From: Streptomonospora salina
GTDB taxonomy: Bacteria > Actinomycetota > Actinomycetes > Streptosporangiales > Streptosporangiaceae
Direction of reading: 5' to 3'
DNA: 64,000 nucleotides
NCBI RefSeq assembly: GCF_014204715.1
Contig: NZ_JACHLY010000001.1
Coordinates: forward strand, 248,001-312,000
Shown piece by piece: positions 1 through 64,000 of the stretch. The stretch's first letter is position 1. Every line of letters starts with the position of its first letter. The translations under genes were made by a program, and so were the position numbers. Below the pieces are notes generated by a model. The model worked only from the letters and a program-made list of their open reading frames with translations. It was not told the origin of the DNA and made no database searches.

Positions 1-173
1 CGGCACGCTGGCCTCCGCATAGAAGAGATGGGATCACAGGATCTACATCATGACCGTAACGCATTCGGCGTCGGCACCGCCGTGAAGCCCGATGTGATCT
101 AAGCTCCGCCCTGAACCGCCCGCACACCCGAACGGCCATTCCGAGCATGGCCGCCACCTGTAGGAGGTAACGC

Positions 174-866
174 GTGCCTCTCGCTTCGACGCGCCGTACT
201 GGCCTTGTCGACCAGGTCATCAGTCAATTGCGCGCCCAGATCGACTCCGGCGAGTGGGGCATCGGCGACCGCATCCCCACCGAATCGGAGCTCGCCGATC
301 AACTGGAGGTGGGGCGCAACACCGTCAGGGAGGCGGTCCGCGCACTGGCGCATGCGGGACTGCTGGAGATCCGCCAGGGCGCCGGAACGTTCGTGCGCGC
401 CTCCAGCGAACTCGGCGGGGCACTGCGCCGCCGGCTGGAGCGTTCCCGGCTGCGGGAGAACCTGGAGGTGCGGCGGGCCCTGGAGATGGAGGCGGCCCGC
501 CTGGCCGCGCTGCGCCACACCGACGCCGACCTGGCCGACATCGACCACGCCATCGCGCTGCGCGATTCGGCCTGGCGGGACGGCGACATGGCCGACTTCG
601 TCGAGGCCGACTTCTCCTTCCACCGCACGATCGTCAACGCCACGCACAACGCGCTGCTGATCGACCTCTACGACGACATCTCCCAGGCCGTCTACGACAG
701 CATCGCCCACACGGCCTACGGCATCCCCGGCGACGACGGCGAGATCGACCACCGCGGCATCGACCACAAGGGCCTCGCCGAGGCCGTCCGGGCAGGCGAT
801 GCGGACCGGTCCCTGCACGAGGCCGCCTGCTATCTCGACGAGCTGCTTTCGCTGGCGGGCGAGTGA
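174..866 (+). CDS. GntR-family (FadR/FCD subfamily) transcriptional regulator
   Basis: A 230-residue cytoplasmic DNA-binding protein. The winged helix-turn-helix occupies about residues 6-72, including the GntR signature around IPTESELADQLEVGRNTVREA. An all-helical FCD effector domain follows at about 85-220. FCD regulators usually bind a carboxylate or metal-bound ligand that releases them from operators; the ligand cannot be read from the sequence. The GTG start at 174 is chosen because an ideal ribosome site (GGAGG) lies 7 bases before it and the HTH begins directly after. Its 3' end overlaps the 3' end of the convergent TetR gene by 37 bases. No co-directional target gene lies downstream, so the regulon is unknown; targets may lie left of the window. 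Confidence 0.9.
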   Translation: MPLASTRRTGLVDQVISQLRAQIDSGEWGIGDRIPTESELADQLEVGRNTVREAVRALAHAGLLEIRQGAGTFVRASSELGGALRRRLERSRLRENLEVRRALEMEAARLAALRHTDADLADIDHAIALRDSAWRDGDMADFVEADFSFHRTIVNATHNALLIDLYDDISQAVYDSIAHTAYGIPGDDGEIDHRGIDHKGLAEAVRAGDADRSLHEAACYLDELLSLAGE

Positions 867-1504
867 AGCAGCAGGCTGGAGCCCACGCGCCACATGGCCT
901 CCAGCAGTTCGGCACGCGGCGGGTCGGCGTCGCCGCTGAGCGCCTCGGCCATGAGTTCGCGGAAGGCGCCCAGGGTGGCGGCCGCGGCGAACCGCGGTGA
1001 GAAGGAGCCGTCCAGCTCGCCCTCGCGCTGGGCCTTGGCGATGCTGCGCGCGGCGAGGTCGATCTGACCCGCCAGACGCTGGGCGTCGGTCTGGGCGGCG
1101 GCGCGCTCGCACAGCCGCCGGCCGATGACCATGCGTCCCAGCGGGGCGTCGCACAGGAAGTCGATCTCGCGGCGCAGGCGCGCGTGCTCGCGCTCGGGCC
1201 AGCTCAGCGCGCCGTCGAGGCGGGTGGCGAAGACTTCGCGGTCGTAGCCGTCGTAGAAGTCGTCGACGACGGCGGCCACGAGGCCGTCCTTGCCGGTGAA
1301 ATAGCGGTAGAGCAGCCCTGCCGAGACCCCGGCCCGGCGCGCGACGGCGGCCACCTCCACGGTGCCGTCGCCCTCCAGGATCGCGGTGCGGGCCGCGGCC
1401 AGTAACCGCGCCCGGGTGGCCCGGCCGCGCGCCGAGACGGATCCGCCCGCCCCGCTGGATCCGCCTGCGGCGGCGTCGCCGCACGCATCCGCTTCGTCGC
1501 TCAT
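830..1504 (-). CDS. TetR-family transcriptional regulator
   Basis: A 224-residue repressor-type protein. The TetR DNA-binding domain sits at about residues 27-75, with recognition-helix region VARRAGVSAGLLYRYFTGKD; the remainder is a helical ligand and dimer domain with no readable specificity. The ATG at 1504 is preferred because GGTGA lies five bases before it; an in-frame GTG three codons upstream (1513) is the alternative. The gene is convergent with, and overlaps, the GntR gene at its 3' end. It is followed at a distance by a second TetR gene on the same strand, but the 100-base gap argues against a shared operon. Confidence 0.9.
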   Translation of the reverse strand: MSDEADACGDAAAGGSSGAGGSVSARGRATRARLLAAARTAILEGDGTVEVAAVARRAGVSAGLLYRYFTGKDGLVAAVVDDFYDGYDREVFATRLDGALSWPEREHARLRREIDFLCDAPLGRMVIGRRLCERAAAQTDAQRLAGQIDLAARSIAKAQREGELDGSFSPRFAAAATLGAFRELMAEALSGDADPPRAELLEAMWRVGSSLLLHSPASESSSSR

Positions 1505-1633
1505 CGTGGTCACCGGTTCCGAACCTGTTACCCGCGCTTGCCCGGGATCGCCTGGTACCAGTGTGCCGGGCGCGAGCGCTCCGCGGCGCCGCCTCTCCGG
1601 ATCCGGCGGCGCGGAGGCCGGGCGGCGCCGCGG

Positions 1634-2263
1634 TCAGGCGCGGCCGCGGAAGGCCTCCTCGATGTCGTCGGCGCGCACGGCCGGGCCGGGCAGCTCGGAC
1701 GGGCCTTCGGCCGCGAGTCCGTTGATGAATACGGCGATCTGGCGGCGTGCCATGCGGTCCCAGTCCGGGCCGTGTTCCAGCGGCTGGGTGATGAGCGCGC
1801 TGAAGGTGATGACGTCGGTGGCGTTGACGGGCGCGCGGACGGTGCCGTCGCTGCGTCCGGCCTCGATGAAGGCCTCCAGCCGCCGGTCGATCGATCGGCG
1901 CGCCTCCTGGGCCTCGGCGGTGACCAGCGGGGGCGCGCCGTGCAGAGGCAGGAACAGCCGGTCGCTGACGGCGCAGGTACCGGCCAGGAACGCCTCGATC
2001 GCGTCCGGGCCCCTGCTTCCGCGGTCCTCGATGTCGTCCAGGAGGCCGTTGAGCAGTCCGTAGGCGCGGTACTCCAGCGCGTGGAGCAGGGCTTCGCGGT
2101 CGGGGTAGCTGCGGTAGAGGGTCCCGACGCCGACGCCGGCGTCGGCGGCGACGGTGGCCAGCGGCACGTTGCGGCCTTCCCGCAGCATCGCCGAGGCGGC
2201 CGCGTCGAGCAGTCGGCGGCGGTTGGCCTCGGCGTCGCGGCGGGGACGGCGTGGGGCGGGCAT
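1634..2263 (-). CDS. TetR-family transcriptional regulator, divergent from a cupin gene
   Basis: A 209-residue TetR regulator. The HTH lies near residues 20-60 (core VAADAGVGVGTLYRSYPDRE) and is followed by a helical effector domain. The reading frame is open another 74 codons upstream, but that stretch is low-complexity. The ATG at 2263 directly precedes the family-typical start and has GAGGAG four bases before it, so this start is preferred. The gene is divergent from the cupin gene at 2412. The 148-base spacer contains a promoter and a perfect short inverted repeat, so control of the cupin gene is the natural inference. Confidence 0.9.
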   Translation of the reverse strand: MPAPRRPRRDAEANRRRLLDAAASAMLREGRNVPLATVAADAGVGVGTLYRSYPDREALLHALEYRAYGLLNGLLDDIEDRGSRGPDAIEAFLAGTCAVSDRLFLPLHGAPPLVTAEAQEARRSIDRRLEAFIEAGRSDGTVRAPVNATDVITFSALITQPLEHGPDWDRMARRQIAVFINGLAAEGPSELPGPAVRADDIEEAFRGRA

Positions 2264-2301
2264 GGCGCTCCTCAGCGGAGGCGGGGCGGCTCTGGGGCGT
2301 C

Positions 2302-2331
2302 TTGACGGGGGTGACCCGCCGAGACTAGTTT
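2302..2331 (+). promoter_or_regulatory. Promoter of the cupin gene
   Basis: TTGACG at 2302-2307 and TAGTTT at 2326-2331 are separated by 18 bases, close to the actinobacterial housekeeping-sigma consensus, and read toward the cupin start at 2412. No transcription start has been measured. Confidence 0.5.
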
Positions 2332-2341
2332 CCATTGAAAC
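2328..2341. promoter_or_regulatory. Candidate TetR operator (GTTTC-N4-GAAAC)
   Basis: A perfect inverted repeat with 5-base arms around CATT overlaps the -10 element of the cupin promoter. This is the position expected for a repressor encoded by the divergent TetR gene. The arms are short, so chance is not excluded. Confidence 0.4.
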
Positions 2342-2411
2342 GGACGAAAAATTCCGCTTCAGTGTAGCCGAGGCGGGGCCGTTGCCAGCGCGCCTTTCGG
2401 AAGGAGTGGCC

Positions 2412-2945
2412 ATGACCGGCCCCACGCCCTCGCAGTCCCCGGACCCGCCGCCGATCCCGCCGGACGATCCCCAGCGCCGGCTCACGGTCGCACACCCGGA
2501 ATCGGACGGCCTCCAGCGCGTCGCGCTGGCCGGCGGCCGCTACACGATCCTGGTGCCGGGCGCGCGGACCGGGGGCCGGTACTGCCTGATCGACATGCGG
2601 ATACCGCCGGGCGGCGGCCCTCCCCCGCACCGGCACGACTTCGAGGAGATGTTCACGGTCGTGTACGGGCGGATCCGGTTCACCTTCCGCGGCGAGGACG
2701 TGTCCGTCGGCGCCGGCGAGACGGTGAACATCCCGGCCAACGCGCCGCACTTCTTCCGCAACGCCGCCCCGGAGCCGGCGCGGATGCTGTGCATGTGCAC
2801 GCCGGCGGGCCAGGACGAGTTCTTCCTGCAGGTCGGATCCCCGATCGACGGAGCGGCGCCTGGGGAGGCGGCCGAGGCGCCGCAGGGGGCGGGCCGGCCG
2901 CGGGCCGCCGAGCTGGCCGCCCGGTACCGCACCGAGCTCCTTTGA
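2412..2945 (+). CDS. Cupin-domain protein
   Basis: A 177-residue single-domain cupin. The metal-binding motif one region reads PPPHRHDFEEMFTVVYG (two His and a Glu), and motif two contains IPANAPHFFRNA with the usual third His. This suggests a small metal-binding beta-barrel that acts as an oxygenase, isomerase or ligand sensor; the substrate is unknown. The ATG at 2412 follows AAGGAG by six bases; the longer open frame upstream runs through the promoter and is ignored. The C-terminal 35 residues are a low-complexity Ala/Pro/Gly tail. The gene is probably monocistronic and controlled by the divergent TetR gene. No neighbouring enzyme clarifies its pathway. Confidence 0.85.
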   Translation: MTGPTPSQSPDPPPIPPDDPQRRLTVAHPESDGLQRVALAGGRYTILVPGARTGGRYCLIDMRIPPGGGPPPHRHDFEEMFTVVYGRIRFTFRGEDVSVGAGETVNIPANAPHFFRNAAPEPARMLCMCTPAGQDEFFLQVGSPIDGAAPGEAAEAPQGAGRPRAAELAARYRTELL

Positions 2946-3229
2946 CAAGGCCCGCGCCCGGCGGATCGCGCGGGTGCGCGGGATCCGCCGCCGCGCAGCG
3001 GGCGCGGCGGCGCCGTAGGCGGCCCCGCCCGCCCGCAAGCGGCTGACCGCGGCGCCGGCGGGCTCCGGCCTCCCCGCGCCCCGCCCCTGCTCCGCCGGGC
3101 CTTCGGCGTATCCGCGCCGGAGGCCTCCTCCGCGTTCGGGCGCCCTCCGCCCGCGCCCTCCTCCCGGCGCCCGCCCCGGCCGACCCCGGGGGCTCGCACA
3201 CGCCTGCCCCGCAGCACTCCGGCGACGGT

Positions 3230-3266
3230 GTGTCACCGAGACTTCACCGCTGGGTGACTATAGCCT
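3230..3266 (+). promoter_or_regulatory. PHO-box-like direct repeats and promoter of phoD
   Basis: Two adjacent 11-base units, GTGTCACCGAG (3230-3240) and ACTTCACCGCT (3241-3251), share TCACC at the same phase. This is the layout of the actinobacterial PhoP-binding PHO box. A TAGCCT -10 element follows at 3261-3266, so the repeats occupy the -35 region as activator sites do. The match is by eye, not scored against a matrix. Confidence 0.6.
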
Positions 3267-3347
3267 CGTCCTGCGGCCATGACGGGACCGGACGATCGCT
3301 TGCGGACGCATCGCCCGTCCGCGGCACGACCCTGCAGGAGGTCCTCA

Positions 3348-4973
3348 TTGTCCCTCACCCCCGGACGTACCGCCGCCGCCTCCGCCCGATCCCGCACGGC
3401 CGCCCGCGTCGGCCGGCGCCGATTCCTCGGCATCGGTTCCGCCTCGGCCACCGCCGTCGCGCTGGGGACCGGCCTGGTCTCGGCCACCGCCGCCGCCCAG
3501 CCGGCCGACAAGAAGCGCGACTACCCCTTCACTCTCGGCGTCGCCTCCGGGGATCCGACCGAGGACGGTTTCGTGCTGTGGACCCGCCTGGCACCCGACC
3601 CGCTGGCCGCCGACGGCACGGGCGGCATGCCGGCGCGCCCCGTCACCGTGGAGTACCAGGTGGCGCTGGACGCGCGCTTCCGCCGGGTGGTCCACCGCGG
3701 CAGCGCGATCGCCGATCCCGAGCTGGGGCACTCCGTGCATCCGGAGGTGACCGGCCTGCCGGCGGGACGGGAGTACCACTACCGCTTCCGCGCGATGGGC
3801 GACATCAGCCCGGTCGGCACCACCCGCACCGCGCCCCCGGCGGCGTCGATGGCGCCGTCGCTGTCCTTCGCCTTCGCCTCCTGCCAGAAGTGGGACCAGG
3901 GCCACTACACCGCCTACGAGCATCTCGCCCGGGAGGACCTCGACCTGGTGCTGCACCTGGGCGACTACATCTACGAGTACCCCGTGCAGGACGGGCTGCG
4001 CGGCGGCGTCCCCGAGCACCTTCGGGTGGAGACCACCCGGCTGGAGCATTACCGGGTGCGCTACGCGCTGTACAAGTCCGACATCCACTTGCAGAACGCC
4101 CACGCGCGCTTTCCGTGGCTGGTGGTTCCCGACGACCACGAAGTCGACAACAACTGGGCCGACGCGACCTCCCAGGACGACGACCCGCCCGAGGAGTTCC
4201 TGCAGCGGCGCGCCGACGCCTTCCAGGCCTACTACGAGAACATGCCGCTGCGCCGCTCCTCGATGCCGGTCGGGCCCGACATGGGCCTGCACCGCCGGAT
4301 CGCCTACGGCCGCCTCGCCGAGGTCACCATGCTCGACACCCGCCAGTTCCGCGACGACCAAGCCTGCAGCGGGCGGTTGGAGGCCGACTGCGACGCCCGG
4401 TTCGACCCGGACCGCTCCATCCTGGGCGAGCGGCAGCGCGAATGGCTGACCGACGGATTGGCCTCGTCGCAGGCGCGCTGGCAGGTCCTGGGCAACCAGT
4501 CGCCGATGACCCGCACCGACAGCACGCCGGGCGAGGGCACCGACGTGTGGATGGACCCCTGGGACGGCTACGCCGCCGACCGCGAACGGGTGCTGGACGC
4601 CGCGGTGCAGCGGGGCGTGCGCAACCTGGTGGTGGTCACCGGCGACCGGCACGAGAACTACGCGGTCGATTTGAAGGCCGACTACCGCGACGCGGACGCA
4701 CCGACCGTGGGCACGGAGTTCGTGGGCACCTCGATCTCGACCAACGGCGACGGCGCGGACCTGAGCGAGCAGGGGCGGCGGCTGAAGGAGGCCAATCCGC
4801 ACTTCGCGTTCGTCAACGAGCAGCGCGGCTACGTGCGCTGCACGGTCACGCCCGAGGAATGGCGCACCGACTTCCGGGTGGTGCCCTATGTGTCCCGGCC
4901 GGGCGCACCGGTGTCGACGCGGGCGAGCTTCGTGGTCGCCGACGGCTCGCCGGGCGTGGTGCAGCGGCCCTGA
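3348..4973 (+). CDS. phoD: Secreted alkaline phosphatase/phosphodiesterase, PhoD family
   Basis: A 541-residue enzyme that releases phosphate from phosphomonoesters or diesters outside the cell, using Fe/Ca ions. The N-terminus is a twin-arginine signal (RRRFLG, then a hydrophobic stretch ending in ATAAAQPA), so the protein is exported folded. An N-terminal PhoD domain is followed by the metallophosphoesterase part, with FAFASCQKWDQG, HLGDYIYEY, PDDHEVDNNW and VTGDRHEN holding the metal ligands. The TTG at 3348 is chosen because AGGAGG sits seven bases upstream; an in-frame ATG at 3279 lacks a ribosome site and lies only 13 bases after the probable -10. The PHO-box-like repeats upstream suggest phosphate-starvation induction. 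Confidence 0.93.
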   Translation: MSLTPGRTAAASARSRTAARVGRRRFLGIGSASATAVALGTGLVSATAAAQPADKKRDYPFTLGVASGDPTEDGFVLWTRLAPDPLAADGTGGMPARPVTVEYQVALDARFRRVVHRGSAIADPELGHSVHPEVTGLPAGREYHYRFRAMGDISPVGTTRTAPPAASMAPSLSFAFASCQKWDQGHYTAYEHLAREDLDLVLHLGDYIYEYPVQDGLRGGVPEHLRVETTRLEHYRVRYALYKSDIHLQNAHARFPWLVVPDDHEVDNNWADATSQDDDPPEEFLQRRADAFQAYYENMPLRRSSMPVGPDMGLHRRIAYGRLAEVTMLDTRQFRDDQACSGRLEADCDARFDPDRSILGERQREWLTDGLASSQARWQVLGNQSPMTRTDSTPGEGTDVWMDPWDGYAADRERVLDAAVQRGVRNLVVVTGDRHENYAVDLKADYRDADAPTVGTEFVGTSISTNGDGADLSEQGRRLKEANPHFAFVNEQRGYVRCTVTPEEWRTDFRVVPYVSRPGAPVSTRASFVVADGSPGVVQRP

Positions 4974-5072
4974 CGCTCCGGAACGTTCACTGTGCCGTCG
5001 CCGTCGTCGGTCTCGTGCCTACCGGCACGGCACGCGTTTCCCGCTGCTGTGGGGACGGGGTCGACGGCGGCA

Positions 5073-5648
5073 TCACCCCAGGACGCGGGCGGTGAAGGCG
5101 GCCAGGTCCGCACGCAGCCGCTCCCGGCCCAGCCCCTGCCGGCCGGCCAGGTGGTCGACCAGGTCGGCGCGTACCGCCGCGAGCAGCGCGTGGGCGGCGA
5201 AGTCGCCGTCGCCGAATCCGGGGACGGCCTCCAGCATGGCGCGGACCATGCCGTGCGCCCGGTCGTAGTGCGCGGCGCTGTAGGGGCTGTCGGCCCCGTC
5301 CGCTTCCAGCGCCACGGACAGGTGGCGGTTGTCGAGCTTGAGGCACAGCAGCGCGTCGAGGACCGCGGGCACGCGTCGGGCCGGCGGCGTTTCGGGGCCG
5401 AGGGGGGCGGGGCCTTCGGCGACGGCCCGCAGGAGCGGTTCGGACCGGGATCCGTAGAGCGCGCGGATCAGGCCGGTGCGATCGCCGAAGCCGCGGAAGA
5501 GCGTGCCTTTGCCGACTCCGGCGGCGGAGGCGATCTCGGCCATGGTCACCTCCTCCGGGTCGCCGCAGCGGGCGAAGAGGTCGTCGGCCGCCGCGAGGAC
5601 CGCCTCGCGGTTGCGTTCGGCGTCGGCGCGGGGCTTGCGCTCGGGCAC
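5073..5648 (-). CDS. TetR-family regulator, divergent from the NTF2-like/NmrA-like operon
   Basis: A 191-residue TetR protein. The HTH spans about residues 8-55 (IASAAGVGKGTLFRGFGDRTG), with a helical effector domain after it. The GTG at 5648 is preferred over an ATG 33 codons upstream: GGAGGAG lies five bases before the GTG, and the upstream extension would run across the operator region. It is divergent from the gene at 5738 with an 89-base spacer holding strong inverted repeats. The likely role is repression of both itself and the downstream oxidoreductase pair. Confidence 0.9.
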   Translation of the reverse strand: MPERKPRADAERNREAVLAAADDLFARCGDPEEVTMAEIASAAGVGKGTLFRGFGDRTGLIRALYGSRSEPLLRAVAEGPAPLGPETPPARRVPAVLDALLCLKLDNRHLSVALEADGADSPYSAAHYDRAHGMVRAMLEAVPGFGDGDFAAHALLAAVRADLVDHLAGRQGLGRERLRADLAAFTARVLG

Positions 5649-5677
5649 GGGTCTCCTCCGGTTGCATAAGCGAACCC

Positions 5678-5714
5678 TCGGTCCGTATATTCCTAGAAGC
5701 GGACCGACAGTCCG
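5678..5714. promoter_or_regulatory. Three-part inverted-repeat operator between TetR and its likely targets
   Basis: TCGGTCCG (5678-5685) is an exact reverse complement of CGGACCGA (5700-5707). CGGAC (5700-5704) also pairs with GTCCG (5710-5714), so one half-site is shared by two overlapping palindromes. The site sits mid-way in the divergent spacer, as expected for a TetR repressor that binds cooperatively. Confidence 0.5.
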
Positions 5715-5737
5715 AATTCTACCGGAAGGGACCCCCT

Positions 5738-6169
5738 GTGACCCCACCGATGCGACCGGCGGAGCTGATCCGCCACAGCCTGCGGCTGCTGCTGGACAAG
5801 GACATCCCCGCCTGGGTCGGGCTGTGGTACGACGACGGCGTCGCCGAATTCCCCTTCGCCCCCGAAGGGTGGCCCAAACGGCTGGAGGGCAAGGCGGCCG
5901 TCGCCGGCTACATGCGCGCCTACCCCGACCACATCGACCTGCACGACATCCCCGACCTGCACATCCACGGGACCGACGACCCGGCGACCGCCGTGGTGGA
6001 GATGCGCGCGACGGGGCGGCTGGTGCAGACCGGCGACCCGTTCGAAATGGACTACATCACCGTGGTGACCGTCGAGGAGGGCCGCATCACCCGCTTCCGC
6101 GACTACTGGAACCCTCTTGTCCCGACCGGACACGGCGCGGCGGCCGACTTCGCCCGGAGCCGGGAGTGA
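5738..6169 (+). CDS. NTF2-like/SnoaL-like small protein
   Basis: A 143-residue protein with the cone-shaped alpha+beta layout of the SnoaL/ketosteroid-isomerase superfamily: an N-terminal helix pair, a DDGVAEFPFAPEG strand region, EGKAAVAGYMRAY, and a C-terminal VEEGRITRFRDYWNP. Members isomerise, hydrate or cyclise small molecules, or only bind them. The specific reaction is not readable. The GTG start follows GGAAGGGA. The stop overlaps the start of the next gene (GTGA), so the two are translationally coupled. This is the usual partnership of an SnoaL-like protein with an NmrA-like reductase in TetR-controlled operons. Confidence 0.85.
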   Translation: MTPPMRPAELIRHSLRLLLDKDIPAWVGLWYDDGVAEFPFAPEGWPKRLEGKAAVAGYMRAYPDHIDLHDIPDLHIHGTDDPATAVVEMRATGRLVQTGDPFEMDYITVVTVEEGRITRFRDYWNPLVPTGHGAAADFARSRE

Positions 6170-7014
6170 CCGGCGCCGCGGCCGTCCTCGTCGTCGGCGC
6201 CACCGGCACCACCGGCACCCGCGTGGCCGCCCGGCTCACCGCGCAGGGCGTCCGGGTCACGGCCGCGAGCCGCGGCGCCGCGCCCGTCGCCGGCGCCGAG
6301 GCCGTGCGCTTCGACTGGTACGACCCGGGCACGCACGACCGGGCGCTGCGGGGCGCGGACGGGCTCTACCTGATCCCGCCCCTCGGGTCCGCGGAGCCCG
6401 CCGGGACCGTACTGCCCTTCCTGGAGCGCGCCCGCGCAGCCGGGGTGCGCCGCGCGGTGCTACTCAGCTCCTCGGCGATCCCCGCCGGAGGCATGGCCGC
6501 CGGGCGCGTCCACGCGCAGCTGCCGGAGGTGTTCGGCGAGTGGGCGGTACTGCGGCCGTCGTGGTTCATGGACAACTTCACCGGCGACCACGCGCACGCG
6601 CGCAGCATCCGCGAGACCGGAGAGGTGCTGACCGCCACGGACGGGGGCCGGGTGGGCTTCGTCGACGCCGACGACATCGCGGCCGTGGCCGCCCGCGCGC
6701 TGACCGCGGACCGCTCGCCCGACACCGATCTGGTCCTCACCGGCCCCGAGGCGCTGAGCTACGCCGACGCCGCCGCGGTCATCGCCGAGGAGACCGGACG
6801 CGCCGTGGTCCACCGGCGGCTGACCCGCGAGGGGATGCGCGACCGGCTGGCCCGCGAGATACCGGAGGAGTTCGCGGCCGTGCTCGCCGACCTGGACGCG
6901 GCCATCGCCGAGGGAGCCGAGGACCGCACCACCGACACCGTCGAGCGGATCACCCAAAGCCCGCCGCGCGACTTCCGCACCCATGTGCGGCGGCACGCGC
7001 AGAGCCTGGGGTAG
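6166..7014 (+). CDS. NmrA-like NAD(P)-binding oxidoreductase
   Basis: A 282-residue Rossmann-fold protein. VLVVGATGTTGTRVAARL at residues 6-23 is the atypical GxxGxxG dinucleotide site of NmrA/HSCARG-type short-chain dehydrogenases. The active-site Tyr-x-x-x-Lys is absent, as in many NmrA proteins, so it may be a redox sensor rather than an enzyme. The GTG start lies inside the stop of the upstream SnoaL-like gene (4-base overlap). The ergot-type or quinone-reductase annotation common in this family cannot be resolved here. Confidence 0.85.
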   Translation: MTGAAAVLVVGATGTTGTRVAARLTAQGVRVTAASRGAAPVAGAEAVRFDWYDPGTHDRALRGADGLYLIPPLGSAEPAGTVLPFLERARAAGVRRAVLLSSSAIPAGGMAAGRVHAQLPEVFGEWAVLRPSWFMDNFTGDHAHARSIRETGEVLTATDGGRVGFVDADDIAAVAARALTADRSPDTDLVLTGPEALSYADAAAVIAEETGRAVVHRRLTREGMRDRLAREIPEEFAAVLADLDAAIAEGAEDRTTDTVERITQSPPRDFRTHVRRHAQSLG

Positions 7015-7066
7015 GGGGCCGCGCGGGCGGCAGCGGCCGGTGCGCGGGGTCGCTCCTGCGCCGCGC

Positions 7067-7807
7067 TCAGCCCGCGCGTTCGGCGGAGTGGCCGGCGGCG
7101 GCACCCGCACCGTCCCATCCGGCGACCCGTGAGGGGTCGAGGTTGAGCAGCTCCAGGGTGCTGCCGCCCGCGATCACCGCGTCGACGATGCGCTCTTCGG
7201 CGGCGACGGCTTCGACGGTGTCGGCGACGATGGCGGTGGCCCGGCCGCGCGGCAGGCACACCGCACCGTCGTCGTCGGCGACGATCCAGTCGCCGCGGCG
7301 CACGGGCGCAGTCGTGCGCTCGTCGCCGAAGGGCACGTCGCGGCCGACCTCGCCGCCGGCGTCGTGCCCGGGTGCGCGCACCGAGACGCCGGCGCTGACC
7401 ACGGGGAGTCCGGAACGGGCGATGGCGGCGACGTCGCTGACGCAGCCGTCGATGATGATCCCGCTGAGGCCGCGCATGCGGGCGGCCACCGTCAGGATCT
7501 CGTCGACGTAGCCGTACTCGGGTTCGCCGGCGACGTCGACGACCAGGGCGGTCTCGGGCGGAGCCTGGGCCACGGCCACGTGCAGGGCGAGGTTGTCACC
7601 GGGTGCGCAGCGCACCGGCAGCGCGGTGGCGGCGAAGGACGCCCCGGGCCAGACCGCGAACAGGTGCGAGCCCAGGGGTCTGGCTCCGCACCGTGTCAGC
7701 GCGGCCGTACCCATCGCCGTCATGGTTTCCGCAAGCGCCACGTCAGCCTCCAATTGCAAGCGCGCCGTGCGGGCCGCGTGCGCCTCCTCGGCCCCGGCGG
7801 GGCGCAC
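7067..7807 (-). CDS. RraA-like family protein lacking the usual Arg-Asp pair
   Basis: A 246-residue protein of the RraA/methyltransferase-fold family, which includes HMG/CHA aldolases, oxaloacetate decarboxylases and RNase E inhibitors. The region around residues 85-125 has the family pattern: PGDNLALHVAVAQAP, then GIIIDGCVSD. In catalytic members the last motif is DGxxRD, with Arg and Asp supporting the metal-bound substrate. Here the Arg is Ser, so aldolase activity is doubtful. A 25-residue leader precedes the fold. The gene stands alone; downstream neighbour folP2 is on the same strand but 860 bases away in the upstream direction, so co-transcription is unlikely. Confidence 0.8.
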   Translation of the reverse strand: MRPAGAEEAHAARTARLQLEADVALAETMTAMGTAALTRCGARPLGSHLFAVWPGASFAATALPVRCAPGDNLALHVAVAQAPPETALVVDVAGEPEYGYVDEILTVAARMRGLSGIIIDGCVSDVAAIARSGLPVVSAGVSVRAPGHDAGGEVGRDVPFGDERTTAPVRRGDWIVADDDGAVCLPRGRATAIVADTVEAVAAEERIVDAVIAGGSTLELLNLDPSRVAGWDGAGAAAGHSAERAG

Positions 7808-7946
7808 CCGGCGTCCCGACCGCGGGCGGCGCGGCGGGAGAGCCGGAGCTTCTCCCCCTGCGGCCCGACTGCTCTTATACTCACGGGTAACTTAACTGGC
7901 ACGCAAGACGTGGGGAAGGGAAAAAACAAAAAGGCGCTACCGTCGG

Positions 7947-8822
7947 TTACATGCTGCGACCTCCGCTGCGGCCTGTGCCGAGTGCGGCGACCGCGTCCAG
8001 CGCGGCCCGCGCGGCGCCCACGTCGTGGACCCGGAACACCCGCGCCCCCTGCCAGGCCGAGACCGCCAGCGCCGCCAGCGTGCCCGGGCCGCGCCCGTCG
8101 ACGGGGGCGGCCAGCGTCTCGCCGATGAAGTCCTTGTTGGACACCGCCACCAGGACCGGCCACCCGGTTTCGACCAAGCCGTCTAGGCGGCGGGTGAGCT
8201 CCAGCGAATGGTAGGTGTTCTTGCCGAAATCGTGGGTGGGGTCGACCAGTACCCGGTCGGGGCGCACCCCCAGCTCCACCGCGCGGTGCGCCAGGCCGCC
8301 GACGGTGGCGGCCACGTCGGCGAGCACGTCGGCGTAGTGCACCCGGTGGGGGTCGGTGCGCGGCGCCAGTCCGCCGGTGTGGCTGCACACCAGCCCGGCG
8401 CCGGCCTCGGCGGCCACCGCGGCCAGGGCGGGGTCGGCGCCCGCCCAGGTGTCGTTGATCAGGTCGGCGCCGGCCTCGGCGCAGGCGCGGCCCACCTCCG
8501 AGCGCCACGTGTCGACGGAGACGATCACCCCGGAGTGGCGGGCGCGCAGCGCGGCGACGAACGGCGCGGTGCGCCCGATCTCCTCGGCGGCGGTGACGTG
8601 GGCGCCGTGGCCCGCCTTGACACCGCCCACGTCGACGATGTCGGCGCCGTGGGCGACGGCCGCGTCGGCGGCGGCCAGCGCCGCGTCGAATCGGAACGTC
8701 GCGCCGCGGTCGTAGAAGGAGTCGGGGGTGCGGTTGACCACCGCCATCACCGCGTGGGCCCCGGGGCCGAATTCGCGTCCGCGCAGCCGCAGCACCCCTC
8801 CCGGCGCCGCCTCGTCGCTCAT
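7947..8822 (-). CDS. folP2: Dihydropteroate synthase homologue, FolP2 type
   Basis: A 291-residue TIM-barrel protein. MAVVNRTPDSFYDRG, DVGGVKAG, VSVDTWRSEV and NDTWAG follow the dihydropteroate-synthase order. The first motif has NRTPDSFYD in place of the canonical NxTPDSFSDGG, and VDVGGVKAG in place of DxGGESTRPG. These are the hallmarks of the actinobacterial FolP2 paralogue, reported in mycobacteria not to make dihydropteroate. The role is therefore probably not folate synthesis. The ATG at 8822 is preferred, since the upstream open frame enters a strong terminator hairpin. On the minus strand it lies downstream of the Lrp gene but is insulated from it by that hairpin. Confidence 0.85.
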   Translation of the reverse strand: MSDEAAPGGVLRLRGREFGPGAHAVMAVVNRTPDSFYDRGATFRFDAALAAADAAVAHGADIVDVGGVKAGHGAHVTAAEEIGRTAPFVAALRARHSGVIVSVDTWRSEVGRACAEAGADLINDTWAGADPALAAVAAEAGAGLVCSHTGGLAPRTDPHRVHYADVLADVAATVGGLAHRAVELGVRPDRVLVDPTHDFGKNTYHSLELTRRLDGLVETGWPVLVAVSNKDFIGETLAAPVDGRGPGTLAALAVSAWQGARVFRVHDVGAARAALDAVAALGTGRSGGRSM

Positions 8823-8875
8823 CGCCCCCCCCGTTTCCCCTCGATCGCCGCCCGTGCCGCCGGTCACGGCACCGC

Positions 8876-8923
8876 ACCGCATCGGCCCCGCCGCGAAGCC
8901 GCTCGCGGCGGGGCCGATGCGGT
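8876..8923. terminator. Strong hairpin terminator downstream of the two-domain Lrp gene
   Basis: A perfect 21-base inverted repeat (8876-8896 with 8903-8923) around a 6-base loop, starting 15 bases past the stop of the Lrp gene. No T-run follows, as is common for actinomycete terminators. It ends transcription of the Lrp gene before folP2. Confidence 0.7.
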
Positions 8924-8937
8924 CCCGGCGCGGCCGC

Positions 8938-9837
8938 TCAGTCGGCGGGCGCGGAGTCGCCGCCGTAGCGCTCCTTGGCCACCGCCAGGTGCTCCCAGGT
9001 CTCGACGTAGGTGACGTCGGAGCAGGAACGCACGGACTCCAGCGCCTCCACCAGCGACGGGCGGTCGGCGGCGCTGGCCGCGCCGATGGCGTCGTAGCGC
9101 CCGAAGCCGGTGGCGAGGAACGTGACCCCCGCCAGGCTACCGAGCCGCGAGGCGACCGCGCCCGAGTCGCCGCGGCAGCGCAGGCCGAATCCGACCTTCT
9201 CGCTGGCGCCCACCGCGGCCGGTTCGGCGATCGCGGTGACGTGGACGACGCCGGCCTCGATCAGGCGCACCACGCGCGAGCGCGCGGCGGCCTGGGAGAG
9301 GCCGACCTGGCGGGCGAGCTCGGCGTAGGACGCGCGCCCGTCCCGCTGGAGATGGCGGACCAGCCGCCAGTCCAGCGGGTCGATCGCAACGTCGCGCAGT
9401 TCGCGCACACTGCTGTAGGCGTCCTTGGCGATCGCTCCACCGCGGAAGGCCTCGGCCCCGGTGACGCCGGTCAGCGAGCGCAGCACGCCCAGCTCCTTGG
9501 CCAGCGCCTCGTCGTCGCGCACCCGGACGTGGGCCACGACCGGGAAGCGCCCGGCGGTCTGCGCTGCGAAAACCACGGCTTCGCGCTCGGCCAGCTCCTC
9601 CAGCACCGGACCCAGGGGCCCGGTGACGCGGAAGGATATGTGGGCGAACACCTCCATTCCCAGTACTCCGGCGTGCAGCACTCCCACGATCCGGATGGCA
9701 CCCGCGCCGACGAGCTGCTTGACGCGCGCCCGGACCGCTGTCCGGGACAGCCCTACGCCGTCGGCGAGTGCCTGGTATGTCGCTCTTCCGTCCCCCTGCA
9801 GCGCTCTGATGAGCGCGGCATCGACCGCATCGAGCAC
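8938..9837 (-). CDS. Lrp/AsnC-family regulator with two tandem Lrp units
   Basis: A 299-residue protein made of two copies of the AsnC fold. The first HTH is near residues 3-50 (LADGVGLSRTAVRARVKQLV) with a RAM-type ligand domain, and the second HTH is near 150-200 (LARQVGLSQAAARSRVVRLI) with a second RAM domain. Most Lrp proteins have one copy (about 150 residues). Duplicated forms are common in actinomycetes and presumably act as pseudo-dimers. The GTG at 9837 sits eight codons before the first HTH core and follows GGGAAAGG; an upstream ATG at 9909 would add 24 unrelated residues. It is divergent from the LCP gene. The effector is unknown, probably an amino acid. Confidence 0.87.
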   Translation of the reverse strand: MLDAVDAALIRALQGDGRATYQALADGVGLSRTAVRARVKQLVGAGAIRIVGVLHAGVLGMEVFAHISFRVTGPLGPVLEELAEREAVVFAAQTAGRFPVVAHVRVRDDEALAKELGVLRSLTGVTGAEAFRGGAIAKDAYSSVRELRDVAIDPLDWRLVRHLQRDGRASYAELARQVGLSQAAARSRVVRLIEAGVVHVTAIAEPAAVGASEKVGFGLRCRGDSGAVASRLGSLAGVTFLATGFGRYDAIGAASAADRPSLVEALESVRSCSDVTYVETWEHLAVAKERYGGDSAPAD

Positions 9838-10133
9838 GATTGCATGCCTTTCCCTTACATGACGGCACCCATTCCCCCCGGGCGCCGCCCCCTCCTGCGG
9901 CCAGATCATGGCAGTTGTTGCGACGGTTAACTACTGATCACGAAAGAAACAAGGACGACTTTGCCCCTCCATCGCCGGAGATACGGACAACCAGGTGGGT
10001 ATACCGACATCCCGGGCAGACAACGATCATGGTGCGGATGGCCGTGCGTGTGCGAACAGCTCCGGCGAAGCGAGACACTGTTCTGCGGCATATCCGACGC
10101 CGTGTGCGGTAGGAGAAGGAAACGACGCCCCGC

Positions 10134-10159
10134 CGTCCGACGACCGCTGTCGTCGGACG
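10134..10159. other. Perfect hairpin in the leader of the LCP gene
   Basis: CGTCCGACGAC (10134-10144) pairs exactly with GTCGTCGGACG (10149-10159) around a CGCT loop, ending 37 bases before the LCP start. It could be an operator or an mRNA structure; there is no T-run. The rest of the 359-base gap between the Lrp and LCP genes shows no gene. Confidence 0.4.
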
Positions 10160-10196
10160 ACGCGCATGTGGGGACGGTCGGCTAGAAGGGGAGTCC

Positions 10197-11759
10197 ATGG
10201 CACAAGCACGCGATCGCGAGGAGCCGGAGGAGCCCGGTGCGCCCGAGGCCGCCTCCCGCCCTGCGACCACCGCGCGAGCGCTGCTGTGGACGGCCGCCTC
10301 ATTGCCCGTGCCCGGTATCGCCCACCTGCGCATGCGCCGGCGCGCCGCCGGATGGGCGATCCTGTGCTGCTACCTCGTGCTCGTGGCCGCCGCAGCGGTG
10401 GGCGCCTTCCTCGTCAACGGCGACGTCATGCGCGGCGCGCAACTGGCCGTGCAGGGGCGCTGGCTGCTGACCGCCTCGGTCGCAGCGTTCGCGATCGCCG
10501 TGCTGTGGATGACCGTGATCGTGCACGCCTGGACGATCCTGCGGCCTCCGGGATCGCGCCTGCTGCTGCGCACCGCGAGCGCCGTGGCGGTGGCCGTGCT
10601 GTGCCTGGCGGTGGCCGTACCGGCGGCCGCGGTGGTGCGCACGGCCTACACCGCCTACGACACCCTCAACTCCGTCTTCGGAACCGAGCCCGAGGGCGAG
10701 CCGCCGCACGACGCGTCCGACCCGTGGACCGGGCGCGACCGGGTCAACGTGCTGCTGCTGGGCGGCGACGCCGGCAGCAACCGCTACGGGATGCGCACCG
10801 ACTCCATGATCGTGGCCAGCATCGACGTGGACCACGGCGACGTGGTGCTGATCGGGTTTCCACGCAACCTGGAGAACGCGCAGTTCCCCGACGACACCGC
10901 CCTAGCGGAGCGCTACCCGCCGCCCTACGGCTTCGACCATCTCCTCAACGACGTCTACCAGACCGTCGCCGAGGAGCCCGAGGAGCTGGCTATCGATCCC
11001 TCGGCCGACGATCCGGCCGCCGACACGCTCAAGCGCGTCATCGGCAACCTCGTCGACCTGGACCTGGACTATTACGCGCTGGTGGACATGAAGGGCTTCT
11101 CCTCGCTGATCGACGCCGTCGGCGGCATCGACGTGCACATCGAGGACCCCATCCCCTACGGCCAGGAGGGCAACATCCTGGAGGAGGGCGACCAGCACCT
11201 CGACGGATACGAGGCGCTGTGGTACGGCCGCAGCCGCGTCAACAGCGACGACTACGCGCGCATGGGCCGCCAGGGGTGCCTGCTGAAGTACGTCGCCGAG
11301 CAGACCGACCCCGCAACGGTGCTGACCAGTTTCCAGGAGCTGGCGGGGGCCACGAAGAAGACGCTGCGCACCGACATCCCCCAATCCAAGGTCGCGTCCT
11401 TTCTGGACCTGGCCGACCTGGTGACCGACCAGGGGCGGATGTCGACGCTGCAACTCTCGCCGCCCCAGGTCACCACCGCCCACCCGGACTGGAAGAAGAT
11501 CCGCGGGCTGATCGCCGAAGCGATCGGTGATCAGGAGGAAGCCCAGGCGGCCGAGCAGGAGGGCCAGGCCGACGGCGACGACGAGGTCGCCCCCTCGGCC
11601 TCGCCCGGCGACGGCGGCTCCGGCGGCGCCGAGGACGGCGCGGGCGGCGCGGGCGAAACCGCATGGCAGGAGTACACGGGGCTGAACGAGCCCTCGCCCG
11701 AGGCGCCGGGGCGCCAGGTCGGCGACGACGCTACCGCCCTGGACGCGCTGTGCCCCTGA
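10197..11759 (+). CDS. LytR-CpsA-Psr (LCP) family cell-wall glycopolymer ligase
   Basis: A 520-residue membrane protein. LCP enzymes move lipid-linked glycopolymers onto peptidoglycan on the outer face of the membrane. Three hydrophobic segments lie in the first 150 residues (about 55-80, 92-115 and 122-145), followed by the catalytic LCP domain at about 180-345: NVLLLGGDAGSNRYGMRTDSM, then GFPRN with the Arg that contacts the pyrophosphate, and RSRVNSDDYARMGRQ. Extra N-terminal membrane segments compared with single-span LytR proteins are seen in several actinobacterial members. The last 90 residues are an acidic Glu/Gly/Ala tail. The ATG follows AAGGGGAG. Confidence 0.92.
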   Translation: MAQARDREEPEEPGAPEAASRPATTARALLWTAASLPVPGIAHLRMRRRAAGWAILCCYLVLVAAAAVGAFLVNGDVMRGAQLAVQGRWLLTASVAAFAIAVLWMTVIVHAWTILRPPGSRLLLRTASAVAVAVLCLAVAVPAAAVVRTAYTAYDTLNSVFGTEPEGEPPHDASDPWTGRDRVNVLLLGGDAGSNRYGMRTDSMIVASIDVDHGDVVLIGFPRNLENAQFPDDTALAERYPPPYGFDHLLNDVYQTVAEEPEELAIDPSADDPAADTLKRVIGNLVDLDLDYYALVDMKGFSSLIDAVGGIDVHIEDPIPYGQEGNILEEGDQHLDGYEALWYGRSRVNSDDYARMGRQGCLLKYVAEQTDPATVLTSFQELAGATKKTLRTDIPQSKVASFLDLADLVTDQGRMSTLQLSPPQVTTAHPDWKKIRGLIAEAIGDQEEAQAAEQEGQADGDDEVAPSASPGDGGSGGAEDGAGGAGETAWQEYTGLNEPSPEAPGRQVGDDATALDALCP

Positions 11760-11783
11760 CGCGGCGGCGGCACGGCACCGCGT

Positions 11784-11820
11784 GACCCCGGCCCCCGCGC
11801 CGGTCGGCGGGACCGGGGTC
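11784..11820. terminator. Probable terminator after the LCP gene
   Basis: GACCCCGG (11784-11791) pairs with CCGGGGTC (11813-11820) across a GC-rich 21-base loop that can fold further. It lies between the convergent LCP and GNAT genes, so it may serve both. Confidence 0.45.
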
Positions 11821-11903
11821 CAGTGCACCAGGGCGGCGCCCACGCCCGGCCGCGGCGGCGTCGGTGCCGACCGCGGGAGTGCGGCGACGGAGCGCCTCCC
11901 GGA

Positions 11904-12374
11904 TCACCCGTCAGCGGACCCGGGGCGCCACGAATACCGGATGTCCGGCTCGCGTTCGGCGTTGCCCCGGCCGTCGGTGCGCTCCGCAGCGACGAAGCCG
12001 TGCCGCTCGTAGAAACGCCGTGCCGATTCGTTGACCTGGAAGGTCCACAGCGCCAACCCGGCCGGGCGACGCTGTTGGGCCAGGCGCACGAGGCGCCCGC
12101 CGATGCCCCGGCCCTGCCAGCGCGGATCGAGATAGAGCTGGGCGAGGTCCTGGCCGTCCAGCACCATCATCGCGACCACCGAGCCTGCGACGGTCGCCGC
12201 CCACGTCTCCTGCCCGGGTACGACGATCTCCCGGATCCAGGACCGGACCTGTTCGTCCGTATGGGCTCGGTCCACGGTCGGAAGCGCCGCTGCGAACGAA
12301 CGCAGCCAGCCTCCGGCCACCGCGGCGGCGTCGGTGCCGACCGCACGGCGGACGGCGAAATCGGGTGGCTCCAC
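11904..12374 (-). CDS. GNAT-family N-acetyltransferase
   Basis: A 156-residue acetyl-CoA-dependent acyltransferase. The acetyl-CoA pyrophosphate loop is visible at about residues 88-101 (DPRWQGRGIGGRLV, i.e. R/Q-x-x-G-x-G/A). It is preceded by the DGQDLAQLYLD strand and followed by NESARRFYERHGF, typical of motif B. The acceptor is unknown. The GTG at 12374 gives the usual family length; the frame stays open upstream to 12470 but without a credible start, and the ribosome site is weak. The gene is convergent with the LCP gene. Confidence 0.82.
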   Translation of the reverse strand: MEPPDFAVRRAVGTDAAAVAGGWLRSFAAALPTVDRAHTDEQVRSWIREIVVPGQETWAATVAGSVVAMMVLDGQDLAQLYLDPRWQGRGIGGRLVRLAQQRRPAGLALWTFQVNESARRFYERHGFVAAERTDGRGNAEREPDIRYSWRPGSADG

Positions 12375-12497
12375 AGACGCATACTCGCAGCGGCACGGCG
12401 CCGCCGCACCCGGAATTCTCCGCGGCACTGCGCGGCCGGTCCGCCGCCAGGAGCCGTCCGCGGGCGGCACAGCCTGCCGGCGTTTCCGGCCGCCGTA

Positions 12498-13088
12498 CTA
12501 GGCGGAGAACCCGCCGTAGCGGCCGCGGTGGTACACCAGCGGGCGGCCGGCCTCGGCCGAAACCCGGGACTGGGCGACGCGGCCGACCACCAGCCAGTGG
12601 TCGCCGACGGCGAGGACGTCGTGCTTGCGGCACAGCAGGTGGCCCGCCGCACCGTGCAGCAGCGGCAGGTCCTCGGAGCCGCGCCGCCACCGCGTCGGCG
12701 GCGCGAAGCGGTCGACGCCGCGGGCGGCGAAGCGCGATGCGACTTCCTGCTGGTGCTCGCCGAGGATGTTGACCGCGAAGGCGGGGGCCTCACGCAGGCC
12801 CTGCCAGGTGGAGGAGCGGTCGTCGATGTAGAAGGACACCAGAGGGGGGTCCAGGCTCACGCTGGTGAACGAGGTCGCGGTCACCCCGACGGGCCCGTGC
12901 GGCGCCTCGGCCGTCACCACCACCACCCCGGCGGCGTGCTCGCCCATCACGCGGCGGAACCCCTCGGCGGCGACGTCGCCGTCCCGGTCCAGCCGCTGTG
13001 CATACCCGCCGTCCGAGCCGGGTTCCGCCTCCGCCGATCTGCGCACGCGCGCCTCCGTCCTGTGTGTGGGGCGTCCGCCCGTCGACAC
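12498..13088 (-). CDS. Flavin reductase-like (FMN-binding split-barrel) protein
   Basis: A 196-residue protein of the flavin-reductase family that supplies reduced flavin to two-component monooxygenases. VTATSFTSVSLDPPLVSFYIDDRSS is the flavin-binding signature, and FAVNILGEHQQEVASRFA and VGDHWLVVGRV are typical of later strands. About 40 N-terminal residues are not conserved-looking. The GTG at 13088 has GGAGG seven bases upstream. No monooxygenase partner is nearby, so the physiological partner is unknown. Confidence 0.87.
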   Translation of the reverse strand: MSTGGRPTHRTEARVRRSAEAEPGSDGGYAQRLDRDGDVAAEGFRRVMGEHAAGVVVVTAEAPHGPVGVTATSFTSVSLDPPLVSFYIDDRSSTWQGLREAPAFAVNILGEHQQEVASRFAARGVDRFAPPTRWRRGSEDLPLLHGAAGHLLCRKHDVLAVGDHWLVVGRVAQSRVSAEAGRPLVYHRGRYGGFSA

Positions 13089-13364
13089 CGGTGTCCTCCG
13101 TCGGGTCAGCCGATCGCGTAGGCGCGCTATTCCCGCTCCACGCCCCGTGTGCGCAGGTTCTCACACGGCGTTCCGCCGCCTGCGGGCCGCTCGGCTCCCG
13201 TTCCCCGCACTCCGTCGCAGCGGGTGAAGGATTTCGCCGACAGCGAACGGGGGTGCCGCCTCATCGGCGGATGCGGTGCGCGTGCGCCCCCGACCGGTGC
13301 GGCGGCCGCGCACCGCACGGATTCGAACGCGACGCCGCGCACCGGGCCGACTAGAGTCCGGCAT

Positions 13365-14111
13365 ATGCGCACGTCTTCGTCTCGGGGCCGCCGTACCCTG
13401 GTGATCGTTGCGGTCCTGGCGGTGTGCGCCGGCGGGGTCGCCGTCGGCGGGCCGTGGCTGCTGGCCCGGGCCGGGCTCGACGGAACCGTGCTGCCCTGGG
13501 CCGCCCCGTGTTCGGTGGACACCGCCGACGGAACGGTCATGCTGTCGTCGGACGAGGCCCGCCGGGCGACCACGGCGGTGGCGCTCCGGGCCCGCGGCGC
13601 CGACGCGCCCGACACCTCCGGAATCGACGGCGACGCGCTCCGGCGCCTGCGCGAGGGACCGACCGACGGCCCCGGACCCAGCCTGACCTGCCGGGTCTCC
13701 ACCGGGAGCGGGCTCGGCGAGCAGGAACTCACCGACAGCGGGCTCACCCCGCGCGCCCAGGCGCTGCTCGACTCCGCCGGCGAGGTTTTCGGCACCATGA
13801 GCGTCGGCGGCTACGAGACCGGCGGCGTCTCCTCCGGCCACGGCGAGGACTCCGCGCACTACGACGGGCGCGCCGTCGACGTCTTCTACCGTCCCGTCAG
13901 CGAGGAGAACCGGCGCGAGGGGTGGCTGCTGGCGCACTGGCTGGTCGCCCACGCCGAACAGCTGCACGTGGCCCACGTGATCTTCGACGACGAGATCTGG
14001 AGCGCGCGGGACCCCCGCGGCGGCTGGCAGCCCTACGAGGCCGGCGACCCCGACAACGCGATCCTGCGCCACCTCGACCACGTCCACGTCGACGTCCAGC
14101 GCGGCGGATGA
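13365..14111 (+). CDS. Membrane-anchored or secreted protein of the ARB-07466-like family
   Basis: A 248-residue protein with an Arg-rich start and one hydrophobic segment at residues 10-33 (LVIVAVLAVCAGGVAVGG), acting as anchor or uncleaved signal. The C-terminal 100 residues (DSAHYDGRAVDVFYRP, a HWLVAHAEQLHVAHVIFDDEIW stretch, and DHVHVDV near the end) contain several His/Asp residues spaced like D-Ala-D-Ala peptidase-fold proteins of M15/LAS type. Family members are common in actinomycetes and biochemically uncharacterised, so enzymatic activity is an inference. The ATG at 13365 follows a TAGAGT that may be a -10, leaving a very short leader. Confidence 0.75.
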   Translation: MRTSSSRGRRTLVIVAVLAVCAGGVAVGGPWLLARAGLDGTVLPWAAPCSVDTADGTVMLSSDEARRATTAVALRARGADAPDTSGIDGDALRRLREGPTDGPGPSLTCRVSTGSGLGEQELTDSGLTPRAQALLDSAGEVFGTMSVGGYETGGVSSGHGEDSAHYDGRAVDVFYRPVSEENRREGWLLAHWLVAHAEQLHVAHVIFDDEIWSARDPRGGWQPYEAGDPDNAILRHLDHVHVDVQRGG

Positions 14112-14225
14112 CCCCTGACCGCGGGCACGGCACGGCCGCGCACATCCGGGGCGCCGCGCGGGAACGCGTCCACAGGCCCGCGCGGTCCTGGCACCGGAGT
14201 GCGCGCTGTCGCTAGGTTGGCACCC

Positions 14226-15713
14226 GTGCCTGATATCGATGCTGACTTCCTCGCCCTGCCGATGCGGCGGCTCGCCGACGCCGCGCTGCAGCGGGCCCGC
14301 GACCTGGGCGCCGAGCACGCGGACTTCCGCCTGGAACGGATCCGCGGCCGCTACCTCGCCCTGACCGACGCTGCGCTGGACAGCGAGTCCGACAGCGACA
14401 CCCTCGGCTTCGCCGTGCGGGTCGTGCACGACGGCGTGTGGGGCTTCGCCGCCGCGACCGAGCTGAGCCCCGACACCGCGGCGGCCGTCGCCGAGCGCGC
14501 CGTGCAGGTCGCCGCGGTCTCGGCCGCGGCCGCCACCGACCGCATCGAGCTCGCCGCCGAACCGGCCCACCCCGACGCCACCTGGGTGTCCTCCTACGAG
14601 ATCGACCCCTTCGAGGTCGCCCCGCGCGAGCAGACGTCCATGCTGGCCGGCTGGAGCCGCCGCCTGCTCGACGACAGCCGGGTCGACCACGTCGACGCGT
14701 CGATGCTGGCGGTCAAGGAGCAGAAGTTCTACGCCGACACCGCCGGTACGACCACCACCCAGCAGCGGGTGCGCATCGCGCCGGGCGCCGAGGTGTTCGC
14801 CGCCCGCGACGGCGTCCTCGACAGCATGCGCACGATCGCGCCGCCGGCCGGGCGCGGATGGGAGTACCTCGCCCGGGTCGAACCCGAGATCGACTCGCTT
14901 CCGGAGCTGCTCGCCGAGAAGCTGGCCGCGCCCAGTGTCGAGCCCGGGACCTACGACCTGGTCCTGCACCCCTCCAACCTGTGGCTGACCATCCACGAAT
15001 CCGTCGGCCACGCGACCGAGCTGGACCGGGCGCTGGGCTACGAGGCCGCCTACGCCGGCACCTCGTTCGCCACACCCGACCGGCTGGGCGGCCTGCAGTA
15101 CGGCTCGCCGATCATGAACGTCACCGGCGACCGCACCGTGGAGCACGGCCTGGCCACCGTCGGCTACGACGACGAGGGCGTGGCCACCTCCTCCTTCGAC
15201 CTCGTCCGCGACGGCGTCCTGACGGGCTACCAGCGCGACCGCCGGATCTCGCACGTGCAGGGCTACGCCTCCTCCAACGGCTGCGCCCACGCCGACTCCC
15301 CCGCCACGATGCCGATCCAGCGTATGGCGAACGTGTCGCTGGCAGCCGATCCCGACGGCCCGTCCACCGACGGGCTGATCGCCGGTGTCGAGGACGGCGT
15401 CTACGTGGTCGGTGACAAGAGCTGGTCCATCGACATGCAGCGCTACAACTTCCAGTTCACCGGGCAGCGGTTCTACCGCATCGCCGGAGGCCGCATCACG
15501 GGGATGCTGCGCGACGCGGCCTATCAGGCCACCACGACCGACTTCTGGGGTGCGATGCGCGCGCTGGGCGGCCCGCAGACCTACGAGCTGGGCGGTTCGT
15601 TCATGTGCGGCAAGGGACAGCCGGGGCAGGTGGCCGCGGTCAGCCACGGCTGCCCCAGCGCGGCCTTCTCCGGCATCCGCATCCTCAACACAGTGCAGGA
15701 GGCAGGCAAGTGA
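14226..15713 (+). CDS. tldD: Metalloprotease TldD
   Basis: A 495-residue subunit of the TldD/TldE zinc protease, which trims unfolded peptides and, in other bacteria, matures microcins and processes CcdA-type antitoxins. The zinc motif HESVGH is at residues 257-262, followed by ATE. Further family landmarks are YEAAYAGTSF and the C-terminal GGSFMCGKGQPGQVAAVSHG carrying the Cys/His zinc ligand region. The GTG at 14226 is preferred over the upstream ATG at 14199. It overlaps the partner gene start by four bases (GTGA), so the subunits are made in a fixed ratio. Confidence 0.93.
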   Translation: MPDIDADFLALPMRRLADAALQRARDLGAEHADFRLERIRGRYLALTDAALDSESDSDTLGFAVRVVHDGVWGFAAATELSPDTAAAVAERAVQVAAVSAAAATDRIELAAEPAHPDATWVSSYEIDPFEVAPREQTSMLAGWSRRLLDDSRVDHVDASMLAVKEQKFYADTAGTTTTQQRVRIAPGAEVFAARDGVLDSMRTIAPPAGRGWEYLARVEPEIDSLPELLAEKLAAPSVEPGTYDLVLHPSNLWLTIHESVGHATELDRALGYEAAYAGTSFATPDRLGGLQYGSPIMNVTGDRTVEHGLATVGYDDEGVATSSFDLVRDGVLTGYQRDRRISHVQGYASSNGCAHADSPATMPIQRMANVSLAADPDGPSTDGLIAGVEDGVYVVGDKSWSIDMQRYNFQFTGQRFYRIAGGRITGMLRDAAYQATTTDFWGAMRALGGPQTYELGGSFMCGKGQPGQVAAVSHGCPSAAFSGIRILNTVQEAGK

Positions 15714-17137
15714 GCGGCACGACTCCGCAGGCGGTGGTGGAGCGGGTCCTGGGGCTGGCCCGCGCGGACGGCTGCATGGTGCTGGTCGAGGACGGCGCGA
15801 GCGCCAACCTGCGCTGGGCCGGGAACTCGCTGACCACCAACGGATCCACGCAGTCCCGCACGGTCACGGTGATCGCGCTGTGCCGCTCCGACCGCGGCGT
15901 GTCGGTGGGTGTGCGCACCCGTACCGGCGTGGCGGGCGGCGACCTGGAGGACCTGGTGCGCGCGGCCGAGGCGGCCGCATCCCAGGCCCTTCCGGCCGAG
16001 GACGCCGTGGCCCTGCTGGAACCCGGCGACACGGCGGTGTCGGAGTCCACCGACTGGGACGCCCCGGTCCCCACCACCGACATCTCGGTGTTCTCCGGAC
16101 TGGCGCCGGGCCTGGGGCGGGCCTTCCGACGCGGGTCGGCGGCGGAGCGGCGGTTCTACGGCTACGCCGAGCACACCGTCGCCTCCACCTTCTTCGGCAG
16201 CTCCACCGGGGTGCGGCTGCGCCACGACCAGCCCTCGGGAACGGTCGAACTCAACGCCAAGACCGGAGTGTCCTTCTCCACCGCCGACGGCGGCCACTCG
16301 GCGTGGGCCGGACGGGCCACGCGCGACTTCGCCGACGTCGACGCCGAGGAGCTGGAGGACGAACTGGCGCGGCGGGTGCGCTGGTCCCGGCAGCGGGTCG
16401 ACCTTCCAGCCGGGCGCTACGAAACCCTGATGCCGCCCAGCGCGGTCGCCGACATGATGGCGCTGCTGTACTTCTCCGCCACGGCCCGCGACGCCGCCGA
16501 AGGGCGCACCGTGTTCTCCGGCTCCGGTGGCGCCGGCGCCACCCGCGTGGGCGAACGGCTCGCGGACATGCCGCTGACCCTGTTCAGCGACCCTGCCTAT
16601 GCGGGCCTGGAGTGCGCTCCCTTCGTCGCGGCCGGCGCGCCGGGGCGGCGGGTGACCGCCTTCGACAACGGCCGGCCGCTGGGGCGTACCGAGTGGATCT
16701 CCGACGGCACGCTCGCCGCTCTGCCCCAGACCCGCCGGTCGGCGGAGCTGACCGGTCTGGCGCTGACCCCGCACGTCGAGAACCTGGTGCTGGAGTCCGG
16801 ATCCGCAACGGCGAGCCTGGACGAGATGATCGCCCGGACCGAGCGGGGCCTGCTGCTGACGTGCCTGTGGTACGTGCGCGAGGTCGACCCGCAGAGCCTG
16901 CTGCTGACCGGGTTGACGCGCGACGGCGTCTACCTGGTCGAGGACGGCGAGGTCACCGGCGCGGTGAACAACTTCCGGTTCAACGAGTCGCCGGTGTCGC
17001 TGCTCGACCGCGCCACCGAGGCCGGAGCCACCGTGCCCGCCCTGGGCCGCGAAATCGGCGACAGCTTTCCCCGCACGGCCATGCCGCCGCTGCGGATCCC
17101 CGATTTCAACATGTCCACGGTCAGCCAGGCGTCCTGA
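15710..17137 (+). CDS. pmbA: TldE/PmbA subunit of the TldD/TldE protease
   Basis: A 475-residue non-catalytic partner of TldD. It shares the fold but lacks the HExxxH zinc motif, as expected for TldE. N-terminal features (VEDGASANLRWAGNSLTTNG) and the C-terminal VNNFRFNESPVSLLDRA are family-typical. The start codon overlaps the tldD stop. No peptide precursor gene or modification enzyme is adjacent, so this pair more likely does general protein turnover than maturation of a local peptide. Confidence 0.92.
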   Translation: MSGTTPQAVVERVLGLARADGCMVLVEDGASANLRWAGNSLTTNGSTQSRTVTVIALCRSDRGVSVGVRTRTGVAGGDLEDLVRAAEAAASQALPAEDAVALLEPGDTAVSESTDWDAPVPTTDISVFSGLAPGLGRAFRRGSAAERRFYGYAEHTVASTFFGSSTGVRLRHDQPSGTVELNAKTGVSFSTADGGHSAWAGRATRDFADVDAEELEDELARRVRWSRQRVDLPAGRYETLMPPSAVADMMALLYFSATARDAAEGRTVFSGSGGAGATRVGERLADMPLTLFSDPAYAGLECAPFVAAGAPGRRVTAFDNGRPLGRTEWISDGTLAALPQTRRSAELTGLALTPHVENLVLESGSATASLDEMIARTERGLLLTCLWYVREVDPQSLLLTGLTRDGVYLVEDGEVTGAVNNFRFNESPVSLLDRATEAGATVPALGREIGDSFPRTAMPPLRIPDFNMSTVSQAS

Positions 17138-17186
17138 CACCGCGCCGCCCGCCGCGTCCCGGACCCCGCACCGCCGGAACCGGGGC

Positions 17187-17219
17187 GGGGCGGGCCCGCC
17201 GGCCACCGGAGCCCGCCCC
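17187..17219. terminator. Probable terminator between pmbA and the dodecin gene
   Basis: GGGGCGGGC (17187-17195) pairs with GCCCGCCCC (17211-17219) around a 15-base loop. It sits between two convergent genes and could stop transcription from either side. Confidence 0.5.
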
Positions 17220-17264
17220 GCGGCACCGCCGGCGCCGCTGCAGGGCGTCGGCGGCGGTCCTTGG

Positions 17265-17474
17265 CTACTCGTCGAGGCGGAAACCGACCTTCATCCCCAC
17301 CTGGAAGTGGCCGATCGCGCCGTCCTCCAGATGGCCGCGGATCTCGGTGACCTCGAACCAGTCGAGGTGGCGCACGGTGGCGGCCGTGCGGTCGATCCCG
17401 TTGCGGATGGCCTGCTCCAGGCCGTCGGGCGAGCTGCCGACGACCTCGGTGACGCTGTAGGTGCTGTGCGACAT
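17265..17474 (-). CDS. Dodecin-family flavin-binding protein
   Basis: A 69-residue protein that fits dodecin over its whole length: TYSVTEVVGSSPDGLEQAI, then HLDWFEVTEIRG with the Trp that stacks on the flavin isoalloxazine ring, and GHFQVGMKVGFRLDE. Dodecins assemble into hollow 12-mers that store or buffer riboflavin, FMN or CoA. The ATG follows GGAGGAGG at good spacing. It is monocistronic and convergent with pmbA. The 260-base gap to the small RNA promoter shows no other gene. Confidence 0.93.
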   Translation of the reverse strand: MSHSTYSVTEVVGSSPDGLEQAIRNGIDRTAATVRHLDWFEVTEIRGHLEDGAIGHFQVGMKVGFRLDE

Positions 17475-17711
17475 GGGTACTGCCTCCTCCTCGAGCGTAT
17501 TCCCTCACACTTGCCGCCGCCGCGCTCGGCGGCAACGGGGGCTCGCCGGGACCGCTGACCGCTTTGCGTCGAGATAAGCACGCCGTTGCTTTTCCATGGC
17601 CCGCCGCGACCGCGCAGCGTGACAGACGTGATGTATGGGCGTTTGTTCATGTTCTGGGACTTTGGGCTCTCCGGGCACTGCACCCTCCCGAGACAACGTC
17701 GTAACTGAGTC

Positions 17712-17743
17712 TTGACGTACATCCGGGGTGTGCCGTGTACATT
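17712..17743 (+). promoter_or_regulatory. Promoter of the 6C-like small RNA
   Basis: TTGACG (17712-17717) and TACATT (17738-17743) lie directly before the first hairpin. The spacer is 20 bases, longer than the ideal 17-18, so the exact -10 could be shifted. Confidence 0.45.
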
Positions 17744-17859
17744 GGTGTCCAGCGCTTCGGTCCCCCGTCGGAGCGCTACCGCGGTGTTTCGAGCCCCCGT
17801 CGGAGCACCGCATGCGACGTCGGGTGGTTTGCCCCCGTAGCCACCCGACGTCGCTTTTT
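17744..17859 (+). ncRNA. 6C-family-like small RNA with C-rich hairpin loops and intrinsic terminator
   Basis: Three stem-loops follow a promoter. Hairpin 1 (about 17751-17777) has AGCGCT arms, hairpin 2 (about 17781-17813) has GCGGTG/CACCGC arms with G-U pairs, and hairpin 3 (17814-17854) is a perfect 14-base stem followed by TTTTT (17855-17859). All three loops contain CCCCCGT. Paired C-rich loops then a terminator are the defining layout of the actinobacterial 6C RNA, whose loops are thought to pair with G-rich ribosome sites. Loops here have five Cs rather than six. The next gene starts 75 bases past the terminator, so a leader or attenuator role is a lesser alternative. Confidence 0.7.
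17814..17859 (+). terminator. Intrinsic terminator of the 6C-like RNA
   Basis: GCGACGTCGGGTGG (17814-17827) is exactly complementary to 17841-17854, with a 13-base loop and a five-T tail. It is the clearest rho-independent terminator in the window. Confidence 0.85.
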
Positions 17860-17933
17860 CATGCGCACCGACCGGTACTTTGCGTATCAGCGTCCGGGTG
17901 CGCCGGAGAACGAGCAGGAGGGGGAGGACCCCG

Positions 17934-18161
17934 GTGACGGAAAGCGGAGCAGCGCCCGAGGAAGAGGCGCCGCACTGCTCCCGCAAGGACTGCCGCGCCG
18001 ATGCCGCGTGGGTCCTGGTGTGGAACAACCCGAAGGTGCACACTCCCGACCGCCGCAAGACCTGGGTGGCCTGCGACGAGCACCGCGCTTACCTGGCGGA
18101 GTTCCTCGACCGGCGCGGGTTTCTGTCGGAAACCGTGGCCGTGGCCGACTTCGAGGGCTAA
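17934..18161 (+). CDS. Small conserved actinobacterial protein with Cys/His cluster
   Basis: A 75-residue cytoplasmic protein. HCSRKDCRADA and ACDEHRAYLAEFLDRRGF place Cys and His residues as two half-sites of a probable zinc knuckle. WVLVWNNPKVHTPDRRKTW lies between them. The family is widespread in actinomycetes and has no known function; an acetone carboxylase label sometimes attached to it has no support here. The GTG start follows GGAGG; the open frame upstream to 17880 overlaps the RNA gene region and is not used. It is not in an operon with the next gene. Confidence 0.8.
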   Translation: MTESGAAPEEEAPHCSRKDCRADAAWVLVWNNPKVHTPDRRKTWVACDEHRAYLAEFLDRRGFLSETVAVADFEG

Positions 18162-18427
18162 GGGGCGTCCTGCGCAGGGGCGCGGCGCGCCGAGGCCGGC
18201 CCGAAACGTCGTTGCCCCCACAGGGCGCCGACGGCGGGGCCTCTGGAAGCCGCGGCGACGGGGCCGTGCGGCGCGCAGCGCCGTCCGCGTACTCGTCGGC
18301 GCACACCGGCCGCACCGTAGCGCGGGCCCGGTCGCTCCGTCGCGGACGGCGGTGCACCGACGCGGATCCACGCCGTCGGCCCCTCGCCGCACCCTCGCGG
18401 GATGACCGACCCGCAGATCGTGAAACG

Positions 18428-21400
18428 TCACGGTTGTCCGGTGTCGACCTCGTCGGGCCCCGCCGCGCGGCCGGCGGCGGTCTCGGCGGCGAACGCCCCG
18501 GCGCCGAGGATCCGGCGGGCGGCGGCGGCGATGCGGTCGACGTCGCCGCGTTCACCCGGGGGCAGGGGCATGCCCAGCGACTCCCGGGCGGCGGCGGCCG
18601 CTGCCAGCAGGCGGGCGCCGCGGGCGGCGTCGCCGGCCAGGATCCAGGCCCCGGCCATCCCTTCCAAGGCGAGGGCGAGCGCCAGCGGCGATCCCGTCGC
18701 GCGAGCGGCCGCCAGGCCCTGGGTGTGCACGCGCAGCGCTTCGCCGGCGTCTCCGCGCTGCTCGGCGACGAAGCCCAGTTCGGCCAGCACCACGGCCAGG
18801 GCCGAGGGCCCCTGGGACGCCCGGTGCCGGCGGAGCCAGTCGGCCAGGCGCTCGGCCGCCCGGTCCAACCGGCCCCCGCGGCGGTCGCCCATGGCCAGGC
18901 CCAGCTCGGCGAACCGCTCGCCGAACCGGTCGCCCTGCTCGCGCGCGAGGCCGGCGGCCCGGCGGTGGAATTCCTCGGCCGCGCTGTGATCGCCGCTGAG
19001 CAGGGAGAGCCGGCCCAGCTCGGACAGCCGGTAGGAGACCTCGGTCCACAGCCCCAGCCCCTCGGCGATGCGCAGGCCCGCGCGGTCGAGGCGGAACGCC
19101 TCGGTGTAGTCGCCGGCCGCCTTCGCGCGCTGGCTGAGCGCCGGCATCGCCTGCAACTGGCCCCATTGGTCGCCGACCTCGCGGAACAGCTCCAGCGCGC
19201 TGCGGGCGTCGGTCTCGAACCGCTCCAGGCGTCCGCGCGCGTGGGCGATCCAGGCGCGGGCGTTCAACGCGGCGGCGGTGCCCCAGCGGTCGCCGCGTGC
19301 GCGCACGGCCTCAAGGGCCTCCTCGACCAGCGGTTCCCCGGCGGCGGCTTCGCCGAACTCCAGCAGGACCGATCCCAGGAACCAGCCCACGCGCGCACGC
19401 TCGGCCTCCTCGTCGGTGCCGAGTGCGGCCAGGCCCGCGCGCGCCACCTCCACCGGTTCCTCGGGCGCGGTGACCAGCAGCTCGGCGGCGCACCGCCAAG
19501 CGCGCGCGGGCCCCGCTCCGCCGACGCGTTCGTCGGCGCGGACGAGCAGCCGGTGCGCCTCGCCGAAGCGGCCCCGCAGGTAGCGGTACCAGAACGGGGC
19601 GAGGGCCAGCCGCACGGCGGCGCCGGTGTCGCCGATGCGTTCGGCGGTGTCGAAGGCGGTGCGCAGGTTGGCGCTCTCCTGGTCGAGGCGGCGCAGCCAC
19701 GACTGCTGGTCGTGGCCCCGCAGCAGTGCCTCGGCACGTTCGGCGACGTCGGCGTAGTGGCGCATGTGCCGTTCGCGCACCGCCGCGGCTTCGCCGGCCT
19801 CGGCCAGGCGCTCAGCGGCGTAGGCGCCGACGGACTCCAACAGCCGGTAGCGGGGTCCGTCTCCGCTGTCGACAGCGGTGACCAGGGACCGCTCGACCAG
19901 GCGGGCCAGCGTGTCCACGACGTCGCCGGGGCGGTCTTCCCCGTCGGCGCACACCTTCTCGACCGCCTCCAGATCGCAGCCCTCGGCGTGCACCGCCAGA
20001 CGGCGCAGCACCGTGCGCTCGTCCTCGGAGAGCAGGTCCCAGCTCCAGTCGAAGACCGCCCGCAGGGTCTGCTGGCGGCGCGGCGCCGCGCGTCCGCCGG
20101 CGCCGAGCACGCCGAACCGGTCGTCCAGTCGGGCGGCGAGTCCGTCGGCGCCCAGCGTGCGGACCCGGTTGGCGGCCAGTTCCAGCGCGAGCGGCAGGCC
20201 GTCCAGGCGGCGGCAGATGTCGGCCACGGCCGGCGCGGTGCGTTCGTCGAGGACGAATCCGGGCGCGGCGGCCGCCGCGCGGGCGGCGAACAGCCGCACC
20301 GACCCGGGCAGGGCCGTCGCGTCGTCCACGCGCAGTTCGCCCTCCGGCACGGCGAGCGGGCGGACGTCGTAGACGTGCTCGCCGGGGATACCCAGCGGCT
20401 CGCGGCCGGTGGCCAGGCAGCGCAGGCCGCCGACGGCCCCCAGCAGCTCGGTGATCAGCCCGGAGACGGGCTCCACGAGGTGCTCGCAGTTGTCGAGCAC
20501 GAGCAGGCCGCCGCCGGCGCGCAGCCGGTCGGCCAGCCGGGCGGCGGGGCTCGCGCCGGCGTCGCCGGCGTCGTCGCGCACGCCCAGGGCGACGGCGATC
20601 GCCTCGGCCACGCGCTCGGCCGGGTCGGTCCCGGCCGCGGGGGCCAGCGAGCCCAGTTCGACCAGGCATACCGCGCCCGCCGCACCGCCGGCGGATCCGC
20701 TCGCCGCCTCCTGGGCCAGCCGGGTCTTGCCGACTCCACCGGGCCCGGCCAGGGTGACCAGGCGTTCGTCGGCCAGCAGCGCCCGGACCTCGGCGACCTC
20801 GCGCTCGCGGCCCACGATGCCGCTGAGCGGGACGGGCAGGTTGGTTCGCGGACGCTGGGGCGCGGCGCCCTCCGAAGGGACGGGGACCTGGCGCAGGATC
20901 TGCCGGTGCAGCGCGGCGGTCTCCGGGGCGGGATCGGCGCCCAGATCCTCGGCCAGGCGGCGGCGCAGCCGGTCGAAGGCGTTCAGAGCCTCGGCCTGGC
21001 GGCCCGAACGGTACAGCGCACGCATGTGCACGCCGACGAGCCGCTCGCGCAGCGGGTGTTCGGCGACCGGATCGCGCAACTCGTCGGCGAGCAGGGCGTG
21101 CTCGCCCAGCTCCAGCCGGCACCGGGCCTGCTCCTCCACCGCGGTCAGCCGCTCCTCGGCCAGGCGGGCGGCCGGGGCTGCGGCGAACGCGTCGTCGGCG
21201 ACGTCGGCATAGGCGGGGCCCCGCCACAGCGCCAGCGCCTCGGCGTAGCGGGCGGCGGCGACGCGGGGGTCGGAGGCCCGGCGGGCGCTCTCCACCAGGG
21301 CGCGGAACCGCCCGGCGTCGACCTCGTCGGGCTCGGCGGCCAGCCGGTAGCCGGCCGGCCCGTGCCGGAGGCGGTCGCGTCCCCCCTCCTCAGCGTGCCC

Positions 21401-21622
21401 CAGCACTCGGCGCAGCTGCGAGACCTTCGCCCGCAGCACGCGGGCCGGGTTCGCCGGCAGGTGCTCGCCCCACAGCTCGTCGACGAGGCGCTCGGCTGCG
21501 GCCGGGCGGCCGTCGCGCACCAGCAGCGCGGCCAGCAGCGCGCGCACCTTGGCCTCGGGCACGCGCACGGGCTCGCCGTCGGCGCGGCGGAGCTCCAGAG
21601 CGCCCAGCACCCCGAATCGCAT
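18428..21622 (-). CDS. AfsR/SARP-type BTAD regulator with NB-ARC ATPase and TPR domains
   Basis: A 1064-residue regulator. An OmpR-like winged helix (residues 1-95, ending in LRAKVSQLRRVLG) is followed by the bacterial transcriptional activator domain (about 100-245) with DDAFAAAPAARLAEERL. An NB-ARC-type ATPase follows with Walker A GPGGVGKTRLA near residue 290, and the C-terminal half is TPR-like helical repeats. AfsR homologues switch on secondary metabolism or transport genes after phosphorylation or nucleotide exchange. The ATG at 21622 starts the winged helix exactly. It is divergent from a QacA-type exporter 224 bases away, its most likely local target; no biosynthetic cluster is next to it. 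Confidence 0.93.
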   Translation of the reverse strand: MRFGVLGALELRRADGEPVRVPEAKVRALLAALLVRDGRPAAAERLVDELWGEHLPANPARVLRAKVSQLRRVLGHAEEGGRDRLRHGPAGYRLAAEPDEVDAGRFRALVESARRASDPRVAAARYAEALALWRGPAYADVADDAFAAAPAARLAEERLTAVEEQARCRLELGEHALLADELRDPVAEHPLRERLVGVHMRALYRSGRQAEALNAFDRLRRRLAEDLGADPAPETAALHRQILRQVPVPSEGAAPQRPRTNLPVPLSGIVGREREVAEVRALLADERLVTLAGPGGVGKTRLAQEAASGSAGGAAGAVCLVELGSLAPAAGTDPAERVAEAIAVALGVRDDAGDAGASPAARLADRLRAGGGLLVLDNCEHLVEPVSGLITELLGAVGGLRCLATGREPLGIPGEHVYDVRPLAVPEGELRVDDATALPGSVRLFAARAAAAAPGFVLDERTAPAVADICRRLDGLPLALELAANRVRTLGADGLAARLDDRFGVLGAGGRAAPRRQQTLRAVFDWSWDLLSEDERTVLRRLAVHAEGCDLEAVEKVCADGEDRPGDVVDTLARLVERSLVTAVDSGDGPRYRLLESVGAYAAERLAEAGEAAAVRERHMRHYADVAERAEALLRGHDQQSWLRRLDQESANLRTAFDTAERIGDTGAAVRLALAPFWYRYLRGRFGEAHRLLVRADERVGGAGPARAWRCAAELLVTAPEEPVEVARAGLAALGTDEEAERARVGWFLGSVLLEFGEAAAGEPLVEEALEAVRARGDRWGTAAALNARAWIAHARGRLERFETDARSALELFREVGDQWGQLQAMPALSQRAKAAGDYTEAFRLDRAGLRIAEGLGLWTEVSYRLSELGRLSLLSGDHSAAEEFHRRAAGLAREQGDRFGERFAELGLAMGDRRGGRLDRAAERLADWLRRHRASQGPSALAVVLAELGFVAEQRGDAGEALRVHTQGLAAARATGSPLALALALEGMAGAWILAGDAARGARLLAAAAAARESLGMPLPPGERGDVDRIAAAARRILGAGAFAAETAAGRAAGPDEVDTGQP

Positions 21623-21846
21623 GGCCCCACCGTAGTGCAGCGGGCACGCACGCGGCGGAGGGCGGAGCCGTCCCGGAGCCTTTCCGGAACCCGCGTGCGG
21701 AACGGTCGGACTGTGAGCGGCGGCAGGCCGCGGTTCCCGCGCGGTGGCCGGGCCCTGTGCGGCCACCGCCGACCGCCTGCCGCCGAACCCGTGCACCCGA
21801 GAGGCTCCACGGCGCCGCCTGGAGTCCGCTGACAGGAGGCCCCTCG

Positions 21847-23475
21847 ATGTCGTCCGACACCGGAACCCCGCATGCCGGCCCCCGGGCCGGTATGCGGGAG
21901 TGGATCGGACTGGCGGTGCTGGCACTGCCGACCGTCCTGCTCGCTCTCGACTTCACCGTCCTGCACCTCGCGCTGCCGCACCTGACCGCCGAACTGGGAC
22001 CCAGCAGCAGTCAGCAGCTGTGGATCCTGGACATCTACGGCTTCATGATCGCCGGATTCCTCATCACGATGGGCACACTGGGAGACCGGATCGGCCGCCG
22101 GCGCCTTCTGATGATCGGTGCGGCCTGCTTCGGCGCCGCCTCGGTCCTGGCGGCCTACGCGGTCAGCGCCGAGATGCTGATCGCCACGCGCGCACTGCTG
22201 GGCATCGCCGGGGCGACGCTGATGCCCTCGACACTGTCGCTGATCAGCACCATGTTCCACGACCCCAAGCAGCGCGGATTCGCGGTGGCGGTGTGGCTGA
22301 GCTGCTTCAGCGCGGGAGGCGCGATCGGCCCGCTCATCGGCGGCGCCCTGCTGGAGTGGTTCTGGTGGGGGGCGGTCTTCCTCATGGGCGTTCCGGTGAT
22401 GGTGCTCCTGCTGATCACCGCACCGCTCCTGCTGCCGGAGTACCGCACCCCCGATCCGGGGCGCATCGACCTCATCAGCGTCGCGCTGTCGCTGGCCGCG
22501 ATCCTGCCGATCGTCTACGCGGTCAAGGACGCCGCCGGGAACGGCTGGAGCGCGCCGGCGGTGGGCATCGTGCTGGTCGGCTTCGTGTTCGGCGGGGTGT
22601 TCGTGCGGCGGCAGCGGTCGCTGGAGGACCCGCTCATGGACGTCGGCCTGTTCCGGTTCCGGGCGTTCACCGTCGGGCTGGGCAGCCTGCTGCTGGGCAC
22701 GCTGGCGCTGGGCGCGTTCGTGCTGCTGTTCGCACAGTACTTGCAGATCGTGCAAGAGCTGCCGCCGATCCGGGCCGGGCTGTGGATGGCGCCCTACGCG
22801 GTGGCCAACATCGCCGGCGCCATGATCGCGCCGGCGGTTGCCGCCAAGCTGCCCGCCAATCGCACGATCGCGCTGGGCCTGCTGGTGGCCGCGATCGGGT
22901 TCGCGATGTTCACCCGGATCGGCGGCGACGGCGGCCTGGTGCTGGGCATCGTGGCCAGTACGCTGATCACCTTCGGGCTCAGCCCTCTCATGGTACTCGT
23001 GATCGACCTGGTGATCGCGGCGGCGCCCAAGGAGCGCAGCGGGTCGGCGTCGGCGATGTCGGAGACGTGCTCGGAGCTGGGCATGGCGCTGGGCGTGGCG
23101 ACCCTGGGCGCGGTCGGCACAGCCGTCTACCGCGCCGTGATCGAGCTGCCGGCGGGCGTGGCGGGCGCAGCCGCCGAGCAGGCTCGCGACGGCCTGCCCG
23201 GTGCCGCCGCGGCGGCCGCGGACCTTCCCCCGAACCCGGCCGGGGATCTGCTCGCTTCGGCGCAGAACGCGTTCATGACCGGCCTGTCGGCGGTCGGCTG
23301 GGCGAGCGCGGTGATGTGCGTGGCGATCGCGGGACTGACGTGGCTGTTCCTGAAGCCCGGGGGCGAGCAGAACGAGGACAGCGGCAGCAACGGCGAAGGC
23401 GACGCGGGGGATTCCCTCGGCGCCTCCGACGCCGGGGCGCACAGCGGGGAAGGGATTCCTACCGAGGGCCGCTGA
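21847..23475 (+). CDS. MFS drug exporter, DHA2 family (14 transmembrane segments, QacA/EmrB-like)
   Basis: A 542-residue proton-coupled exporter. Segment 1 carries LALDFTVLHLALPHL (motif D1 of 14-TM antiporters), the loop between segments 2 and 3 has GDRIGRRRLLMIG (motif A), and segment 5 contains the antiporter motif C region. The last 35 residues are an acidic, Gly-rich cytoplasmic tail. Substrates in this group are lipophilic cations and antibiotics. The ATG follows ACAGGAGG. Divergence from the AfsR-type gene suggests regulated export, but no substrate is implied by the surroundings. Confidence 0.92.
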   Translation: MSSDTGTPHAGPRAGMREWIGLAVLALPTVLLALDFTVLHLALPHLTAELGPSSSQQLWILDIYGFMIAGFLITMGTLGDRIGRRRLLMIGAACFGAASVLAAYAVSAEMLIATRALLGIAGATLMPSTLSLISTMFHDPKQRGFAVAVWLSCFSAGGAIGPLIGGALLEWFWWGAVFLMGVPVMVLLLITAPLLLPEYRTPDPGRIDLISVALSLAAILPIVYAVKDAAGNGWSAPAVGIVLVGFVFGGVFVRRQRSLEDPLMDVGLFRFRAFTVGLGSLLLGTLALGAFVLLFAQYLQIVQELPPIRAGLWMAPYAVANIAGAMIAPAVAAKLPANRTIALGLLVAAIGFAMFTRIGGDGGLVLGIVASTLITFGLSPLMVLVIDLVIAAAPKERSGSASAMSETCSELGMALGVATLGAVGTAVYRAVIELPAGVAGAAAEQARDGLPGAAAAAADLPPNPAGDLLASAQNAFMTGLSAVGWASAVMCVAIAGLTWLFLKPGGEQNEDSGSNGEGDAGDSLGASDAGAHSGEGIPTEGR

Positions 23476-23560
23476 TTCCGCTCGCCGCGTCGCGTCCGGC
23501 CGCGGTGCCGTCCCCGGGGCGCCGCGGCCCGGGGACGGCAGCAACCGGACACGAAACGGA

Positions 23561-24166
23561 TCAACCGGACGTGCCGTGCCCGCCGCGCGCATCCTGCACC
23601 GCGGCGTCGCCGGTGGCGCGGGCCAACTCTTCGGGGGTGTCGCAGTCCAGCGCCGCACGCGCGAGTGCGCCCTCGGCCGCGACCTCGCACGGATCCAGCG
23701 GAGCCAGCAGGCCGCGCAGCGAACGGCCGGTGTAGTCGGCCAGAGCGCTGCGCACCGCCGCAGCGCTCCACACACCCAGCAGCCACTGCACGCGCCCCTG
23801 GGCGTCGACGAGCACGGCTCCGCTGCGTCCCCGGGCCGCGCGGCGCAGGACGTCGAGATGACCGGTCTCCAGGAACGGCAGGTCGCCGGCCAGCAGCGCG
23901 AAACCCGGCCGCTCCACCCCCGCCAGTCCGGCGCGCAGCGCGGGCACCGGGCCCGAGCCCGGCGGGTCCTCGCGGACGTAGCGGGCGGCCGGGCGCTCGC
24001 GGGTCGGGCCCACGACGATCACCCGGTCGGCGGCGCCGGCGGCGTCCGCCACACGCTCGACCAGGCTCCTTCCGCCCACGTCCAGCCCCGGCTTGTCACC
24101 GCCGCCCATGCGCCGGGCGGCTCCCCCGGCCAGGATCACCGCGTCGAACGGATCGGGCTCGGTCAT
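23561..24166 (-). CDS. mobA: Molybdenum cofactor guanylyltransferase MobA-like
   Basis: A 201-residue nucleotidyltransferase that attaches GMP to molybdopterin. LAGGAARRMGGGDKP at residues 12-26 is the nucleotide-binding signature, with LLAGDLPFL carrying the metal-binding Asp. It is shorter than some MobA proteins but complete. The ATG at 24166 begins the fold immediately. moaA lies upstream on the same strand with a 440-base spacer that contains only an rtcB scar. This suggests two molybdenum-cofactor genes that were once separated by a full gene. Confidence 0.87.
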   Translation of the reverse strand: MTEPDPFDAVILAGGAARRMGGGDKPGLDVGGRSLVERVADAAGAADRVIVVGPTRERPAARYVREDPPGSGPVPALRAGLAGVERPGFALLAGDLPFLETGHLDVLRRAARGRSGAVLVDAQGRVQWLLGVWSAAAVRSALADYTGRSLRGLLAPLDPCEVAAEGALARAALDCDTPEELARATGDAAVQDARGGHGTSG

Positions 24167-24279
24167 CGGGCCCCCTTCACGGTCGCGTGTGCGCCGCCGG
24201 CGGCGGCTCCGCTTTCAGCATTCCACCGCGCCCCGCCGGTCCGGCCCGGACGGGTGCGCTCGACGGCCCCGGCCGGGGT

Positions 24280-24443
24280 TCAGCCCTTCACGCAGATAAC
24301 CCGGCGCAGGTGCGCCACGACCTCGACCAGGTCGGTCCGGGCCTCGATCACCGCACCCGGGTCCTTGTACGCCGCCGGGATCTCGTCGGCCCCACGGCGG
24401 CGCCCGTGCCGCAGTGGACGTCGGGCATGACGGCCCGGCCGCG
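24280..24443 (-). pseudogene. rtcB: Internal-deletion remnant of rtcB (RNA-splicing ligase)
   Basis: Minus-strand reading from about 24440 gives VMPDVHCGTGAAVG, which matches the N-terminal metal-site region of RtcB. The sequence then jumps frame within a few bases to ADEIPAAYKDPGAVIEART and ends in LRRVICVKG-stop, the exact C-terminal end of RtcB. About 1 kb of the gene, including the catalytic His, is missing between them. No start or ribosome site remains. RtcB normally joins 2',3'-cyclic phosphate RNA ends. The fragment sits between mobA and moaA; the extent of the upstream end is uncertain. Confidence 0.75.
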
Positions 24444-24610
24444 ACGCGCCGGGCCCGCCCGCCCCAGACGTGATGCCACGGGCGGTCGGTAACGCGGCTG
24501 GCGGGTGTCCGGCCGTGCCCGTAGATCGAACCGGAGTCGCACGCGGAGCGGCAACCGGTTTTCCCGGCTCCGGAGCCCCGCCCACCGCGGGCGGGGCCGT
24601 TTCCGGTCCC

Positions 24611-25600
24611 TCAGCCGCCGATGGCCGACATCGGGCGGGAGGGCTGCAGGAAGCTGGGGTCGTTGATTCCGTGGCCGGGCAGCTTGGTGGCGACGGCGGC
24701 GCGCCAGCGCTCGGCGATCTGCTCGTCGGTGCCGCCGTCGCGCAGCAGCGAACGCAGATCGGACTCCTCGCGGGCGAACAGGCAGTTGCGGATCTCGCCC
24801 TCGGCGGTCAGCCGCACCCGGTCGCAGGCTCCGCAGAACGGGCGGGTGACCGACCCGATCACGCCGACGGTCTCCGGGCCGCCGTCGACGTAGAACAGCT
24901 CGGCCGGCGCGCTGCCGCGGGTCTGGTCGTCGGCGGGGCGCAGGTCGTATACGGCGCTGAGGCGGTCGAGGATCTCGTCGGCGGTGACCATGGTGTCGCG
25001 GCGCCAGCCGTGCTGGGCGTCCAGCGGCATCTGCTCGATGAAGCGCAGCTGGTAGCCGTGCTCCAGGCAGAAGCGCAGCAGCTCGGGCGCTTCGGCGTCG
25101 TTGACGTCGCGCATCAGCACGGCGTTGACTTTGACGGGAGTGAGTCCGGCCGCGGCGGCTCCGGCCATGCCTTCCAGCACGTCGTCCAGCCGGCGGCGCC
25201 GGGCGAGCTGCTCGAACGTGTCGTGGCGCACGGTGTCCAGAGAGATGTTGACGCGGTCCAGGCCGGCGTCGGCGAGGGCGGGCGCCGTACGGTCCAGGCC
25301 GATGCCGTTGGTGGTCAGAGCGGTCTGCGGGCGGGGGTGCAGGGCGGTGGCGGCGCCGACGATGCCGGTCAGTCCGCGGCGCAGCAGCGGCTCGCCGCCG
25401 GTGAAGCGGATCTCCTCGATGCCCAGTGTCGTGACGCCGATGCGGATGAGCCGGTTCACTTCGTCGTCGGTGAGGACTTCCTCCTTGGGCAGCCACTCCA
25501 GGCCTTCGGGCGGCATGCAGTAGGAACAGCGCAGGTTGCAGCGGTCGGTGAGCGATACCCGCAGGTCCGTGGCGACCCTTCCGTAGGAATCGGCCAGCAT
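24611..25600 (-). CDS. moaA: GTP 3',8-cyclase MoaA
   Basis: A 329-residue radical-SAM enzyme for the first step of molybdopterin synthesis. The SAM cluster is Cys21-x3-Cys25-x2-Cys28, with FTGGEPLLR as the SAM-binding GGEP motif. The second cluster is CGACDRVRLTAEGEIRNCL with three Cys. The C-terminus ends in the conserved double Gly that reaches the active site. The length is standard and the start is fixed by the YGRVATDLRVSLTDRC block. No moaC or moaE is visible; they must lie elsewhere. Confidence 0.95.
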   Translation of the reverse strand: MLADSYGRVATDLRVSLTDRCNLRCSYCMPPEGLEWLPKEEVLTDDEVNRLIRIGVTTLGIEEIRFTGGEPLLRRGLTGIVGAATALHPRPQTALTTNGIGLDRTAPALADAGLDRVNISLDTVRHDTFEQLARRRRLDDVLEGMAGAAAAGLTPVKVNAVLMRDVNDAEAPELLRFCLEHGYQLRFIEQMPLDAQHGWRRDTMVTADEILDRLSAVYDLRPADDQTRGSAPAELFYVDGGPETVGVIGSVTRPFCGACDRVRLTAEGEIRNCLFAREESDLRSLLRDGGTDEQIAERWRAAVATKLPGHGINDPSFLQPSRPMSAIGG

Positions 25601-25660
25601 GGGGCGTCACCTCTCAGTTTCAGGCGGCCGTCCAGCCTCAGCGATGCGGATGCGTCGGCG

Positions 25661-25699
25661 GTGACGTCACTCAGGTGGGTTCCCGGATCGGACCCACCT
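25661..25699. other. Palindrome and hairpin upstream of moaA and the antiporter genes
   Basis: GTGACGTCAC (25661-25670) is a perfect palindrome. Just after it, AGGTGGGT (25673-25680) pairs with ACCCACCT (25692-25699). They lie in the 319-base divergent spacer and could be regulator sites or RNA structure. I see no coding sequence in the spacer. Confidence 0.35.
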
Positions 25700-25919
25700 C
25701 AAAGATGCCTGCTTTGGCACGTTTGTACACCGCTGGGCTGACATCGGCGATTGTTCCACTCCGCGAACCATCGTCCGTATTGAGATCGTACTGCCGAAGC
25801 CGTTGCCCTGTATACAATCCCACGCATCGTGTCGCCGCCGGGAGAGCCCGGTCGGCCCCGTGCGGGTGCGGCCGGCCGCGCCCGGCGTAGCCGCCCGACA
25901 CCCCGGGAACATCTCGGCC

Positions 25920-26402
25920 ATGGAGGTCACCGAGGTTCTGCTGCCGGGAGTGGGCATCCGCTACGAATTCGCCACCGCGCGCGGCGCGCGTGTGGGTGTG
26001 GTCGCCCGCCGCACCGGCGACACCGAACTGCTGGTCTACGGCAGCGGCGATCCCGACACGCCGCGCCACCTGCTGCACCTGAACCGCGACGAGGCCGAGG
26101 CCGTCGCCGAGATGCTGGGGGCGCCGCGCGTGGCCGAACGCTTCGCCGACCTCACCCGCGAGGTCCCCGGCCTGGTCTCCGGCCAGATCGAGATCGGCGA
26201 GCACTCCCCCTACCGCGACCGCACCCTGGGCGACACCCGCGCGCGCACTCGCACCGGCGCGTCGATCGTGGCGATCGTGCGCGGAGAGGCCGTCATCGCC
26301 TCCCCCACGCCCGCCCGATCGCTGCACGCCGGCGACGTCCTGGTCGTGGTGGGCACCGAGGAGGGCATCGCCGGCGTCGAACGCATCGTCGGCGCCGTGT
26401 AG
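25920..26402 (+). CDS. KhtT-like TrkA-C regulatory subunit of a cation/proton antiporter
   Basis: A 160-residue cytoplasmic protein. The N-terminal half is the AlphaE-type domain (VEVTEVLLPGVGIRYEF), and a C-terminal TrkA-C domain (about residues 78-158) has GQIEIGEHSPYRDRTLGD and AGDVLVVVGTEEGI. In the Bacillus KhtTU system this subunit gates a potassium/proton antiporter and binds c-di-AMP. The gene sits 12 bases before the antiporter gene. The ATG at 25920 is set by the VTEVLLPGVG start of the family. Confidence 0.88.
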   Translation: MEVTEVLLPGVGIRYEFATARGARVGVVARRTGDTELLVYGSGDPDTPRHLLHLNRDEAEAVAEMLGAPRVAERFADLTREVPGLVSGQIEIGEHSPYRDRTLGDTRARTRTGASIVAIVRGEAVIASPTPARSLHAGDVLVVVGTEEGIAGVERIVGAV

Positions 26403-26414
26403 GCCGCGCCCGCC

Positions 26415-27590
26415 ATGGACATCTCCGTCCCCCTCTTCCTGGAGCTCGGCGCGGTTCTGGTCGCCCTGAGCCTGGCTTCCAGCGTCGCGCGCCGCTGGGG
26501 GCTCTCCCCCGTCCCGCTGTACCTGCTGGCCGGGCTTGCGCTGGGCGAGGGCGGCGTGGCGCCGGTGCCGGCGGCGGGCGCGTTCATCGGCACGGGGGCG
26601 GCCATCGGCATGGTGCTGCTGCTGTTGCTTCTGGGGCTGGAGTTCTCACCCGCGGAGTTCTCGCAGAGCCTGCGGCTGCACCTGCCCTCATCGGTCCTGG
26701 ACGCCGTGCTCAACGCGCTCCCGGGAGCGGCGGCCGGCCTGCTGCTGGGGCTGGACTGGCGCGGGGCCCTCGCGTTGGCGGGCATCACCTGGATCTCCTC
26801 CTCGGGCATCGTCGCCCGGCTGATCAACGACCTGGGACGACTGGGCAACCGCGAGACGCCCTCGGTGCTGTCGCTGCTGGTGCTGGAGGACATCGCCATG
26901 GCGGTCTACCTGCCGCTGCTGGGGGCGGCGGTCGTGGGCAGCACGCTGGGGCGCACCACATTCACGCTGGCCACGGCGCTACTGGCGGTCGCGGTGGCGC
27001 TGTTCGCCTCGCGGCGGCTGCGCGAGCCCATCAACCGCATCCTCGACACCGGCGACTCCGAGCAGTTCCTGCTGCGCATCCTGGGCCTGACCCTGCTGGT
27101 GGCGGGCGCGGCCGAAGCCGCCCACGCCTCGGCGGCGGTGGGCGCCTTCCTGGTGGGACTGGCGCTGAGCGGCCAGCTCGCTCAGCGCACGCGGGTGGCG
27201 ATGGAACCGCTGCGCGACCTGTTCTCGCTGGTGTTCTTCCTGGCAATCGGGTTGACGATCGATCCGCGCAACCTGGTGCCGATCCTGCCGGCCGCGGCCG
27301 CGCTGGCCGCCGTGACGGCGCTGACGAAGACGGCGGTGGGTTTCTACGCCGCGGGTCGCGACGGCGTCGCCCGCCGCGGCCGGCTGCGCGCGGGCACGGT
27401 GCTCATTCCGCGCGGCGAGTTCTCCGTGGTGATCGCCGGCCTGGCCGCGGGCGCGGCGCCGGGCCTGGTTCCCTTCGCCGCGGCCTACGTGATCATCCTG
27501 GCGGTCGCCGGTCCGGTCGTCACCTATGCGGCCGGCCGGATGCCCACCCCCGTGTGGGCGGGCGGCACCCGCAACGGCGCCGAAGCCTGA
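26415..27590 (+). CDS. Monovalent cation:proton antiporter, CPA2 family (KhtU-like)
   Basis: A 391-residue integral membrane protein with about 12 hydrophobic segments. LLLLLLGLEFSP and HASAAVGAFLVGLALSG are CPA2 landmarks, and SSSGIVARL and LVFFLAIGLTIDP match the core. It lacks C-terminal TrkA-N/C domains, which are supplied by the separate upstream subunit, as in KhtTU. The likely role is potassium efflux for osmotic or pH control. The start ATG lies 12 bases after the regulatory gene stop, so the two genes form an operon. Confidence 0.9.
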   Translation: MDISVPLFLELGAVLVALSLASSVARRWGLSPVPLYLLAGLALGEGGVAPVPAAGAFIGTGAAIGMVLLLLLLGLEFSPAEFSQSLRLHLPSSVLDAVLNALPGAAAGLLLGLDWRGALALAGITWISSSGIVARLINDLGRLGNRETPSVLSLLVLEDIAMAVYLPLLGAAVVGSTLGRTTFTLATALLAVAVALFASRRLREPINRILDTGDSEQFLLRILGLTLLVAGAAEAAHASAAVGAFLVGLALSGQLAQRTRVAMEPLRDLFSLVFFLAIGLTIDPRNLVPILPAAAALAAVTALTKTAVGFYAAGRDGVARRGRLRAGTVLIPRGEFSVVIAGLAAGAAPGLVPFAAAYVIILAVAGPVVTYAAGRMPTPVWAGGTRNGAEA

Positions 27591-27652
27591 CCGGTCCGGC
27601 CGAAGCGCCGGGCGCCGCGGGCGGGCCGGCGGACGGGGCGGTTGCGCACGGG

Positions 27653-28132
27653 TCAGGTCAGCAGGGGCAAGCCGTGCACCATGGTGGAGATCCGGTTGCG
27701 GGGCCCGACCAGGCTGACGGCGGAGTAGTCGAGCTCGGTACCGGGCGTGGCCGCCACGTGCTGGAGATAGACGTCGTAGACGCGGGTCCGCTGCGCGGCG
27801 GCGGGCATGTCCACGACGTGGACTCCGTCGGAGGCCGCGGCCCGGGAGCGCAGGGCGGCCAGCCTCGCTCCGGTGGCCGACAGGATCGTGCAACCCGCCC
27901 ACGGAAGTCCGGGGTGCAGCGACCCGCCGGCGTCCTCGGCGTCGGGCCCGAGCAGTCCCGACACCCCCTGCGCGGTCGCGGCCGCCACACACACGGCCGC
28001 GTTCGCCGCGCGGCCGGGCGGCGTCCCTTCCTCCACCACCACGACCCACTTCAGCCGCGCCGAGCGGGTGGGCTCGCCGGTCGCCACTTCGTCGGGGGCG
28101 AATCCGATCGCGCCGGTCGGCGTGTCAACCAT
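27653..28132 (-). CDS. DUF2000 family protein
   Basis: A 159-residue protein of the DUF2000 family, which adopts the peptidyl-tRNA-hydrolase-2-like fold: KWVVVVEEGTPPGRAANAAVCVA at the start, then YDVYLQHVA and the C-terminal VSLVGPRNRISTMVHGLPLL. The function is unknown. The ATG at 28132 has AAGGAG six bases upstream and is preferred over one 12 codons earlier. It is divergent from an Lrp-type regulator, a frequent pairing for this family, which suggests control by an amino-acid-like ligand. Confidence 0.88.
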   Translation of the reverse strand: MVDTPTGAIGFAPDEVATGEPTRSARLKWVVVVEEGTPPGRAANAAVCVAAATAQGVSGLLGPDAEDAGGSLHPGLPWAGCTILSATGARLAALRSRAAASDGVHVVDMPAAAQRTRVYDVYLQHVAATPGTELDYSAVSLVGPRNRISTMVHGLPLLT

Positions 28133-28207
28133 GAACGGCTCCTTGATGTTCTCGATACGTTGATTCACCGATAACGTAGACGAACAACCGGAATGACGCC
28201 ACTCCCT

Positions 28208-28229
28208 TCGTATTTAATACGACTAGAAT
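28208..28229. promoter_or_regulatory. Palindromic operator and -10 element for the Lrp gene
   Basis: TCGTATT-T-AATACGA (28208-28222) is a perfect palindrome with 7-base arms, directly followed by TAGAAT (28224-28229), a good -10 for the Lrp gene that starts at 28236. The very short leader implies near-leaderless translation. The position suggests autoregulation plus control of the divergent DUF2000 gene. Confidence 0.6.
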
Positions 28230-28235
28230 GGAACG

Positions 28236-28739
28236 ATGGAATCTCTCGACGAACTTGATACGGCGATCCTGCGGGAGCTGCAGCACGACGCACGGCGCAC
28301 CAACCGCGACGTGGCCGCCGCCGTCGGCGTCTCCCCCACCACGGCGCTGGACCGCACCCGCTCGCTGTACCGGCGCGGCGTCGTCCGCGGCGCCCGGATC
28401 GAGGTCGACCTCGCCTCGATCGGCCGCCCGGTCCAGGCCCTGATCGCGATCCGGATCCGCCCCCCGGCCCGGCGCAACATCGATGCGTTCCGCAACTGGG
28501 TCAGCCGCTTGCCGGAGACCCTCGGCGTCTTCGTCACCACCGGCACCGACGATTTCCTGGTCCATGTCGCCGTCGCCGACAACGAGGCCCTCTACAGCTT
28601 CGTCATCGACCGGCTCACCGAGCGGGGCGAGGTCGCCGACGTGCGCACCTCGGTCGTCTACGAGCACCTGCAGAACGACTCGGTCGCCCCGCCTCCGGCG
28701 TCGGGGCGACGCCGCGGGCCCGAGGGCGGCGGCGTGTAG
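28236..28739 (+). CDS. Lrp/AsnC-family transcriptional regulator
   Basis: A 167-residue single-unit Lrp protein: HTH at about residues 5-52 (VAAAVGVSPTTALDRTRSLY) and a RAM ligand domain at about 68-148 (LIAIRIRPPAR, FVTTGTDDFLVHVAV). The last 20 residues are a basic/Gly tail. The ATG is seven bases past a -10 element, leaving almost no leader. Divergent from the DUF2000 gene with a palindrome between, it is a textbook arrangement for an Lrp regulator and its dedicated target. Confidence 0.92.
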   Translation: MESLDELDTAILRELQHDARRTNRDVAAAVGVSPTTALDRTRSLYRRGVVRGARIEVDLASIGRPVQALIAIRIRPPARRNIDAFRNWVSRLPETLGVFVTTGTDDFLVHVAVADNEALYSFVIDRLTERGEVADVRTSVVYEHLQNDSVAPPPASGRRRGPEGGGV

Positions 28740-28836
28740 AGTGCAGCGCCGGTGCCCGGACCCGCTCCCGCGCAGGCGCGGGCCCGGGGCGTAGGCTGGC
28801 TGCGACACGATCGTCTCGAACGGGCCAGGAGCGGCA

Positions 28837-29661
28837 GTGGTCGTATCGCGCGCATGGGAGCTGGCCGGCGGAGCCAACGGGTCCGAGCGCCTGCACGCAC
28901 GAGCGTGGGCACCCGAGGGCGCTGAGCCGACGTGGCTGGCGGTGCTGGTACACGGCTACGGCGAGCACATCGGCCGCTACGAGCACACCGCCGGCGCACT
29001 CGCCGCCGCCGGCGCCGCGGTCTACGGGCTCGACCACCGCGGGCACGGCCGGTCCTCGGGCGAGCGGGTGCTCGTCGACGACTTCGACGGCGTGGTCCTG
29101 GACCTCCACCGGCTGATCACCCAGGCCCGCAGTGCCTATCGCCGCCTGCCGCTGGTGCTCATCGGCCATTCCATGGGCGGCATGGTCGCCGCGCGCTACG
29201 CCCAGCTGCACCCCGACGAATTGGCGGGACTCGTGCTCTCGGGACCGGTGCTGGGCCGCTGGAGCGCCGCGAGCGAACTGCTGTCCGCGCCCGAGATCCC
29301 CGACGTGCCGCTGGACGCCTCGGCGCTGTCGCGCGACCCGCAGGTGGCCGCCGACTACGCCGCCGACGAACTGGTCTGGCACGGTCCGTTCAAGCGGGGG
29401 ATGCTGCAAGCGATCGAGACCGAGCTGGCGCGCATCCGCGACCACGGCCGGCTGGGCGCCACCCCGCTGCTGTGGGTGCACGGCTCCCAGGACAGTCTGG
29501 TGCCGATCTCCGACACCCGGGTGGGCATCGAGGAGTTCGCCGGCGAGGACGTGGCGGTGCGGATCCTGCCCGGCGCCCGGCACGAGGTGTTCAACGAGAC
29601 CGACCGGGACGAGGTGCTGGCGGAGGTCGTGCGCTTCGCCACGCGCTGCGCCGGCGCCTAG
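28837..29661 (+). CDS. Alpha/beta hydrolase, monoacylglycerol-lipase-like
   Basis: A 274-residue lysophospholipase/monoglyceride-lipase-type enzyme. VLVHGYGEHIGRYEH forms the oxyanion region, LDHRGHGRSSG follows, and the nucleophile elbow is GHSMGG. SQDSLVPIS supplies the acid and GARHEVFNE the His. The enzyme is cytoplasmic and probably cleaves glycerol monoesters. The GTG start follows GGAG. It is convergent with the CGNR gene across a strong bidirectional hairpin. Confidence 0.92.
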   Translation: MVVSRAWELAGGANGSERLHARAWAPEGAEPTWLAVLVHGYGEHIGRYEHTAGALAAAGAAVYGLDHRGHGRSSGERVLVDDFDGVVLDLHRLITQARSAYRRLPLVLIGHSMGGMVAARYAQLHPDELAGLVLSGPVLGRWSAASELLSAPEIPDVPLDASALSRDPQVAADYAADELVWHGPFKRGMLQAIETELARIRDHGRLGATPLLWVHGSQDSLVPISDTRVGIEEFAGEDVAVRILPGARHEVFNETDRDEVLAEVVRFATRCAGA

Positions 29662-29757
29662 AGCGCGTTCGGCGGGTCGGTCCCGCTGCGCGCCGCCCCG
29701 CCGACGGCCCGTGCGCCCGGCCCGCCCGCCCTCCGGAGGCTTCCGGGCGCGAGCCCG

Positions 29758-29797
29758 CCCCGAGTAGGGCGCCGGCGCCTCGGCGCCCTACTCGGGG
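29758..29797. terminator. Bidirectional terminator overlapping the CGNR stop codon
   Basis: A perfect 16-base inverted repeat (29758-29773 with 29782-29797) around an 8-base loop. The right arm contains the stop codon of the CGNR gene (29788-29790), so the hairpin serves both converging genes. Confidence 0.75.
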
Positions 29798-30330
29798 CGG
29801 GGGGCCTTCCGCTCCCGGGCCTGGTGCCGGCGGGCCTTGAGCCGGTTCCCGCAGGTCTTCATCGAGCACCACCGTGCGGTGTTGGCACGGCTGCGGTCCA
29901 GCAGGAACAGGCGGCATTCAGGGTTCTCGCACGGCCGCAGACGGCCGGGCATGCGCTCTTTGACGTCCGCCCACGCGAGCACGAGTTCCACGGCCAGCCT
30001 GCGCTCCGGCGGCGCCTCCAAGTGCCATTCGACGCCCGACGCGCCGGGTACCGGGACTCGGCGAACGCCGGCGAGCACTCGGCCCAGCCCGGGGTCCGCC
30101 GGCGTGCCCGACTCCACCGCCTGCAGCGCGTCCCGGGCCGTGCGCAGCCACCGGCGCTCCGCATCGCCGCCGATCCCCCCGTGCTCTCCGTGCTCCTGCG
30201 CCCACCGGTCCACCTCCCGGTCGGCACGCCACAGGTCCCGGCGCCGGCCGTCCGCAACAGGGGTGCTGTTCAGCGCCTGCATCAGGGCTTGCTCGTCCAG
30301 CACCTGCCCCACCTTCCCGACTAACTCCAT
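29788..30330 (-). CDS. CGNR zinc-finger / ABATE-domain regulator
   Basis: A 180-residue protein. An N-terminal ABATE-type region with ERRLAVELVLAW is followed by a C-terminal CGNR zinc finger: Cys-x4-Cys (CENPEC), then RWCSMKTCGNRLKARRH. These proteins are thought to be stress-linked transcriptional regulators. The frame is open to 30390, but an ATG there would leave only about 24 bases to the divergent gene and put the TTGACA promoter inside the coding region. The ATG at 30330 is therefore preferred, with moderate certainty. It probably controls the divergent hydrolase. Confidence 0.82.
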   Translation of the reverse strand: MELVGKVGQVLDEQALMQALNSTPVADGRRRDLWRADREVDRWAQEHGEHGGIGGDAERRWLRTARDALQAVESGTPADPGLGRVLAGVRRVPVPGASGVEWHLEAPPERRLAVELVLAWADVKERMPGRLRPCENPECRLFLLDRSRANTARWCSMKTCGNRLKARRHQARERKAPRPE

Positions 30331-30338
30331 CACGCCGT

Positions 30339-30367
30339 TTGACAGGTTACCCCCAAGGGAGTCTACT
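30339..30367 (+). promoter_or_regulatory. Promoter of the dehalogenase-like hydrolase
   Basis: A consensus TTGACA (30339-30344) and TCTACT (30362-30367) are separated by 17 bases, reading toward the gene at 30412. The spacer contains ACCCCCAAGGGAGT, a loose dyad that could bind the CGNR protein. Confidence 0.55.
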
Positions 30368-30411
30368 GGACACCGCAGCACAACCATCAAAATACACCGA
30401 AGGGGTTAGCA

Positions 30412-31287
30412 ATGGTCGAGATCCGCCACCGATACGCGACGGTGCGGGGACACCGCGTCTTCTACCGCGAGGCAGGCGCCCGCGAGGCGCCCGCGCTCGT
30501 ACTCCTGCACGGATTCCCCTCCAGCTCACGCATGTTCCGCCACCTCATCCCGGCGCTGGCCGACCGTTTCCACGTCATCGCCCCCGACCACCTCGGCTTC
30601 GGCAACTCCGACACCCCGGACGCGGACGCGTTCACCTACACCTTCGACTCCCTGACCGACATCACCGAAGCCCTTCTGTCCCAGCTCGGAATCGCCCGCT
30701 ACGCCGTATACGTCCAGGACTACGGAGCGCCCATCGGCTGGCGGCTGGCACTGCGCGCCCCGGACGCGATCACCGCCGTGATCACGCAGAGCGGCAACGC
30801 CTACGAGGACGGTTTCGTACCGGACTTCTGGAAGCCCGTATGGGCGTACTGGGAGGACCCGGGCCCCCGGACCGAACCCGCCGTCCGTGCCGCCTTGTCG
30901 CTGGACGCCATCCGCTGGCAGTACCTGCACGGAGTGGACCGCCCCGAGCTGGTCGACCCCGACACGTGGGCCGCCGACCACCGCGAGGTCAACCGGCCGG
31001 GCAACGACCTCGTGCAGCTCGCCCTGTTCCGCGACTACGCGAGCAATCCGCCCCTCTACCCGCAGGTGCACTCCTACTTCCGGGAACACCGGGTTCCGCT
31101 CCTCGCGGTCTGGGGCGCCGGCGACGAGATCTTCGGCCCGGACGGAGCACGCGCCTTCGCACGGGACCTGCCGGACGCGGAGATCCACCTGGTCCCCGGA
31201 GGCGGACACTTCCTCCTCGAAAGCCACCTGGACACCGTGGCCGGATACATCCGCGGGTTCCTGACCGGCGCCGGATCACCGGAGTGA
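30412..31287 (+). CDS. Alpha/beta hydrolase with Asp nucleophile (haloalkane dehalogenase/epoxide hydrolase-like)
   Basis: A 291-residue enzyme. LLHGFPSSSRMFRHLIP gives the HGxP oxyanion motif, and VQDYGAPIGWRLA places an Asp nucleophile in the elbow (Q-D-Y-G), as in haloalkane dehalogenases and epoxide hydrolases. WGAGDEIF and GGGHFLLE supply the acid and His. The cap region contains NAYEDGFVPDFWKP. The substrate is an inference. The ATG follows a GGGG-rich leader. It is probably induced from its strong promoter and controlled by the divergent CGNR protein. Confidence 0.87.
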   Translation: MVEIRHRYATVRGHRVFYREAGAREAPALVLLHGFPSSSRMFRHLIPALADRFHVIAPDHLGFGNSDTPDADAFTYTFDSLTDITEALLSQLGIARYAVYVQDYGAPIGWRLALRAPDAITAVITQSGNAYEDGFVPDFWKPVWAYWEDPGPRTEPAVRAALSLDAIRWQYLHGVDRPELVDPDTWAADHREVNRPGNDLVQLALFRDYASNPPLYPQVHSYFREHRVPLLAVWGAGDEIFGPDGARAFARDLPDAEIHLVPGGGHFLLESHLDTVAGYIRGFLTGAGSPE

Positions 31288-31737
31288 GGGTCGCGACGAG
31301 CTCCCGGGACGGGTGAGCGGGCGCTGCGCAGCCGATCCGGTCCCCCGCCGGCGCACCGACGCGCTCGCGACCGTTGTGCGGACGACGGCCGCGAATCCGA
31401 AGAGCGCGCCGCCGCGGGGGGCCGACGCCGCACGCCAGGCCCTCCGACGCCTTTTCACCGCGGACGTTCCCGCTGCTCGATGTAGTTCCGCAGCGCGGTC
31501 GACGGGGCACCGCCGGCCGGGCCGGCGGAGGAGGAGCCCGACCGGGTCCGCTCGGCGCGCCGACAGCGGCGGACACGCCCGCAGAACTCCCGGCGCGACC
31601 GGCGCGAGGACACCCCCGCCTGTGGAGCGCAGGTAAGACCGGCCCCCGGTCCGGCGCAGCGCGATGAAGCGGGAACCCGCCGAAGCGGCCGACCGGCCGC
31701 CGTAGGAATCCCCGGCTGTTAGCCCGGGGAGCGGACG
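31288..31737. other. 450-base intergenic region without a recognisable gene
   Basis: Between the hydrolase and the converging acyl-CoA synthetase I see only short GC-rich open frames with no family features. Apart from the hairpin near 31.71 kb it appears empty. Confidence 0.6.
31709..31730. terminator. Terminator hairpin after the acyl-CoA synthetase gene
   Basis: TCCCCGG (31709-31715) pairs with CCGGGGA (31724-31730) around an 8-base loop, ending eight bases from the stop of the minus-strand synthetase gene. Confidence 0.5.
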
Positions 31738-33654
31738 TCAATCGGCGTAGAGCCCGTCGATGGCGTCGGCGTAGGTCTCCTGCACCACCCGGCGCCTGAG
31801 CTTGAGCGAGGGGGTCAGCTCCCCGCTTTCGACCGTCCACTCCACCGGCAGCAGCCGCCAGCGCTTGACCTGCTGGACACGGGCGAGCCGGGCGTTGGCG
31901 GTGTCGACCGCCCGCTGCACCTCCTGGCGCACCTGCGGGTTCTCGGCCAGCGCGGCCGGGCCGGTGTCGGCGATGCCGCGCGCCCGCGCCCAGCCCGGCA
32001 CGGTCTCGGCGTCCAGCGTCAGCAGCGCCACCGGGTAGGGGCGCCCGTCACCGCAGGCCATGGCCTGTCCGATCAGCACGTTCTCCTTGAGAAGGTTCTC
32101 GACCGGTGCAGGGGCGATGTTCTCGCCGCCGGCGGTGACGATCAGCTCCTTCTTGCGGTCGACGACGTAGAGGAACCCGTCGTCGTCGACCCGTCCGAGG
32201 TCGCCGGTGTGCAGCCAGCCTTCGGGGTCGAAGAGCGCCTCGGTGTCGCCGGGCCGGTTGAGGTAGCCGGCCGTGTTGACGGGCCCGCGCACCAGGATCT
32301 CGCCGTCGTCGGCGACCGCCGCCTCCATTCCTTCGGAGGGCCGACCGACGCTTCCGAACTTGTAGGCGCCGTCGCGGTTGAGGGCGACCGCACCGCAGTT
32401 CTCGGTCATGCCGTAGACGTCGCGCACGAGCACACCCAGTCCGCTGAAGAAGCGCAGCGTGTCCGCGGGCATGGGCGCGGCGGCGGTGGTGAAGCTGGTG
32501 CAGCGGTCCAGGCCGACCAGGGACCGGATCGGCGCGAGCACCGCCGCCTCGGCCTCGGCGAAGCGCCGCTCCAGCGCGGCGCTGCGGCTGCGGCCGTACT
32601 GACCGGCCTCCAGATAGGCGCGGGCGGTCTCGGCGGCCTCGTCGACGGCGGCGCGCCGCTCCTCGGGCGCGGCCGCCAGCGCAGCCGCCAGGCTCGACTG
32701 CAGCTTCTCCCACACGCGCGGGACCCCGAAGAGCGCGTGCGGGCGCACCGTGTTCAGGTAGGCGCCCAGCCGGGCGGGGTCGGGGCAGAAGTGCAGGTGC
32801 CCGGCGATACGCAGCGGCAGGTAGACGCTCAGGACGCGTTCGGCGATGTGGGCCAGCGGCAGGTAGGAGATCGAGGATCCGCCCACGGGCAGGTCGTTGG
32901 CGCGCAGCGTCGAGGTGGCCTGGAACAGCACCTGGCGGTGGGTCTGGGGCACGCCCTTGGGGGTGCCGGTGGTGCCGGAGGTGTAGAGCAGTGCGGCGGT
33001 GTCCTCGGGGCGCAGTGCGCTCATGCGCTCGTGCACGGGCGCGGGGTCGGCGGCGTAGGCATCGCGGCCGCGGCGGCGGAACCCGCTCCACCCCACGAAC
33101 GCGGTGCCGCCGGGGCCGGGACCGTCCGGAACGGCCTCGTCGTCGAGCAGGACCACGGTGTGCAGACGGCTCGGGGCCTCCAGGGCCGGACGCCACCGCT
33201 CCAGCTCCGCGGCGCCCTCCAGCACGGCCACGGAGGCGCCGCAGTCGTCGGCGACGTAGGCGACCTGCTCGGGCGGGAACGTAGCGTAGACGGTCAGGGG
33301 CACACCGCCGGCGTGCACGGCGCCCATGTCGGCGACGAGGTGCTCGGGGCGGTTGGGCAGCATCAGGGCGACGACCTCGCCGGGCAGCAGACCGCACTCG
33401 GCCAGGCCGGCCGCCGTCTCCAGCGCGGCACGGCGGTACTGGGCCCACGTCAGCGTGATCCCCTCCGCCTCGGCCCCCTCCTCCGTCTCGTCGGCCCCCT
33501 CGCAGGCGCCGCGCCGGGAGAGGGCGGGTCGGTCACCGTGCTCCTCGGCCGCCTGGCGCAGCCAGTCCACGAGGGTCAGCCCGGCGATCTCGGCGTCGAC
33601 GTCCCGCCGCTCGCCCAGGACGTCGACGCCGGTGCCGCCGGCGGTGTGCCGCAT
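31738..33654 (-). CDS. Long-chain acyl-CoA synthetase (AMP-forming, FadD-like)
   Basis: A 638-residue ANL-superfamily enzyme that activates fatty acids through acyl-AMP to acyl-CoA. The AMP motif LLYTSGTTGTPKGVPQTH is near residue 220, then VYGMTENCGAV and GWLHTGDLG with the ATP-ribose Asp, and DRKKELIVTAGGENIAP near the hinge Lys region. The length and motif spacing match bubblegum/FadD15-type long-chain enzymes. The ATG at 33654 is used; the frame stays open far upstream into the neighbouring MocR gene as a shadow. It is monocistronic; the following MocR gene ends 104 bases upstream. Confidence 0.93.
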   Translation of the reverse strand: MRHTAGGTGVDVLGERRDVDAEIAGLTLVDWLRQAAEEHGDRPALSRRGACEGADETEEGAEAEGITLTWAQYRRAALETAAGLAECGLLPGEVVALMLPNRPEHLVADMGAVHAGGVPLTVYATFPPEQVAYVADDCGASVAVLEGAAELERWRPALEAPSRLHTVVLLDDEAVPDGPGPGGTAFVGWSGFRRRGRDAYAADPAPVHERMSALRPEDTAALLYTSGTTGTPKGVPQTHRQVLFQATSTLRANDLPVGGSSISYLPLAHIAERVLSVYLPLRIAGHLHFCPDPARLGAYLNTVRPHALFGVPRVWEKLQSSLAAALAAAPEERRAAVDEAAETARAYLEAGQYGRSRSAALERRFAEAEAAVLAPIRSLVGLDRCTSFTTAAAPMPADTLRFFSGLGVLVRDVYGMTENCGAVALNRDGAYKFGSVGRPSEGMEAAVADDGEILVRGPVNTAGYLNRPGDTEALFDPEGWLHTGDLGRVDDDGFLYVVDRKKELIVTAGGENIAPAPVENLLKENVLIGQAMACGDGRPYPVALLTLDAETVPGWARARGIADTGPAALAENPQVRQEVQRAVDTANARLARVQQVKRWRLLPVEWTVESGELTPSLKLRRRVVQETYADAIDGLYAD

Positions 33655-33757
33655 CGAACCCCCAGATGTGTTCCGGATCACACTCCGTGGGGCGTATCGG
33701 ACCACGACGGCGCGGGCGCCGCAAGGCCCCGGCCGCCGGGACGTCCCGGCGCGCCGC

Positions 33758-35194
33758 TCAGCCGTAGAGTCCCGCGCCGGGGCGGTCCGGGCGGGTGCGG
33801 GTCTCGGCCCAGGCGCGGGCCAACCGGTCGACGCCTTCGGCCAGCACCTCGGGCGGGTGGGCATACGACAGCCGTACGCGCCGCTCCAGGGTGCCGTCGA
33901 CGCCGAACAGCGGCCCGGGCGCCAGATGCGCACCGTTCCGGTCGGCGGCTTCGGCCAGCGCCCCGGCGGCGGCGCGCGGCAGTCCCGCCCACAGCACCAG
34001 CCCGCCGGAAGGGCTGGTGAACTCCCAGTCGGGAAGGCGCTCGCGCAGGGCGGTGACCAGGGCGTCGCGGTTGCGGCGCAGTTGGCTGCTGCGTTCGGCG
34101 CGGATGCGCAGGGTGTCGGCCAGCAAGTGAGTGACGGTGAGCTGGTCCACCAGCGAACTGGACAGGTCCAGGCGGTGGCGGGCGGCGGTGAGCCGCTCGA
34201 CCATGGGCGGGGTGGTGCGCACCCAGCCGATGCGCAGCCCGCCCCAGAAGGTCTTGGCCGCCGAGCCGACGGTGAAGACGCGGCCGTCGGCGTCGTGGGC
34301 GGCCAGCGGGGCGGGCAGGTCGCCGGAGTCGATCGCCAGCTCCGCCGCACTCTCGTCGACGATGAGGGCGCTGTCGGCGCGGCGGGCTGCGGCGGCCACG
34401 GCCGCGCGCTCGTCGTCGTCCATCAGCACCCCGGTGGGGTTCTGGAAATCGGGGATGAGGTAGGCGACGGCGGGTTTGATGCGGCGGAAGGCGTCGAGCA
34501 CGTGGTCCATGTCCCAGCCGGAGGGGGTGACCCCGACGGTACGCACGCGGGCGTCCAGCCGTCGCGCGGCGTCCAGGGCGTGGGGGTAGGTGGGCGATTC
34601 CACCAGCAGGCTGTCGCCGGGCTCGGTGAGCAGGTCCATCAGCAGCGCGACGGCGTGCATGGCGCCGCCGGTGACGAAGATCTGCTCGGGCTCGGTGGGC
34701 AGGCCCCGCTCGACGTAGCGCCGGGCGACGGCGTGGCGCAGCTCGGGGAGGCCGCGGGGGCTGTAGCCGATGCCGCCGACGTGTGCGGCCAGCTGGTCCA
34801 CGGCCAGGCGGGCGGCCGGCTGGATGCCGTCGACCGCGGCCGGTGCCGCCATGCCCAGGTCGATCCGGTCGGGGCGGGGCGTGAGCGCGCCCGAGCCCGC
34901 GCCCGAATCCGGCAGCACGGTCCAGCTCCCGGCGCCCTGGCGGCTGTCCAGGAAGCCGTTCTCACGCAGCCAGGAGTAGGCGGCGGTGACGGTGTTGCGG
35001 CTGACGCCCAGGGCTGCGGCGAGGTCCCGTTCGGCCGGAAGCCGCGTGAAGGTGGGCACTCGGCCGTCGAGGACGAGGCCGCTGACCGCCCGGCCCAGGG
35101 CGAGGTAGTAGGGGCGGCCCTCGGCGCTGCGGCCGACGAGCCGGGCGAGGAGGTGGCCGTTGATCCGGCGCTCATCAACCACGTGGGGTGCCAC
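33758..35194 (-). CDS. MocR-type regulator (GntR winged helix fused to aminotransferase domain)
   Basis: A 478-residue fusion. The GntR HTH lies at about residues 25-95 (LPAERDLAAALGVSRNTVTAAY), then a fold-type-I PLP domain with the Lys in FTVGSAAKTFWGGLRIGW and PDFQNPTGVLM. MocR proteins sense PLP or PLP adducts with the aminotransferase domain and control a neighbouring gene. It is divergent from a YczE-type membrane protein gene 100 bases away, the classic YczR-YczE pairing. The start is a GTG with a weak ribosome site, only ten bases from the operator-like repeat, so start placement is moderately sure. Confidence 0.92.
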   Translation of the reverse strand: MAPHVVDERRINGHLLARLVGRSAEGRPYYLALGRAVSGLVLDGRVPTFTRLPAERDLAAALGVSRNTVTAAYSWLRENGFLDSRQGAGSWTVLPDSGAGSGALTPRPDRIDLGMAAPAAVDGIQPAARLAVDQLAAHVGGIGYSPRGLPELRHAVARRYVERGLPTEPEQIFVTGGAMHAVALLMDLLTEPGDSLLVESPTYPHALDAARRLDARVRTVGVTPSGWDMDHVLDAFRRIKPAVAYLIPDFQNPTGVLMDDDERAAVAAAARRADSALIVDESAAELAIDSGDLPAPLAAHDADGRVFTVGSAAKTFWGGLRIGWVRTTPPMVERLTAARHRLDLSSSLVDQLTVTHLLADTLRIRAERSSQLRRNRDALVTALRERLPDWEFTSPSGGLVLWAGLPRAAAGALAEAADRNGAHLAPGPLFGVDGTLERRVRLSYAHPPEVLAEGVDRLARAWAETRTRPDRPGAGLYG

Positions 35195-35203
35195 TTTCCC
35201 GAA

Positions 35204-35237
35204 TTGGCTCTGTCGTATCCGGCCTTAATGGGGCCAA
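35204..35237. promoter_or_regulatory. Candidate MocR operator between yczR-type and yczE-type genes
   Basis: TTGGCTC (35204-35210) and GGGCCAA (35231-35237) form a near-perfect inverted repeat with a 20-base centre that holds a second GGCC dyad. Wide two-part sites in the divergent spacer are typical for MocR dimers. Confidence 0.45.
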
Positions 35238-35294
35238 CATTACCCCAGCGGCCCACCGGCCGCGGGAAGCGATTCAGCTCGGGAAGGCATCCGC

Positions 35295-36083
35295 GTGTCC
35301 GCTGCGCCCCGCACCTCCGCCGGAATCCGGCGCCTGTTCCTGCATCCGCTGCTGCCCCCGCCGCGGGGCCGCCGGCTCGTGCAGCTCTACGCGGGGCTGT
35401 GCGGCTTCGGTCTCGGCTGCGCGCTGCTGATCGTCTCGGACCTGGGCGCGATGCCGTGGGACGTGCTGCACCAGGGCCTGGCCCGGCACACCGGCCTGTC
35501 GGTGGGCGCGTGCAGCATCGCGACGGCCGGGGCGGTCATGCTGCTGTGGGTGCCGCTGCGCCAACGGGCGGGCGTGGGGACCGTCAGCAACGCCGTGGTG
35601 GTGGGGCTGGCGGTGGACGCCTCCGTGTGGCTGCTGCCCGAGGTGGAGGGCCTGGCGGCGCGCTGGGCCGCCCTGGGCGCGGGGACCGTACTGACCGGCC
35701 TGGCCACGGGCTGCTACATCGGCGCCGGGCTGGGCCCGGGCCCGCGCGACGGGCTGATGGTGGGCCTGGCGGAACGCACCCGGCTGTCGGTGCGCGCGGC
35801 CCGCACCGTTATCGAGGCGTCCGTGGTGGTCGCCGGAACCCTGCTCGGCGGCACGGTGGGAATCGGCACACTGCTGTTCGCGGTATCCATCGGCCCGTTG
35901 GCCCAGCTCGTGCTGCCGCTGTCGCGAGTGGCCCCCGCCGCCGCGGACTCCGCGGCCCCGGATGCGGATCCGGCCGACCCACGCCCCCGCCGCGGACCGC
36001 CGGAGCCCGGCCGCCGGGACGCGGAAACGGATAGCCCCGAACCCGGGATCGGGACCGGGCCCCACCCGCCCGATTCCCCATGA
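35295..36083 (+). CDS. YczE/YitT-type integral membrane protein
   Basis: A 262-residue protein with about five hydrophobic segments in the first 215 residues. LYAGLCGFGLGCALLIVSDLGAMPWDVLHQGLA is the start of the YczE/YyaS family, and GLATGCYIGAGLGPGPRDGLMVGL repeats the Gly-rich membrane motif. The function is unknown; family members are consistently linked to MocR regulators, suggesting a role in vitamin B6 or amino-acid handling. The C-terminal 45 residues are a Pro/Asp-rich cytoplasmic tail. The GTG start follows GGAAGG. Confidence 0.88.
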   Translation: MSAAPRTSAGIRRLFLHPLLPPPRGRRLVQLYAGLCGFGLGCALLIVSDLGAMPWDVLHQGLARHTGLSVGACSIATAGAVMLLWVPLRQRAGVGTVSNAVVVGLAVDASVWLLPEVEGLAARWAALGAGTVLTGLATGCYIGAGLGPGPRDGLMVGLAERTRLSVRAARTVIEASVVVAGTLLGGTVGIGTLLFAVSIGPLAQLVLPLSRVAPAAADSAAPDADPADPRPRRGPPEPGRRDAETDSPEPGIGTGPHPPDSP

Positions 36084-36459
36084 CGGCGATCACGCCGGAA
36101 TAACGGATTCTCAGTCGCGAACCGCCGGGCCGGGGCCGACCGGACCGCCGGACCGGGCGAACCGGCCGCTCCCGCACCGCCCGGGCGGCCGGTGAAGCGT
36201 GCCCGAGCCAGTGCCCCGGCACCCGCCGGGGTGCGTCCGTTCCGGCCTCCACCAGGGAAAGCGCTTCAACCGGTACCGTGACGGCAGTGGGCGGCGCACG
36301 CAGCCGTCCGGCCGACCGGCCCGCCGCGGCCCCGCCCCCGCGCGGAAACCTCCGCTGCGGCGCGCGCATGCGCCGCAGCCGAAGGGCCGCGGGGCGGTGC
36401 GGAGTTGGATACGGTACGTCCGCGTAGACGTGATCTCGGCAGAGAAGGGGGTGAGCCGC
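36084..36459. other. Intergenic leader of the GH15 gene
   Basis: A 376-base GC-rich stretch with no gene. It holds an AAGCGCTT palindrome near its middle; TTGGAT near 36.41 kb may be part of a promoter, but no clear -10 pairs with it. Confidence 0.5.
36258..36269. promoter_or_regulatory. LacI-type operator-like palindrome upstream of the GH15 gene
   Basis: GAAAGCGCTTCA has the central AAGCGCTT palindrome found in operators of LacI/GalR-family sugar regulators. It lies about 190 bases upstream of the start, so direct repression would need a promoter nearby. Confidence 0.3.
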
Positions 36460-38247
36460 GTGTCCGGCTGGATTGAGGATTACGCGCTGATCGGCGACAT
36501 GCAGACCGCAGCTCTCGTGGGGCGCGACGGCTCCGTGGACTGGCTCTGCCTCCCCCACTTCGACTCCCCCGCCTGCTTCTCCGCGCTGCTGGGCGACGAG
36601 CAGAACGGCAACTGGTGGATGCGCCCCGCCAACGGCGAACCGCGCGCAACGCGTCGGCGCTACCGCGCCGACACCATGATCCTCGAATCCGAGTGGGACA
36701 CCCCCGAGGGCTCCGTTCGGGTCATCGACTTCATGCCCCCGCGCGGCGGCGCCCCCCACCTCGTCCGCATCGTCGAAGGCCTGGCCGGGACGGTGCGCAT
36801 GCAGACCGCACTGCGGCTGCGCTTCGACTACGGCAACGTCGTGCCCTGGATCCACCGCAGCGGCACCGAACTGGTGGCCGTCGCCGGCCCCGACGCGGTG
36901 TGGATGAGCTCGCCCGTGCCGCTGGAAGGCCACAACTTCCTGCACGACGCCACCTTCACCGTCAGCGCCGGGCAGCGGGTGCCGTTCGTCATGACCTGGC
37001 ACCCCTCGCCGGTGGAGGAGTCCGACCACCTCGACGCCGAGAAGGCCCTGTCGCGCACCGAGCGGTTCTGGCACCGCTGGGTGGAGCAGTGCACCTACCA
37101 GGGCGAGTACCGCGAAGCCGTGGTGCGCTCGCTGATCACCCTCAAGGCGCTGACCTACCGCCCCAGCGGCGGCATCGTGGCCTCGCCCACCACCTCCCTG
37201 CCCGAGGACGTCGGCGGCGTGCGCAACTGGGACTACCGCTACTGCTGGCTGCGCGACGCCACCATCACCCTCGAAGCGCTCATCCGCAGCGGCTACACCG
37301 ACGAGGCACTGGCCTGGCGCGAGTGGCTGGTGCGCGCGGTGGCCGGCGAACCCCAGCACATGCAGATCATGTACGGCGTGCGCGGCGAGCGGCGACTGGC
37401 CGAGTGGGAGGCCGACTGGCTCCCGGGATACGAGGAGTCCCGCCCGGTGCGCATCGGCAACGCCGCCGTGGGCCAGTACCAGCTCGACGTCTACGGCGAG
37501 GTCATGGACGTGCTGCACCTGGCGCGGCGCAGCGGCCTGCAAGGCGGCGAGCACGTGTGGGGGCTGCAGCGCTCCCTGGTCAACTACCTCGAATGGTGCT
37601 GGGACGAGCCCGACGAGGGCCTGTGGGAGGTCCGCGGCCCGCGCCAGCACTTCGTGCACTCCAAGGTGATGGCCTGGGTGGCCGCCGACCGCGCGGTGCG
37701 CGCCATCGAGGACTACGGCAAAGAGGGGCCGGTCGAGCGCTGGCGGGCCCTGCGCGACACCATCCACGCCGAGGTCTGCGAATACGGCTACGACTCGGCA
37801 CGCAACACCTTCACCCAGTTCTACGGCAGCAAGGAGCTCGACGCCGCGCTGCTGCTGATGCCCGAGGTCGGGTTCCTGCCCTACGACGACCCCCGCATCG
37901 TCGGCACCATCGAGGCCATCCGCGACGACCTGATGATCGACGGCTTCGTGATGCGCTACCGCACCGACCGCGAGGAGGCCGCCGACTGCCTCCCCGGCGA
38001 CGAGGGCGCGTTTCTGGCGTGCAGCTTCTGGATGGCCAACGCGCTGCTGTCCATCGGCCGCGAGAAGGAGGCCCGCGACCTGTTCGACCGCCTGCTGGCG
38101 CTGCGCAACGACGTCGGGCTGCTGTCGGAGGAATGGGACGCCGCCGAAGGGCGCCAGGTGGGCAACTTCCCGCAGGCCTTCAGCCACGTGCCGCTGGTCA
38201 CCACCGCCCTGAACCTGTCCCACCAGAACGGGCACCGGCGCGGCTGA
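36460..38247 (+). CDS. Glycoside hydrolase family 15 protein (trehalase/glucoamylase type)
   Basis: A 595-residue enzyme. The N-terminal beta-sandwich (WIEDYALIGDMQTAALVGRD, DWLCLPHFDSPACFSALLG) leads to the catalytic (alpha/alpha)6 barrel, with NWDYRYCWLRDATITLEAL as the GH15 signature around residue 255 and a Glu-rich second half. Actinobacterial members of this size and start are usually trehalases (TreH type) or alpha-glucan hydrolases; the sequence alone does not decide. There is no signal peptide, so it is intracellular. The GTG at 36460 is preferred because AAGGGGG lies upstream. A MgtC-like gene follows 23 bases downstream and may be co-transcribed. Confidence 0.9.
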   Translation: MSGWIEDYALIGDMQTAALVGRDGSVDWLCLPHFDSPACFSALLGDEQNGNWWMRPANGEPRATRRRYRADTMILESEWDTPEGSVRVIDFMPPRGGAPHLVRIVEGLAGTVRMQTALRLRFDYGNVVPWIHRSGTELVAVAGPDAVWMSSPVPLEGHNFLHDATFTVSAGQRVPFVMTWHPSPVEESDHLDAEKALSRTERFWHRWVEQCTYQGEYREAVVRSLITLKALTYRPSGGIVASPTTSLPEDVGGVRNWDYRYCWLRDATITLEALIRSGYTDEALAWREWLVRAVAGEPQHMQIMYGVRGERRLAEWEADWLPGYEESRPVRIGNAAVGQYQLDVYGEVMDVLHLARRSGLQGGEHVWGLQRSLVNYLEWCWDEPDEGLWEVRGPRQHFVHSKVMAWVAADRAVRAIEDYGKEGPVERWRALRDTIHAEVCEYGYDSARNTFTQFYGSKELDAALLLMPEVGFLPYDDPRIVGTIEAIRDDLMIDGFVMRYRTDREEAADCLPGDEGAFLACSFWMANALLSIGREKEARDLFDRLLALRNDVGLLSEEWDAAEGRQVGNFPQAFSHVPLVTTALNLSHQNGHRRG

Positions 38248-38270
38248 GCGCCGCAGGGGAGCTGTCGACC

Positions 38271-39005
38271 ATGGACGATTTCGTACAGACCCTCCTGAGG
38301 GGCCAGGGCTGGCCGCAGCTGACGGCGCTTGCGGTGGCACTCGTGCTGTGCACGCTCATCGGCCTGGAACGGGAGCTGCGGCAGAAGAACGCGGGGCTGC
38401 GCACCCACACCCTCGTGGGGGTGGGCGCGGCCCTGTTCATGGTGGTGAGCAAATACGCGTTCTTCGACGTCATCGACGATGACGACATCATGCTCGACCC
38501 CTCGCGCGTCGCCGCGCAGATCGCCTCGGGCATCGGGTTCGTCGGCGCCGGCGTCATCTTCGTGCGCCAGGACATCGTGCGCGGGCTGACCACCGCGGCG
38601 ACGATCTGGGTGGCCGCCGCGGTGGGCACCGCCGCCGGCGCCGGCCTGTGGCTGGTCGCCGCCGCCGTGACGGCCGCCCACTACCTGGTGTCGATGGGCT
38701 ACCCTCCGCTGCTGCGGTTGATCACGCGCCGCCAGCCACCCGTCGTCCCCGTGCGCCTCGCCTACCTGGACAACCGCGGAGCGCTGCGCGCCGTCCTGGC
38801 CGACGTCGCCGAACGCGGCTACCGGGTGCTGGAGGTCGACACCCGGCGCCGGGACGCCGACGGCCCCGACGGCGGGATCGTCGACCTGACCCTGCACGTG
38901 CGCGGAGGCACCCGGGACACGCGCATGCAGGAACTGGCGACCGCTCTCGCGGAGACGCCCGGCGTGGTGTCGGTACGCATCGGGGAACCGGGCAGCGAAG
39001 AGTGA
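38271..39005 (+). CDS. MgtC/SapB-family membrane protein
   Basis: A 244-residue protein with four or five membrane segments. LIGLERELRQKNAGLRTHTLVGVGAALF is the MgtC signature, with AAQIASGIGFVGAGVIF and GLTTAATIWVAAAVG following, and an ACT-like cytoplasmic C-terminal domain (about 155-240). MgtC proteins help growth under low magnesium and modulate ATP synthase or P-type pumps. The ATG lies 23 bases after the GH15 stop; GGGGAG precedes it. Confidence 0.9.
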   Translation: MDDFVQTLLRGQGWPQLTALAVALVLCTLIGLERELRQKNAGLRTHTLVGVGAALFMVVSKYAFFDVIDDDDIMLDPSRVAAQIASGIGFVGAGVIFVRQDIVRGLTTAATIWVAAAVGTAAGAGLWLVAAAVTAAHYLVSMGYPPLLRLITRRQPPVVPVRLAYLDNRGALRAVLADVAERGYRVLEVDTRRRDADGPDGGIVDLTLHVRGGTRDTRMQELATALAETPGVVSVRIGEPGSEE

Positions 39006-39105
39006 GGCGCCGGACGAGCGGCCGGCGCGAACCGCCCGCTGCCGCGGCGGTGCGGGCTCTGCCGGGCGGGCACGCGGTGTCTCCCGGGCCCGCTAGGGTA
39101 CTGCC

Positions 39106-39780
39106 ATGCCAGGACGAGCCTTGAACGAGATGATGGACGACGGCTGGGCCGAGGCGCTCGCGCCCACGGCCGACCGGATCGCCCGAATGGGCGACTTCCT
39201 GCGCCAGGAGGTCGCCGACGGCCGCACCTACCTCCCCTCCGGCGACAACGTGCTGCGCGCCTTCCAGCAGCCCTTCGCCGACGTGCGGGTGCTCATCGTC
39301 GGCCAGGACCCCTACCCCACTCCCGGCCATGCGGTGGGGCTGAGCTTCTCGGTGGCGCCGGACTGCAATCCGCCCGCCAGCCTGCGCAACATCTTCCAGG
39401 AGTACAGCGACGACCTCGGGCTGCCGGCGCCCTCCACCGGCGACCTCGCCCCATGGACCAAGCAGGGCGTGCTGCTGCTGAACAGGTCGCTGACCGTGGC
39501 TCCCGGAAAACCCGCCGCGCACCGCGGCAAGGGCTGGGAAGAGGTCACCGACCAGGCCATCCGCGCCTTGGCCGAGCGCGGCACCCCGCTGGTGGCGATC
39601 CTGTGGGGCCGCGACGCCCGCAACCTGCGCCCGCTCATGCCGGGTGTGGGGTGCGTGGAGTCCCCCCACCCCAGCCCCATGTCGGCCAATAAGGGCTTTT
39701 TCGGATCGCGTCCGTTCAGTCGCGCCAACAAGATCCTGGAGGACCAGGGCGCCGACCCGGTGGACTGGCGGTTGCCGTAG
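39106..39780 (+). CDS. ung: Uracil-DNA glycosylase, family 1
   Basis: A 224-residue DNA-repair enzyme that removes uracil from DNA. The catalytic Asp68 lies in GQDPYP (66-71), followed by [10 protein letters not shown], and the second His motif is HPSPMS from residue 188. The length is that of bacterial Ung. The start is supported by a CTAGGGTACT -10-like element just upstream, leaving a short leader. It is monocistronic; the next gene is 165 bases downstream. Confidence 0.95.
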
Positions 39781-39945
39781 CACCCGCTCATGGCCGCTTT
39801 CGGCCGCACGCGGCGCTGTACCGGGGTTTCGCAACGGTGCCCGGGCGTACTTGAATCGGCGGCGCCGGCGTGTCGGCACTCGGGCCCGCACGCGGAAGGG
39901 CACGGACTGCGGCGGACCGCGACGACAGGGAAGGGCGCCAGCGCA

Positions 39946-42900
39946 ATGGGCAAGCGGCTCGGCTACGCCGACGCGTTGAAGATGCTGGGGCACGACGACT
40001 CGGCGGTGCTGGACTTCGCGGAGAAGCTGTCCGAAGGCGGGTTGGGTTCGCTCGGAGTACCCGGGGCGGCGAGTGCGGGCGGTGCGATCGCCGGCATGGG
40101 GCGCCGGGCCCTGACCGGAATCCGGGAGAAGATCACCGGGATCAGCCGCATGGACCGCACGGAGCGGGTCGCTGCGGCGCAGAGCGTTCTCGTGGCGGTC
40201 TCGGTGTTCGAGGCCCTCGACGAGGTGCTCGCGGACTCGCGCGCCCGGTTGCGGCTGTCCGACCTGGAGATGACCGGAGAGGAGCAGTCGGCCCTATGCG
40301 AGCACGCGCTCGACAGGAGTTCCACACACGTTTTCCGCCAGTCCGGCGGCCACGCCTACGCCGGATCCGCTCCCGTCGACACGGCATCGGTATCGCGGCC
40401 ACTCGTCGAGTTCGTGAAGGGCCTGGCCGTGTGGGACGGACTGGACGCCACGGAACGCGCCTCGGCGGCCCGCGCCATCGACCGGCGCCTGCCCGAGCTC
40501 GCCCAGCGCCGGTTCACCGAGTCCTACCGGCAGCTCGCCGCGGAGGTCCCCGAGTTCGGCATCTGGGCGAACACGGCCGAGCACGAGGCGACCCGGAGAC
40601 ACGTCGCGGAGGTCGACACCGGGCTGGCCAGCCTGCACAGCATGGTCGAGGCGATCGACTCCACCGACCGCGCCCTCGACCGGCGCCGCAGCGAGCTGCG
40701 CGCCCTCTACGGGGCCGCCCTGGACCGCCGCCTGCTGCGCTCCGCCGACGCGCCCCCCGGTTTGCAGCTCCCGACGCTGGAGTCGGCCTACCTGACACCG
40801 CGGGGGCGCTTCATCCTGACCTACTTCGGTGATCAGCCGTCCACCGAAGCGTGGTGGCAGCGGGTCCCGGTGCACGGCGATGTGGAGGCGCTCCTGGTCG
40901 AGCGGCTGACGCGCCCGGAAGCCGCGGAGGCGCCGATCGTCATCCTGGGGCATCCCGGCGCGGGAAAATCGGTGCTGACCGAGATGCTGGCCGCCCGACT
41001 CTCCACGTCCGACTTCTTCGCGCTCCGCGTGGAGCTGCGGGCCGTTCCGCCCAACGCGCCGCTGCACGTGCAGATCGAGGAAGGGCTGGCGGCCACCCTG
41101 AAGACCCGGGTGCAGTGGCGGGAACTGGCCGAATCGGCCGACGGCGCGCTGCCGGTGATCATCCTGGACGGGTTCGACGAACTGCTCCAGGCCGGCGGGG
41201 TCAACCGGTCGGACTACCTGGAACAGGTCCAGGAGTTCCAGCGCCATCAGCGGGCGCTGGGGCAGCCGGTCGCCGTCATCGTGACCAGCCGGACCGTCGT
41301 CGCCGAACGGACCCGCTTTCCCGAGGAGACCCCGGTCCTGCGCCTGGAACCCTTCGACGACCGCCAGATCGCCCGGATGGTGGAGATCTGGAACCGCTCC
41401 AACGAGGCCGCCTACGCCGGCCGCGAGCTGCGGGCACCCGGCGCCGAGTCCCTCGGGGCCTACCGGGAGCTCGCCGAGCAGCCGCTGCTGCTGCTCATGC
41501 TGCTGATCTACGACTCCGATTCGAACGCCCTGCAGCGCTCGGACGGGGCGCTTTCGCACAGCGAGCTGTACGAGCAGCTGATGCGGATGTTCGCCGAGCG
41601 CGAGGTGCGCAAGCACCGGCCCGACCTGACGGACGCGGACCTGGCCCGCGCCGTCGGGGACGAGCTGCACCGGCTGGAGGCCGTCGCCGTCGCCATGTTC
41701 GTGCGGCGGCGGCAGAACGTCACAGCGGCCGAGCTGGACGCCGACCTGGCCGCGCTGATGCCCGAATCCGGGCGGCGCCCCGACGACGCCGACCTGCACG
41801 GCACGGTGCGCGACGCCCATCGGGTACTGGGCCGGTTCTTCTTCGTGCACGAGTCCCGGACCCGGGCCGGGGACGGCCCGGCGAGCGTCTTCGAATTCCT
41901 GCACGCGACCTTCGGCGAGTACCTGGTGGCACGCGCCGTCACCGACGCCCTGGACGACCTGCTGGAGGCCCGCCGGTTCGCCGCGCGGCGGCCGCGCGCC
42001 GCGCCGCCCGTGGACGACGGGCTGCTGTATGCGCTGACCTCGTTCGCCGTGCTCGCGGGCAGCACGGCGACGGTGGAGTTCATCGAGGACCTGCTGCACC
42101 GCCGGTTCGCCGGCGGTTCCGACGCGCGCGCCGAGTACCGCGAGCTGCTGCTGGAGCTGTTCGGCGAGGCGCCTTACCCGGCCGACAACCGCTCCTACAC
42201 CGGCTACCGCCCCCAGCGCCTGCCCATCAGCGAGCGCCAGGCCGCCTACACCGCCAACCTCGTGCTGCTGATCAGCCGTGTGGACCCCGGCGGCGTCGAC
42301 ATCACCGAGCTGTTCGAGCGGGAGCACCCCTGGCAGAACCTCGGGGACTGGCGCTCCCTCGCCGGGCAGTGGCGCGCCCTGGGCAACCAGCAGTGGCACG
42401 GCCAGCTGAACGCGATCAGACTGCGCCACCTGGGCTTCGGCGGAGACGCGCCGCGCTCGGTGCTGGCGCCCAACCACGGCGGAGAGGTCAACGTCGGCGA
42501 GTGCATCGGATTCGAGATCACCTCCGACACCCGCGACCCGGTGTCGATGACCGACCCCTACACGGTCACGCTGGAGCACGGGACGGTCACCTCGAACATG
42601 CTGCGGTCGGCGGCGGTGCGCGTCACCGGCACGACGGCGCGCATGGCGATGCAGCTGCTGCCCTACCTGGCCAACGTCTCCCGCGAGCCGGTCGCGTGGC
42701 TGAAGGACGACGAGGAGGGCACGGTCTTCTCGACGGGGCACGACGTGCTGGAGCTGCGGCTCGCACTGCCCGAACTGGGCGGCGACGGCGCGTGGCGGCC
42801 GCGGCTGCGGCGCTACGAGCGGCTGCTGGCCACGCGTGTCCTCGGCCGGGTCGAGGCGCCGCTGCTGCGCCAGGCGGCGGAGGACCTGTCCCACGCGGCA

Positions 42901-43308
42901 CGCCTGGACTCCTCCGACGCCGACGCCTACCGCAGGGCTCTGGTGCGGGTCCTGGCCGACTACCTGGGCAGTGTCGACACCGTCGCCCCGGCCGCGTCGA
43001 CGTCGCCGGAGGCGCTGCGCGCCGTGTTCGACCGGCTGGGCCGGCACGCCGGGGACGGCGCCGGCCCCCTCACGAAGGCCCGCGCGGACATCCTGGCCCT
43101 CGCCGCCGAGGCCGCCGAGGCTGCGGAGGCCGCAGAGGACGGCGACGAGGGGGATCCCCCTTCCGCCGCGGCGGACCGGTCCGGTCCGCTCTCCGGCCCC
43201 GGAGGCCCGCAGGACGGTCCGGGAAGCGCACAGGACCCCGGACCGATCGGCGGGCGCACCGGAGGGGACGACCGCTTCGGGGCCGCCAACAGCGGCGCCT
43301 GGCACTGA
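39946..43308 (+). CDS. NACHT-domain STAND NTPase, candidate NLR-like defence protein
   Basis: A 1120-residue protein. The first 110 residues (GYADALKMLGHDDSAVLDF, then helices with RMDRTERVAAAQSVL) look like the NACHT N-terminal helical domain of actinomycete NACHT proteins. The P-loop is GHPGAGKS at 335-342 and Walker B is VIILDGFDE at 405-413, with the double-acid ending typical of NACHT. Winged-helix and helical regions follow (LLLLMLLIYDS, FEFLHATFGEYLVARAV), then a 400-residue C-terminal region without recognisable LRR or TPR repeats and a disordered acidic tail. Bacterial NACHT proteins include phage-defence sensors. No fused nuclease or other effector is visible. The ATG is chosen over the longer open frame upstream; the ribosome site is weak. 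Confidence 0.85.
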   Translation: MGKRLGYADALKMLGHDDSAVLDFAEKLSEGGLGSLGVPGAASAGGAIAGMGRRALTGIREKITGISRMDRTERVAAAQSVLVAVSVFEALDEVLADSRARLRLSDLEMTGEEQSALCEHALDRSSTHVFRQSGGHAYAGSAPVDTASVSRPLVEFVKGLAVWDGLDATERASAARAIDRRLPELAQRRFTESYRQLAAEVPEFGIWANTAEHEATRRHVAEVDTGLASLHSMVEAIDSTDRALDRRRSELRALYGAALDRRLLRSADAPPGLQLPTLESAYLTPRGRFILTYFGDQPSTEAWWQRVPVHGDVEALLVERLTRPEAAEAPIVILGHPGAGKSVLTEMLAARLSTSDFFALRVELRAVPPNAPLHVQIEEGLAATLKTRVQWRELAESADGALPVIILDGFDELLQAGGVNRSDYLEQVQEFQRHQRALGQPVAVIVTSRTVVAERTRFPEETPVLRLEPFDDRQIARMVEIWNRSNEAAYAGRELRAPGAESLGAYRELAEQPLLLLMLLIYDSDSNALQRSDGALSHSELYEQLMRMFAEREVRKHRPDLTDADLARAVGDELHRLEAVAVAMFVRRRQNVTAAELDADLAALMPESGRRPDDADLHGTVRDAHRVLGRFFFVHESRTRAGDGPASVFEFLHATFGEYLVARAVTDALDDLLEARRFAARRPRAAPPVDDGLLYALTSFAVLAGSTATVEFIEDLLHRRFAGGSDARAEYRELLLELFGEAPYPADNRSYTGYRPQRLPISERQAAYTANLVLLISRVDPGGVDITELFEREHPWQNLGDWRSLAGQWRALGNQQWHGQLNAIRLRHLGFGGDAPRSVLAPNHGGEVNVGECIGFEITSDTRDPVSMTDPYTVTLEHGTVTSNMLRSAAVRVTGTTARMAMQLLPYLANVSREPVAWLKDDEEGTVFSTGHDVLELRLALPELGGDGAWRPRLRRYERLLATRVLGRVEAPLLRQAAEDLSHAARLDSSDADAYRRALVRVLADYLGSVDTVAPAASTSPEALRAVFDRLGRHAGDGAGPLTKARADILALAAEAAEAAEAAEDGDEGDPPSAAADRSGPLSGPGGPQDGPGSAQDPGPIGGRTGGDDRFGAANSGAWH

Positions 43309-43326
43309 CCGCGACCGGGCGCCGAC

Positions 43327-43344
43327 GCCCCGCCCCGGCGGGGC
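43327..43344. terminator. Short GC hairpin between the NACHT and sirtuin genes
   Basis: GCCCCGCC and GGCGGGGC form a compact hairpin (effective stem seven, loop four) in the 47-base gap of two convergent genes. Confidence 0.45.
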
Positions 43345-43355
43345 CCGGCCCGGCG

Positions 43356-44129
43356 CTACGCCTGCGCCCGCAGCGCGTACGCCGCCAGCTCCGGGACCAC
43401 GTCGCTGATCGGGCCGCGCAGCACCGCCTCTGCGCGGTCGTCGTAGGGCGTGGGATCGGCGTTGACGACGACCAGCGGCGCGCCGTGATCCAGCGCGACG
43501 TCGCACAGCCCGGCGACCGGGTGCACACCCAGCGACGTGCCCACGGCCAGGAACACGTCGCCGTCGGCGGCGGCCTCGACCGCGGCGTCGAGCACGGCGG
43601 GGTCGAGGCGCTGGCCGAAGGAGACCGTGTCGGTCTTCTGGATGCCGCCGCAGGCGCTGCAGCGCGGGTCGGACTCCTCCTCCAACCGCTCCAGCACCTG
43701 CGGTGCGGGGGTGGAGGCGCCGCAGGCCGTGCACACCACCCGGTGGATGGTGCCGTGCACCTCCAGGACGCGCTCCCCGGCGGTACCGGCGGCCTGGTGC
43801 AGGCCGTCGATGTTCTGGGTGACCAGCGCGCGCAGCCGCCCCGCCGCGTCCAGGTCGGCCAGCGCGCGGTGGGCGGCGTTGGGCCGGGCCTGCCAGGCGG
43901 GGTTGTCCCGGCGCAGCTGCCACACGCGGCGGCGGACGTTCACGTCCGCCATGTAGGTGTCGAAGTCGAACAGCGCGGCCGCGCCCGGATCCTTGGTCCA
44001 CATGCCCTGCGGTCCCCGGAAATCGGGGATTCCGGAGTCGGTGGAGACTCCGGCCCCGGTGAGCACGGTGACGCTGTCGGCGCCGGCGATCAGGGACGCG
44101 GCGTCTGCGGGCGGGGAGGCTGCGGTCAT
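43356..44129 (-). CDS. Sirtuin, NAD-dependent protein deacylase (Sir2/CobB family)
   Basis: A 257-residue enzyme. [15 protein letters not shown] (25-39) binds [14 protein letters not shown] carries the conserved Asn/Asp pair, VLEVHGT supplies the catalytic His, and CTACG with CSACG forms a four-Cys zinc site. [13 protein letters not shown] completes the cofactor pocket. These are features of a canonical deacylase rather than of the SIR2 NADase effectors of defence systems. The ATG is the family start. It is convergent with the NACHT gene, so a shared operon is excluded. Confidence 0.92.
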
Positions 44130-44595
44130 GGGCGGTCCTCGGCATCGGGGGCTGCGGCCGCTCGGAGCGCCGGCCGTGTCGCCGGCGGGCGCGGTCGGCG
44201 TGCCCGGCGCGGGAGCGGCCCCGGAGCCGCAGTGCGGCCCGGCGGGTCGGTCCCCATTGTGTCAGTGCGGCGGTGGCGTGTTCGCGAGGAGGCGTGTGCC
44301 GCGGGGAGATACGGGGAGATCACGTATGCACGACTTCTCGTCCACAAACGCTCCGGACATACCGTCGCATGGGGTACTTCGCGGTAATCTCTGCTCACAG
44401 CGGGGACACGCGGGCGCCAGGACGGGTCCCAGGGCGCTCGGCCGAGGAGGACCGGCGACGCGCCGAACCCCGGGAAAGCGGAGGTCACTCGCCACCGATG
44501 GGGTTTTCTGGGAGCAGACGGCCGCCGGGCGCACCGGCTCCGGAGTGTCGCGAAAGGCCCAGAAACCGCATAAGAGTGCAAAAGCCTTCTTGCCC
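44130..44595. other. 466-base intergenic region upstream of the sulfotransferase
   Basis: No gene with family features. CGCGGTAATCTCTG near 44.39 kb includes TAATCT, a possible -10 for the sulfotransferase. The long plus-strand open frame here is the non-coding extension of that gene. Confidence 0.5.
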
Positions 44596-45501
44596 ATGAA
44601 ACAGCCGCCCTACATCCTCATCGTCAACGGGACGAAGGTCCGCCGACCCGTCTTCGTCCTGGGCGCGCCGCATTCGGGCGTGCAACTGGTCGCCCGCGCA
44701 CTGGGCAAGGCCCCCGGCTTCCATGTCGGCGCCGGCCACAAGGCGGTGCAGGACGCCGCCTATGCGCTGGCGCGCCGGCCGTCGATCGCCGAAGAGCGGG
44801 CATCGGGGACCTCCGACCTGCTGCGGGCGGCCTACGCCGAGGCCTGGCAGCTCACCCCGCACACCTGCCCGTACTGCCCGGAAGGGCCGGTTCCCGCGCG
44901 CGAGGCGTCGGCGCCCTGCCGGCACGCCGGCGACGTCGACCGCTTCGGCGACGCCAGCCCGGATCTCATCTACAGCGCCGCCGCCCTGCAGCGGGCGTTC
45001 GAAGACGCCGTGTTCGTCCAGATCATCCGGGACGGACGCGACGTCGCGGCGTCGATGCTCGGCGACGAGCAGGCGCTTTCGTGGTTCCGCCCGGCGCTTT
45101 CCACCCTCGACCACGAGATGCCCAACCCCTTCTTCGGAATCGAGGACGAGAAGGACCGGGCGCAGTACCCGCGGCTGTCCACCGCCGCCAAGTGCGCCAT
45201 GCGCTGGCGCGGCGCGGTGCGGCTGTCGGCGCGCCTGCGCGGGTCGCTAGGCTCCGACCGGCTGATGACGCTGCGTTATGAGGACCTGTTCGGTTCCGAG
45301 GCGGCCACCGCCGAGCAGCTGCGCACGTTCACCGGCGCGCGGGTGTCGGCGGTAGAGCTGGTGCGCCGCGACTCCCCCGGAATCGGGGCCTGGCGCAGCC
45401 GGCTCAGCGCCGACCAGCGCGAGGACGTCCGCACGGTCGCGGGCGCCGAACTCAAACGCCTGGGCTACGCCGACACCAAGGCCAAGTCGAAGACGCGCTG
45501 A
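44596..45501 (+). CDS. Sulfotransferase-family protein
   Basis: A 301-residue PAPS-dependent-type sulfotransferase. The 5'-phosphosulfate loop is PVFVLGAPHSGVQLVARAL near residues 17-35, and the 3'-phosphate site is FVQIIRDGRDVAASML near 140. CPYCPEG and a nearby Cys give a possible extra metal or disulfide cluster. LRYEDLFGSEAATAEQLRTFTG is typical of the C-terminal helix region. The acceptor is unknown. The ATG at 44596 is preferred; the frame runs open far upstream with no family content. The gene is a single transcription unit. Confidence 0.85.
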   Translation: MKQPPYILIVNGTKVRRPVFVLGAPHSGVQLVARALGKAPGFHVGAGHKAVQDAAYALARRPSIAEERASGTSDLLRAAYAEAWQLTPHTCPYCPEGPVPAREASAPCRHAGDVDRFGDASPDLIYSAAALQRAFEDAVFVQIIRDGRDVAASMLGDEQALSWFRPALSTLDHEMPNPFFGIEDEKDRAQYPRLSTAAKCAMRWRGAVRLSARLRGSLGSDRLMTLRYEDLFGSEAATAEQLRTFTGARVSAVELVRRDSPGIGAWRSRLSADQREDVRTVAGAELKRLGYADTKAKSKTR

Positions 45502-45570
45502 TCCCGACGACCGGCCCGCACTCGACCGCACGTCCCCGCGCCGCTCGACTCGGCCGGCCGGTCCCTGCGG

Positions 45571-46311
45571 CTAGGCGGGAGCGCGCCCGATCCACTCCGC
45601 GGCCGCCTGCCACGCCGCGTGCCGGGGGGCGATGACCGCGACGTGGTCCGCGCCCGCGATCTCGGCGTACTCGACGGGTGCGCCTGCGGCGCGCGCCGCC
45701 TGGACATAGGCGCGGCTGTGCTCGACGGGCACCCGCGGATCGGCATCGCCGTGCACGATCAGCTGCGCCGTACCCGCGGGCACACGGACGGCCGGCGCGG
45801 CCTCGGTCCAGGCGCGCTCCCCGGGGTCGGGTCCGAGGAAGTCGGCGACGGCGCCCTCGCCCAGGCCCGCGCGGTGGGCGGCGGCCATATCGGTGACCGG
45901 AGCCAGCCCGACGACGGCGGTCAGCGGCGATTCGGGGGCGGCAAGCAGCGCCAGATGGCCGCCGGCGGAGTGGCCCACTGCCACCACGCGGCCGGGATCG
46001 CCGGGCTCGGCGCCCTCCGCCAAGCGGGCGCCGAGCATCCCCACGGCCGCGCGCACGTCGTCGAGGGTCTGCGGCCAGCCGCCGCCGTCGCCGCCGGTGC
46101 GGCGGTACTCCAGGTTCCACACCAGCCAGCCGGCGTCGGCGAGTTCGGCGGCCAGGGGATCCATCAGGCGCAGGTCGTGGGCGTCGCGCCACCAGCCGCC
46201 GTGCAGGAGCACCGCGACGGGGAAGGGGGCGCGCTCGTCGGCGTCGGGCTGGTGGATCCCGACCACCTGGCTGGGGTGGTCCCCGTATGCGAAAACGTGC
46301 CTGCTGGCCAT
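45571..46311 (-). CDS. Alpha/beta hydrolase, arylformamidase/esterase-like
   Basis: A 246-residue esterase. LLHGGWWRDAHDLRL has the HGGxW oxyanion motif of kynurenine formamidases and hormone-sensitive-lipase-like esterases. GHSAGGHLAL is the nucleophile elbow, HGDADPRVPVEHS holds the acid and AGADHVAVI the His. The ATG at 46311 has GGGAGG at good spacing. No tryptophan-degradation gene is adjacent, so formamidase activity is only a suggestion. Confidence 0.88.
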   Translation of the reverse strand: MASRHVFAYGDHPSQVVGIHQPDADERAPFPVAVLLHGGWWRDAHDLRLMDPLAAELADAGWLVWNLEYRRTGGDGGGWPQTLDDVRAAVGMLGARLAEGAEPGDPGRVVAVGHSAGGHLALLAAPESPLTAVVGLAPVTDMAAAHRAGLGEGAVADFLGPDPGERAWTEAAPAVRVPAGTAQLIVHGDADPRVPVEHSRAYVQAARAAGAPVEYAEIAGADHVAVIAPRHAAWQAAAEWIGRAPA

Positions 46312-46538
46312 CGTGCCTCCCCACTCGCCGCCCGGCGGCCCGCGCACAGCCGGGGAGCCGGGCGCTCCGGCCGACGTTCGACCACGCCTGCCCCGGGCAC
46401 AGTGTCGCACCGCCCGGTGGCCGCGAGCGACCGGCCGGTGACGCTTCGCCCAACCCGGCCGGAGCAACGGCGGGCCCGGCCGGACGGGCTGGCGCGGACC
46501 CCGTCGCGGCTAAGGGTCGCCTGACTTACCATGGGGCC

Positions 46539-46697
46539 ATGGGAGAAATCGGAATCGCCGCCTTGATCGCGCTGATCGCGGTCGTGGGAGTACCTCTCGC
46601 CATGCTCGGTGGCGGGATCGTCTACGTGGTGCGGCTGGCACGCCGCGGCACCCGGGCCACACTGGACGGCGCCGTGAAGCGGCGCGAACTGGCCTGA
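46539..46697 (+). CDS. Small single-span membrane protein
   Basis: A 52-residue protein: one hydrophobic segment at residues 4-32 (IGIAALIALIAVVGVPLAML region) and a basic cytoplasmic tail (RLARRGTRATLDGAVKRREL). No family is recognised. An upstream in-frame ATG is absent; CTTACCATGG precedes the start. It is flanked by a large terminator hairpin, which supports a real short transcription unit. Confidence 0.6.
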   Translation: MGEIGIAALIALIAVVGVPLAMLGGGIVYVVRLARRGTRATLDGAVKRRELA

Positions 46698-46722
46698 CCG
46701 GCGGCTGCGGCCGCCGCACACG

Positions 46723-46774
46723 AACGCGCAGCGGCCGGCCGCCCTGTGGATCCGGGGCGGCCGGCCGCTGCGCG
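46723..46774. terminator. Strong bidirectional terminator
   Basis: A perfect 20-base inverted repeat (46723-46742 with 46755-46774) and a 12-base loop, located between the convergent small membrane protein and aldo-keto reductase genes. Confidence 0.75.
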
Positions 46775-46818
46775 TCGCCGAAAGGGACCAGCGGGTCCCG
46801 CGCAACCGCGGGGGCGGC

Positions 46819-47649
46819 TCAGGACACGTTCATCGTGTCCGGGTCGGGGCCGAAGCGGTGGTTCTCGTTCAGCGCGGAGACCGCCTCGACGTCCCCGGTG
46901 GAGAGCTCGAAGTCGAAAACGTCGAAGTTGGCGCGGATCCGCTCGGGGGTCACCGACTTCGGGATGGCGATGGTGCCCAGCTGCAGGTGCCAGCGCAGGA
47001 TGATCTGCGCGGAGGTCTTGCCGTACGCCTCGGCGAGCTTGGCGACGGCGGGATCCTGCAGCAGCTGCCCCTGACCCAGCGGGCTCCAGGCCTCGGTGGC
47101 GATGTCGTGCTCCTGGTCGAAGCTGCGCATCTCCTCCTGGGTCAGCCGCGGGTGCAGCTCGATCTGGTTGACCGTGGGTGCGATGCCGCCCTCGTCGAAG
47201 ATGCGGCGCAGGTGCGCAGCGTGGAAATTGGACACCCCGATGGCGCGCACGCGGCCCTCGGCGTAGAGCCGCTCCATGGCCTTCCAGCTGTCGACGAACT
47301 CGTCGTTGGCGGGCATGGGCCAGTGGATCAGGTACAGGTCGAGGTACTCCAGGCCCAGCCGCTCCACCGACGCCTCGAACGCCCTCAAGGTGGAGTCGTA
47401 GCCCTGGTCGCTGTTCCACAGCTTGGACGTGACGAACAGTTCGCCGCGCGGCAGCTCCGACCGGCGCAGGGCCTCGCCCACGCCCTCCTCGTTGCCATAG
47501 GCGGCGGCGGTGTCGATGCTGCGGTACCCGGCCTCCAGCGCGGTACCGACCACATCGGCGGTCTCGCTGTTGTCCACCTGCCAGACGCCGAAGCCCAACT
47601 GCGGAATCCGCACACCGTTGTTCAGCGTCACGTCGGGAACCGTGGTCAT
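46819..47649 (-). CDS. Aldo/keto reductase
   Basis: A 276-residue NADPH-dependent TIM-barrel reductase of the AKR5-like prokaryotic group (2,5-diketo-gluconate-reductase-like). The catalytic tetrad is visible: Asp and Tyr in SIDTAAAYGNEE, Lys in VTSKLW, His in YLIHWP. The NADP site ends with IPKSVTPERIRANFDVFDF. The ATG is the family start. The substrate is probably a small aldehyde or ketone. It is monocistronic. Confidence 0.93.
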   Translation of the reverse strand: MTTVPDVTLNNGVRIPQLGFGVWQVDNSETADVVGTALEAGYRSIDTAAAYGNEEGVGEALRRSELPRGELFVTSKLWNSDQGYDSTLRAFEASVERLGLEYLDLYLIHWPMPANDEFVDSWKAMERLYAEGRVRAIGVSNFHAAHLRRIFDEGGIAPTVNQIELHPRLTQEEMRSFDQEHDIATEAWSPLGQGQLLQDPAVAKLAEAYGKTSAQIILRWHLQLGTIAIPKSVTPERIRANFDVFDFELSTGDVEAVSALNENHRFGPDPDTMNVS

Positions 47650-47883
47650 GAATTCTCCCCCATAAAGCTCAGGTGCACGATCTTCCTACCCGCAGCGGCA
47701 ACCTCCGCCGACTGGGACGCATTCCGGCACCGCGGGCGATGTGCACAGTGCCACGTCGCCGCCTGGGCCGGTGGAGCGGGGCCCCGGTGCCGGGATCGGC
47801 GCACGGCACAGGGCCGTCGCAGGAGGCCGCCCGCTCGCCGGACCGCGGCCGGGCGCCCCGGGCCGGCTCCGGCGGACGGACCT

Positions 47884-48204
47884 TCACCCGCCGAACCGGT
47901 AGACCACGCCGAAGACCAACTCGTCGTCGGCGTCCAACTCCGCGGCCATTCCGGGGTAGTCGGCCACGCGGCCCTGGCGGAGGACGTAGGGCTCGCCCGG
48001 GCGCAGCTTCTCGATCTCGGCGGCCACAGCGGTCCGGGCGGCGGCCGCGGCCACGTCGCGCTGCCCGTCGCTGTCCGCACCGGCCCCGCCCAGCGCACGG
48101 TAGACCACGTCGACGGCGCGCGCCTGGGCCGGAACGAGCCCGGCGATCCCGCCGATCTCCTCCATTCCGGGGTCCAGCCGCTTCTCGCGGATGCTCCGGC
48201 TCAT
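47884..48204 (-). CDS. Hypothetical protein
   Basis: A 106-residue cytoplasmic protein with no recognised family: a basic N-terminus, an Ala-rich helical middle (VAAAAARTAVAAEIEKL) and a C-terminal ELVFGVVYRFGG. There is no signal peptide or membrane segment. The ATG follows AAGGAG, which gives the gene call its main support. It is divergent from the DUF523 gene. Confidence 0.65.
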   Translation of the reverse strand: MSRSIREKRLDPGMEEIGGIAGLVPAQARAVDVVYRALGGAGADSDGQRDVAAAAARTAVAAEIEKLRPGEPYVLRQGRVADYPGMAAELDADDELVFGVVYRFGG

Positions 48205-48399
48205 CGCATACCAGCTCCTTACGGCAGACCGGGACCGGCGGCCGCCCTCGGGGACCCAGTAACCTCCCGGCGCACGCACGAAACGAAGCCGCACCGGACG
48301 GCGGGGCCACGCGCATAGCCTCGGTGGAGACCGGGTGCGGGAACGGCGGCACCGCGCCGACCGCCCGCGAGAGGGGACCGACGAACCGGACGGCGACGC

Positions 48400-48993
48400 A
48401 TGGAATCCACAGGTGCTACCGCAGGCGACGGGGGCCAACAGCGCGCAGAGCGGCGTGGCGTCGCCGCCGACGGCGTCCCGGACGCGCCACCGGGCCGCAT
48501 CCTGGTCAGCGCCTGTCTGCTGGGCAGCCGTGTCCGCTTCGACGGGCGCGCCAAAACCGTCGCCGACACGATCGTCGAGTGCTGGCGCGCCGAAGGCCGC
48601 CTCGTCGCCCACTGTCCCGAGGTGGCCGGCGGACTGCCCGTCCCCCGCCCGCCCGCAGAGATCGAACCGGGCGGTGACGCCCGCGCCGTCCTGGACGGGC
48701 GCGCCCGCATCCGCACACCCGACGGCGACGATGTCACCCGCCACTTCCTCGCCGGCGCCCGCGCAGCCCTGGACGCCGCAGCCGAGCACGGCGTGCGCGC
48801 CGCCCTGCTCAAGGACTCCAGCCCGTCCTGCGGGCTGCACCGCGTCTACGACGGCACGTTCACCGGCGCCACCGCGGCGGGTCCGGGCGTCACCACCCGG
48901 CTTTTGAAGGACAACGGCATCGCCGTCTTCGCCGAGACGGACCTGGAGGCCGCCGACGCCCACCTGCGCACCGCACCCGGGCACCCGGGGTAA
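48400..48993 (+). CDS. DUF523-domain protein
   Basis: A 197-residue protein: ILVSACLLGSRVRFDGRAK at about residue 33 and LKDSSPSCGLHRVYDG near 140 are the two conserved Cys motifs of DUF523, suggesting a thiol or metal-based function. The first 30 residues are non-conserved and low in order, so the true start could be slightly later. The function is unknown. It lies directly upstream of the tRNA gene. Confidence 0.88.
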   Translation: MESTGATAGDGGQQRAERRGVAADGVPDAPPGRILVSACLLGSRVRFDGRAKTVADTIVECWRAEGRLVAHCPEVAGGLPVPRPPAEIEPGGDARAVLDGRARIRTPDGDDVTRHFLAGARAALDAAAEHGVRAALLKDSSPSCGLHRVYDGTFTGATAAGPGVTTRLLKDNGIAVFAETDLEAADAHLRTAPGHPG

Positions 48994-49106
48994 CCCACGT
49001 CACACCCCGGGAGAGCCGTCGCCGCCCGCGAAGCTGTCATAACCAGGGCTGCGAATGCTGTAGAGTTTTACTCGTCCGCAGGGCAGCGCAACGGCCCACC
49101 GGACAC

Positions 49107-49182
<76 letters not shown>

Positions 49183-49185
49183 GAA

Positions 49186-49217
49186 GAACGGGCGTTCACG
49201 CAGGTGAGCGCCCGTTC
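49186..49217. terminator. Hairpin after tRNA-Pro
   Basis: GAACGGGCG (49186-49194) pairs with CGCCCGTTC (49209-49217), and TCAC/GTGA extends the stem past one mismatch. It ends tRNA transcription from the left and int from the right. Confidence 0.6.
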
Positions 49218-49251
49218 GGTGTTTGCGGGGGTCGGTGGCTCTCCACCGCCC

Positions 49252-49269
49252 GTGCACATTCAGTGCACA
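49252..49269. repeat. Left copy of an 18-bp palindromic end repeat
   Basis: GTGCACATTCAGTGCACA, with perfect GTGCAC arms, overlaps the int stop codon 69 bases inside attL. It is identical to 60551-60568 near attR: a candidate arm-type binding site for integrase or excisionase. Confidence 0.6.
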
Positions 49270-50498
49270 CGGCTTCCGGGGGTCACCTGGTTGTTCGCGG
49301 CGCGCGCGGCCGCCTTCATCCGGCCCGCATCCATCGCGTCGGCGATCTCGTCCAACCGGTCCGGGAAGAGATGCCCGTAGGTGTCGAGGGTCATCGTGGC
49401 CGTCGTGTGCCCGAGCATCTGCTGAACCACCTTCACGTCGGCACCAGCGGCGATGGCCAGTGACGCGGCAGTGTGCCGCAGCTTGTGCGGAGTCAGCCCG
49501 ACGTCATCAAGGCCGACCGCCGCACGCGCCCGGTTGAACTCCCTGCTGCGCCAGTTGTGGCTGCGCAGCGGCGCGCCCCGTTTGGTGGTGAAGACGTACG
49601 CGTCTTCAGCGCGGTCGTGGACCAGCGGCTTCAGCTCGGGAGCGAGCGACGCCGCGATGGGCACGGTGCGGCGTTCGCCGGTCTTGGGAGCATGTTCGAT
49701 CAACTTCCCCTTGGCTTCCGCGAAGGTGGTGGCGACGCGGATCCGGCGCCGATCCAAATCCACGCGCCCGACCCGCAGGGCCGCCGCCTCACTCCATCGG
49801 AGCCCCGTATAGGCGAGGAGGAGGATCAGCGCACGGTTGACGGCGGATGCAGCCGATGTCTGGTCGTACTTGGTGCGCAGCTCCGATGCTGCATTGGCCA
49901 GCGCCTCAACCTGGTCATAGCTGAGGTAGACGTGCTCGACTTCGCTCGGCTTAGGAAGCCGCACGCCCTTTGCCGGATTGAAGTTCAGCCGACGCGGGAC
50001 GCACCAGTCGAGCACCATCGAAAGCACGGCATAGCAGTGGCGCGTCTGGGAAGCGCCGAGGTTGCTGCCGCCCTCGTCCCTCGGCTTCTGAAGCTCAGCG
50101 ATCCAGACCGCCACGTCCTCGGTGTGGATCGCGTCGAGCGGAAGATCGCCCCAGCGCGGAAGGATGTGCGTGTCCAAGAGCCCGCGGTACTTCCACCAAG
50201 TGGAGACCTTGATGTCGGTGCGCACCGGTAGCCACTTCTCCGCCATGACGCCAAGAGTGACCTTGGCGGCGGAGGGATCGCGGTAGGTTCCCGCGCTCAG
50301 GCTGGACTGGAGTTCGGTCTGACGCCTCTCGGCGTCCGGTTTCTTCTGGTACGTCCCGCCGCTCTTGGAACGGCCGGCGGGATCGTAATAGCGCACCTGC
50401 CAGCGGGCAGGAGGCATGCGCTTCCCGGCTTTGGCCTTGGCCACCGCTTCCCGGTACGTCTTGTCACGCGTGCGGTCGTAGATCCACACCCGAGCCAT
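49260..50498 (-). CDS. int: Site-specific tyrosine recombinase (AICE integrase)
   Basis: A 412-residue phage-type integrase. An N-terminal arm-binding region and SAM-like core-binding domain (about 65-180) precede the catalytic domain with Arg in YTGLRWSEAAALR, HxxR in TPHKLRHTAAS, and LGHTTATMTLDTYGH holding the second His and the nucleophile Tyr. It joins the element to the tRNA-Pro site and, with Xis, removes it. The ATG at 50498 follows GGGGAG; the longer open frame upstream overlaps xis and is ignored. The stop lies in the palindromic end repeat. It is the last gene of the rep-xis-int operon. Confidence 0.95.
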   Translation of the reverse strand: MARVWIYDRTRDKTYREAVAKAKAGKRMPPARWQVRYYDPAGRSKSGGTYQKKPDAERRQTELQSSLSAGTYRDPSAAKVTLGVMAEKWLPVRTDIKVSTWWKYRGLLDTHILPRWGDLPLDAIHTEDVAVWIAELQKPRDEGGSNLGASQTRHCYAVLSMVLDWCVPRRLNFNPAKGVRLPKPSEVEHVYLSYDQVEALANAASELRTKYDQTSAASAVNRALILLLAYTGLRWSEAAALRVGRVDLDRRRIRVATTFAEAKGKLIEHAPKTGERRTVPIAASLAPELKPLVHDRAEDAYVFTTKRGAPLRSHNWRSREFNRARAAVGLDDVGLTPHKLRHTAASLAIAAGADVKVVQQMLGHTTATMTLDTYGHLFPDRLDEIADAMDAGRMKAAARAANNQVTPGSRVH

Positions 50499-50526
50499 GG
50501 TTTTCTCCCCTCCCCTATCGCCGCCG

Positions 50527-50739
50527 CTACTGAGCGCGGACCCAGTTGTGCACTTCCGAGGGCACGTAACGCACGTACCGACCAACACGGTGCGAGGGAG
50601 GACCGTCGCCCTTATAACGCCACTCATAAAGCGTCTTCGCCGGAACGCCGAGGAAGGCGGCAGCGTCCTTGACGGACCAGAGGCGGTACGTGGCGCCGCG
50701 TTGAGGTTGCGTTTCAGGGGCGGTCGTGGGTCGGCTCAT
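50527..50739 (-). CDS. xis: Excisionase/AlpA-type HTH protein
   Basis: A 70-residue MerR-like winged helix: LWSVKDAAAFLGVPAKTLYEWRYKGDGPPSHRVGRYVRY, the standard actinomycete Xis pattern. It directs the integrase toward excision by bending attL and attR. The ATG overlaps the repSA stop (ATGA), and int begins 28 bases downstream, so all three are one operon and excision is tied to replication. Confidence 0.92.
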   Translation of the reverse strand: MSRPTTAPETQPQRGATYRLWSVKDAAAFLGVPAKTLYEWRYKGDGPPSHRVGRYVRYVPSEVHNWVRAQ

Positions 50740-52427
50740 GCGGCCCTCTCCGGAGTTGCCGAAAGATCATCGTTGAGTTGATGTTGCCGAACAGCGTCGA
50801 GCTGAGCGCGGCGTTTGAGCGCTTCGCCGACCGCCCGCAGTAGCCGGTGTTCGCGCGGCGGCACGTCGGGATCGGTCGGCCGGGCGAGTTCCCACGCGTG
50901 ATCGCCGGAGGAGACCGAGGAGAGGGCCGGAGCGGCGCCGTCGTCCTGGCCCTCGTCGGGGTCGGCGTCGGGATCCACGCCCAACGCGTCCAGGACCCAG
51001 CGCAGCCGGTCGGCCTTGTGGTCGGCGACGGTCTTGCCCGACCATTTCCGAGACACCAGGACGCGGCGTCCGGCGTAGCCGAGGTGTTCGCGCCGGTGTG
51101 CTTTGGAGCGGCAGAAGCCCGGGACCATGCCCGCCTTGGCACCGTCCGGTTGCACGCCATAGCGGAGCCAGTTCGCGCAGCGCGGCGAGCAGGGTTCGAA
51201 CCGCAGCGCTTCCACGAGGCGTTCTACGTGGCGCGCCTGCGCGTCGGTCTCCACGGCGTGGCATTCGGCGATGTCCTTGGTGAGGTACTTCGCCAGGTAG
51301 CGCACGCACCGGTCGGCGTCCTCGGTGCCGGCCACCACGCCCTTCGCGTCGACCTGCGGCCCGAACCGGACGACGTGCATCGGTTCGGCGTTCGGATCGG
51401 CATCGAGCGCGTCCAGCGCCTCACCCCAGGTCGGCAGCACCTCACCCGTGACCGGATCCACGTAGTTCCCGGTCGCCTCGTCGAAGACCGGCAGAGACTC
51501 CCCCGCATAGACCGCCTCGTCGGCCGCAGGCCACCACACCTGGTGATAGGTGGCCGCCGCGATCTGCCGCAGCTCCGCACGCGGAATGGTGCCCCTCGTC
51601 GCCATGTGCAGATGCGGCGCCAACCGGCGCTGCGGCTCCACGGTCGCGAAGTACTGGACATCGAACCCGGCCACGCGGCGCAGGTTCTGCACGAAGCGAT
51701 CCACCAACTTGGAGAAGTGCAGCGCATCCCGAGCCGCCCGCCGGTAGTCATACGTCGAGGGATCCACCGGCGTCCCGTCGGAGCGCACCCGCCCGTAGGT
51801 GTCGCAGGTCAGCGTGAGGAACAGCGACGGCCGGAAGGTCCTGCCGGTCGCGGGATCCTCGTAGGTGCGGCCGAGGGTGGTCTTGGCCATCTGCCGCTTG
51901 GGCAGGTCCGGCGCGTCCTGGCGCCGCTTGGTCGAGCGCACCCGCCGAGACGTCGCCGACGAGGAGCCCCGCGACACCGACCCGCGCATGCCGGACGCGG
52001 TGATCTCGGTGTCCAAATCGGCGATGGCCTGATCCAGTGCGGCCACCTCGTCCGGATTGGCCCCGCCTGCCTCCACCAGCGCGTCACGTTGTGCGGTGAC
52101 CACGGCGCGGCGCTCCACCCACGCCCGCTGAACATCGGACGGCTCCTCCGGCGTCACGGTCGGTTCCTCGACCAGGTGCCAGCCCTCTTCACACTGCGTG
52201 CGTCGGATGGAGCGCTTGCGCTTGGCACACGCCGGGCACCGAGATTCCAATGTGGAGTTGCACGGCACATCCACGATCTCGGTTCGGCCCGTGGTGATGT
52301 CGGTGCGGCGCAGCGACACGGGCCGGATACACACACCCTTGTCGGCGGCGATCTGCTCGGCCACCTCACGCGCCAGCGGTTGCGCTTGCCGCTCGGCCCG
52401 CGTGCTCTTACCGGTCGGGGTCGGCAT
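50736..52427 (-). CDS. repSA: RepSA-type rolling-circle replication initiator
   Basis: A 563-residue Rep protein that nicks the element's origin to start rolling-circle replication after excision. Cys-rich segment ESRCPACAKRKRSIRRTQC lies near residue 62, LFLTLTCDTYG is motif I, PHLHMATRG is the metal-binding HxH motif II, and RYLAKYLTKDI carries the nucleophile Tyr of motif III. Its ATG overlaps the traB stop by one base (TGATG), and its stop overlaps xis. A double-strand origin is probably within or next to the gene but is not identifiable by eye. Confidence 0.92.
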   Translation of the reverse strand: MPTPTGKSTRAERQAQPLAREVAEQIAADKGVCIRPVSLRRTDITTGRTEIVDVPCNSTLESRCPACAKRKRSIRRTQCEEGWHLVEEPTVTPEEPSDVQRAWVERRAVVTAQRDALVEAGGANPDEVAALDQAIADLDTEITASGMRGSVSRGSSSATSRRVRSTKRRQDAPDLPKRQMAKTTLGRTYEDPATGRTFRPSLFLTLTCDTYGRVRSDGTPVDPSTYDYRRAARDALHFSKLVDRFVQNLRRVAGFDVQYFATVEPQRRLAPHLHMATRGTIPRAELRQIAAATYHQVWWPAADEAVYAGESLPVFDEATGNYVDPVTGEVLPTWGEALDALDADPNAEPMHVVRFGPQVDAKGVVAGTEDADRCVRYLAKYLTKDIAECHAVETDAQARHVERLVEALRFEPCSPRCANWLRYGVQPDGAKAGMVPGFCRSKAHRREHLGYAGRRVLVSRKWSGKTVADHKADRLRWVLDALGVDPDADPDEGQDDGAAPALSSVSSGDHAWELARPTDPDVPPREHRLLRAVGEALKRRAQLDAVRQHQLNDDLSATPERAA

Positions 52428-53845
52428 CAGTCGCCCACCCCCGCAGCGGCCGGTTCAGCGGCCATGGCGTCGATGTCGGCATCGGAAACGAACGCGGCCC
52501 GCACCCGCACCGGAACCGGCGAGCCCTCCAGCTTCACGAACGCCACACCGGGAAGGTCCGGATCGAGCAGGTGGGCGTTGGCGCCCCGATCGCGCGCGCC
52601 CTCCCCGAGCACCATGTCCACCTGCGACGCCTCGTCCAGGCGCAGAGCCACCTTGTCGGGAAAGAGGTTGCGCAGGTTCAGCACCTCCTTGCGCGGATCC
52701 TGCAGCGCGGCCAGCACGCAGAACCCGACCGACCGGCCCTGACTGGTCAGCGTCGCTATCGCGTTCTCCGCCCGCCGGCGGATGTCGCGCTCAGGGTGGT
52801 AGGCGGTCAGGAACGCCACCTCGTCCAGCACCACCACCACGAACGGATCCCGCGTGCTGGGCACGTGCACGCGTTGGCGCCCCGCGTAGCGCTCGGCGCG
52901 CTCCTGCATCGCCGCAACCGCCGATTCCAGGAGGTCCACGGCGTCTTCGGCCGCATCGGCGTATCGGGCGAACAGCGGGCGTCCGAAGGAGAGTTCCATC
53001 CGCTTGGGATCGATCGCCCACACCTGCACCGTGCCCGCGTGGATGGCCGCAGTCATGGCGCGGATGGCCGACCACAGCACCGAACCCTTGCCCGCGCCGG
53101 TCACCCCGACCGTGAGCACGTGCGTGCCGTGCAGCCGCAGATACCACGGTTCGCCGTCCTCGCACCGGCCCACCGGCAGCCCCGACAGATCCGGATCCTC
53201 AGGCACCGGTAGCGCCTCGATCGGATCGGCGAGGGTGTCCCGGCGCGGGAACTCCAACACCACATCACGCGGCCCGCGCACCTCCACACGGCAAGAGGGA
53301 GCGCCGAAACCGTGCGCCAGCTCCGCCACACGGTTCTCGAAGTCGGCCGGGGCGGTACCGGCAACCAGGCGCACCCGCACCCGGTCGGCCCACGCCGAGC
53401 AGGTCACCCCGCGGATCTGCGGAAGGTACTGCCGTTCCAGGTAGGACTCGGCCAGGCCGGAGACGACGAGGACGGGTTGCCAGTGGCGCCGGTAGACCCA
53501 CAGCCACCGCCAGGCGGCCAGCGCCCGACGCGCAAGGCGAGTCTTGAACGACTTCGGCCACCGGCGCCACCAGACCAACAGAGCCACGTCGGCGAGCGTC
53601 CAGGCCGCGGCCAGCCCCAGCCAGCCGACGAGGTACGCCAGCAGCGCAGAGGCGCCCGCAGTTGCGACGGCCACGGGGAAGCGGAGCGGCAGCAGAACGA
53701 GGAGCCGCACTAGGCGCCAGAGGAAGCCCGCCACGACGACGATGCCCGGCGTCTCGACTACCGGAGCCGAGAAGCGGATGGTCTGCGCCGGTACCGGCGC
53801 GGTCGGTTGCACCTGCGTTGCTCCGGCGCTCTTGCGTCCCAGCAT
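52427..53845 (-). CDS. traB: FtsK/SpoIIIE-type conjugal DNA translocase (TraB/TraSA)
   Basis: A 472-residue membrane-anchored hexameric ATPase that pumps double-stranded DNA between mycelial cells. Two hydrophobic segments lie at about residues 30-90, Walker A is GVTGAGKGS with Lys253, and Walker B is FVVVVLDEVAFL near 345. TLTSQGRSVGFCVLAALQDPRKEVL is the FtsK-like region. The C-terminus is short, so the usual clt-binding winged helix is not obvious. It overlaps its upstream neighbour and repSA by single bases (TGATG), indicating tight coupling. Confidence 0.92.
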   Translation of the reverse strand: MLGRKSAGATQVQPTAPVPAQTIRFSAPVVETPGIVVVAGFLWRLVRLLVLLPLRFPVAVATAGASALLAYLVGWLGLAAAWTLADVALLVWWRRWPKSFKTRLARRALAAWRWLWVYRRHWQPVLVVSGLAESYLERQYLPQIRGVTCSAWADRVRVRLVAGTAPADFENRVAELAHGFGAPSCRVEVRGPRDVVLEFPRRDTLADPIEALPVPEDPDLSGLPVGRCEDGEPWYLRLHGTHVLTVGVTGAGKGSVLWSAIRAMTAAIHAGTVQVWAIDPKRMELSFGRPLFARYADAAEDAVDLLESAVAAMQERAERYAGRQRVHVPSTRDPFVVVVLDEVAFLTAYHPERDIRRRAENAIATLTSQGRSVGFCVLAALQDPRKEVLNLRNLFPDKVALRLDEASQVDMVLGEGARDRGANAHLLDPDLPGVAFVKLEGSPVPVRVRAAFVSDADIDAMAAEPAAAGVGD

Positions 53846-54096
53846 CACCGACCACCCCCGCTCTCGTCGTCGGCGCGGAGTGCGGCCAGTTCGGCGCGAG
53901 CCTCGTCGGCCACGGCGCGGGTTTCGGCATCGTCGGTCTGGTCGGCGATGCGGCCGAGGATGCTGGACTTCCACGCCAGCAGCGCCGCATCCGGACGTGG
54001 CCCGGAGCCGTTGAAGGCGGCGTTGCGGTGGGCGCGCAGGGCGTCCATAAACTCGGCGATCTCGCGCGGGCTGACCCGCGTTGACGGATCGGACAT
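53845..54096 (-). CDS. Small AICE protein of unknown function
   Basis: An 83-residue soluble helical protein (SPREIAEFMDALRAHRNAAFNG, then AETRAVADEARAELAALRADDE). No family is recognised. Its stop overlaps the traB start, so it is probably the first gene of the transfer/replication operon and may modulate TraB. The ATG start is near a TACTGA-containing leader. Confidence 0.75.
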   Translation of the reverse strand: MSDPSTRVSPREIAEFMDALRAHRNAAFNGSGPRPDAALLAWKSSILGRIADQTDDAETRAVADEARAELAALRADDESGGGR

Positions 54097-54148
54097 ACTG
54101 AAGAGACACCTCTTCCAGAGATTTCGCAGGTCTCGCAGGAGGGTTGAA

Positions 54149-54184
54149 GGGGCGGCCGAAGGTGTTGGCGCACCAGGCCGCCCC
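54149..54184. terminator. Hairpin after pra
   Basis: GGGGCGGCC (54149-54157) pairs with GGCCGCCCC (54176-54184) with an 18-base loop. It lies between pra and the transfer operon on the minus strand and probably separates the two transcripts, at least in part. Confidence 0.5.
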
Positions 54185-54204
54185 GCTTGCGTTCAGCGGA
54201 CTTC

Positions 54205-54642
54205 TCAGCCCGCGTCCTTGCCGCCGGAGCTACCGGCACCGGAGGCGGCACCGGCGGGAGCCTTGCGCGAGCCACCGCCGCCGGGCGTCTTCACCCCACG
54301 CGCGCGCAGCGAATAGGCCACGCGCGGGCGGCGGCCGGAGTCGTCGACGTAGGGCATGACGGACATCTGCTCGAACTCGACGGGCCGGAAGGGCAGGCCG
54401 GGCACCTCGTCGGGCAGGGTCGGGCAGTGCTCGGCGGCCACCTTCACCTTCACGCTCTTGGCCTTGCCGCGGGCTTCCGGATCGGCGTCGATCACATCCA
54501 CCGCCCACAGCGGCAGGCCCGTGTTCTTGTCCATCTGCGGACGCTTGGTCTCGAAGTCGGTGATCGCTTCCACTCCGAGCGCGTAGGCGCCGTGCGGGAA
54601 CACCGTCCCGAACTCCACCGGCAGCGCACCCTGAATCGCCAT
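54205..54642 (-). CDS. pra: Pra-type activator of replication, integration and excision
   Basis: A 145-residue protein matching the AICE Pra family: MAIQGALPVEFGTVFPHG at the start, WAVDVIDADPEARGKAKSVKVKV, PGLPFRPVEFEQMSVMPYVDD and YSLRARG. The C-terminus is Gly/Ala/Ser-rich and disordered. In pSAM2, Pra turns on rep-xis-int and is itself repressed by KorSA. The ATG at 54642 is chosen because GAGG lies six bases upstream and the family starts with MAI; two other ATGs precede it in frame. Operator-like repeats lie over its promoter. Confidence 0.87.
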   Translation of the reverse strand: MAIQGALPVEFGTVFPHGAYALGVEAITDFETKRPQMDKNTGLPLWAVDVIDADPEARGKAKSVKVKVAAEHCPTLPDEVPGLPFRPVEFEQMSVMPYVDDSGRRPRVAYSLRARGVKTPGGGGSRKAPAGAASGAGSSGGKDAG

Positions 54643-54684
54643 CATCCACCTCATGAACTATCAGACATACATTGAAACAAGATC

Positions 54685-54699
54685 TGACCTATCAGGTCA
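54685..54699. promoter_or_regulatory. KorSA-type operator 1
   Basis: TGACCT-ATC-AGGTCA is a perfect palindrome just downstream of the predicted pra transcription start. It shares TGACCTATCAGGT, in inverted orientation, with operator 2. Confidence 0.65.
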
Positions 54700-54706
54700 T
54701 GCTGCG

Positions 54707-54735
54707 ACTGTAGTCGCGCCAACCTGATAGGTCAA
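54707..54735 (-). promoter_or_regulatory. Promoter of pra
   Basis: On the minus strand TTGACC (54735-54730) and TACAGT (54712-54707) are separated by exactly 17 bases. The -35 hexamer lies within operator 2. Confidence 0.65.
54722..54732. promoter_or_regulatory. KorSA-type operator 2
   Basis: ACCT-GAT-AGGT, the inverted copy of operator 1, overlaps the -35 of pra. Centres of the two operators are 35 bases apart, about three helical turns, allowing cooperative or looped repression. Confidence 0.65.
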
Positions 54736-54763
54736 CTCCGAATCAGCGAAGATTCTGACAGGA

Positions 54764-55510
54764 TCAGTCGAGCGGATACACGTCGCGCAGCTCGTGGCGG
54801 TCACCAGGAAGAACGGCGTCGATGAGCTGGAGCGCGCGACCATCAGCGTCGTGGCCCGTGACCACGACGTTCAGCACCGGTGAGCCGGTCTGAATGGACA
54901 GCGCCGATGCCTCGTCCGACGACGCGGGACGCGCGATGATGCGCTCAACCGCGTGGTCGATCCGGACTTTCTTCCGCTCCAGCAGGTGACGGCGGATGCT
55001 GGATCCCAGGGGGTCCGGGGAGCTGAAGCGGGTACCGGCGGCCAGGTCAAGCGGGAACCAGGCCGAGACCAGCTCGTTGGGGCCGTCCTCCTCCTGAAGG
55101 ACGTACTGCCGCAGGAACGCCTTGGCCGGCCGCTCCAGCTCCAGCAGGTTCGCCACGTGCTCAGGGGCGACGACGATCCCGGCTTGCAGCAGCTCCGCCG
55201 CCTGCGCGTCCTCGGCGCCTTCCAGGAGTTCGAGCCCCGGACGCGCGCGCTCTTCGGCTGCCCTGGGCGTCTTGCCCCGGACGTAGGAGCCGGATCCCGT
55301 CTGCGTGAAGATCAGGCCCTCTTCGCGGAGCAGGTCGAGAGCGCTGATCACGGTCGGACGAGAGACGCCGAACTCGCTCGCCAATCGCCCCTCGGAGGGA
55401 AGCGAGTCCCCCGGTTGGTAGGTACCGGAGGTGATGCGTTCGCGCAGCGTCCGCGCCACTCGCTCATACTTGCGCTCGCCGCCGTTGGCTGCCATCCGGT
55501 ACCGTCCCAT
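54764..55510 (-). CDS. korSA: GntR/HutC-type repressor (KorSA-like)
   Basis: A 248-residue regulator. The GntR winged helix is at about residues 13-78 (LPSEGRLASEFGVSRPTVISALDLL), and the UTRA effector domain is at about 105-245. In pSAM2 the equivalent KorSA keeps pra off while the element is integrated. The gene lies directly upstream of pra with the operators in between. The ATG at 55510 is used; another at 55495 is nearly as good. Whether it responds to a ligand is unknown. Confidence 0.88.
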   Translation of the reverse strand: MGRYRMAANGGERKYERVARTLRERITSGTYQPGDSLPSEGRLASEFGVSRPTVISALDLLREEGLIFTQTGSGSYVRGKTPRAAEERARPGLELLEGAEDAQAAELLQAGIVVAPEHVANLLELERPAKAFLRQYVLQEEDGPNELVSAWFPLDLAAGTRFSSPDPLGSSIRRHLLERKKVRIDHAVERIIARPASSDEASALSIQTGSPVLNVVVTGHDADGRALQLIDAVLPGDRHELRDVYPLD

Positions 55511-55565
55511 AGTTCTCAGGTGCTCTATCAACTCAGGTTAACAACTGAATCTGTAGTTGACAGCC

Positions 55566-55784
55566 CTATAGGCGGTTTTCTCCTGGGCAGTGGTGCTGCC
55601 GCAGCACGACGGACAGCTCCCGGCGCAGCGCCTTGGCGTTGGGCGCCATCACACGCAGCTCCCCGTGCCACGCGGCCCACCAGCCCCGAGGCAACTGGCA
55701 GAAGTCGCACATGGGGAACTCGCGCCGCAACTCCTGTTCAATCAGGTCCCGTATGCGTCCGATCTCGGCCCCGAGGTCACCCAT
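55566..55784 (-). CDS. Small AICE protein, CDFC motif
   Basis: A 72-residue hypothetical protein. MGDLGAEIGRIRDLIEQELRREFPMCDFCQLPRGWWAAWHGELRV includes a CxxC pair and a Trp-rich centre. It overlaps the upstream gene by eight bases and ends 56 bases before the korSA-type gene, so all are likely co-transcribed. No family is recognised; function unknown. Confidence 0.65.
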   Translation of the reverse strand: MGDLGAEIGRIRDLIEQELRREFPMCDFCQLPRGWWAAWHGELRVMAPNAKALRRELSVVLRQHHCPGENRL

Positions 55785-56067
55785 CAATCCGCGCCCTCTC
55801 GGACGGGAGGTAAGCGCGAGCGGCCCGCGCGATCTCCGGCGCCTCGTCGGCGGACGCCCACGCCGAGGAGAGCAGGAAGTCACCGTTCCAGAGGAGTACT
55901 CGGCCACGGCTGTCGGCGGTGATCCAGACGGCCTCATCGGCACCGGGCACGCTCACCCGAAGCCCGGTGACACTCTCGATGAGGACGGCGTCCAGACCGT
56001 GCCATTCCAAACGGACCCGAAGCCCGTTCAGCACGGCCAGTTCATAGGCGAGGTTGCGATAGGCCAT
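55777..56067 (-). CDS. Small AICE protein of unknown function
   Basis: A 96-residue soluble protein predicted to be mostly beta: VLNGLRVRLEWHGLDAVLIESVTGLRVSVPGADEAVWITADSRGRVLLWNGD, followed by a helical end. No family is recognised. The ATG follows GGAGGGGG. It overlaps genes on both sides (one base upstream, eight downstream). Confidence 0.65.
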   Translation of the reverse strand: MAYRNLAYELAVLNGLRVRLEWHGLDAVLIESVTGLRVSVPGADEAVWITADSRGRVLLWNGDFLLSSAWASADEAPEIARAARAYLPSERARIDG

Positions 56068-56252
56068 CACGCCGCCCCCTCCTGCGACATGATGGCCCGC
56101 TCTCCGGTCCCACCGCAGTGCCAGCACGCTTCACGGGTGCGGCCGTCCTGCGGTTGTCCGATGTCATCGGGCCGGGTCGACCGGCGGAAGCGCACCCAGC
56201 GCCAGCCAAGGCCCCGGCAGGAGTGGCACGTTGTCCCCGCTTTCGCGTCCAT
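56067..56252 (-). CDS. Small AICE protein with two CxxC zinc knuckles
   Basis: A 61-residue protein with CHSCRGLGW and CWHCGGTG, the spacing of DnaJ-like zinc knuckles (CxxCxGxG). It probably binds one zinc and may contact nucleic acid or protein. The start is uncertain between the ATG at 56252 and a GTG three codons earlier. It is the first gene of the minus-strand cluster that leads to the korSA-type gene. Confidence 0.6.
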   Translation of the reverse strand: MDAKAGTTCHSCRGLGWRWVRFRRSTRPDDIGQPQDGRTREACWHCGGTGERAIMSQEGAA

Positions 56253-56356
56253 GGCGGTCACGATTCCGGTTGCGGTCACGTAAACCCATCCACACCGGCT
56301 ATCCCAACTGGGGATAATGACCGTGGCCGAGCCACGCGAGTGATCGAGAGGCCGCG

Positions 56357-57781
56357 ATGCCGCCCGGACGAGCACTTGATCCGATCGACATCCCCGCATG
56401 GGCATGGAGCCGGGAGGACACGCGGAGACTGCTGCAGGAGCGCGACATCGCCGGGTTGCTGCGCTTGGCTCAGCGGTACGGAGGCGCGAGTCAGACTCGC
56501 CTTGCCGCGGCGACGGGCATCGCTCAGGGCCGTGTCAGCGAGATCCTGAACGGACGCAAGCAGATCACGGCGCTCGACGTGATCGAGCGCATCGCCGACG
56601 GGCTCAACATGCCCGACTCCGCGCGCATGCTGTTCGGCCTGGCTCCACTGGACCTGACGATCCTCACCCAGCACCGCAGCGCCACCGCCGCCGCTGCCCC
56701 GCTCGTTCCCCCGCCTAGCGTGGAACCAGATGGGCAGCAGGAGGAGAGCGTGAAGCGTCGCGAATTCGTCGGACTGACCGGGGCGGCCCTGTTCGAGGCG
56801 GCCACCGGCCCCGCGATCGGGCTGGAGGACATCGCCAGCGCCCTCACCCGCTATGCGGGAGCGGCGACCGGCCAGCCGACACACCCGCCCGACCTCGCAT
56901 CACTCACCAAGGCGGTGCACGCGGCCAAGGCCGGGTACCAGGCGTGCCACTACGGCGAAGTCGCCCGACGACTGCCGGCACTGCTGAACCGGCTGGACGC
57001 GGCGACACGGCAGTTCGACGGTGACAGTCTCCTCACCGCGCACTCGCTCAGGGCCGAGGCGTACCACGTGGCGGCCAGCGTCCTGCTGAAGTCCGACGAA
57101 CGCGGGTTGGCCTGGCTTGCGGCCGACCGGAGTATGCAGGCGGCCGAGAACAGCGAGAACCCGGCCACCCTCGGAGCCAGCGCACGAATCGTCACCCGAG
57201 CATTGATGACCGACCGCCATTACGGCGCGGCGACCGAACTGGCGACCACGATGGCCGAACGCGTGGACACCACGGCCGAGGAGCCGACGGCGGATTCCGT
57301 CTCGGTCTACGGCGCATTGCTGCTAAGCGGAGCCGTCGCGGCGGCCAAACGCGAGAACCGCGGCCAGGCACGCGCCCTTCTGGACGAGGCGGAAGAGGCC
57401 GGCCGACGCTTGGGCGGCGATCACAACTACCAGTGGACGGCGTTCGGCCCCACCAACGTGCTCCTCCACCGTGTGAACACCGCCGTCGAGATGGGAGACG
57501 CGGGAAGCGCCATCGACCACGCGCGGCGGATCCGCCTGGACAACATCGACGTGACCGAACGCAAGGTCACCTTGTTCGTAGACGCGGCCCGCGCGTACAG
57601 CCAGTGGGGCAAGCTCGATCGAGCATTCGAGGCACTGGTCACGGCGGAGAACCTGGCCAGCGAAGAACTCAGCGCCCGCCCCTCCGTTCACACCCTGATC
57701 AACGACATCGGCACCCGCGCCACCGGACACCTGCGCGGCAACATCACCGACCTCGCGGAAAGAGTTGGCCTCACCCGATGA
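56357..57781 (+). CDS. XRE-family regulator with TPR-like C-terminal domain
   Basis: A 474-residue protein. A Cro/CI-type HTH lies at about residues 28-85 (RLAAATGIAQGRVSEILNGRKQITALDVIERIADGL), a linker contains KRREFVGLTGAALFEAA, and helical TPR-like repeats fill residues 150-470. Such proteins are frequent in actinomycetes and often sit next to a small enzyme gene they control. The ATG start is 105 bases from the divergent zinc-knuckle gene. Its stop overlaps the flavoprotein start (ATGA), so the pair is coupled. Confidence 0.85.
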   Translation: MPPGRALDPIDIPAWAWSREDTRRLLQERDIAGLLRLAQRYGGASQTRLAAATGIAQGRVSEILNGRKQITALDVIERIADGLNMPDSARMLFGLAPLDLTILTQHRSATAAAAPLVPPPSVEPDGQQEESVKRREFVGLTGAALFEAATGPAIGLEDIASALTRYAGAATGQPTHPPDLASLTKAVHAAKAGYQACHYGEVARRLPALLNRLDAATRQFDGDSLLTAHSLRAEAYHVAASVLLKSDERGLAWLAADRSMQAAENSENPATLGASARIVTRALMTDRHYGAATELATTMAERVDTTAEEPTADSVSVYGALLLSGAVAAAKRENRGQARALLDEAEEAGRRLGGDHNYQWTAFGPTNVLLHRVNTAVEMGDAGSAIDHARRIRLDNIDVTERKVTLFVDAARAYSQWGKLDRAFEALVTAENLASEELSARPSVHTLINDIGTRATGHLRGNITDLAERVGLTR

Positions 57782-58311
57782 GCGACAAGAAGGTCCTCTA
57801 CATCATCGTCTGCGCCGCCGGCCCCGCCGGAGACGTCGGCGTCCTGATCGACCAGGCCCACGAACGAGGTTGGACCGTTCAACTCATCTCCACGCCGGCC
57901 GCTCTCGCGTTCATCGACACCGACGCCTTGGAAAAGCAGACCGGGCGCCCCGTCCGCAGCGCGCACCGAGCACCGGGATCCCCGCGATCTCCGAAGGCCG
58001 ATGCAATCGTCATCGCCCCAGCCAGCTTCAACACCATCAACAAACTCGCCAACGGCATAGCCGACACCTACGCCCTAGACGTCGTCAACGAGGCCATCGG
58101 TCTCGGCATCCCCACCGTTATCCTGCCTTTCGTAAACTCCGCCTACGCCAATCGGGCACCATTCCGGCAAAGCATTGAATCGCTTCAGGCCGAGGGTGTT
58201 CCCGTGTTGATGGGCCCTGGAGCGTTTCAACCGCACGAGACAGGGGGTGGAGAAAGGATTCTAAATAGCTTCCCTTGGATTATCGCCTTAGACAGAGTCG
58301 AAACTACCTAA
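57778..58311 (+). CDS. Flavoprotein, PPC-decarboxylase-like fold
   Basis: A 177-residue protein with a Rossmann-like flavodoxin fold: KVLYIIVCAAGPAGDVGVLIDQAHERGWTVQLISTPAAL, then ADAIVIAPASFNTINKLANGIADTYALDVVNEAIG, the N-x-I-x-K/A-N-G FMN-binding region of the Dfp/EpiD/UbiX class. It probably binds FMN; no decarboxylase Cys is evident. It is coupled to the XRE gene as cargo of the element. GC content starts to drop in its last 150 bases. Confidence 0.82.
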   Translation: MSDKKVLYIIVCAAGPAGDVGVLIDQAHERGWTVQLISTPAALAFIDTDALEKQTGRPVRSAHRAPGSPRSPKADAIVIAPASFNTINKLANGIADTYALDVVNEAIGLGIPTVILPFVNSAYANRAPFRQSIESLQAEGVPVLMGPGAFQPHETGGGERILNSFPWIIALDRVETT

Positions 58312-58357
58312 GTTCTTTACAGCCCCCTTCACCCAGTCACACGAATTCTGGTTTACC

Positions 58358-58978
58358 GTGACATCTATAGCCTCCCTAATTATCTCCTCATTCGCCGCGA
58401 TAATCGCCCTTGCCGCCTTATGGAAAACTCATTTGGCAAGATTTCGCCCAATAGCAACCACAGGAAAGCTGCGACTTAGAATATATGAAATCGAAAATCA
58501 AGATAGTACTTGGTTTATACCTCAACTCGATGTTCCGATCATGCTCGTAAATACAGGCGCCAAGATCGGAACAATTAACGACATCCGCATTGTTGCGCGC
58601 TACCCAGATATTCCAATTCCGAACGCCCGGGAAATTTTTCCTTGGCATTGCGTGGTGGACTCTGGAGAGTTTGAACTGGAAGCTATACATAGATTTACTT
58701 GGCTCAAAAAGGCGCGTCTGCGTGATTCTTCTGGCATAGCTCTTCAGCCAGGAGTTCCCGTGAGCATGCACATCGTCCTAGACACTCGATGGGACGACGC
58801 AGTAATACAAAAGATTGAATTCGAGCTCCAAATTTCAAGTGACTCAAAACACAAATGGACTCCAATTGAACGGTGGACTCACCACATCTCCCCTTCAGTC
58901 TGGCAGCATCTTATAGACGGAACTTCCTTCTCTGTCGACCCTCATACCAGCCCACGCAAAGAACCGCTAGATCGGTGA
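58358..58978 (+). CDS. AT-rich membrane-anchored protein, 3' end truncated by IS982-family insertion
   Basis: A 206-residue protein with one N-terminal membrane segment (SLIISSFAAIIALAALW, residues 5-23) and a soluble, beta-rich remainder (VPIMLVNTGAKIGTINDIRIVARY, VPVSMHIVLDTRWDD). No family is recognised. Codon use is strongly AT-biased compared with everything around, so it is a recent acquisition. The last codons and the stop (58967-58978) are supplied by the IS end, hence the native C-terminus is lost. The GTG start is tentative; there is no clear ribosome site. Confidence 0.6.
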   Translation: MTSIASLIISSFAAIIALAALWKTHLARFRPIATTGKLRLRIYEIENQDSTWFIPQLDVPIMLVNTGAKIGTINDIRIVARYPDIPIPNAREIFPWHCVVDSGEFELEAIHRFTWLKKARLRDSSGIALQPGVPVSMHIVLDTRWDDAVIQKIEFELQISSDSKHKWTPIERWTHHISPSVWQHLIDGTSFSVDPHTSPRKEPLDR

Positions 58979-58988
58979 TGGGGGTTTG
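58967..58988. repeat. Left terminal inverted repeat of the IS982-family element
   Basis: 22 bases starting CTAGATCGGTGATGGG; pairs with the right end with two mismatches. Confidence 0.8.
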
Positions 58989-58997
58989 GTGGCCTGG

Positions 58998-59918
58998 TCA
59001 GTGGTCGTAGGCGATCAGTGACCGCTTGATCGGGGCATCGATCAGCCAGTTGTGCCAGATCGCGGCGTTGAGCGCGCAGATGCGCTGGCAGGTGCGCGCC
59101 CAGAGCCCTTCAGTGGTGCGCGCGGCGTGGCGCTCCAGCCCCAGCTGGTTCTTCAGCGTCCAGATGACCGCCTCGATCCGCTGGCGCAGCCACCCGGGAA
59201 ACGAGGGGTTCTCGGGCTCGTCCGCGCGGGCCGGGCGGAGGAGCGGATGGCCCAGCCCGGCCGCGGCGCTCTCGATGCCGGCCCCGGCGAAGCCCTTGTC
59301 GCACACGATCGGGCCCGGCCCCGGTGCGGGCGGCTGGGCGTGGAGCAGGTGCAGGGCCTGCTTGCGTTCGTCCAGCTCCTTGGGGTGGGCCAGGCTGAAG
59401 GCGCAGACCGCCCCGTCGGCGGTGGTGACGAGCATGAGCTTGGCGCCCCAGTAGAAGGCGTGGTGGGAGGCGTCGCGGCCGTATCCGGCGATTTCGCCCA
59501 GGCCGGAGCGGTTGACCGTGACCCGGGAGGCGCCGCAGCGCAGCGGGGTGCCGTCCATCAGCCGCAGCTTCTCCTGCCAGGTCGGAACCGCCCGGGCCAG
59601 CCACATGGAGGCGGCGAGCAGGGCCGGTGCCGCATCGCGCAGGTGGCGGTTGTACTCGGACTGGCCGGGCAGGCGGGGGAAGAGGTGGCCGATCCGGTCG
59701 GGTGCGGCGCGCATCCAGTGGCGTTCGGAGTCGCAGCGCAGCAGGGCTTGGGCGATGGCGACGCAGACGAGTTCGGCGTCGGTGAGCAGCCGGGCGGGGC
59801 CGCGTTTTCCCGGTTTCCTGCCCGAGGGCAGGACGTGGTCGTCCAGGTGGACGTAGAGTGCGGTGAGAAGGGCGTCCAGGTTCGTGTTCACAGCTTGAGC
59901 ATGGGCGCCCTTCGTCAT
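58998..59918 (-). CDS. IS982-family DDE transposase
   Basis: A 306-residue transposase: TNLDALLTALYVHLDDHVL at the start, LLTDAELVCVAIAQALLRCDSERHWMRAA, then the DDE-type core with LMDGTPLRCGASR (first Asp), GYGRDASHHAFYWGAKL, PIVCDKGFAGAG (second Asp) and RIEAVIWTLKNQLGLERH (Glu). This order is diagnostic for IS982. The frame is intact. The start is ATG; an alternative in-frame start lies nine codons in. Confidence 0.9.
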   Translation of the reverse strand: MTKGAHAQAVNTNLDALLTALYVHLDDHVLPSGRKPGKRGPARLLTDAELVCVAIAQALLRCDSERHWMRAAPDRIGHLFPRLPGQSEYNRHLRDAAPALLAASMWLARAVPTWQEKLRLMDGTPLRCGASRVTVNRSGLGEIAGYGRDASHHAFYWGAKLMLVTTADGAVCAFSLAHPKELDERKQALHLLHAQPPAPGPGPIVCDKGFAGAGIESAAAGLGHPLLRPARADEPENPSFPGWLRQRIEAVIWTLKNQLGLERHAARTTEGLWARTCQRICALNAAIWHNWLIDAPIKRSLIAYDH

Positions 59919-59935
59919 GTCCGCAGGAGTTCCGA

Positions 59936-59957
59936 CAAACTCCCATCAACGATCTAG
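59936..59957. repeat. Right terminal inverted repeat of the IS982-family element
   Basis: 22 bases ending CGATCTAG, the imperfect reverse complement of 58967-58988. Confidence 0.8.
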
Positions 59958-60115
59958 TTGATCCTCACAATTTACATGACTTCACTCGGGGGAAATCTGA
60001 TCTGCCGCGCGAACGTTTCACGTCACCGTCGCACCAGATCCTGCCCCCGAATACAGACGGCGACAGTGAGTGAACATCTCATAGTCTTTGCCGAATTGAG
60101 CTGTATGGGATCAAG

Positions 60116-60201
60116 GCGACGGCGCTCCGCGCCGTCGCGCCCGGCTTTCCGTCCGCACGCTCGGGCTGCGGGCTGGCGCCCGGTCCCGAGCGTGCGGACG
60201 G
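60116..60201. other. Two adjacent perfect hairpins near the right end of the AICE
   Basis: GCGACGGCGC (60116-60125) pairs with 60129-60138 around TCC. Eleven bases further, a 17-base arm (60149-60165) pairs exactly with 60185-60201 around a 19-base loop. Candidates are a terminator pair, a single-strand origin or a transfer locus. Confidence 0.45.
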
Positions 60202-60550
60202 CCGCCGGGGGGCGCAGCACCAGGCGCCACCTGAACCACATCCGCCCCATCGGGGTCGCGCCGTCGCCGGAGCACAGCCAGCCAGAGCGCCGACAGGTTC
60301 ACATGAAGAGCCGCCCTATGGTCACTGGCGTTCTGGGTCCCGAGGCACTCAGTCGCGCGACTCTGTCTGTCTCGGGTGACCGGCGCCAGCGCGACCGAGC
60401 ACCTCGGACCGGGGCCGTGGTTGCCGAAGACTTGGGTTGCTGAAATCGTGGCGTGCCGTCGTTGTGAGCCCGACGCACGCGGCTGGTGCACGCACACCGC
60501 GGGAGGGGCGCGAAGCGCACCCGCACACCTGGGAGGACGACTTACCCGCG

Positions 60551-60568
60551 GTGCACATTCAGTGCACA
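60551..60568. repeat. Right copy of the 18-bp palindromic end repeat
   Basis: Identical to 49252-49269 and located 105 bases inside attR. Flanking sequence is unrelated, so only the palindrome is conserved between the ends. Confidence 0.6.
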
Positions 60569-60673
60569 TGCCGTCGGGAAACAGCGGGAACCAGCGAGTA
60601 CCGGCTGGCACCCATCCCCGCCTCGTCCCGCGAACTCATGATCGCGCCGCAGGCCTCTTCACCGCACCCGGAA

Positions 60674-60711
60674 GTCAAGGGGTCGTGGGTTCAAATCCCG
60701 CCTTCCCGACA
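60674..60711 (+). repeat. attR of the AICE
   Basis: Exact 38-base copy of the tRNA-Pro 3' segment; it lacks the tRNA 5' half and so is not a gene. Confidence 0.92.
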
Positions 60712-60729
60712 CGTTAGTGCAGGTCAGGA

Positions 60730-60757
60730 GCCCGATCACTGGGGTCAGTGGTCGGGC
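60730..60757. terminator. Hairpin directly after attR
   Basis: GCCCGATCACTG pairs with CAGTGGTCGGGC (one G-U) around a 4-base loop, followed by TTCTG. It is probably the original terminator of tRNA-Pro before the element inserted. Confidence 0.55.
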
Positions 60758-60841
60758 TTCTGCGCGTTTGACCGTCATTTGACCGTGGGATCGAGCGTCA
60801 TCCGACGCCTCAGAATGTTCAAACGAGTTACTCAGCGACAC

Positions 60842-61051
60842 TCAGCCGTCGTCGGGATCCACCCCCAGGACGCGCAGCAGGTCGGCGGTCGCGACCCGGT
60901 AGCCCTCGCCGAGCCGGATCATCTTGCACGGGAACTCTCCCGCTCGGGCCAGTTGGTAGGCCTTCGTACGACCGATCCCCAACATGCGCGCGGCTGTCAT
61001 AAGACCGACCGTCGGCGGCAGGCGGCGTGCCTGCTCCAGCGTTATCGGCAT
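60842..61051 (-). CDS. Excisionase/AlpA-type HTH protein outside the AICE
   Basis: A 69-residue winged-helix protein: LPPTVGLMTAARMLGIGRTKAYQLARAGEFPCKMIRLGEGYRVATADLLRVLGV, the usual Xis pattern, clearly different from the xis inside the element. The ATG follows GGAGG, and it overlaps the preceding gene fragment by 10 bases. Its position 130 bases beyond attR suggests a remnant of a second element that used the same tRNA site; no matching integrase is present. Confidence 0.85.
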   Translation of the reverse strand: MPITLEQARRLPPTVGLMTAARMLGIGRTKAYQLARAGEFPCKMIRLGEGYRVATADLLRVLGVDPDDG

Positions 61052-61290
61052 AGCGCCTCCTCGTGGTGTCTGTAGCGGTTACTCGCCTTCAAGTCGCGGT
61101 CGTTCTCGAAGGAGGCCGGATCGGTGGCTCGCATCTCGGCCCAGGACTCGTTGGAGCGCAACGGGCACCCGATGCAGGCGGATTCGGGGGTGTCGCCGAG
61201 GCCGTGGAGGGTGAGGGAGGCGGCGCAGTCGCGGCGCGTCCAGCCGATGTCCAGCAGCGGGAAGACGTTGCGCAGATAGGACGAAACCAT
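61042..61290 (-). pseudogene. C-terminal fragment of a PAPS-reductase-like gene
   Basis: About 80 residues remain: SYLRNVFPLLDIGWTRRDCAASL, then ESACIGCPLRSNESWAEMR and DPASFENDRDLKASNRY. This matches the C-terminal part of phosphoadenosine-phosphosulfate-reductase-like proteins carried by mobile elements, including the C-x-G-C-P motif. The N-terminal ATP-pyrophosphatase half is missing, cut off where transposase sequence begins near 61,285. It was originally in an operon with the downstream xis. Confidence 0.7.
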
Positions 61291-61909
61291 TACCGAGATC
61301 AGCGCCGGGTTCGCCGTCTCGGCCTCCACCGCCTGGCGCTACGTGGAGGAGACGGTGCGGATCCTATCGGCGCGCTCGCCCACGCTGGCCCGGGCCCTGC
61401 GCAGGGCCGCCCGCGAGGGGCTGACCCACGTGGTGCTGGACGGAACGCTCGTCCACACCGACCGGCTGAAGGCCGATCGGCCCCACTTTTCCGGCAAGCA
61501 TCGGGGGCACGGGATGAACATCCAGTCCATCGCCGGTCCCGACGGGACGGTGCTGTGGACCTCGGGCGCGCTGGCGGGCAAGGCCAACGATCTGACCGCC
61601 GCGCGCGTGTGGGGAATCCTGCGCGCGTTGGAGAAGACGGGGGTCCTCACGCCGGCCGACAAGGGCTACCAGGGAGCCGAGGCCGCGATCGTGATCACGC
61701 CCTACAAGGGCCGCAACAAGCCCGAGGTGCAGAAACAGGCGAACCGGTCCCATGCGCGCCTGCGCGGACCGGGCGAGCGCGCCAACGCTCAGCTCACGTC
61801 ATGGTGCATCCTGCGCAAGCTCCGCTGCAGCCCCTCCAAGGCCGGCCGCCTCGTCAAAGCCATCGCCGTCCTGCAGAACCACCACATCGCTCAAGCAACC
61901 ACGGGTTGA
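61285..61909 (+). pseudogene. 5'-truncated IS5-superfamily (DDE_Tnp_4 type) transposase
   Basis: Reading from about 61,285 gives ETITEISAGFAVSASTAWRYVEE, continuing to LTHVVLDGTLVHTDRL (first Asp), HFSGKHRGHGMNIQSIAG, PADKGYQGAE (second Asp) and a C-terminal ANAQLTSWCILRKLRC with QNHHIAQATTG-stop. The HTH part of the N-terminus begins abruptly at the junction with the PAPS-reductase fragment and no start codon precedes it. The element is therefore partial. The remaining open frame alone would begin at 61,343. Confidence 0.75.
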
Positions 61910-61921
61910 AATGGGCTCCGT

Positions 61922-62065
61922 GTGGAGGACTTCGAGGAAACCTATACCCGGATGCGCGCCGCCGGGGTCGAGTTCGTCACAGACCCCCGAAGCGAACCCT
62001 ACGGCCGCGTCGCGGTCTTTCTGGATATCGCCGGAAATCGCTGGGACCTCCTCGGCCCCGAGTAA
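61922..62065 (+). pseudogene. C-terminal stump of a VOC/glyoxalase-family gene
   Basis: Forty-seven residues, VEDFEETYTRMRAAGVEF, then YGRVAVFLDIAGNRWDLLGPE-stop, match the last beta-alpha-beta module of VOC-fold proteins, including the Glu/Asp metal-side strand F-L-D-x-x-G-N-x-W-D-L. The 5' part is missing; sequence upstream is the 3' end of the IS5-type copy. A gene interrupted by the insertion is the simplest reading. Confidence 0.7.
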
Positions 62066-62127
62066 GAGCCACCGAAAAGGGTGGAAGCTTAGCCTCGACC
62101 GAAACTCATCGGAGCGAAAGGATTCCT

Positions 62128-62568
62128 ATGGTGACGGCCTCTCCTCGGCGGCGCGAGGAAGTAACGGCGCTTCTCGCCTGGGCGTCAGGCTGGGCGCACC
62201 GCCGCGGCGATGTCGCCGGCCTCCTGCTCGTCGGGTCCTGGGCGAGGGACGCGGCCCGCGACGACTCGGACGTGGACATGATCCTGTTGAGCGACGATCC
62301 CACTTTGTACAACGCCGCTTTGCTGACCGCCCAGGAGCCGCTCACCTCACTCATCGCCAACCGCGTATGGGGACCGGTCACCGAATGGCGGTTCCGCAGC
62401 AAATCCGGTCTGGAGATCGAGCTCGGCGTCGCTAGCCCGGAATGGGCCCGCACCTCGCCCGTGGACGCGGGCACCCGCCGTGTGGTGTCGGACGGGGTCC
62501 GCACCCTGTACGACCCTCGTGGCCTGATAGCCGACCTCATCGCCGAATGCGCGCCGACGGACTCCTGA
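62128..62568 (+). CDS. Nucleotidyltransferase-fold protein (MNT/aminoglycoside-nucleotidyltransferase-like)
   Basis: A 146-residue protein. GLLLVGSWARDAARDDSDVDMILL is the G-S-x-A/R-x(n)-D-x-D nucleotidyltransferase signature with both metal-binding Asp, and ELGVASPEWA gives the third acidic strand. It resembles stand-alone minimal nucleotidyltransferases found as antitoxins or orphan modifiers; no HEPN partner is adjacent. The ATG follows AAAGGA. The gene looks intact among broken neighbours. Confidence 0.82.
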   Translation: MVTASPRRREEVTALLAWASGWAHRRGDVAGLLLVGSWARDAARDDSDVDMILLSDDPTLYNAALLTAQEPLTSLIANRVWGPVTEWRFRSKSGLEIELGVASPEWARTSPVDAGTRRVVSDGVRTLYDPRGLIADLIAECAPTDS

Positions 62569-62590
62569 CTCGTCCGCGCCGTCACGCTGG

Positions 62591-62749
62591 GTGCGGCGCA
62601 CCGGCCCCGCGCCCAGCCACGTCACGATGTACATCGGGGACGGACACATGGTCAACGCCCCGTCTCCCGGGCAGACCGTGCGCACCCAACCCGTGCACAA
62701 CGACTTCTACAGCCCGCGATTCATGGGCGCTGTTCGACCATCCACATAG
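62591..62749 (+). pseudogene. C-terminal stump of an NlpC/P60-family peptidase gene
   Basis: The frame reads TGPAPSHVTMYIGDGHMVNAPS, PGQTVRTQPVHNDFY and FMGAVRPST-stop. SHVTMYIGDGHMVNAP is the conserved His block of NlpC/P60 endopeptidases. The catalytic Cys half is absent, so the fragment cannot be active. It begins about 20 bases after the nucleotidyltransferase gene, indicating a deletion junction there. Confidence 0.75.
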
Positions 62750-63141
62750 CAAGGCCGTAAGCACTAAGATTGGAGCTGGTCATCTTACCTTTCGTCTAGT
62801 CAACATTGGTAGTGACCAGGGAGTGGCCGGTTCCGACCGGCCACTCCTTCTTTTGGGCCGAGCCATGTTCTGCAGCTTGCCCTGTCGGGTTTCTTCGTTT
62901 CCGCCTCCCATCCCAGGTCTGCGGATGCCACTGTGACGCCGCCCTGGAGATGGCGTCGTGCTGCGCTGCAGGGTGGCCCCTGATTCGCTGTCTTGGCGTT
63001 TCCGTGATTGAGAGCGTCTGTGACGCGTCTCTGTGGACCCATCCGGAACCGCGCCGCGGATCTCCGTGGCCGGTGCGTACGCACGAGGCGCCTCGTCCGT
63101 ACGCACTACTTCCTCCCTGCGGATGCCCACGCCGTCGAACG
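62750..63141. other. Intergenic region with terminator
   Basis: No gene features are seen in about 390 bases apart from the hairpin with a T-rich tail at 62,820-62,854. Confidence 0.55.
62820..62854 (+). terminator. Intrinsic terminator
   Basis: GGAGTGGCCGG (62820-62830) pairs exactly with CCGGCCACTCC (62837-62847), followed by TTCTTTT. It ends transcription of the plus-strand stump and whatever preceded it. Confidence 0.75.
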
Positions 63142-63588
63142 TCAGTCGGATGAGGCCTGCCGGCTGGGCGATGCGACGTCATCGCCAGCGGGGAGGGCTC
63201 CGGTACGCACGGCCCGCTCCATGCGGCGCCAGTCCGGTTCGGCCTCCTCCCAGATCACGCGGTCCACGAACCGGTGCACGGGCCGGTGGTCGGCCGTGTG
63301 AGAGGTGACCACCCGCATCCCCTCCGCGGTGAGCACGTAGGCCCACTCGATGTCGATGGGGCCGCATCCGTTCCGGTCGCGGGGGCAGCGGCACGTCAGG
63401 CGCTGGGGCGGCTCGTTGCGCTGGCCGTGGCAATAGCAATCCGGGTAGTGCCCTCGGATCGGCGAGGAGGCGCCGACGAAGCCGCTGAGGTCGAAGTCGG
63501 CGCGGGTGAACGGTCCCAAGGCGTCGGCACCGAGATAGAGCAGGCACGACCAGCCGGCCGGGTGGTCGGCGATCAGCGTTTGCGCCAT
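63142..63588 (-). CDS. Hypothetical protein with Cys/His-rich centre, possibly truncated
   Basis: 148 residues from the ATG at 63588: MAQTLIADHPAGWSCLLYLGADALGPFTRADFDLSGF, a Cys-rich PDCYCHGQ and CRCPRDRNGCGPIDIEW segment that could bind zinc, and a C-terminal HRFVDRVIWEEAEPDWRRME. No family is recognised. The frame stays open upstream to 63855 through sequence of the neighbouring IS, and there is no ribosome site at the chosen ATG. The native 5' end may therefore have been removed by that insertion. Confidence 0.5.
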   Translation of the reverse strand: MAQTLIADHPAGWSCLLYLGADALGPFTRADFDLSGFVGASSPIRGHYPDCYCHGQRNEPPQRLTCRCPRDRNGCGPIDIEWAYVLTAEGMRVVTSHTADHRPVHRFVDRVIWEEAEPDWRRMERAVRTGALPAGDDVASPSRQASSD

Positions 63589-63765
63589 CGCGGTGTGGTC
63601 GCGCTCGAAGGTGTGGTGATAGAGCCGGTACAGCCCGCGTCCCAGGCCGGCGGGGAAGCTGTCAGAGGGCGTTTCGTGGGTTGACGCCCGCGGTGTCCTG
63701 GTGTGATGACGTGGATGTGTAACGTTACCCCTGCCTGGTCGGCTTGGACGTGCTCCGATAGCCGG

Positions 63766-64000
63766 GTGACGGAACGCAAGCCCTACCCCAGCGACGTATC
63801 CGACCAGCGATGGGCCCTGATCGAACCGGTGATCACGGCCTGGAAAACCACCCACCTTCGGCCGGCGGCCACCAGGGCGCCTACGACATGCGCGAGATCG
63901 TCAACGCGATCCTCTACCAGGGCCGAACCGGCTGCCAGTGGGCCTTCCTCCCCCACGACCTCCCGCCCCGCAGCGCCGTCTACTGCTACTCCGCCGTCCG
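63766..64000 (+). pseudogene. IS5-family transposase, 5' part with a -1 frame change, continuing past the window
   Basis: The frame opens with GTG and reads TERKPYPSDVSDQRWALIEPVITAWKTTH. Beyond 63,857 the family sequence (SAGGHQGAYDMREIVNAILYQGRTGCQWAFLPHDLPPRSAVY) lies in the -1 frame. One missing C in the CACCTTCG stretch would explain it. This is the N-terminal DUF4096-type segment of IS5-group transposases. Either the copy is dead, or it uses frameshifting as some IS5 groups do. The right part is outside the window. Confidence 0.75.

Follow-up and report, generated by a model that had tools for sequence, protein, structure and literature searches.

The C-rich loops of 6C RNA (RF01066) are said, after work by Mai in 2019, to act by an antisense mechanism. 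Passages of PMC4046766 and PMC8388888 define 6C by a pair of stem-loops carrying some six or more Cs apiece, and an excerpt of PMC6582537 places the 6C gene near that of Ms1 RNA, with one gene between the two, in mycobacteria and in S. coelicolor. Sections of PMC3765725 describe two groups of Streptomyces sRNAs, scr5583/sar2652/svr5279 and scr1434/sar6912/svr1031, that are conserved, strongly expressed and equipped with a C-rich loop, where sRNAs of the scr5583 and scr1434 types are named after the right-hand gene. The same sections name RNAIII, a C-rich-loop antisense sRNA whose mRNA-pairing loops resemble those described below by analogy alone.

The RNA reported here was predicted in the window, which is the whole 64,000-nt stretch of Streptomonospora salina DNA that was analysed (C1:248001-312000). 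Like 6C it is actinobacterial, carries hairpins with C-rich loops and would be expected to act by loop pairing, but it differs from 6C in having three CCCCCGU loops, one of them inside the terminator, and in its locus. The definition of 6C by two C-rich loops does not describe it, since there are three hairpins with five Cs each, terminator loop included. The RNA lies in a tldD-pmbA-dodecin neighbourhood, whereas the genome’s own 6C sits 2.6 Mb away. The scr5583 and scr1434 groups resemble it as Streptomyces sRNAs with a C-rich loop, but in Streptomyces the present RNA is situated 3' of tyrS, beside a small gene termed HP93 and a moaA-like gene. In the relevant passages, SCO5583 is amtB (PMC3073908) and moaA of S. 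coelicolor is SCO1821 (PMC4021200), so the RNA would be separated by gene number from scr5583 and scr1434. The Streptomyces form would correspond to approximately scr1820, and gene number alone would set it apart from the two described groups.

Hairpins, likely promoter and conservation in the family

Positions 17750-17859 (+) of the window form a short intergenic stretch that is probably an independent small-RNA gene with a predicted transcript. The gene and its flanks contain the following features.

17265..17474, minus strand: dodecin gene (PF07311, 92.9 bits), divergent neighbour and conserved flank
17712..17743, plus strand: likely promoter read from the sequence, with TTGACG at 17712-17717, a 20-nt spacer and TACATT at 17738-17743
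17750..17859, plus strand: predicted small RNA of ~110 nt, 5' end placed from the -10 box (fold z = -6.0; 36/37 same-family genomes; covariation)
17751..17777, plus strand: hairpin H1, loop UCCCCCG, C run at 17762-17766
17781..17811, plus strand: hairpin H2, loop GCCCCCG, C run at 17794-17798
17814..17854, plus strand: terminator-like hairpin H3 with CCCCCGU in its loop, C run at 17832-17836, followed by T5 at 17855-17859
17934..18161, plus strand: HP93, 75 aa, unannotated downstream neighbour with no Pfam or NCBIfam match

A preliminary description of this DNA had proposed two hairpins containing G-U pairs and a terminator stem, all displaying CCCCCGT in the loop, and sequence and folding bear this out. 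Three CCCCC-loop hairpins are present at 17751-17854 (+), GT directly follows each of the three C runs, and G-U pairs are found in both H1 and H2. The outer stem of H3 is a perfect 14 bp and runs directly into the TTTTT at 17855-17859. Folding of 17720-17880 gave -88.8 kcal/mol compared to -61.7 ± 4.5 kcal/mol for shuffled sequences (z = -6.0), a value equalled by 0 of 200 shuffles. The start had been set at 17738 and was revised: 17738-17743 is the likely -10 box TACATT, and the position of this box indicates that the RNA probably begins near 17750. Single CCCCC-loop hairpins are found at 9 places on the plus and 6 on the minus strand of the window and at 271 places, both strands together, in 1.6 Mb of the 5.6-Mb genome. 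A cluster of three such hairpins (stem of at least 6, within 130 nt) occurs once in the window, at this locus, and no second one is found in the 1.6 Mb.

The sequence TCTTGAC-N16-20-GTGTAnnnT was observed 5' of the hairpins, at an even distance, in 30 of 30 loci (L002-L031), and a promoter of its own, as expected of a trans-encoded sRNA gene, is thereby found at the sequence level. The 20-nt spacer is unusually long. A simple promoter and terminator scan of the window reported neither the promoter nor the terminator of the RNA because spacer and loop exceed its limits: it accepts a spacer of 16-18, against 20 at this locus, and a terminator loop of at most 8, against 9-13. The T run, though good in the window locus, is not conserved among relatives: of 30 family loci, 22 have TTT and 18 have TTTT after H3, and TTT follows the hairpin in 58 and TTTT in 33 of the 119 pattern loci listed (see below). 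An additional conserved stretch lies 5' of the -35 box at 17690-17717 (+) and in L002-L031, many of these loci reading GAGATC...TCGTAACTAAGTCTTGAC, and it looks like a regulator site as judged from its sequence. GCTCA direct repeats 11 nt apart take the place of the GAGATC stretch in Streptomyces loci (by eye). The dodecin gene and the RNA are divergent and have one upstream region in common.

Matches to the RNA were obtained in 36 of 37 same-family genomes, each at E<1e-6, the sole miss being a draft of 960 contigs (G034). The match in G015 comprises the first 63 query bases only, at a contig end, that in G016 is split across two contigs, and some other family matches align across the second half alone. 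All 30 best family loci (L002-L031) visibly contain the three hairpins. In the 29 distinct sequences from these 30 loci, 36 base pairs are kept in 1044 of 1044 cells, and compensatory changes are seen in 12 of the 36 pairs, four in each hairpin (H1, 9 pairs, 100% paired; H2, 11 pairs, 100% paired; H3, 16 pairs). None of 500 shuffles was as high in cells paired, in pairs or cells changed on both sides, or in covariation score, and the count of further pair types was unexceptional (88/500 shuffles as high). Because the sequences share kinship, these shuffle results do not represent a probability. Slid structures, which retain the relatedness, drop to 36-55% pairing, a clear failure of these controls. 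The predicted structure is thus established by comparison between genomes.

Loop conservation is likewise established by comparison. The H1 loop GGTCCCCCGTC is found in 64 and the H2 loop (A/G)GCCCCCGT in 73 of 75 distinct three-hairpin sequences, a set in which the H3 loop was preset by the search pattern. In loci collected without presetting the loop (L002-L059, 54 places), the H3 loop is kept in 58 of 58. Among these aligned sequences the loops are more constant than the stems. One locus (L011, in G026) displays four Cs in the H1 and H2 loops and five in the terminator loop.

A coding reading of the stretch was considered and is unlikely. Two of three frames are open, which is common at high GC, and a 1365-aa ORF across the RNA is one of these two; the length of the linker varies between genomes, and a kept reading frame is therefore unlikely.

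One, two or three loops across the class

A covariance model of the three-hairpin form (R1) matched 85 of 296 genomes of the class at E<=0.01. Among the R1 results listed, all 28 same-family genomes match and the 20 misses are from other families. Matches in other families are weaker yet regular, and they include a shorter relative that has this terminator hairpin too. One R1 match (L078, 37.9 bits) was judged false, as it is a long hairpin without a C-loop. A search pattern for the terminator hairpin returned at least 119 stretches in named genomes, which are a sample and not a census.

A second model (R2) represents the terminator core and was built from 37 sequences of several families. Its alignment has 94.9% of cells paired and 9 of 16 pairs changed on both sides, a count that was reached by 8 of 500 shuffles, and its conservation was partly preset by the picking of the sequences. 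At E<=0.001, R2 found 126 of the 296 genomes of the class, and in 115 of these the score was no lower than 45 bits; the remaining 11, with a best score below 45 bits, are to be taken cautiously. Across the phylum (149 genomes) R2 gave 9 matches, 6 within the class and 3 outside it, the latter being marginal at 31.9-32.9 bits and in the same weak range as false matches. One of the 6 within the class, an R2 match of 36.6 bits (L389, in G042) with neither a CCCCC loop nor a conserved neighbour, was judged false.

CCCCC-loop hairpins located 5' of the terminator were counted in the 119 loci listed, grouped by genus name. Two are present in 33 of the 34 loci listed from Streptosporangiales genera and MAGs; in the exception (L113) the contig ends ~100 nt upstream, and the part 5' of the terminator does not resemble that of the family. 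Streptomycetaceae have one such hairpin in 58 of 60 loci listed, a group that includes one locus labelled Saccharothrix (L132), and the two exceptions are a six-C loop too long for the counting rule (L089) and a stem mismatch (L182). Micromonosporaceae have none in 17 of 17 listed. The 8 vaguely named MAGs listed have two (4 loci), one (2) or none (2), and 24 loci of other families contain additional upstream hairpins, with a C-loop in some and without it in others. A TACGAT-like box is found ~10 nt 5' of the hairpin in Micromonosporaceae, so the RNA of this family would be scarcely more than the terminator hairpin itself.

Judged from these alignments and counts, the terminator hairpin with its C-loop is the class-wide core, and the number of hairpins tracks lineage. 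The terminator loop had initially been taken for an addition to two existing sites; over the class as a whole, however, it stays constant, and variation is confined to the loops upstream of it. We infer that the direction of change was hairpin gain rather than loss.

Proposed mechanism and candidate targets

The reading favoured here, with moderate confidence, is that of an independent sRNA gene whose product would be a trans-acting antisense regulator, using its C-loops at G-rich sites. The invariant single-stranded CCCCCGU in covarying stems marks a site required for pairing or binding, and antisense action is the first-choice mechanism because of the 6C precedent. The promoter and terminator hairpin would give a transcript of three hairpins, each loop of which would present a single-stranded (U/G)CCCCCGU. 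The loops would pair with ACGGGGG-like G-rich sites, typically ribosome-binding sites, and pairing there would block translation, an action that has been reported for 6C and its C-rich loops. The terminator loop would be the constant contact site, and how many contacts each molecule makes would depend on whether the lineage has zero, one or two further upstream copies.

A broader proposal, which we hold tentatively and rate slightly on the doubtful side, is that these RNAs form one class-wide family in which the terminator is itself the regulator and the invariant CCCCCGU is the contact. An RNA of ~45 nt would then suffice in Micromonosporaceae, and the number of contacts would be set by lineage, at two in Streptomycetaceae and three in Streptosporangiales.

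Prediction of targets with ACGGGGG at the ribosome site, an approach suggested in the preliminary description, gave no specific signal among 1359 predicted gene starts (simple gene finder, 1.6 Mb of 5.6 Mb). ACGGGGG was found at 15 of the 1359 starts, and its enrichment at starts relative to gene interiors was no greater than that of other NNGGGGG heptamers. Complementarity to the RNA of at least 7 nt was found at 62 starts. Two putative targets were followed in relatives, and neither is conserved outside the genus. ACGGGGG is present at a glutaredoxin-like candidate in 1 of 6 congeners and 0 of 15 further loci, and at a LigD-like candidate in 5 of 6 congeners and 0 of 8 more distant best hits (both names by eye); for the distant hits, the true start may lie outside the region that was read. 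The LigD-like gene is a possible target within the genus. Pairing of C5 with G5 is weakly specific in a GC-rich genome. In L350-L355, the ACGGGGG near the predicted ribosome site of the LigD-like gene is kept though the flanks change.

The main rival to antisense action is that the RNA serves as a protein sponge, its CCCCCG loops titrating a C-rich-RNA-binding protein (Rho, cold-shock or KH-type). CsrB-type RNAs are titrating RNAs with repeated loops in variable copy number, and the identical loops observed here, repeated in a copy number of 1, 2 or 3, are as expected of a titrating RNA. The result of the target prediction, with no specific antisense signal, is also consistent with this explanation. 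However, no protein partner is known, and the single-loop form of Micromonosporaceae would be a poor titrator. Titration is considered unlikely.

6C, the neighbouring genes and significance

The RNA had been introduced as a 6C-like small RNA. A structured RNA with three C-rich loops has since gained strong comparative support, while membership in the 6C family was not borne out by the Rfam covariance check: cmscan of 17600-18000 against all Rfam families at E<=10 returned no RF01066 match and eight unrelated weak matches of 12.6-22.7 bits, far below thresholds. No family of Rfam 15 is over threshold for the window RNA, and none reaches threshold in 20 distant loci of the RNA. When the entire genome was searched with RF01066 at E<=10, there was a sole match, C1:2914675-2914747 (-), at 52.6 bits (cut-off 47 bits). 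Searches at E<=0.01 found 6C in 48 of 60 relatives, own genome included (39 over the cut-off), and in 34 of 37 same-family genomes (28 over the cut-off). The comparison establishes, at the level of sequence models, that the RNA is distinct from 6C, and the two coexist in most relatives.

Common descent with 6C, the present RNA being a diverged member or paralogue that moved to another locus, would account for the design that both have in common (C-rich stem-loops plus a terminator, conserved in actinomycetes). The best local alignment with the genome’s own 6C scores 31, compared to 26.0 ± 4.4 for shuffles, but this score was equalled by 47 of 300 shuffles, and R1 reaches at most 8.0 bits across the 3-kb stretch holding that 6C. 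Such kinship is improbable also in view of the missing RF01066 match at E<=10, the coexistence of both RNAs at different places, the 20 distant loci without an Rfam family at threshold, and the description of 6C as two loops of about six Cs.

Neighbouring genes were searched with tblastn (E<=1e-5) over a few kilobases around each locus. HP93 is found in 90 of the 119 pattern loci listed, on the same strand in 90 of 90 and within 350 nt in 86, at a median of 72 nt. Dodecin is present within the few kilobases examined in 32 of the 119 listed and in 18 of 24 R2 loci. At least one of tldD, pmbA, dodecin and HP93 accompanies 116 of the 119 pattern loci listed and 23 of 24 R2 loci. The conserved place of the RNA is thus established by comparison, and this conserved neighbourhood is evidence that the forms with one, two and three loops descend from a common ancestor. 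HP93 gave no match to Pfam or NCBIfam at E<=0.001; judged by eye, the arrangement of its Cys and His residues suggests that it binds metal.

The gene order in Streptomyces eurythermus (L097) is tldD, pmbA, tyrS, a small gene, the RNA, HP93 and a convergent moaA-like gene (moaA by eye), and in L082, from Nonomuraea, the genes next to the RNA are mobA- and moaA-like and convergent with it. In the window, an AfsR-like regulator ORF at 18428-21925 (-) and an MFS-like transporter ORF at 21757-23475 (+) sit between HP93 and a mobA-like gene at 23561-24166 (-) (names by eye). In two loci, one from Nonomuraea and one from Streptomyces, mob/moa-like genes come directly after the RNA or HP93, and the AfsR-like/MFS-like pair therefore looks inserted.

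The proximity and shared strand of HP93 (90 of 119 loci listed, 86 within 350 nt, median 72 nt) would fit a cis-acting leader or attenuator that controls HP93 by readthrough or by C-loop pairing at its ribosome site, and in the window this site, aggagggggagga, contains GGGGGA and is able to pair with the H1 loop. However, only 22 of 121 loci have GGGGG in the 90 nt that precede the conserved part of HP93, and many loci have a -10-like TAGACT or TAGGGT right before the HP93 start, which is leaderless-like (by eye). HP93 was found in 27 of 60 relatives. Of the 37 RNA-positive genomes (36 same-family genomes and G037), 20 gave no HP93 hit at E<=1e-5, and in four more (G006, G021, G025 and G027) the gene is displaced elsewhere. 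The RNA is therefore not merely an HP93 leader, and we regard a leader function as very unlikely. Conservation independent of the neighbouring coding gene, a property of trans-encoded sRNA genes, was found in this way, and independence from HP93 is established by comparison of these genomes. A strong terminator or insulator between genes, with C-loops arising by chance, is hardly credible, for although the terminator hairpin is common to all forms, termination has no need of an invariant loop, yet the stems change and the loops do not, termination would not involve H1 and H2, the stretch immediately 5' of the hairpins contains a promoter-like box, the dodecin gene is oriented away, and the T run is missing in many relatives.

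No description of the RNA or of its loop sequences was found in the literature consulted, which besides the papers cited here comprised PMC6789036, PMC8079986, PMC6429828 and PMC9569102 and whose supplementary tables may list the Streptomyces form, and nothing was found on scr1815 to scr1820 or on an sRNA with SCO1815-1818 or SCO1819/1820. Table 1 of PMC2422843, in its consulted portion, has 5S RNA alone for the S. coelicolor interval from 1.77 to 2.64 Mb, where the RNA would be placed near 1.95 Mb, a rough position derived from gene number. According to an excerpt of PMC11678152, only 6C and a glycine riboswitch were previously known among the core conserved intergenic regions of Streptomyces, which leaves room for the present RNA.

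The RNA, which we infer to be transcribed from near 17750 and to pair with targets of the kind proposed, would join 6C as a second widespread C-loop RNA. Shorter forms of it occur in the chief antibiotic-producing genera, Streptomyces and Micromonospora. The natural one-, two- and three-loop forms would provide a ready test of contact number against the strength and range of antisense action, and the RNA offers a test of the specificity of C-rich loops in GC-rich genomes.
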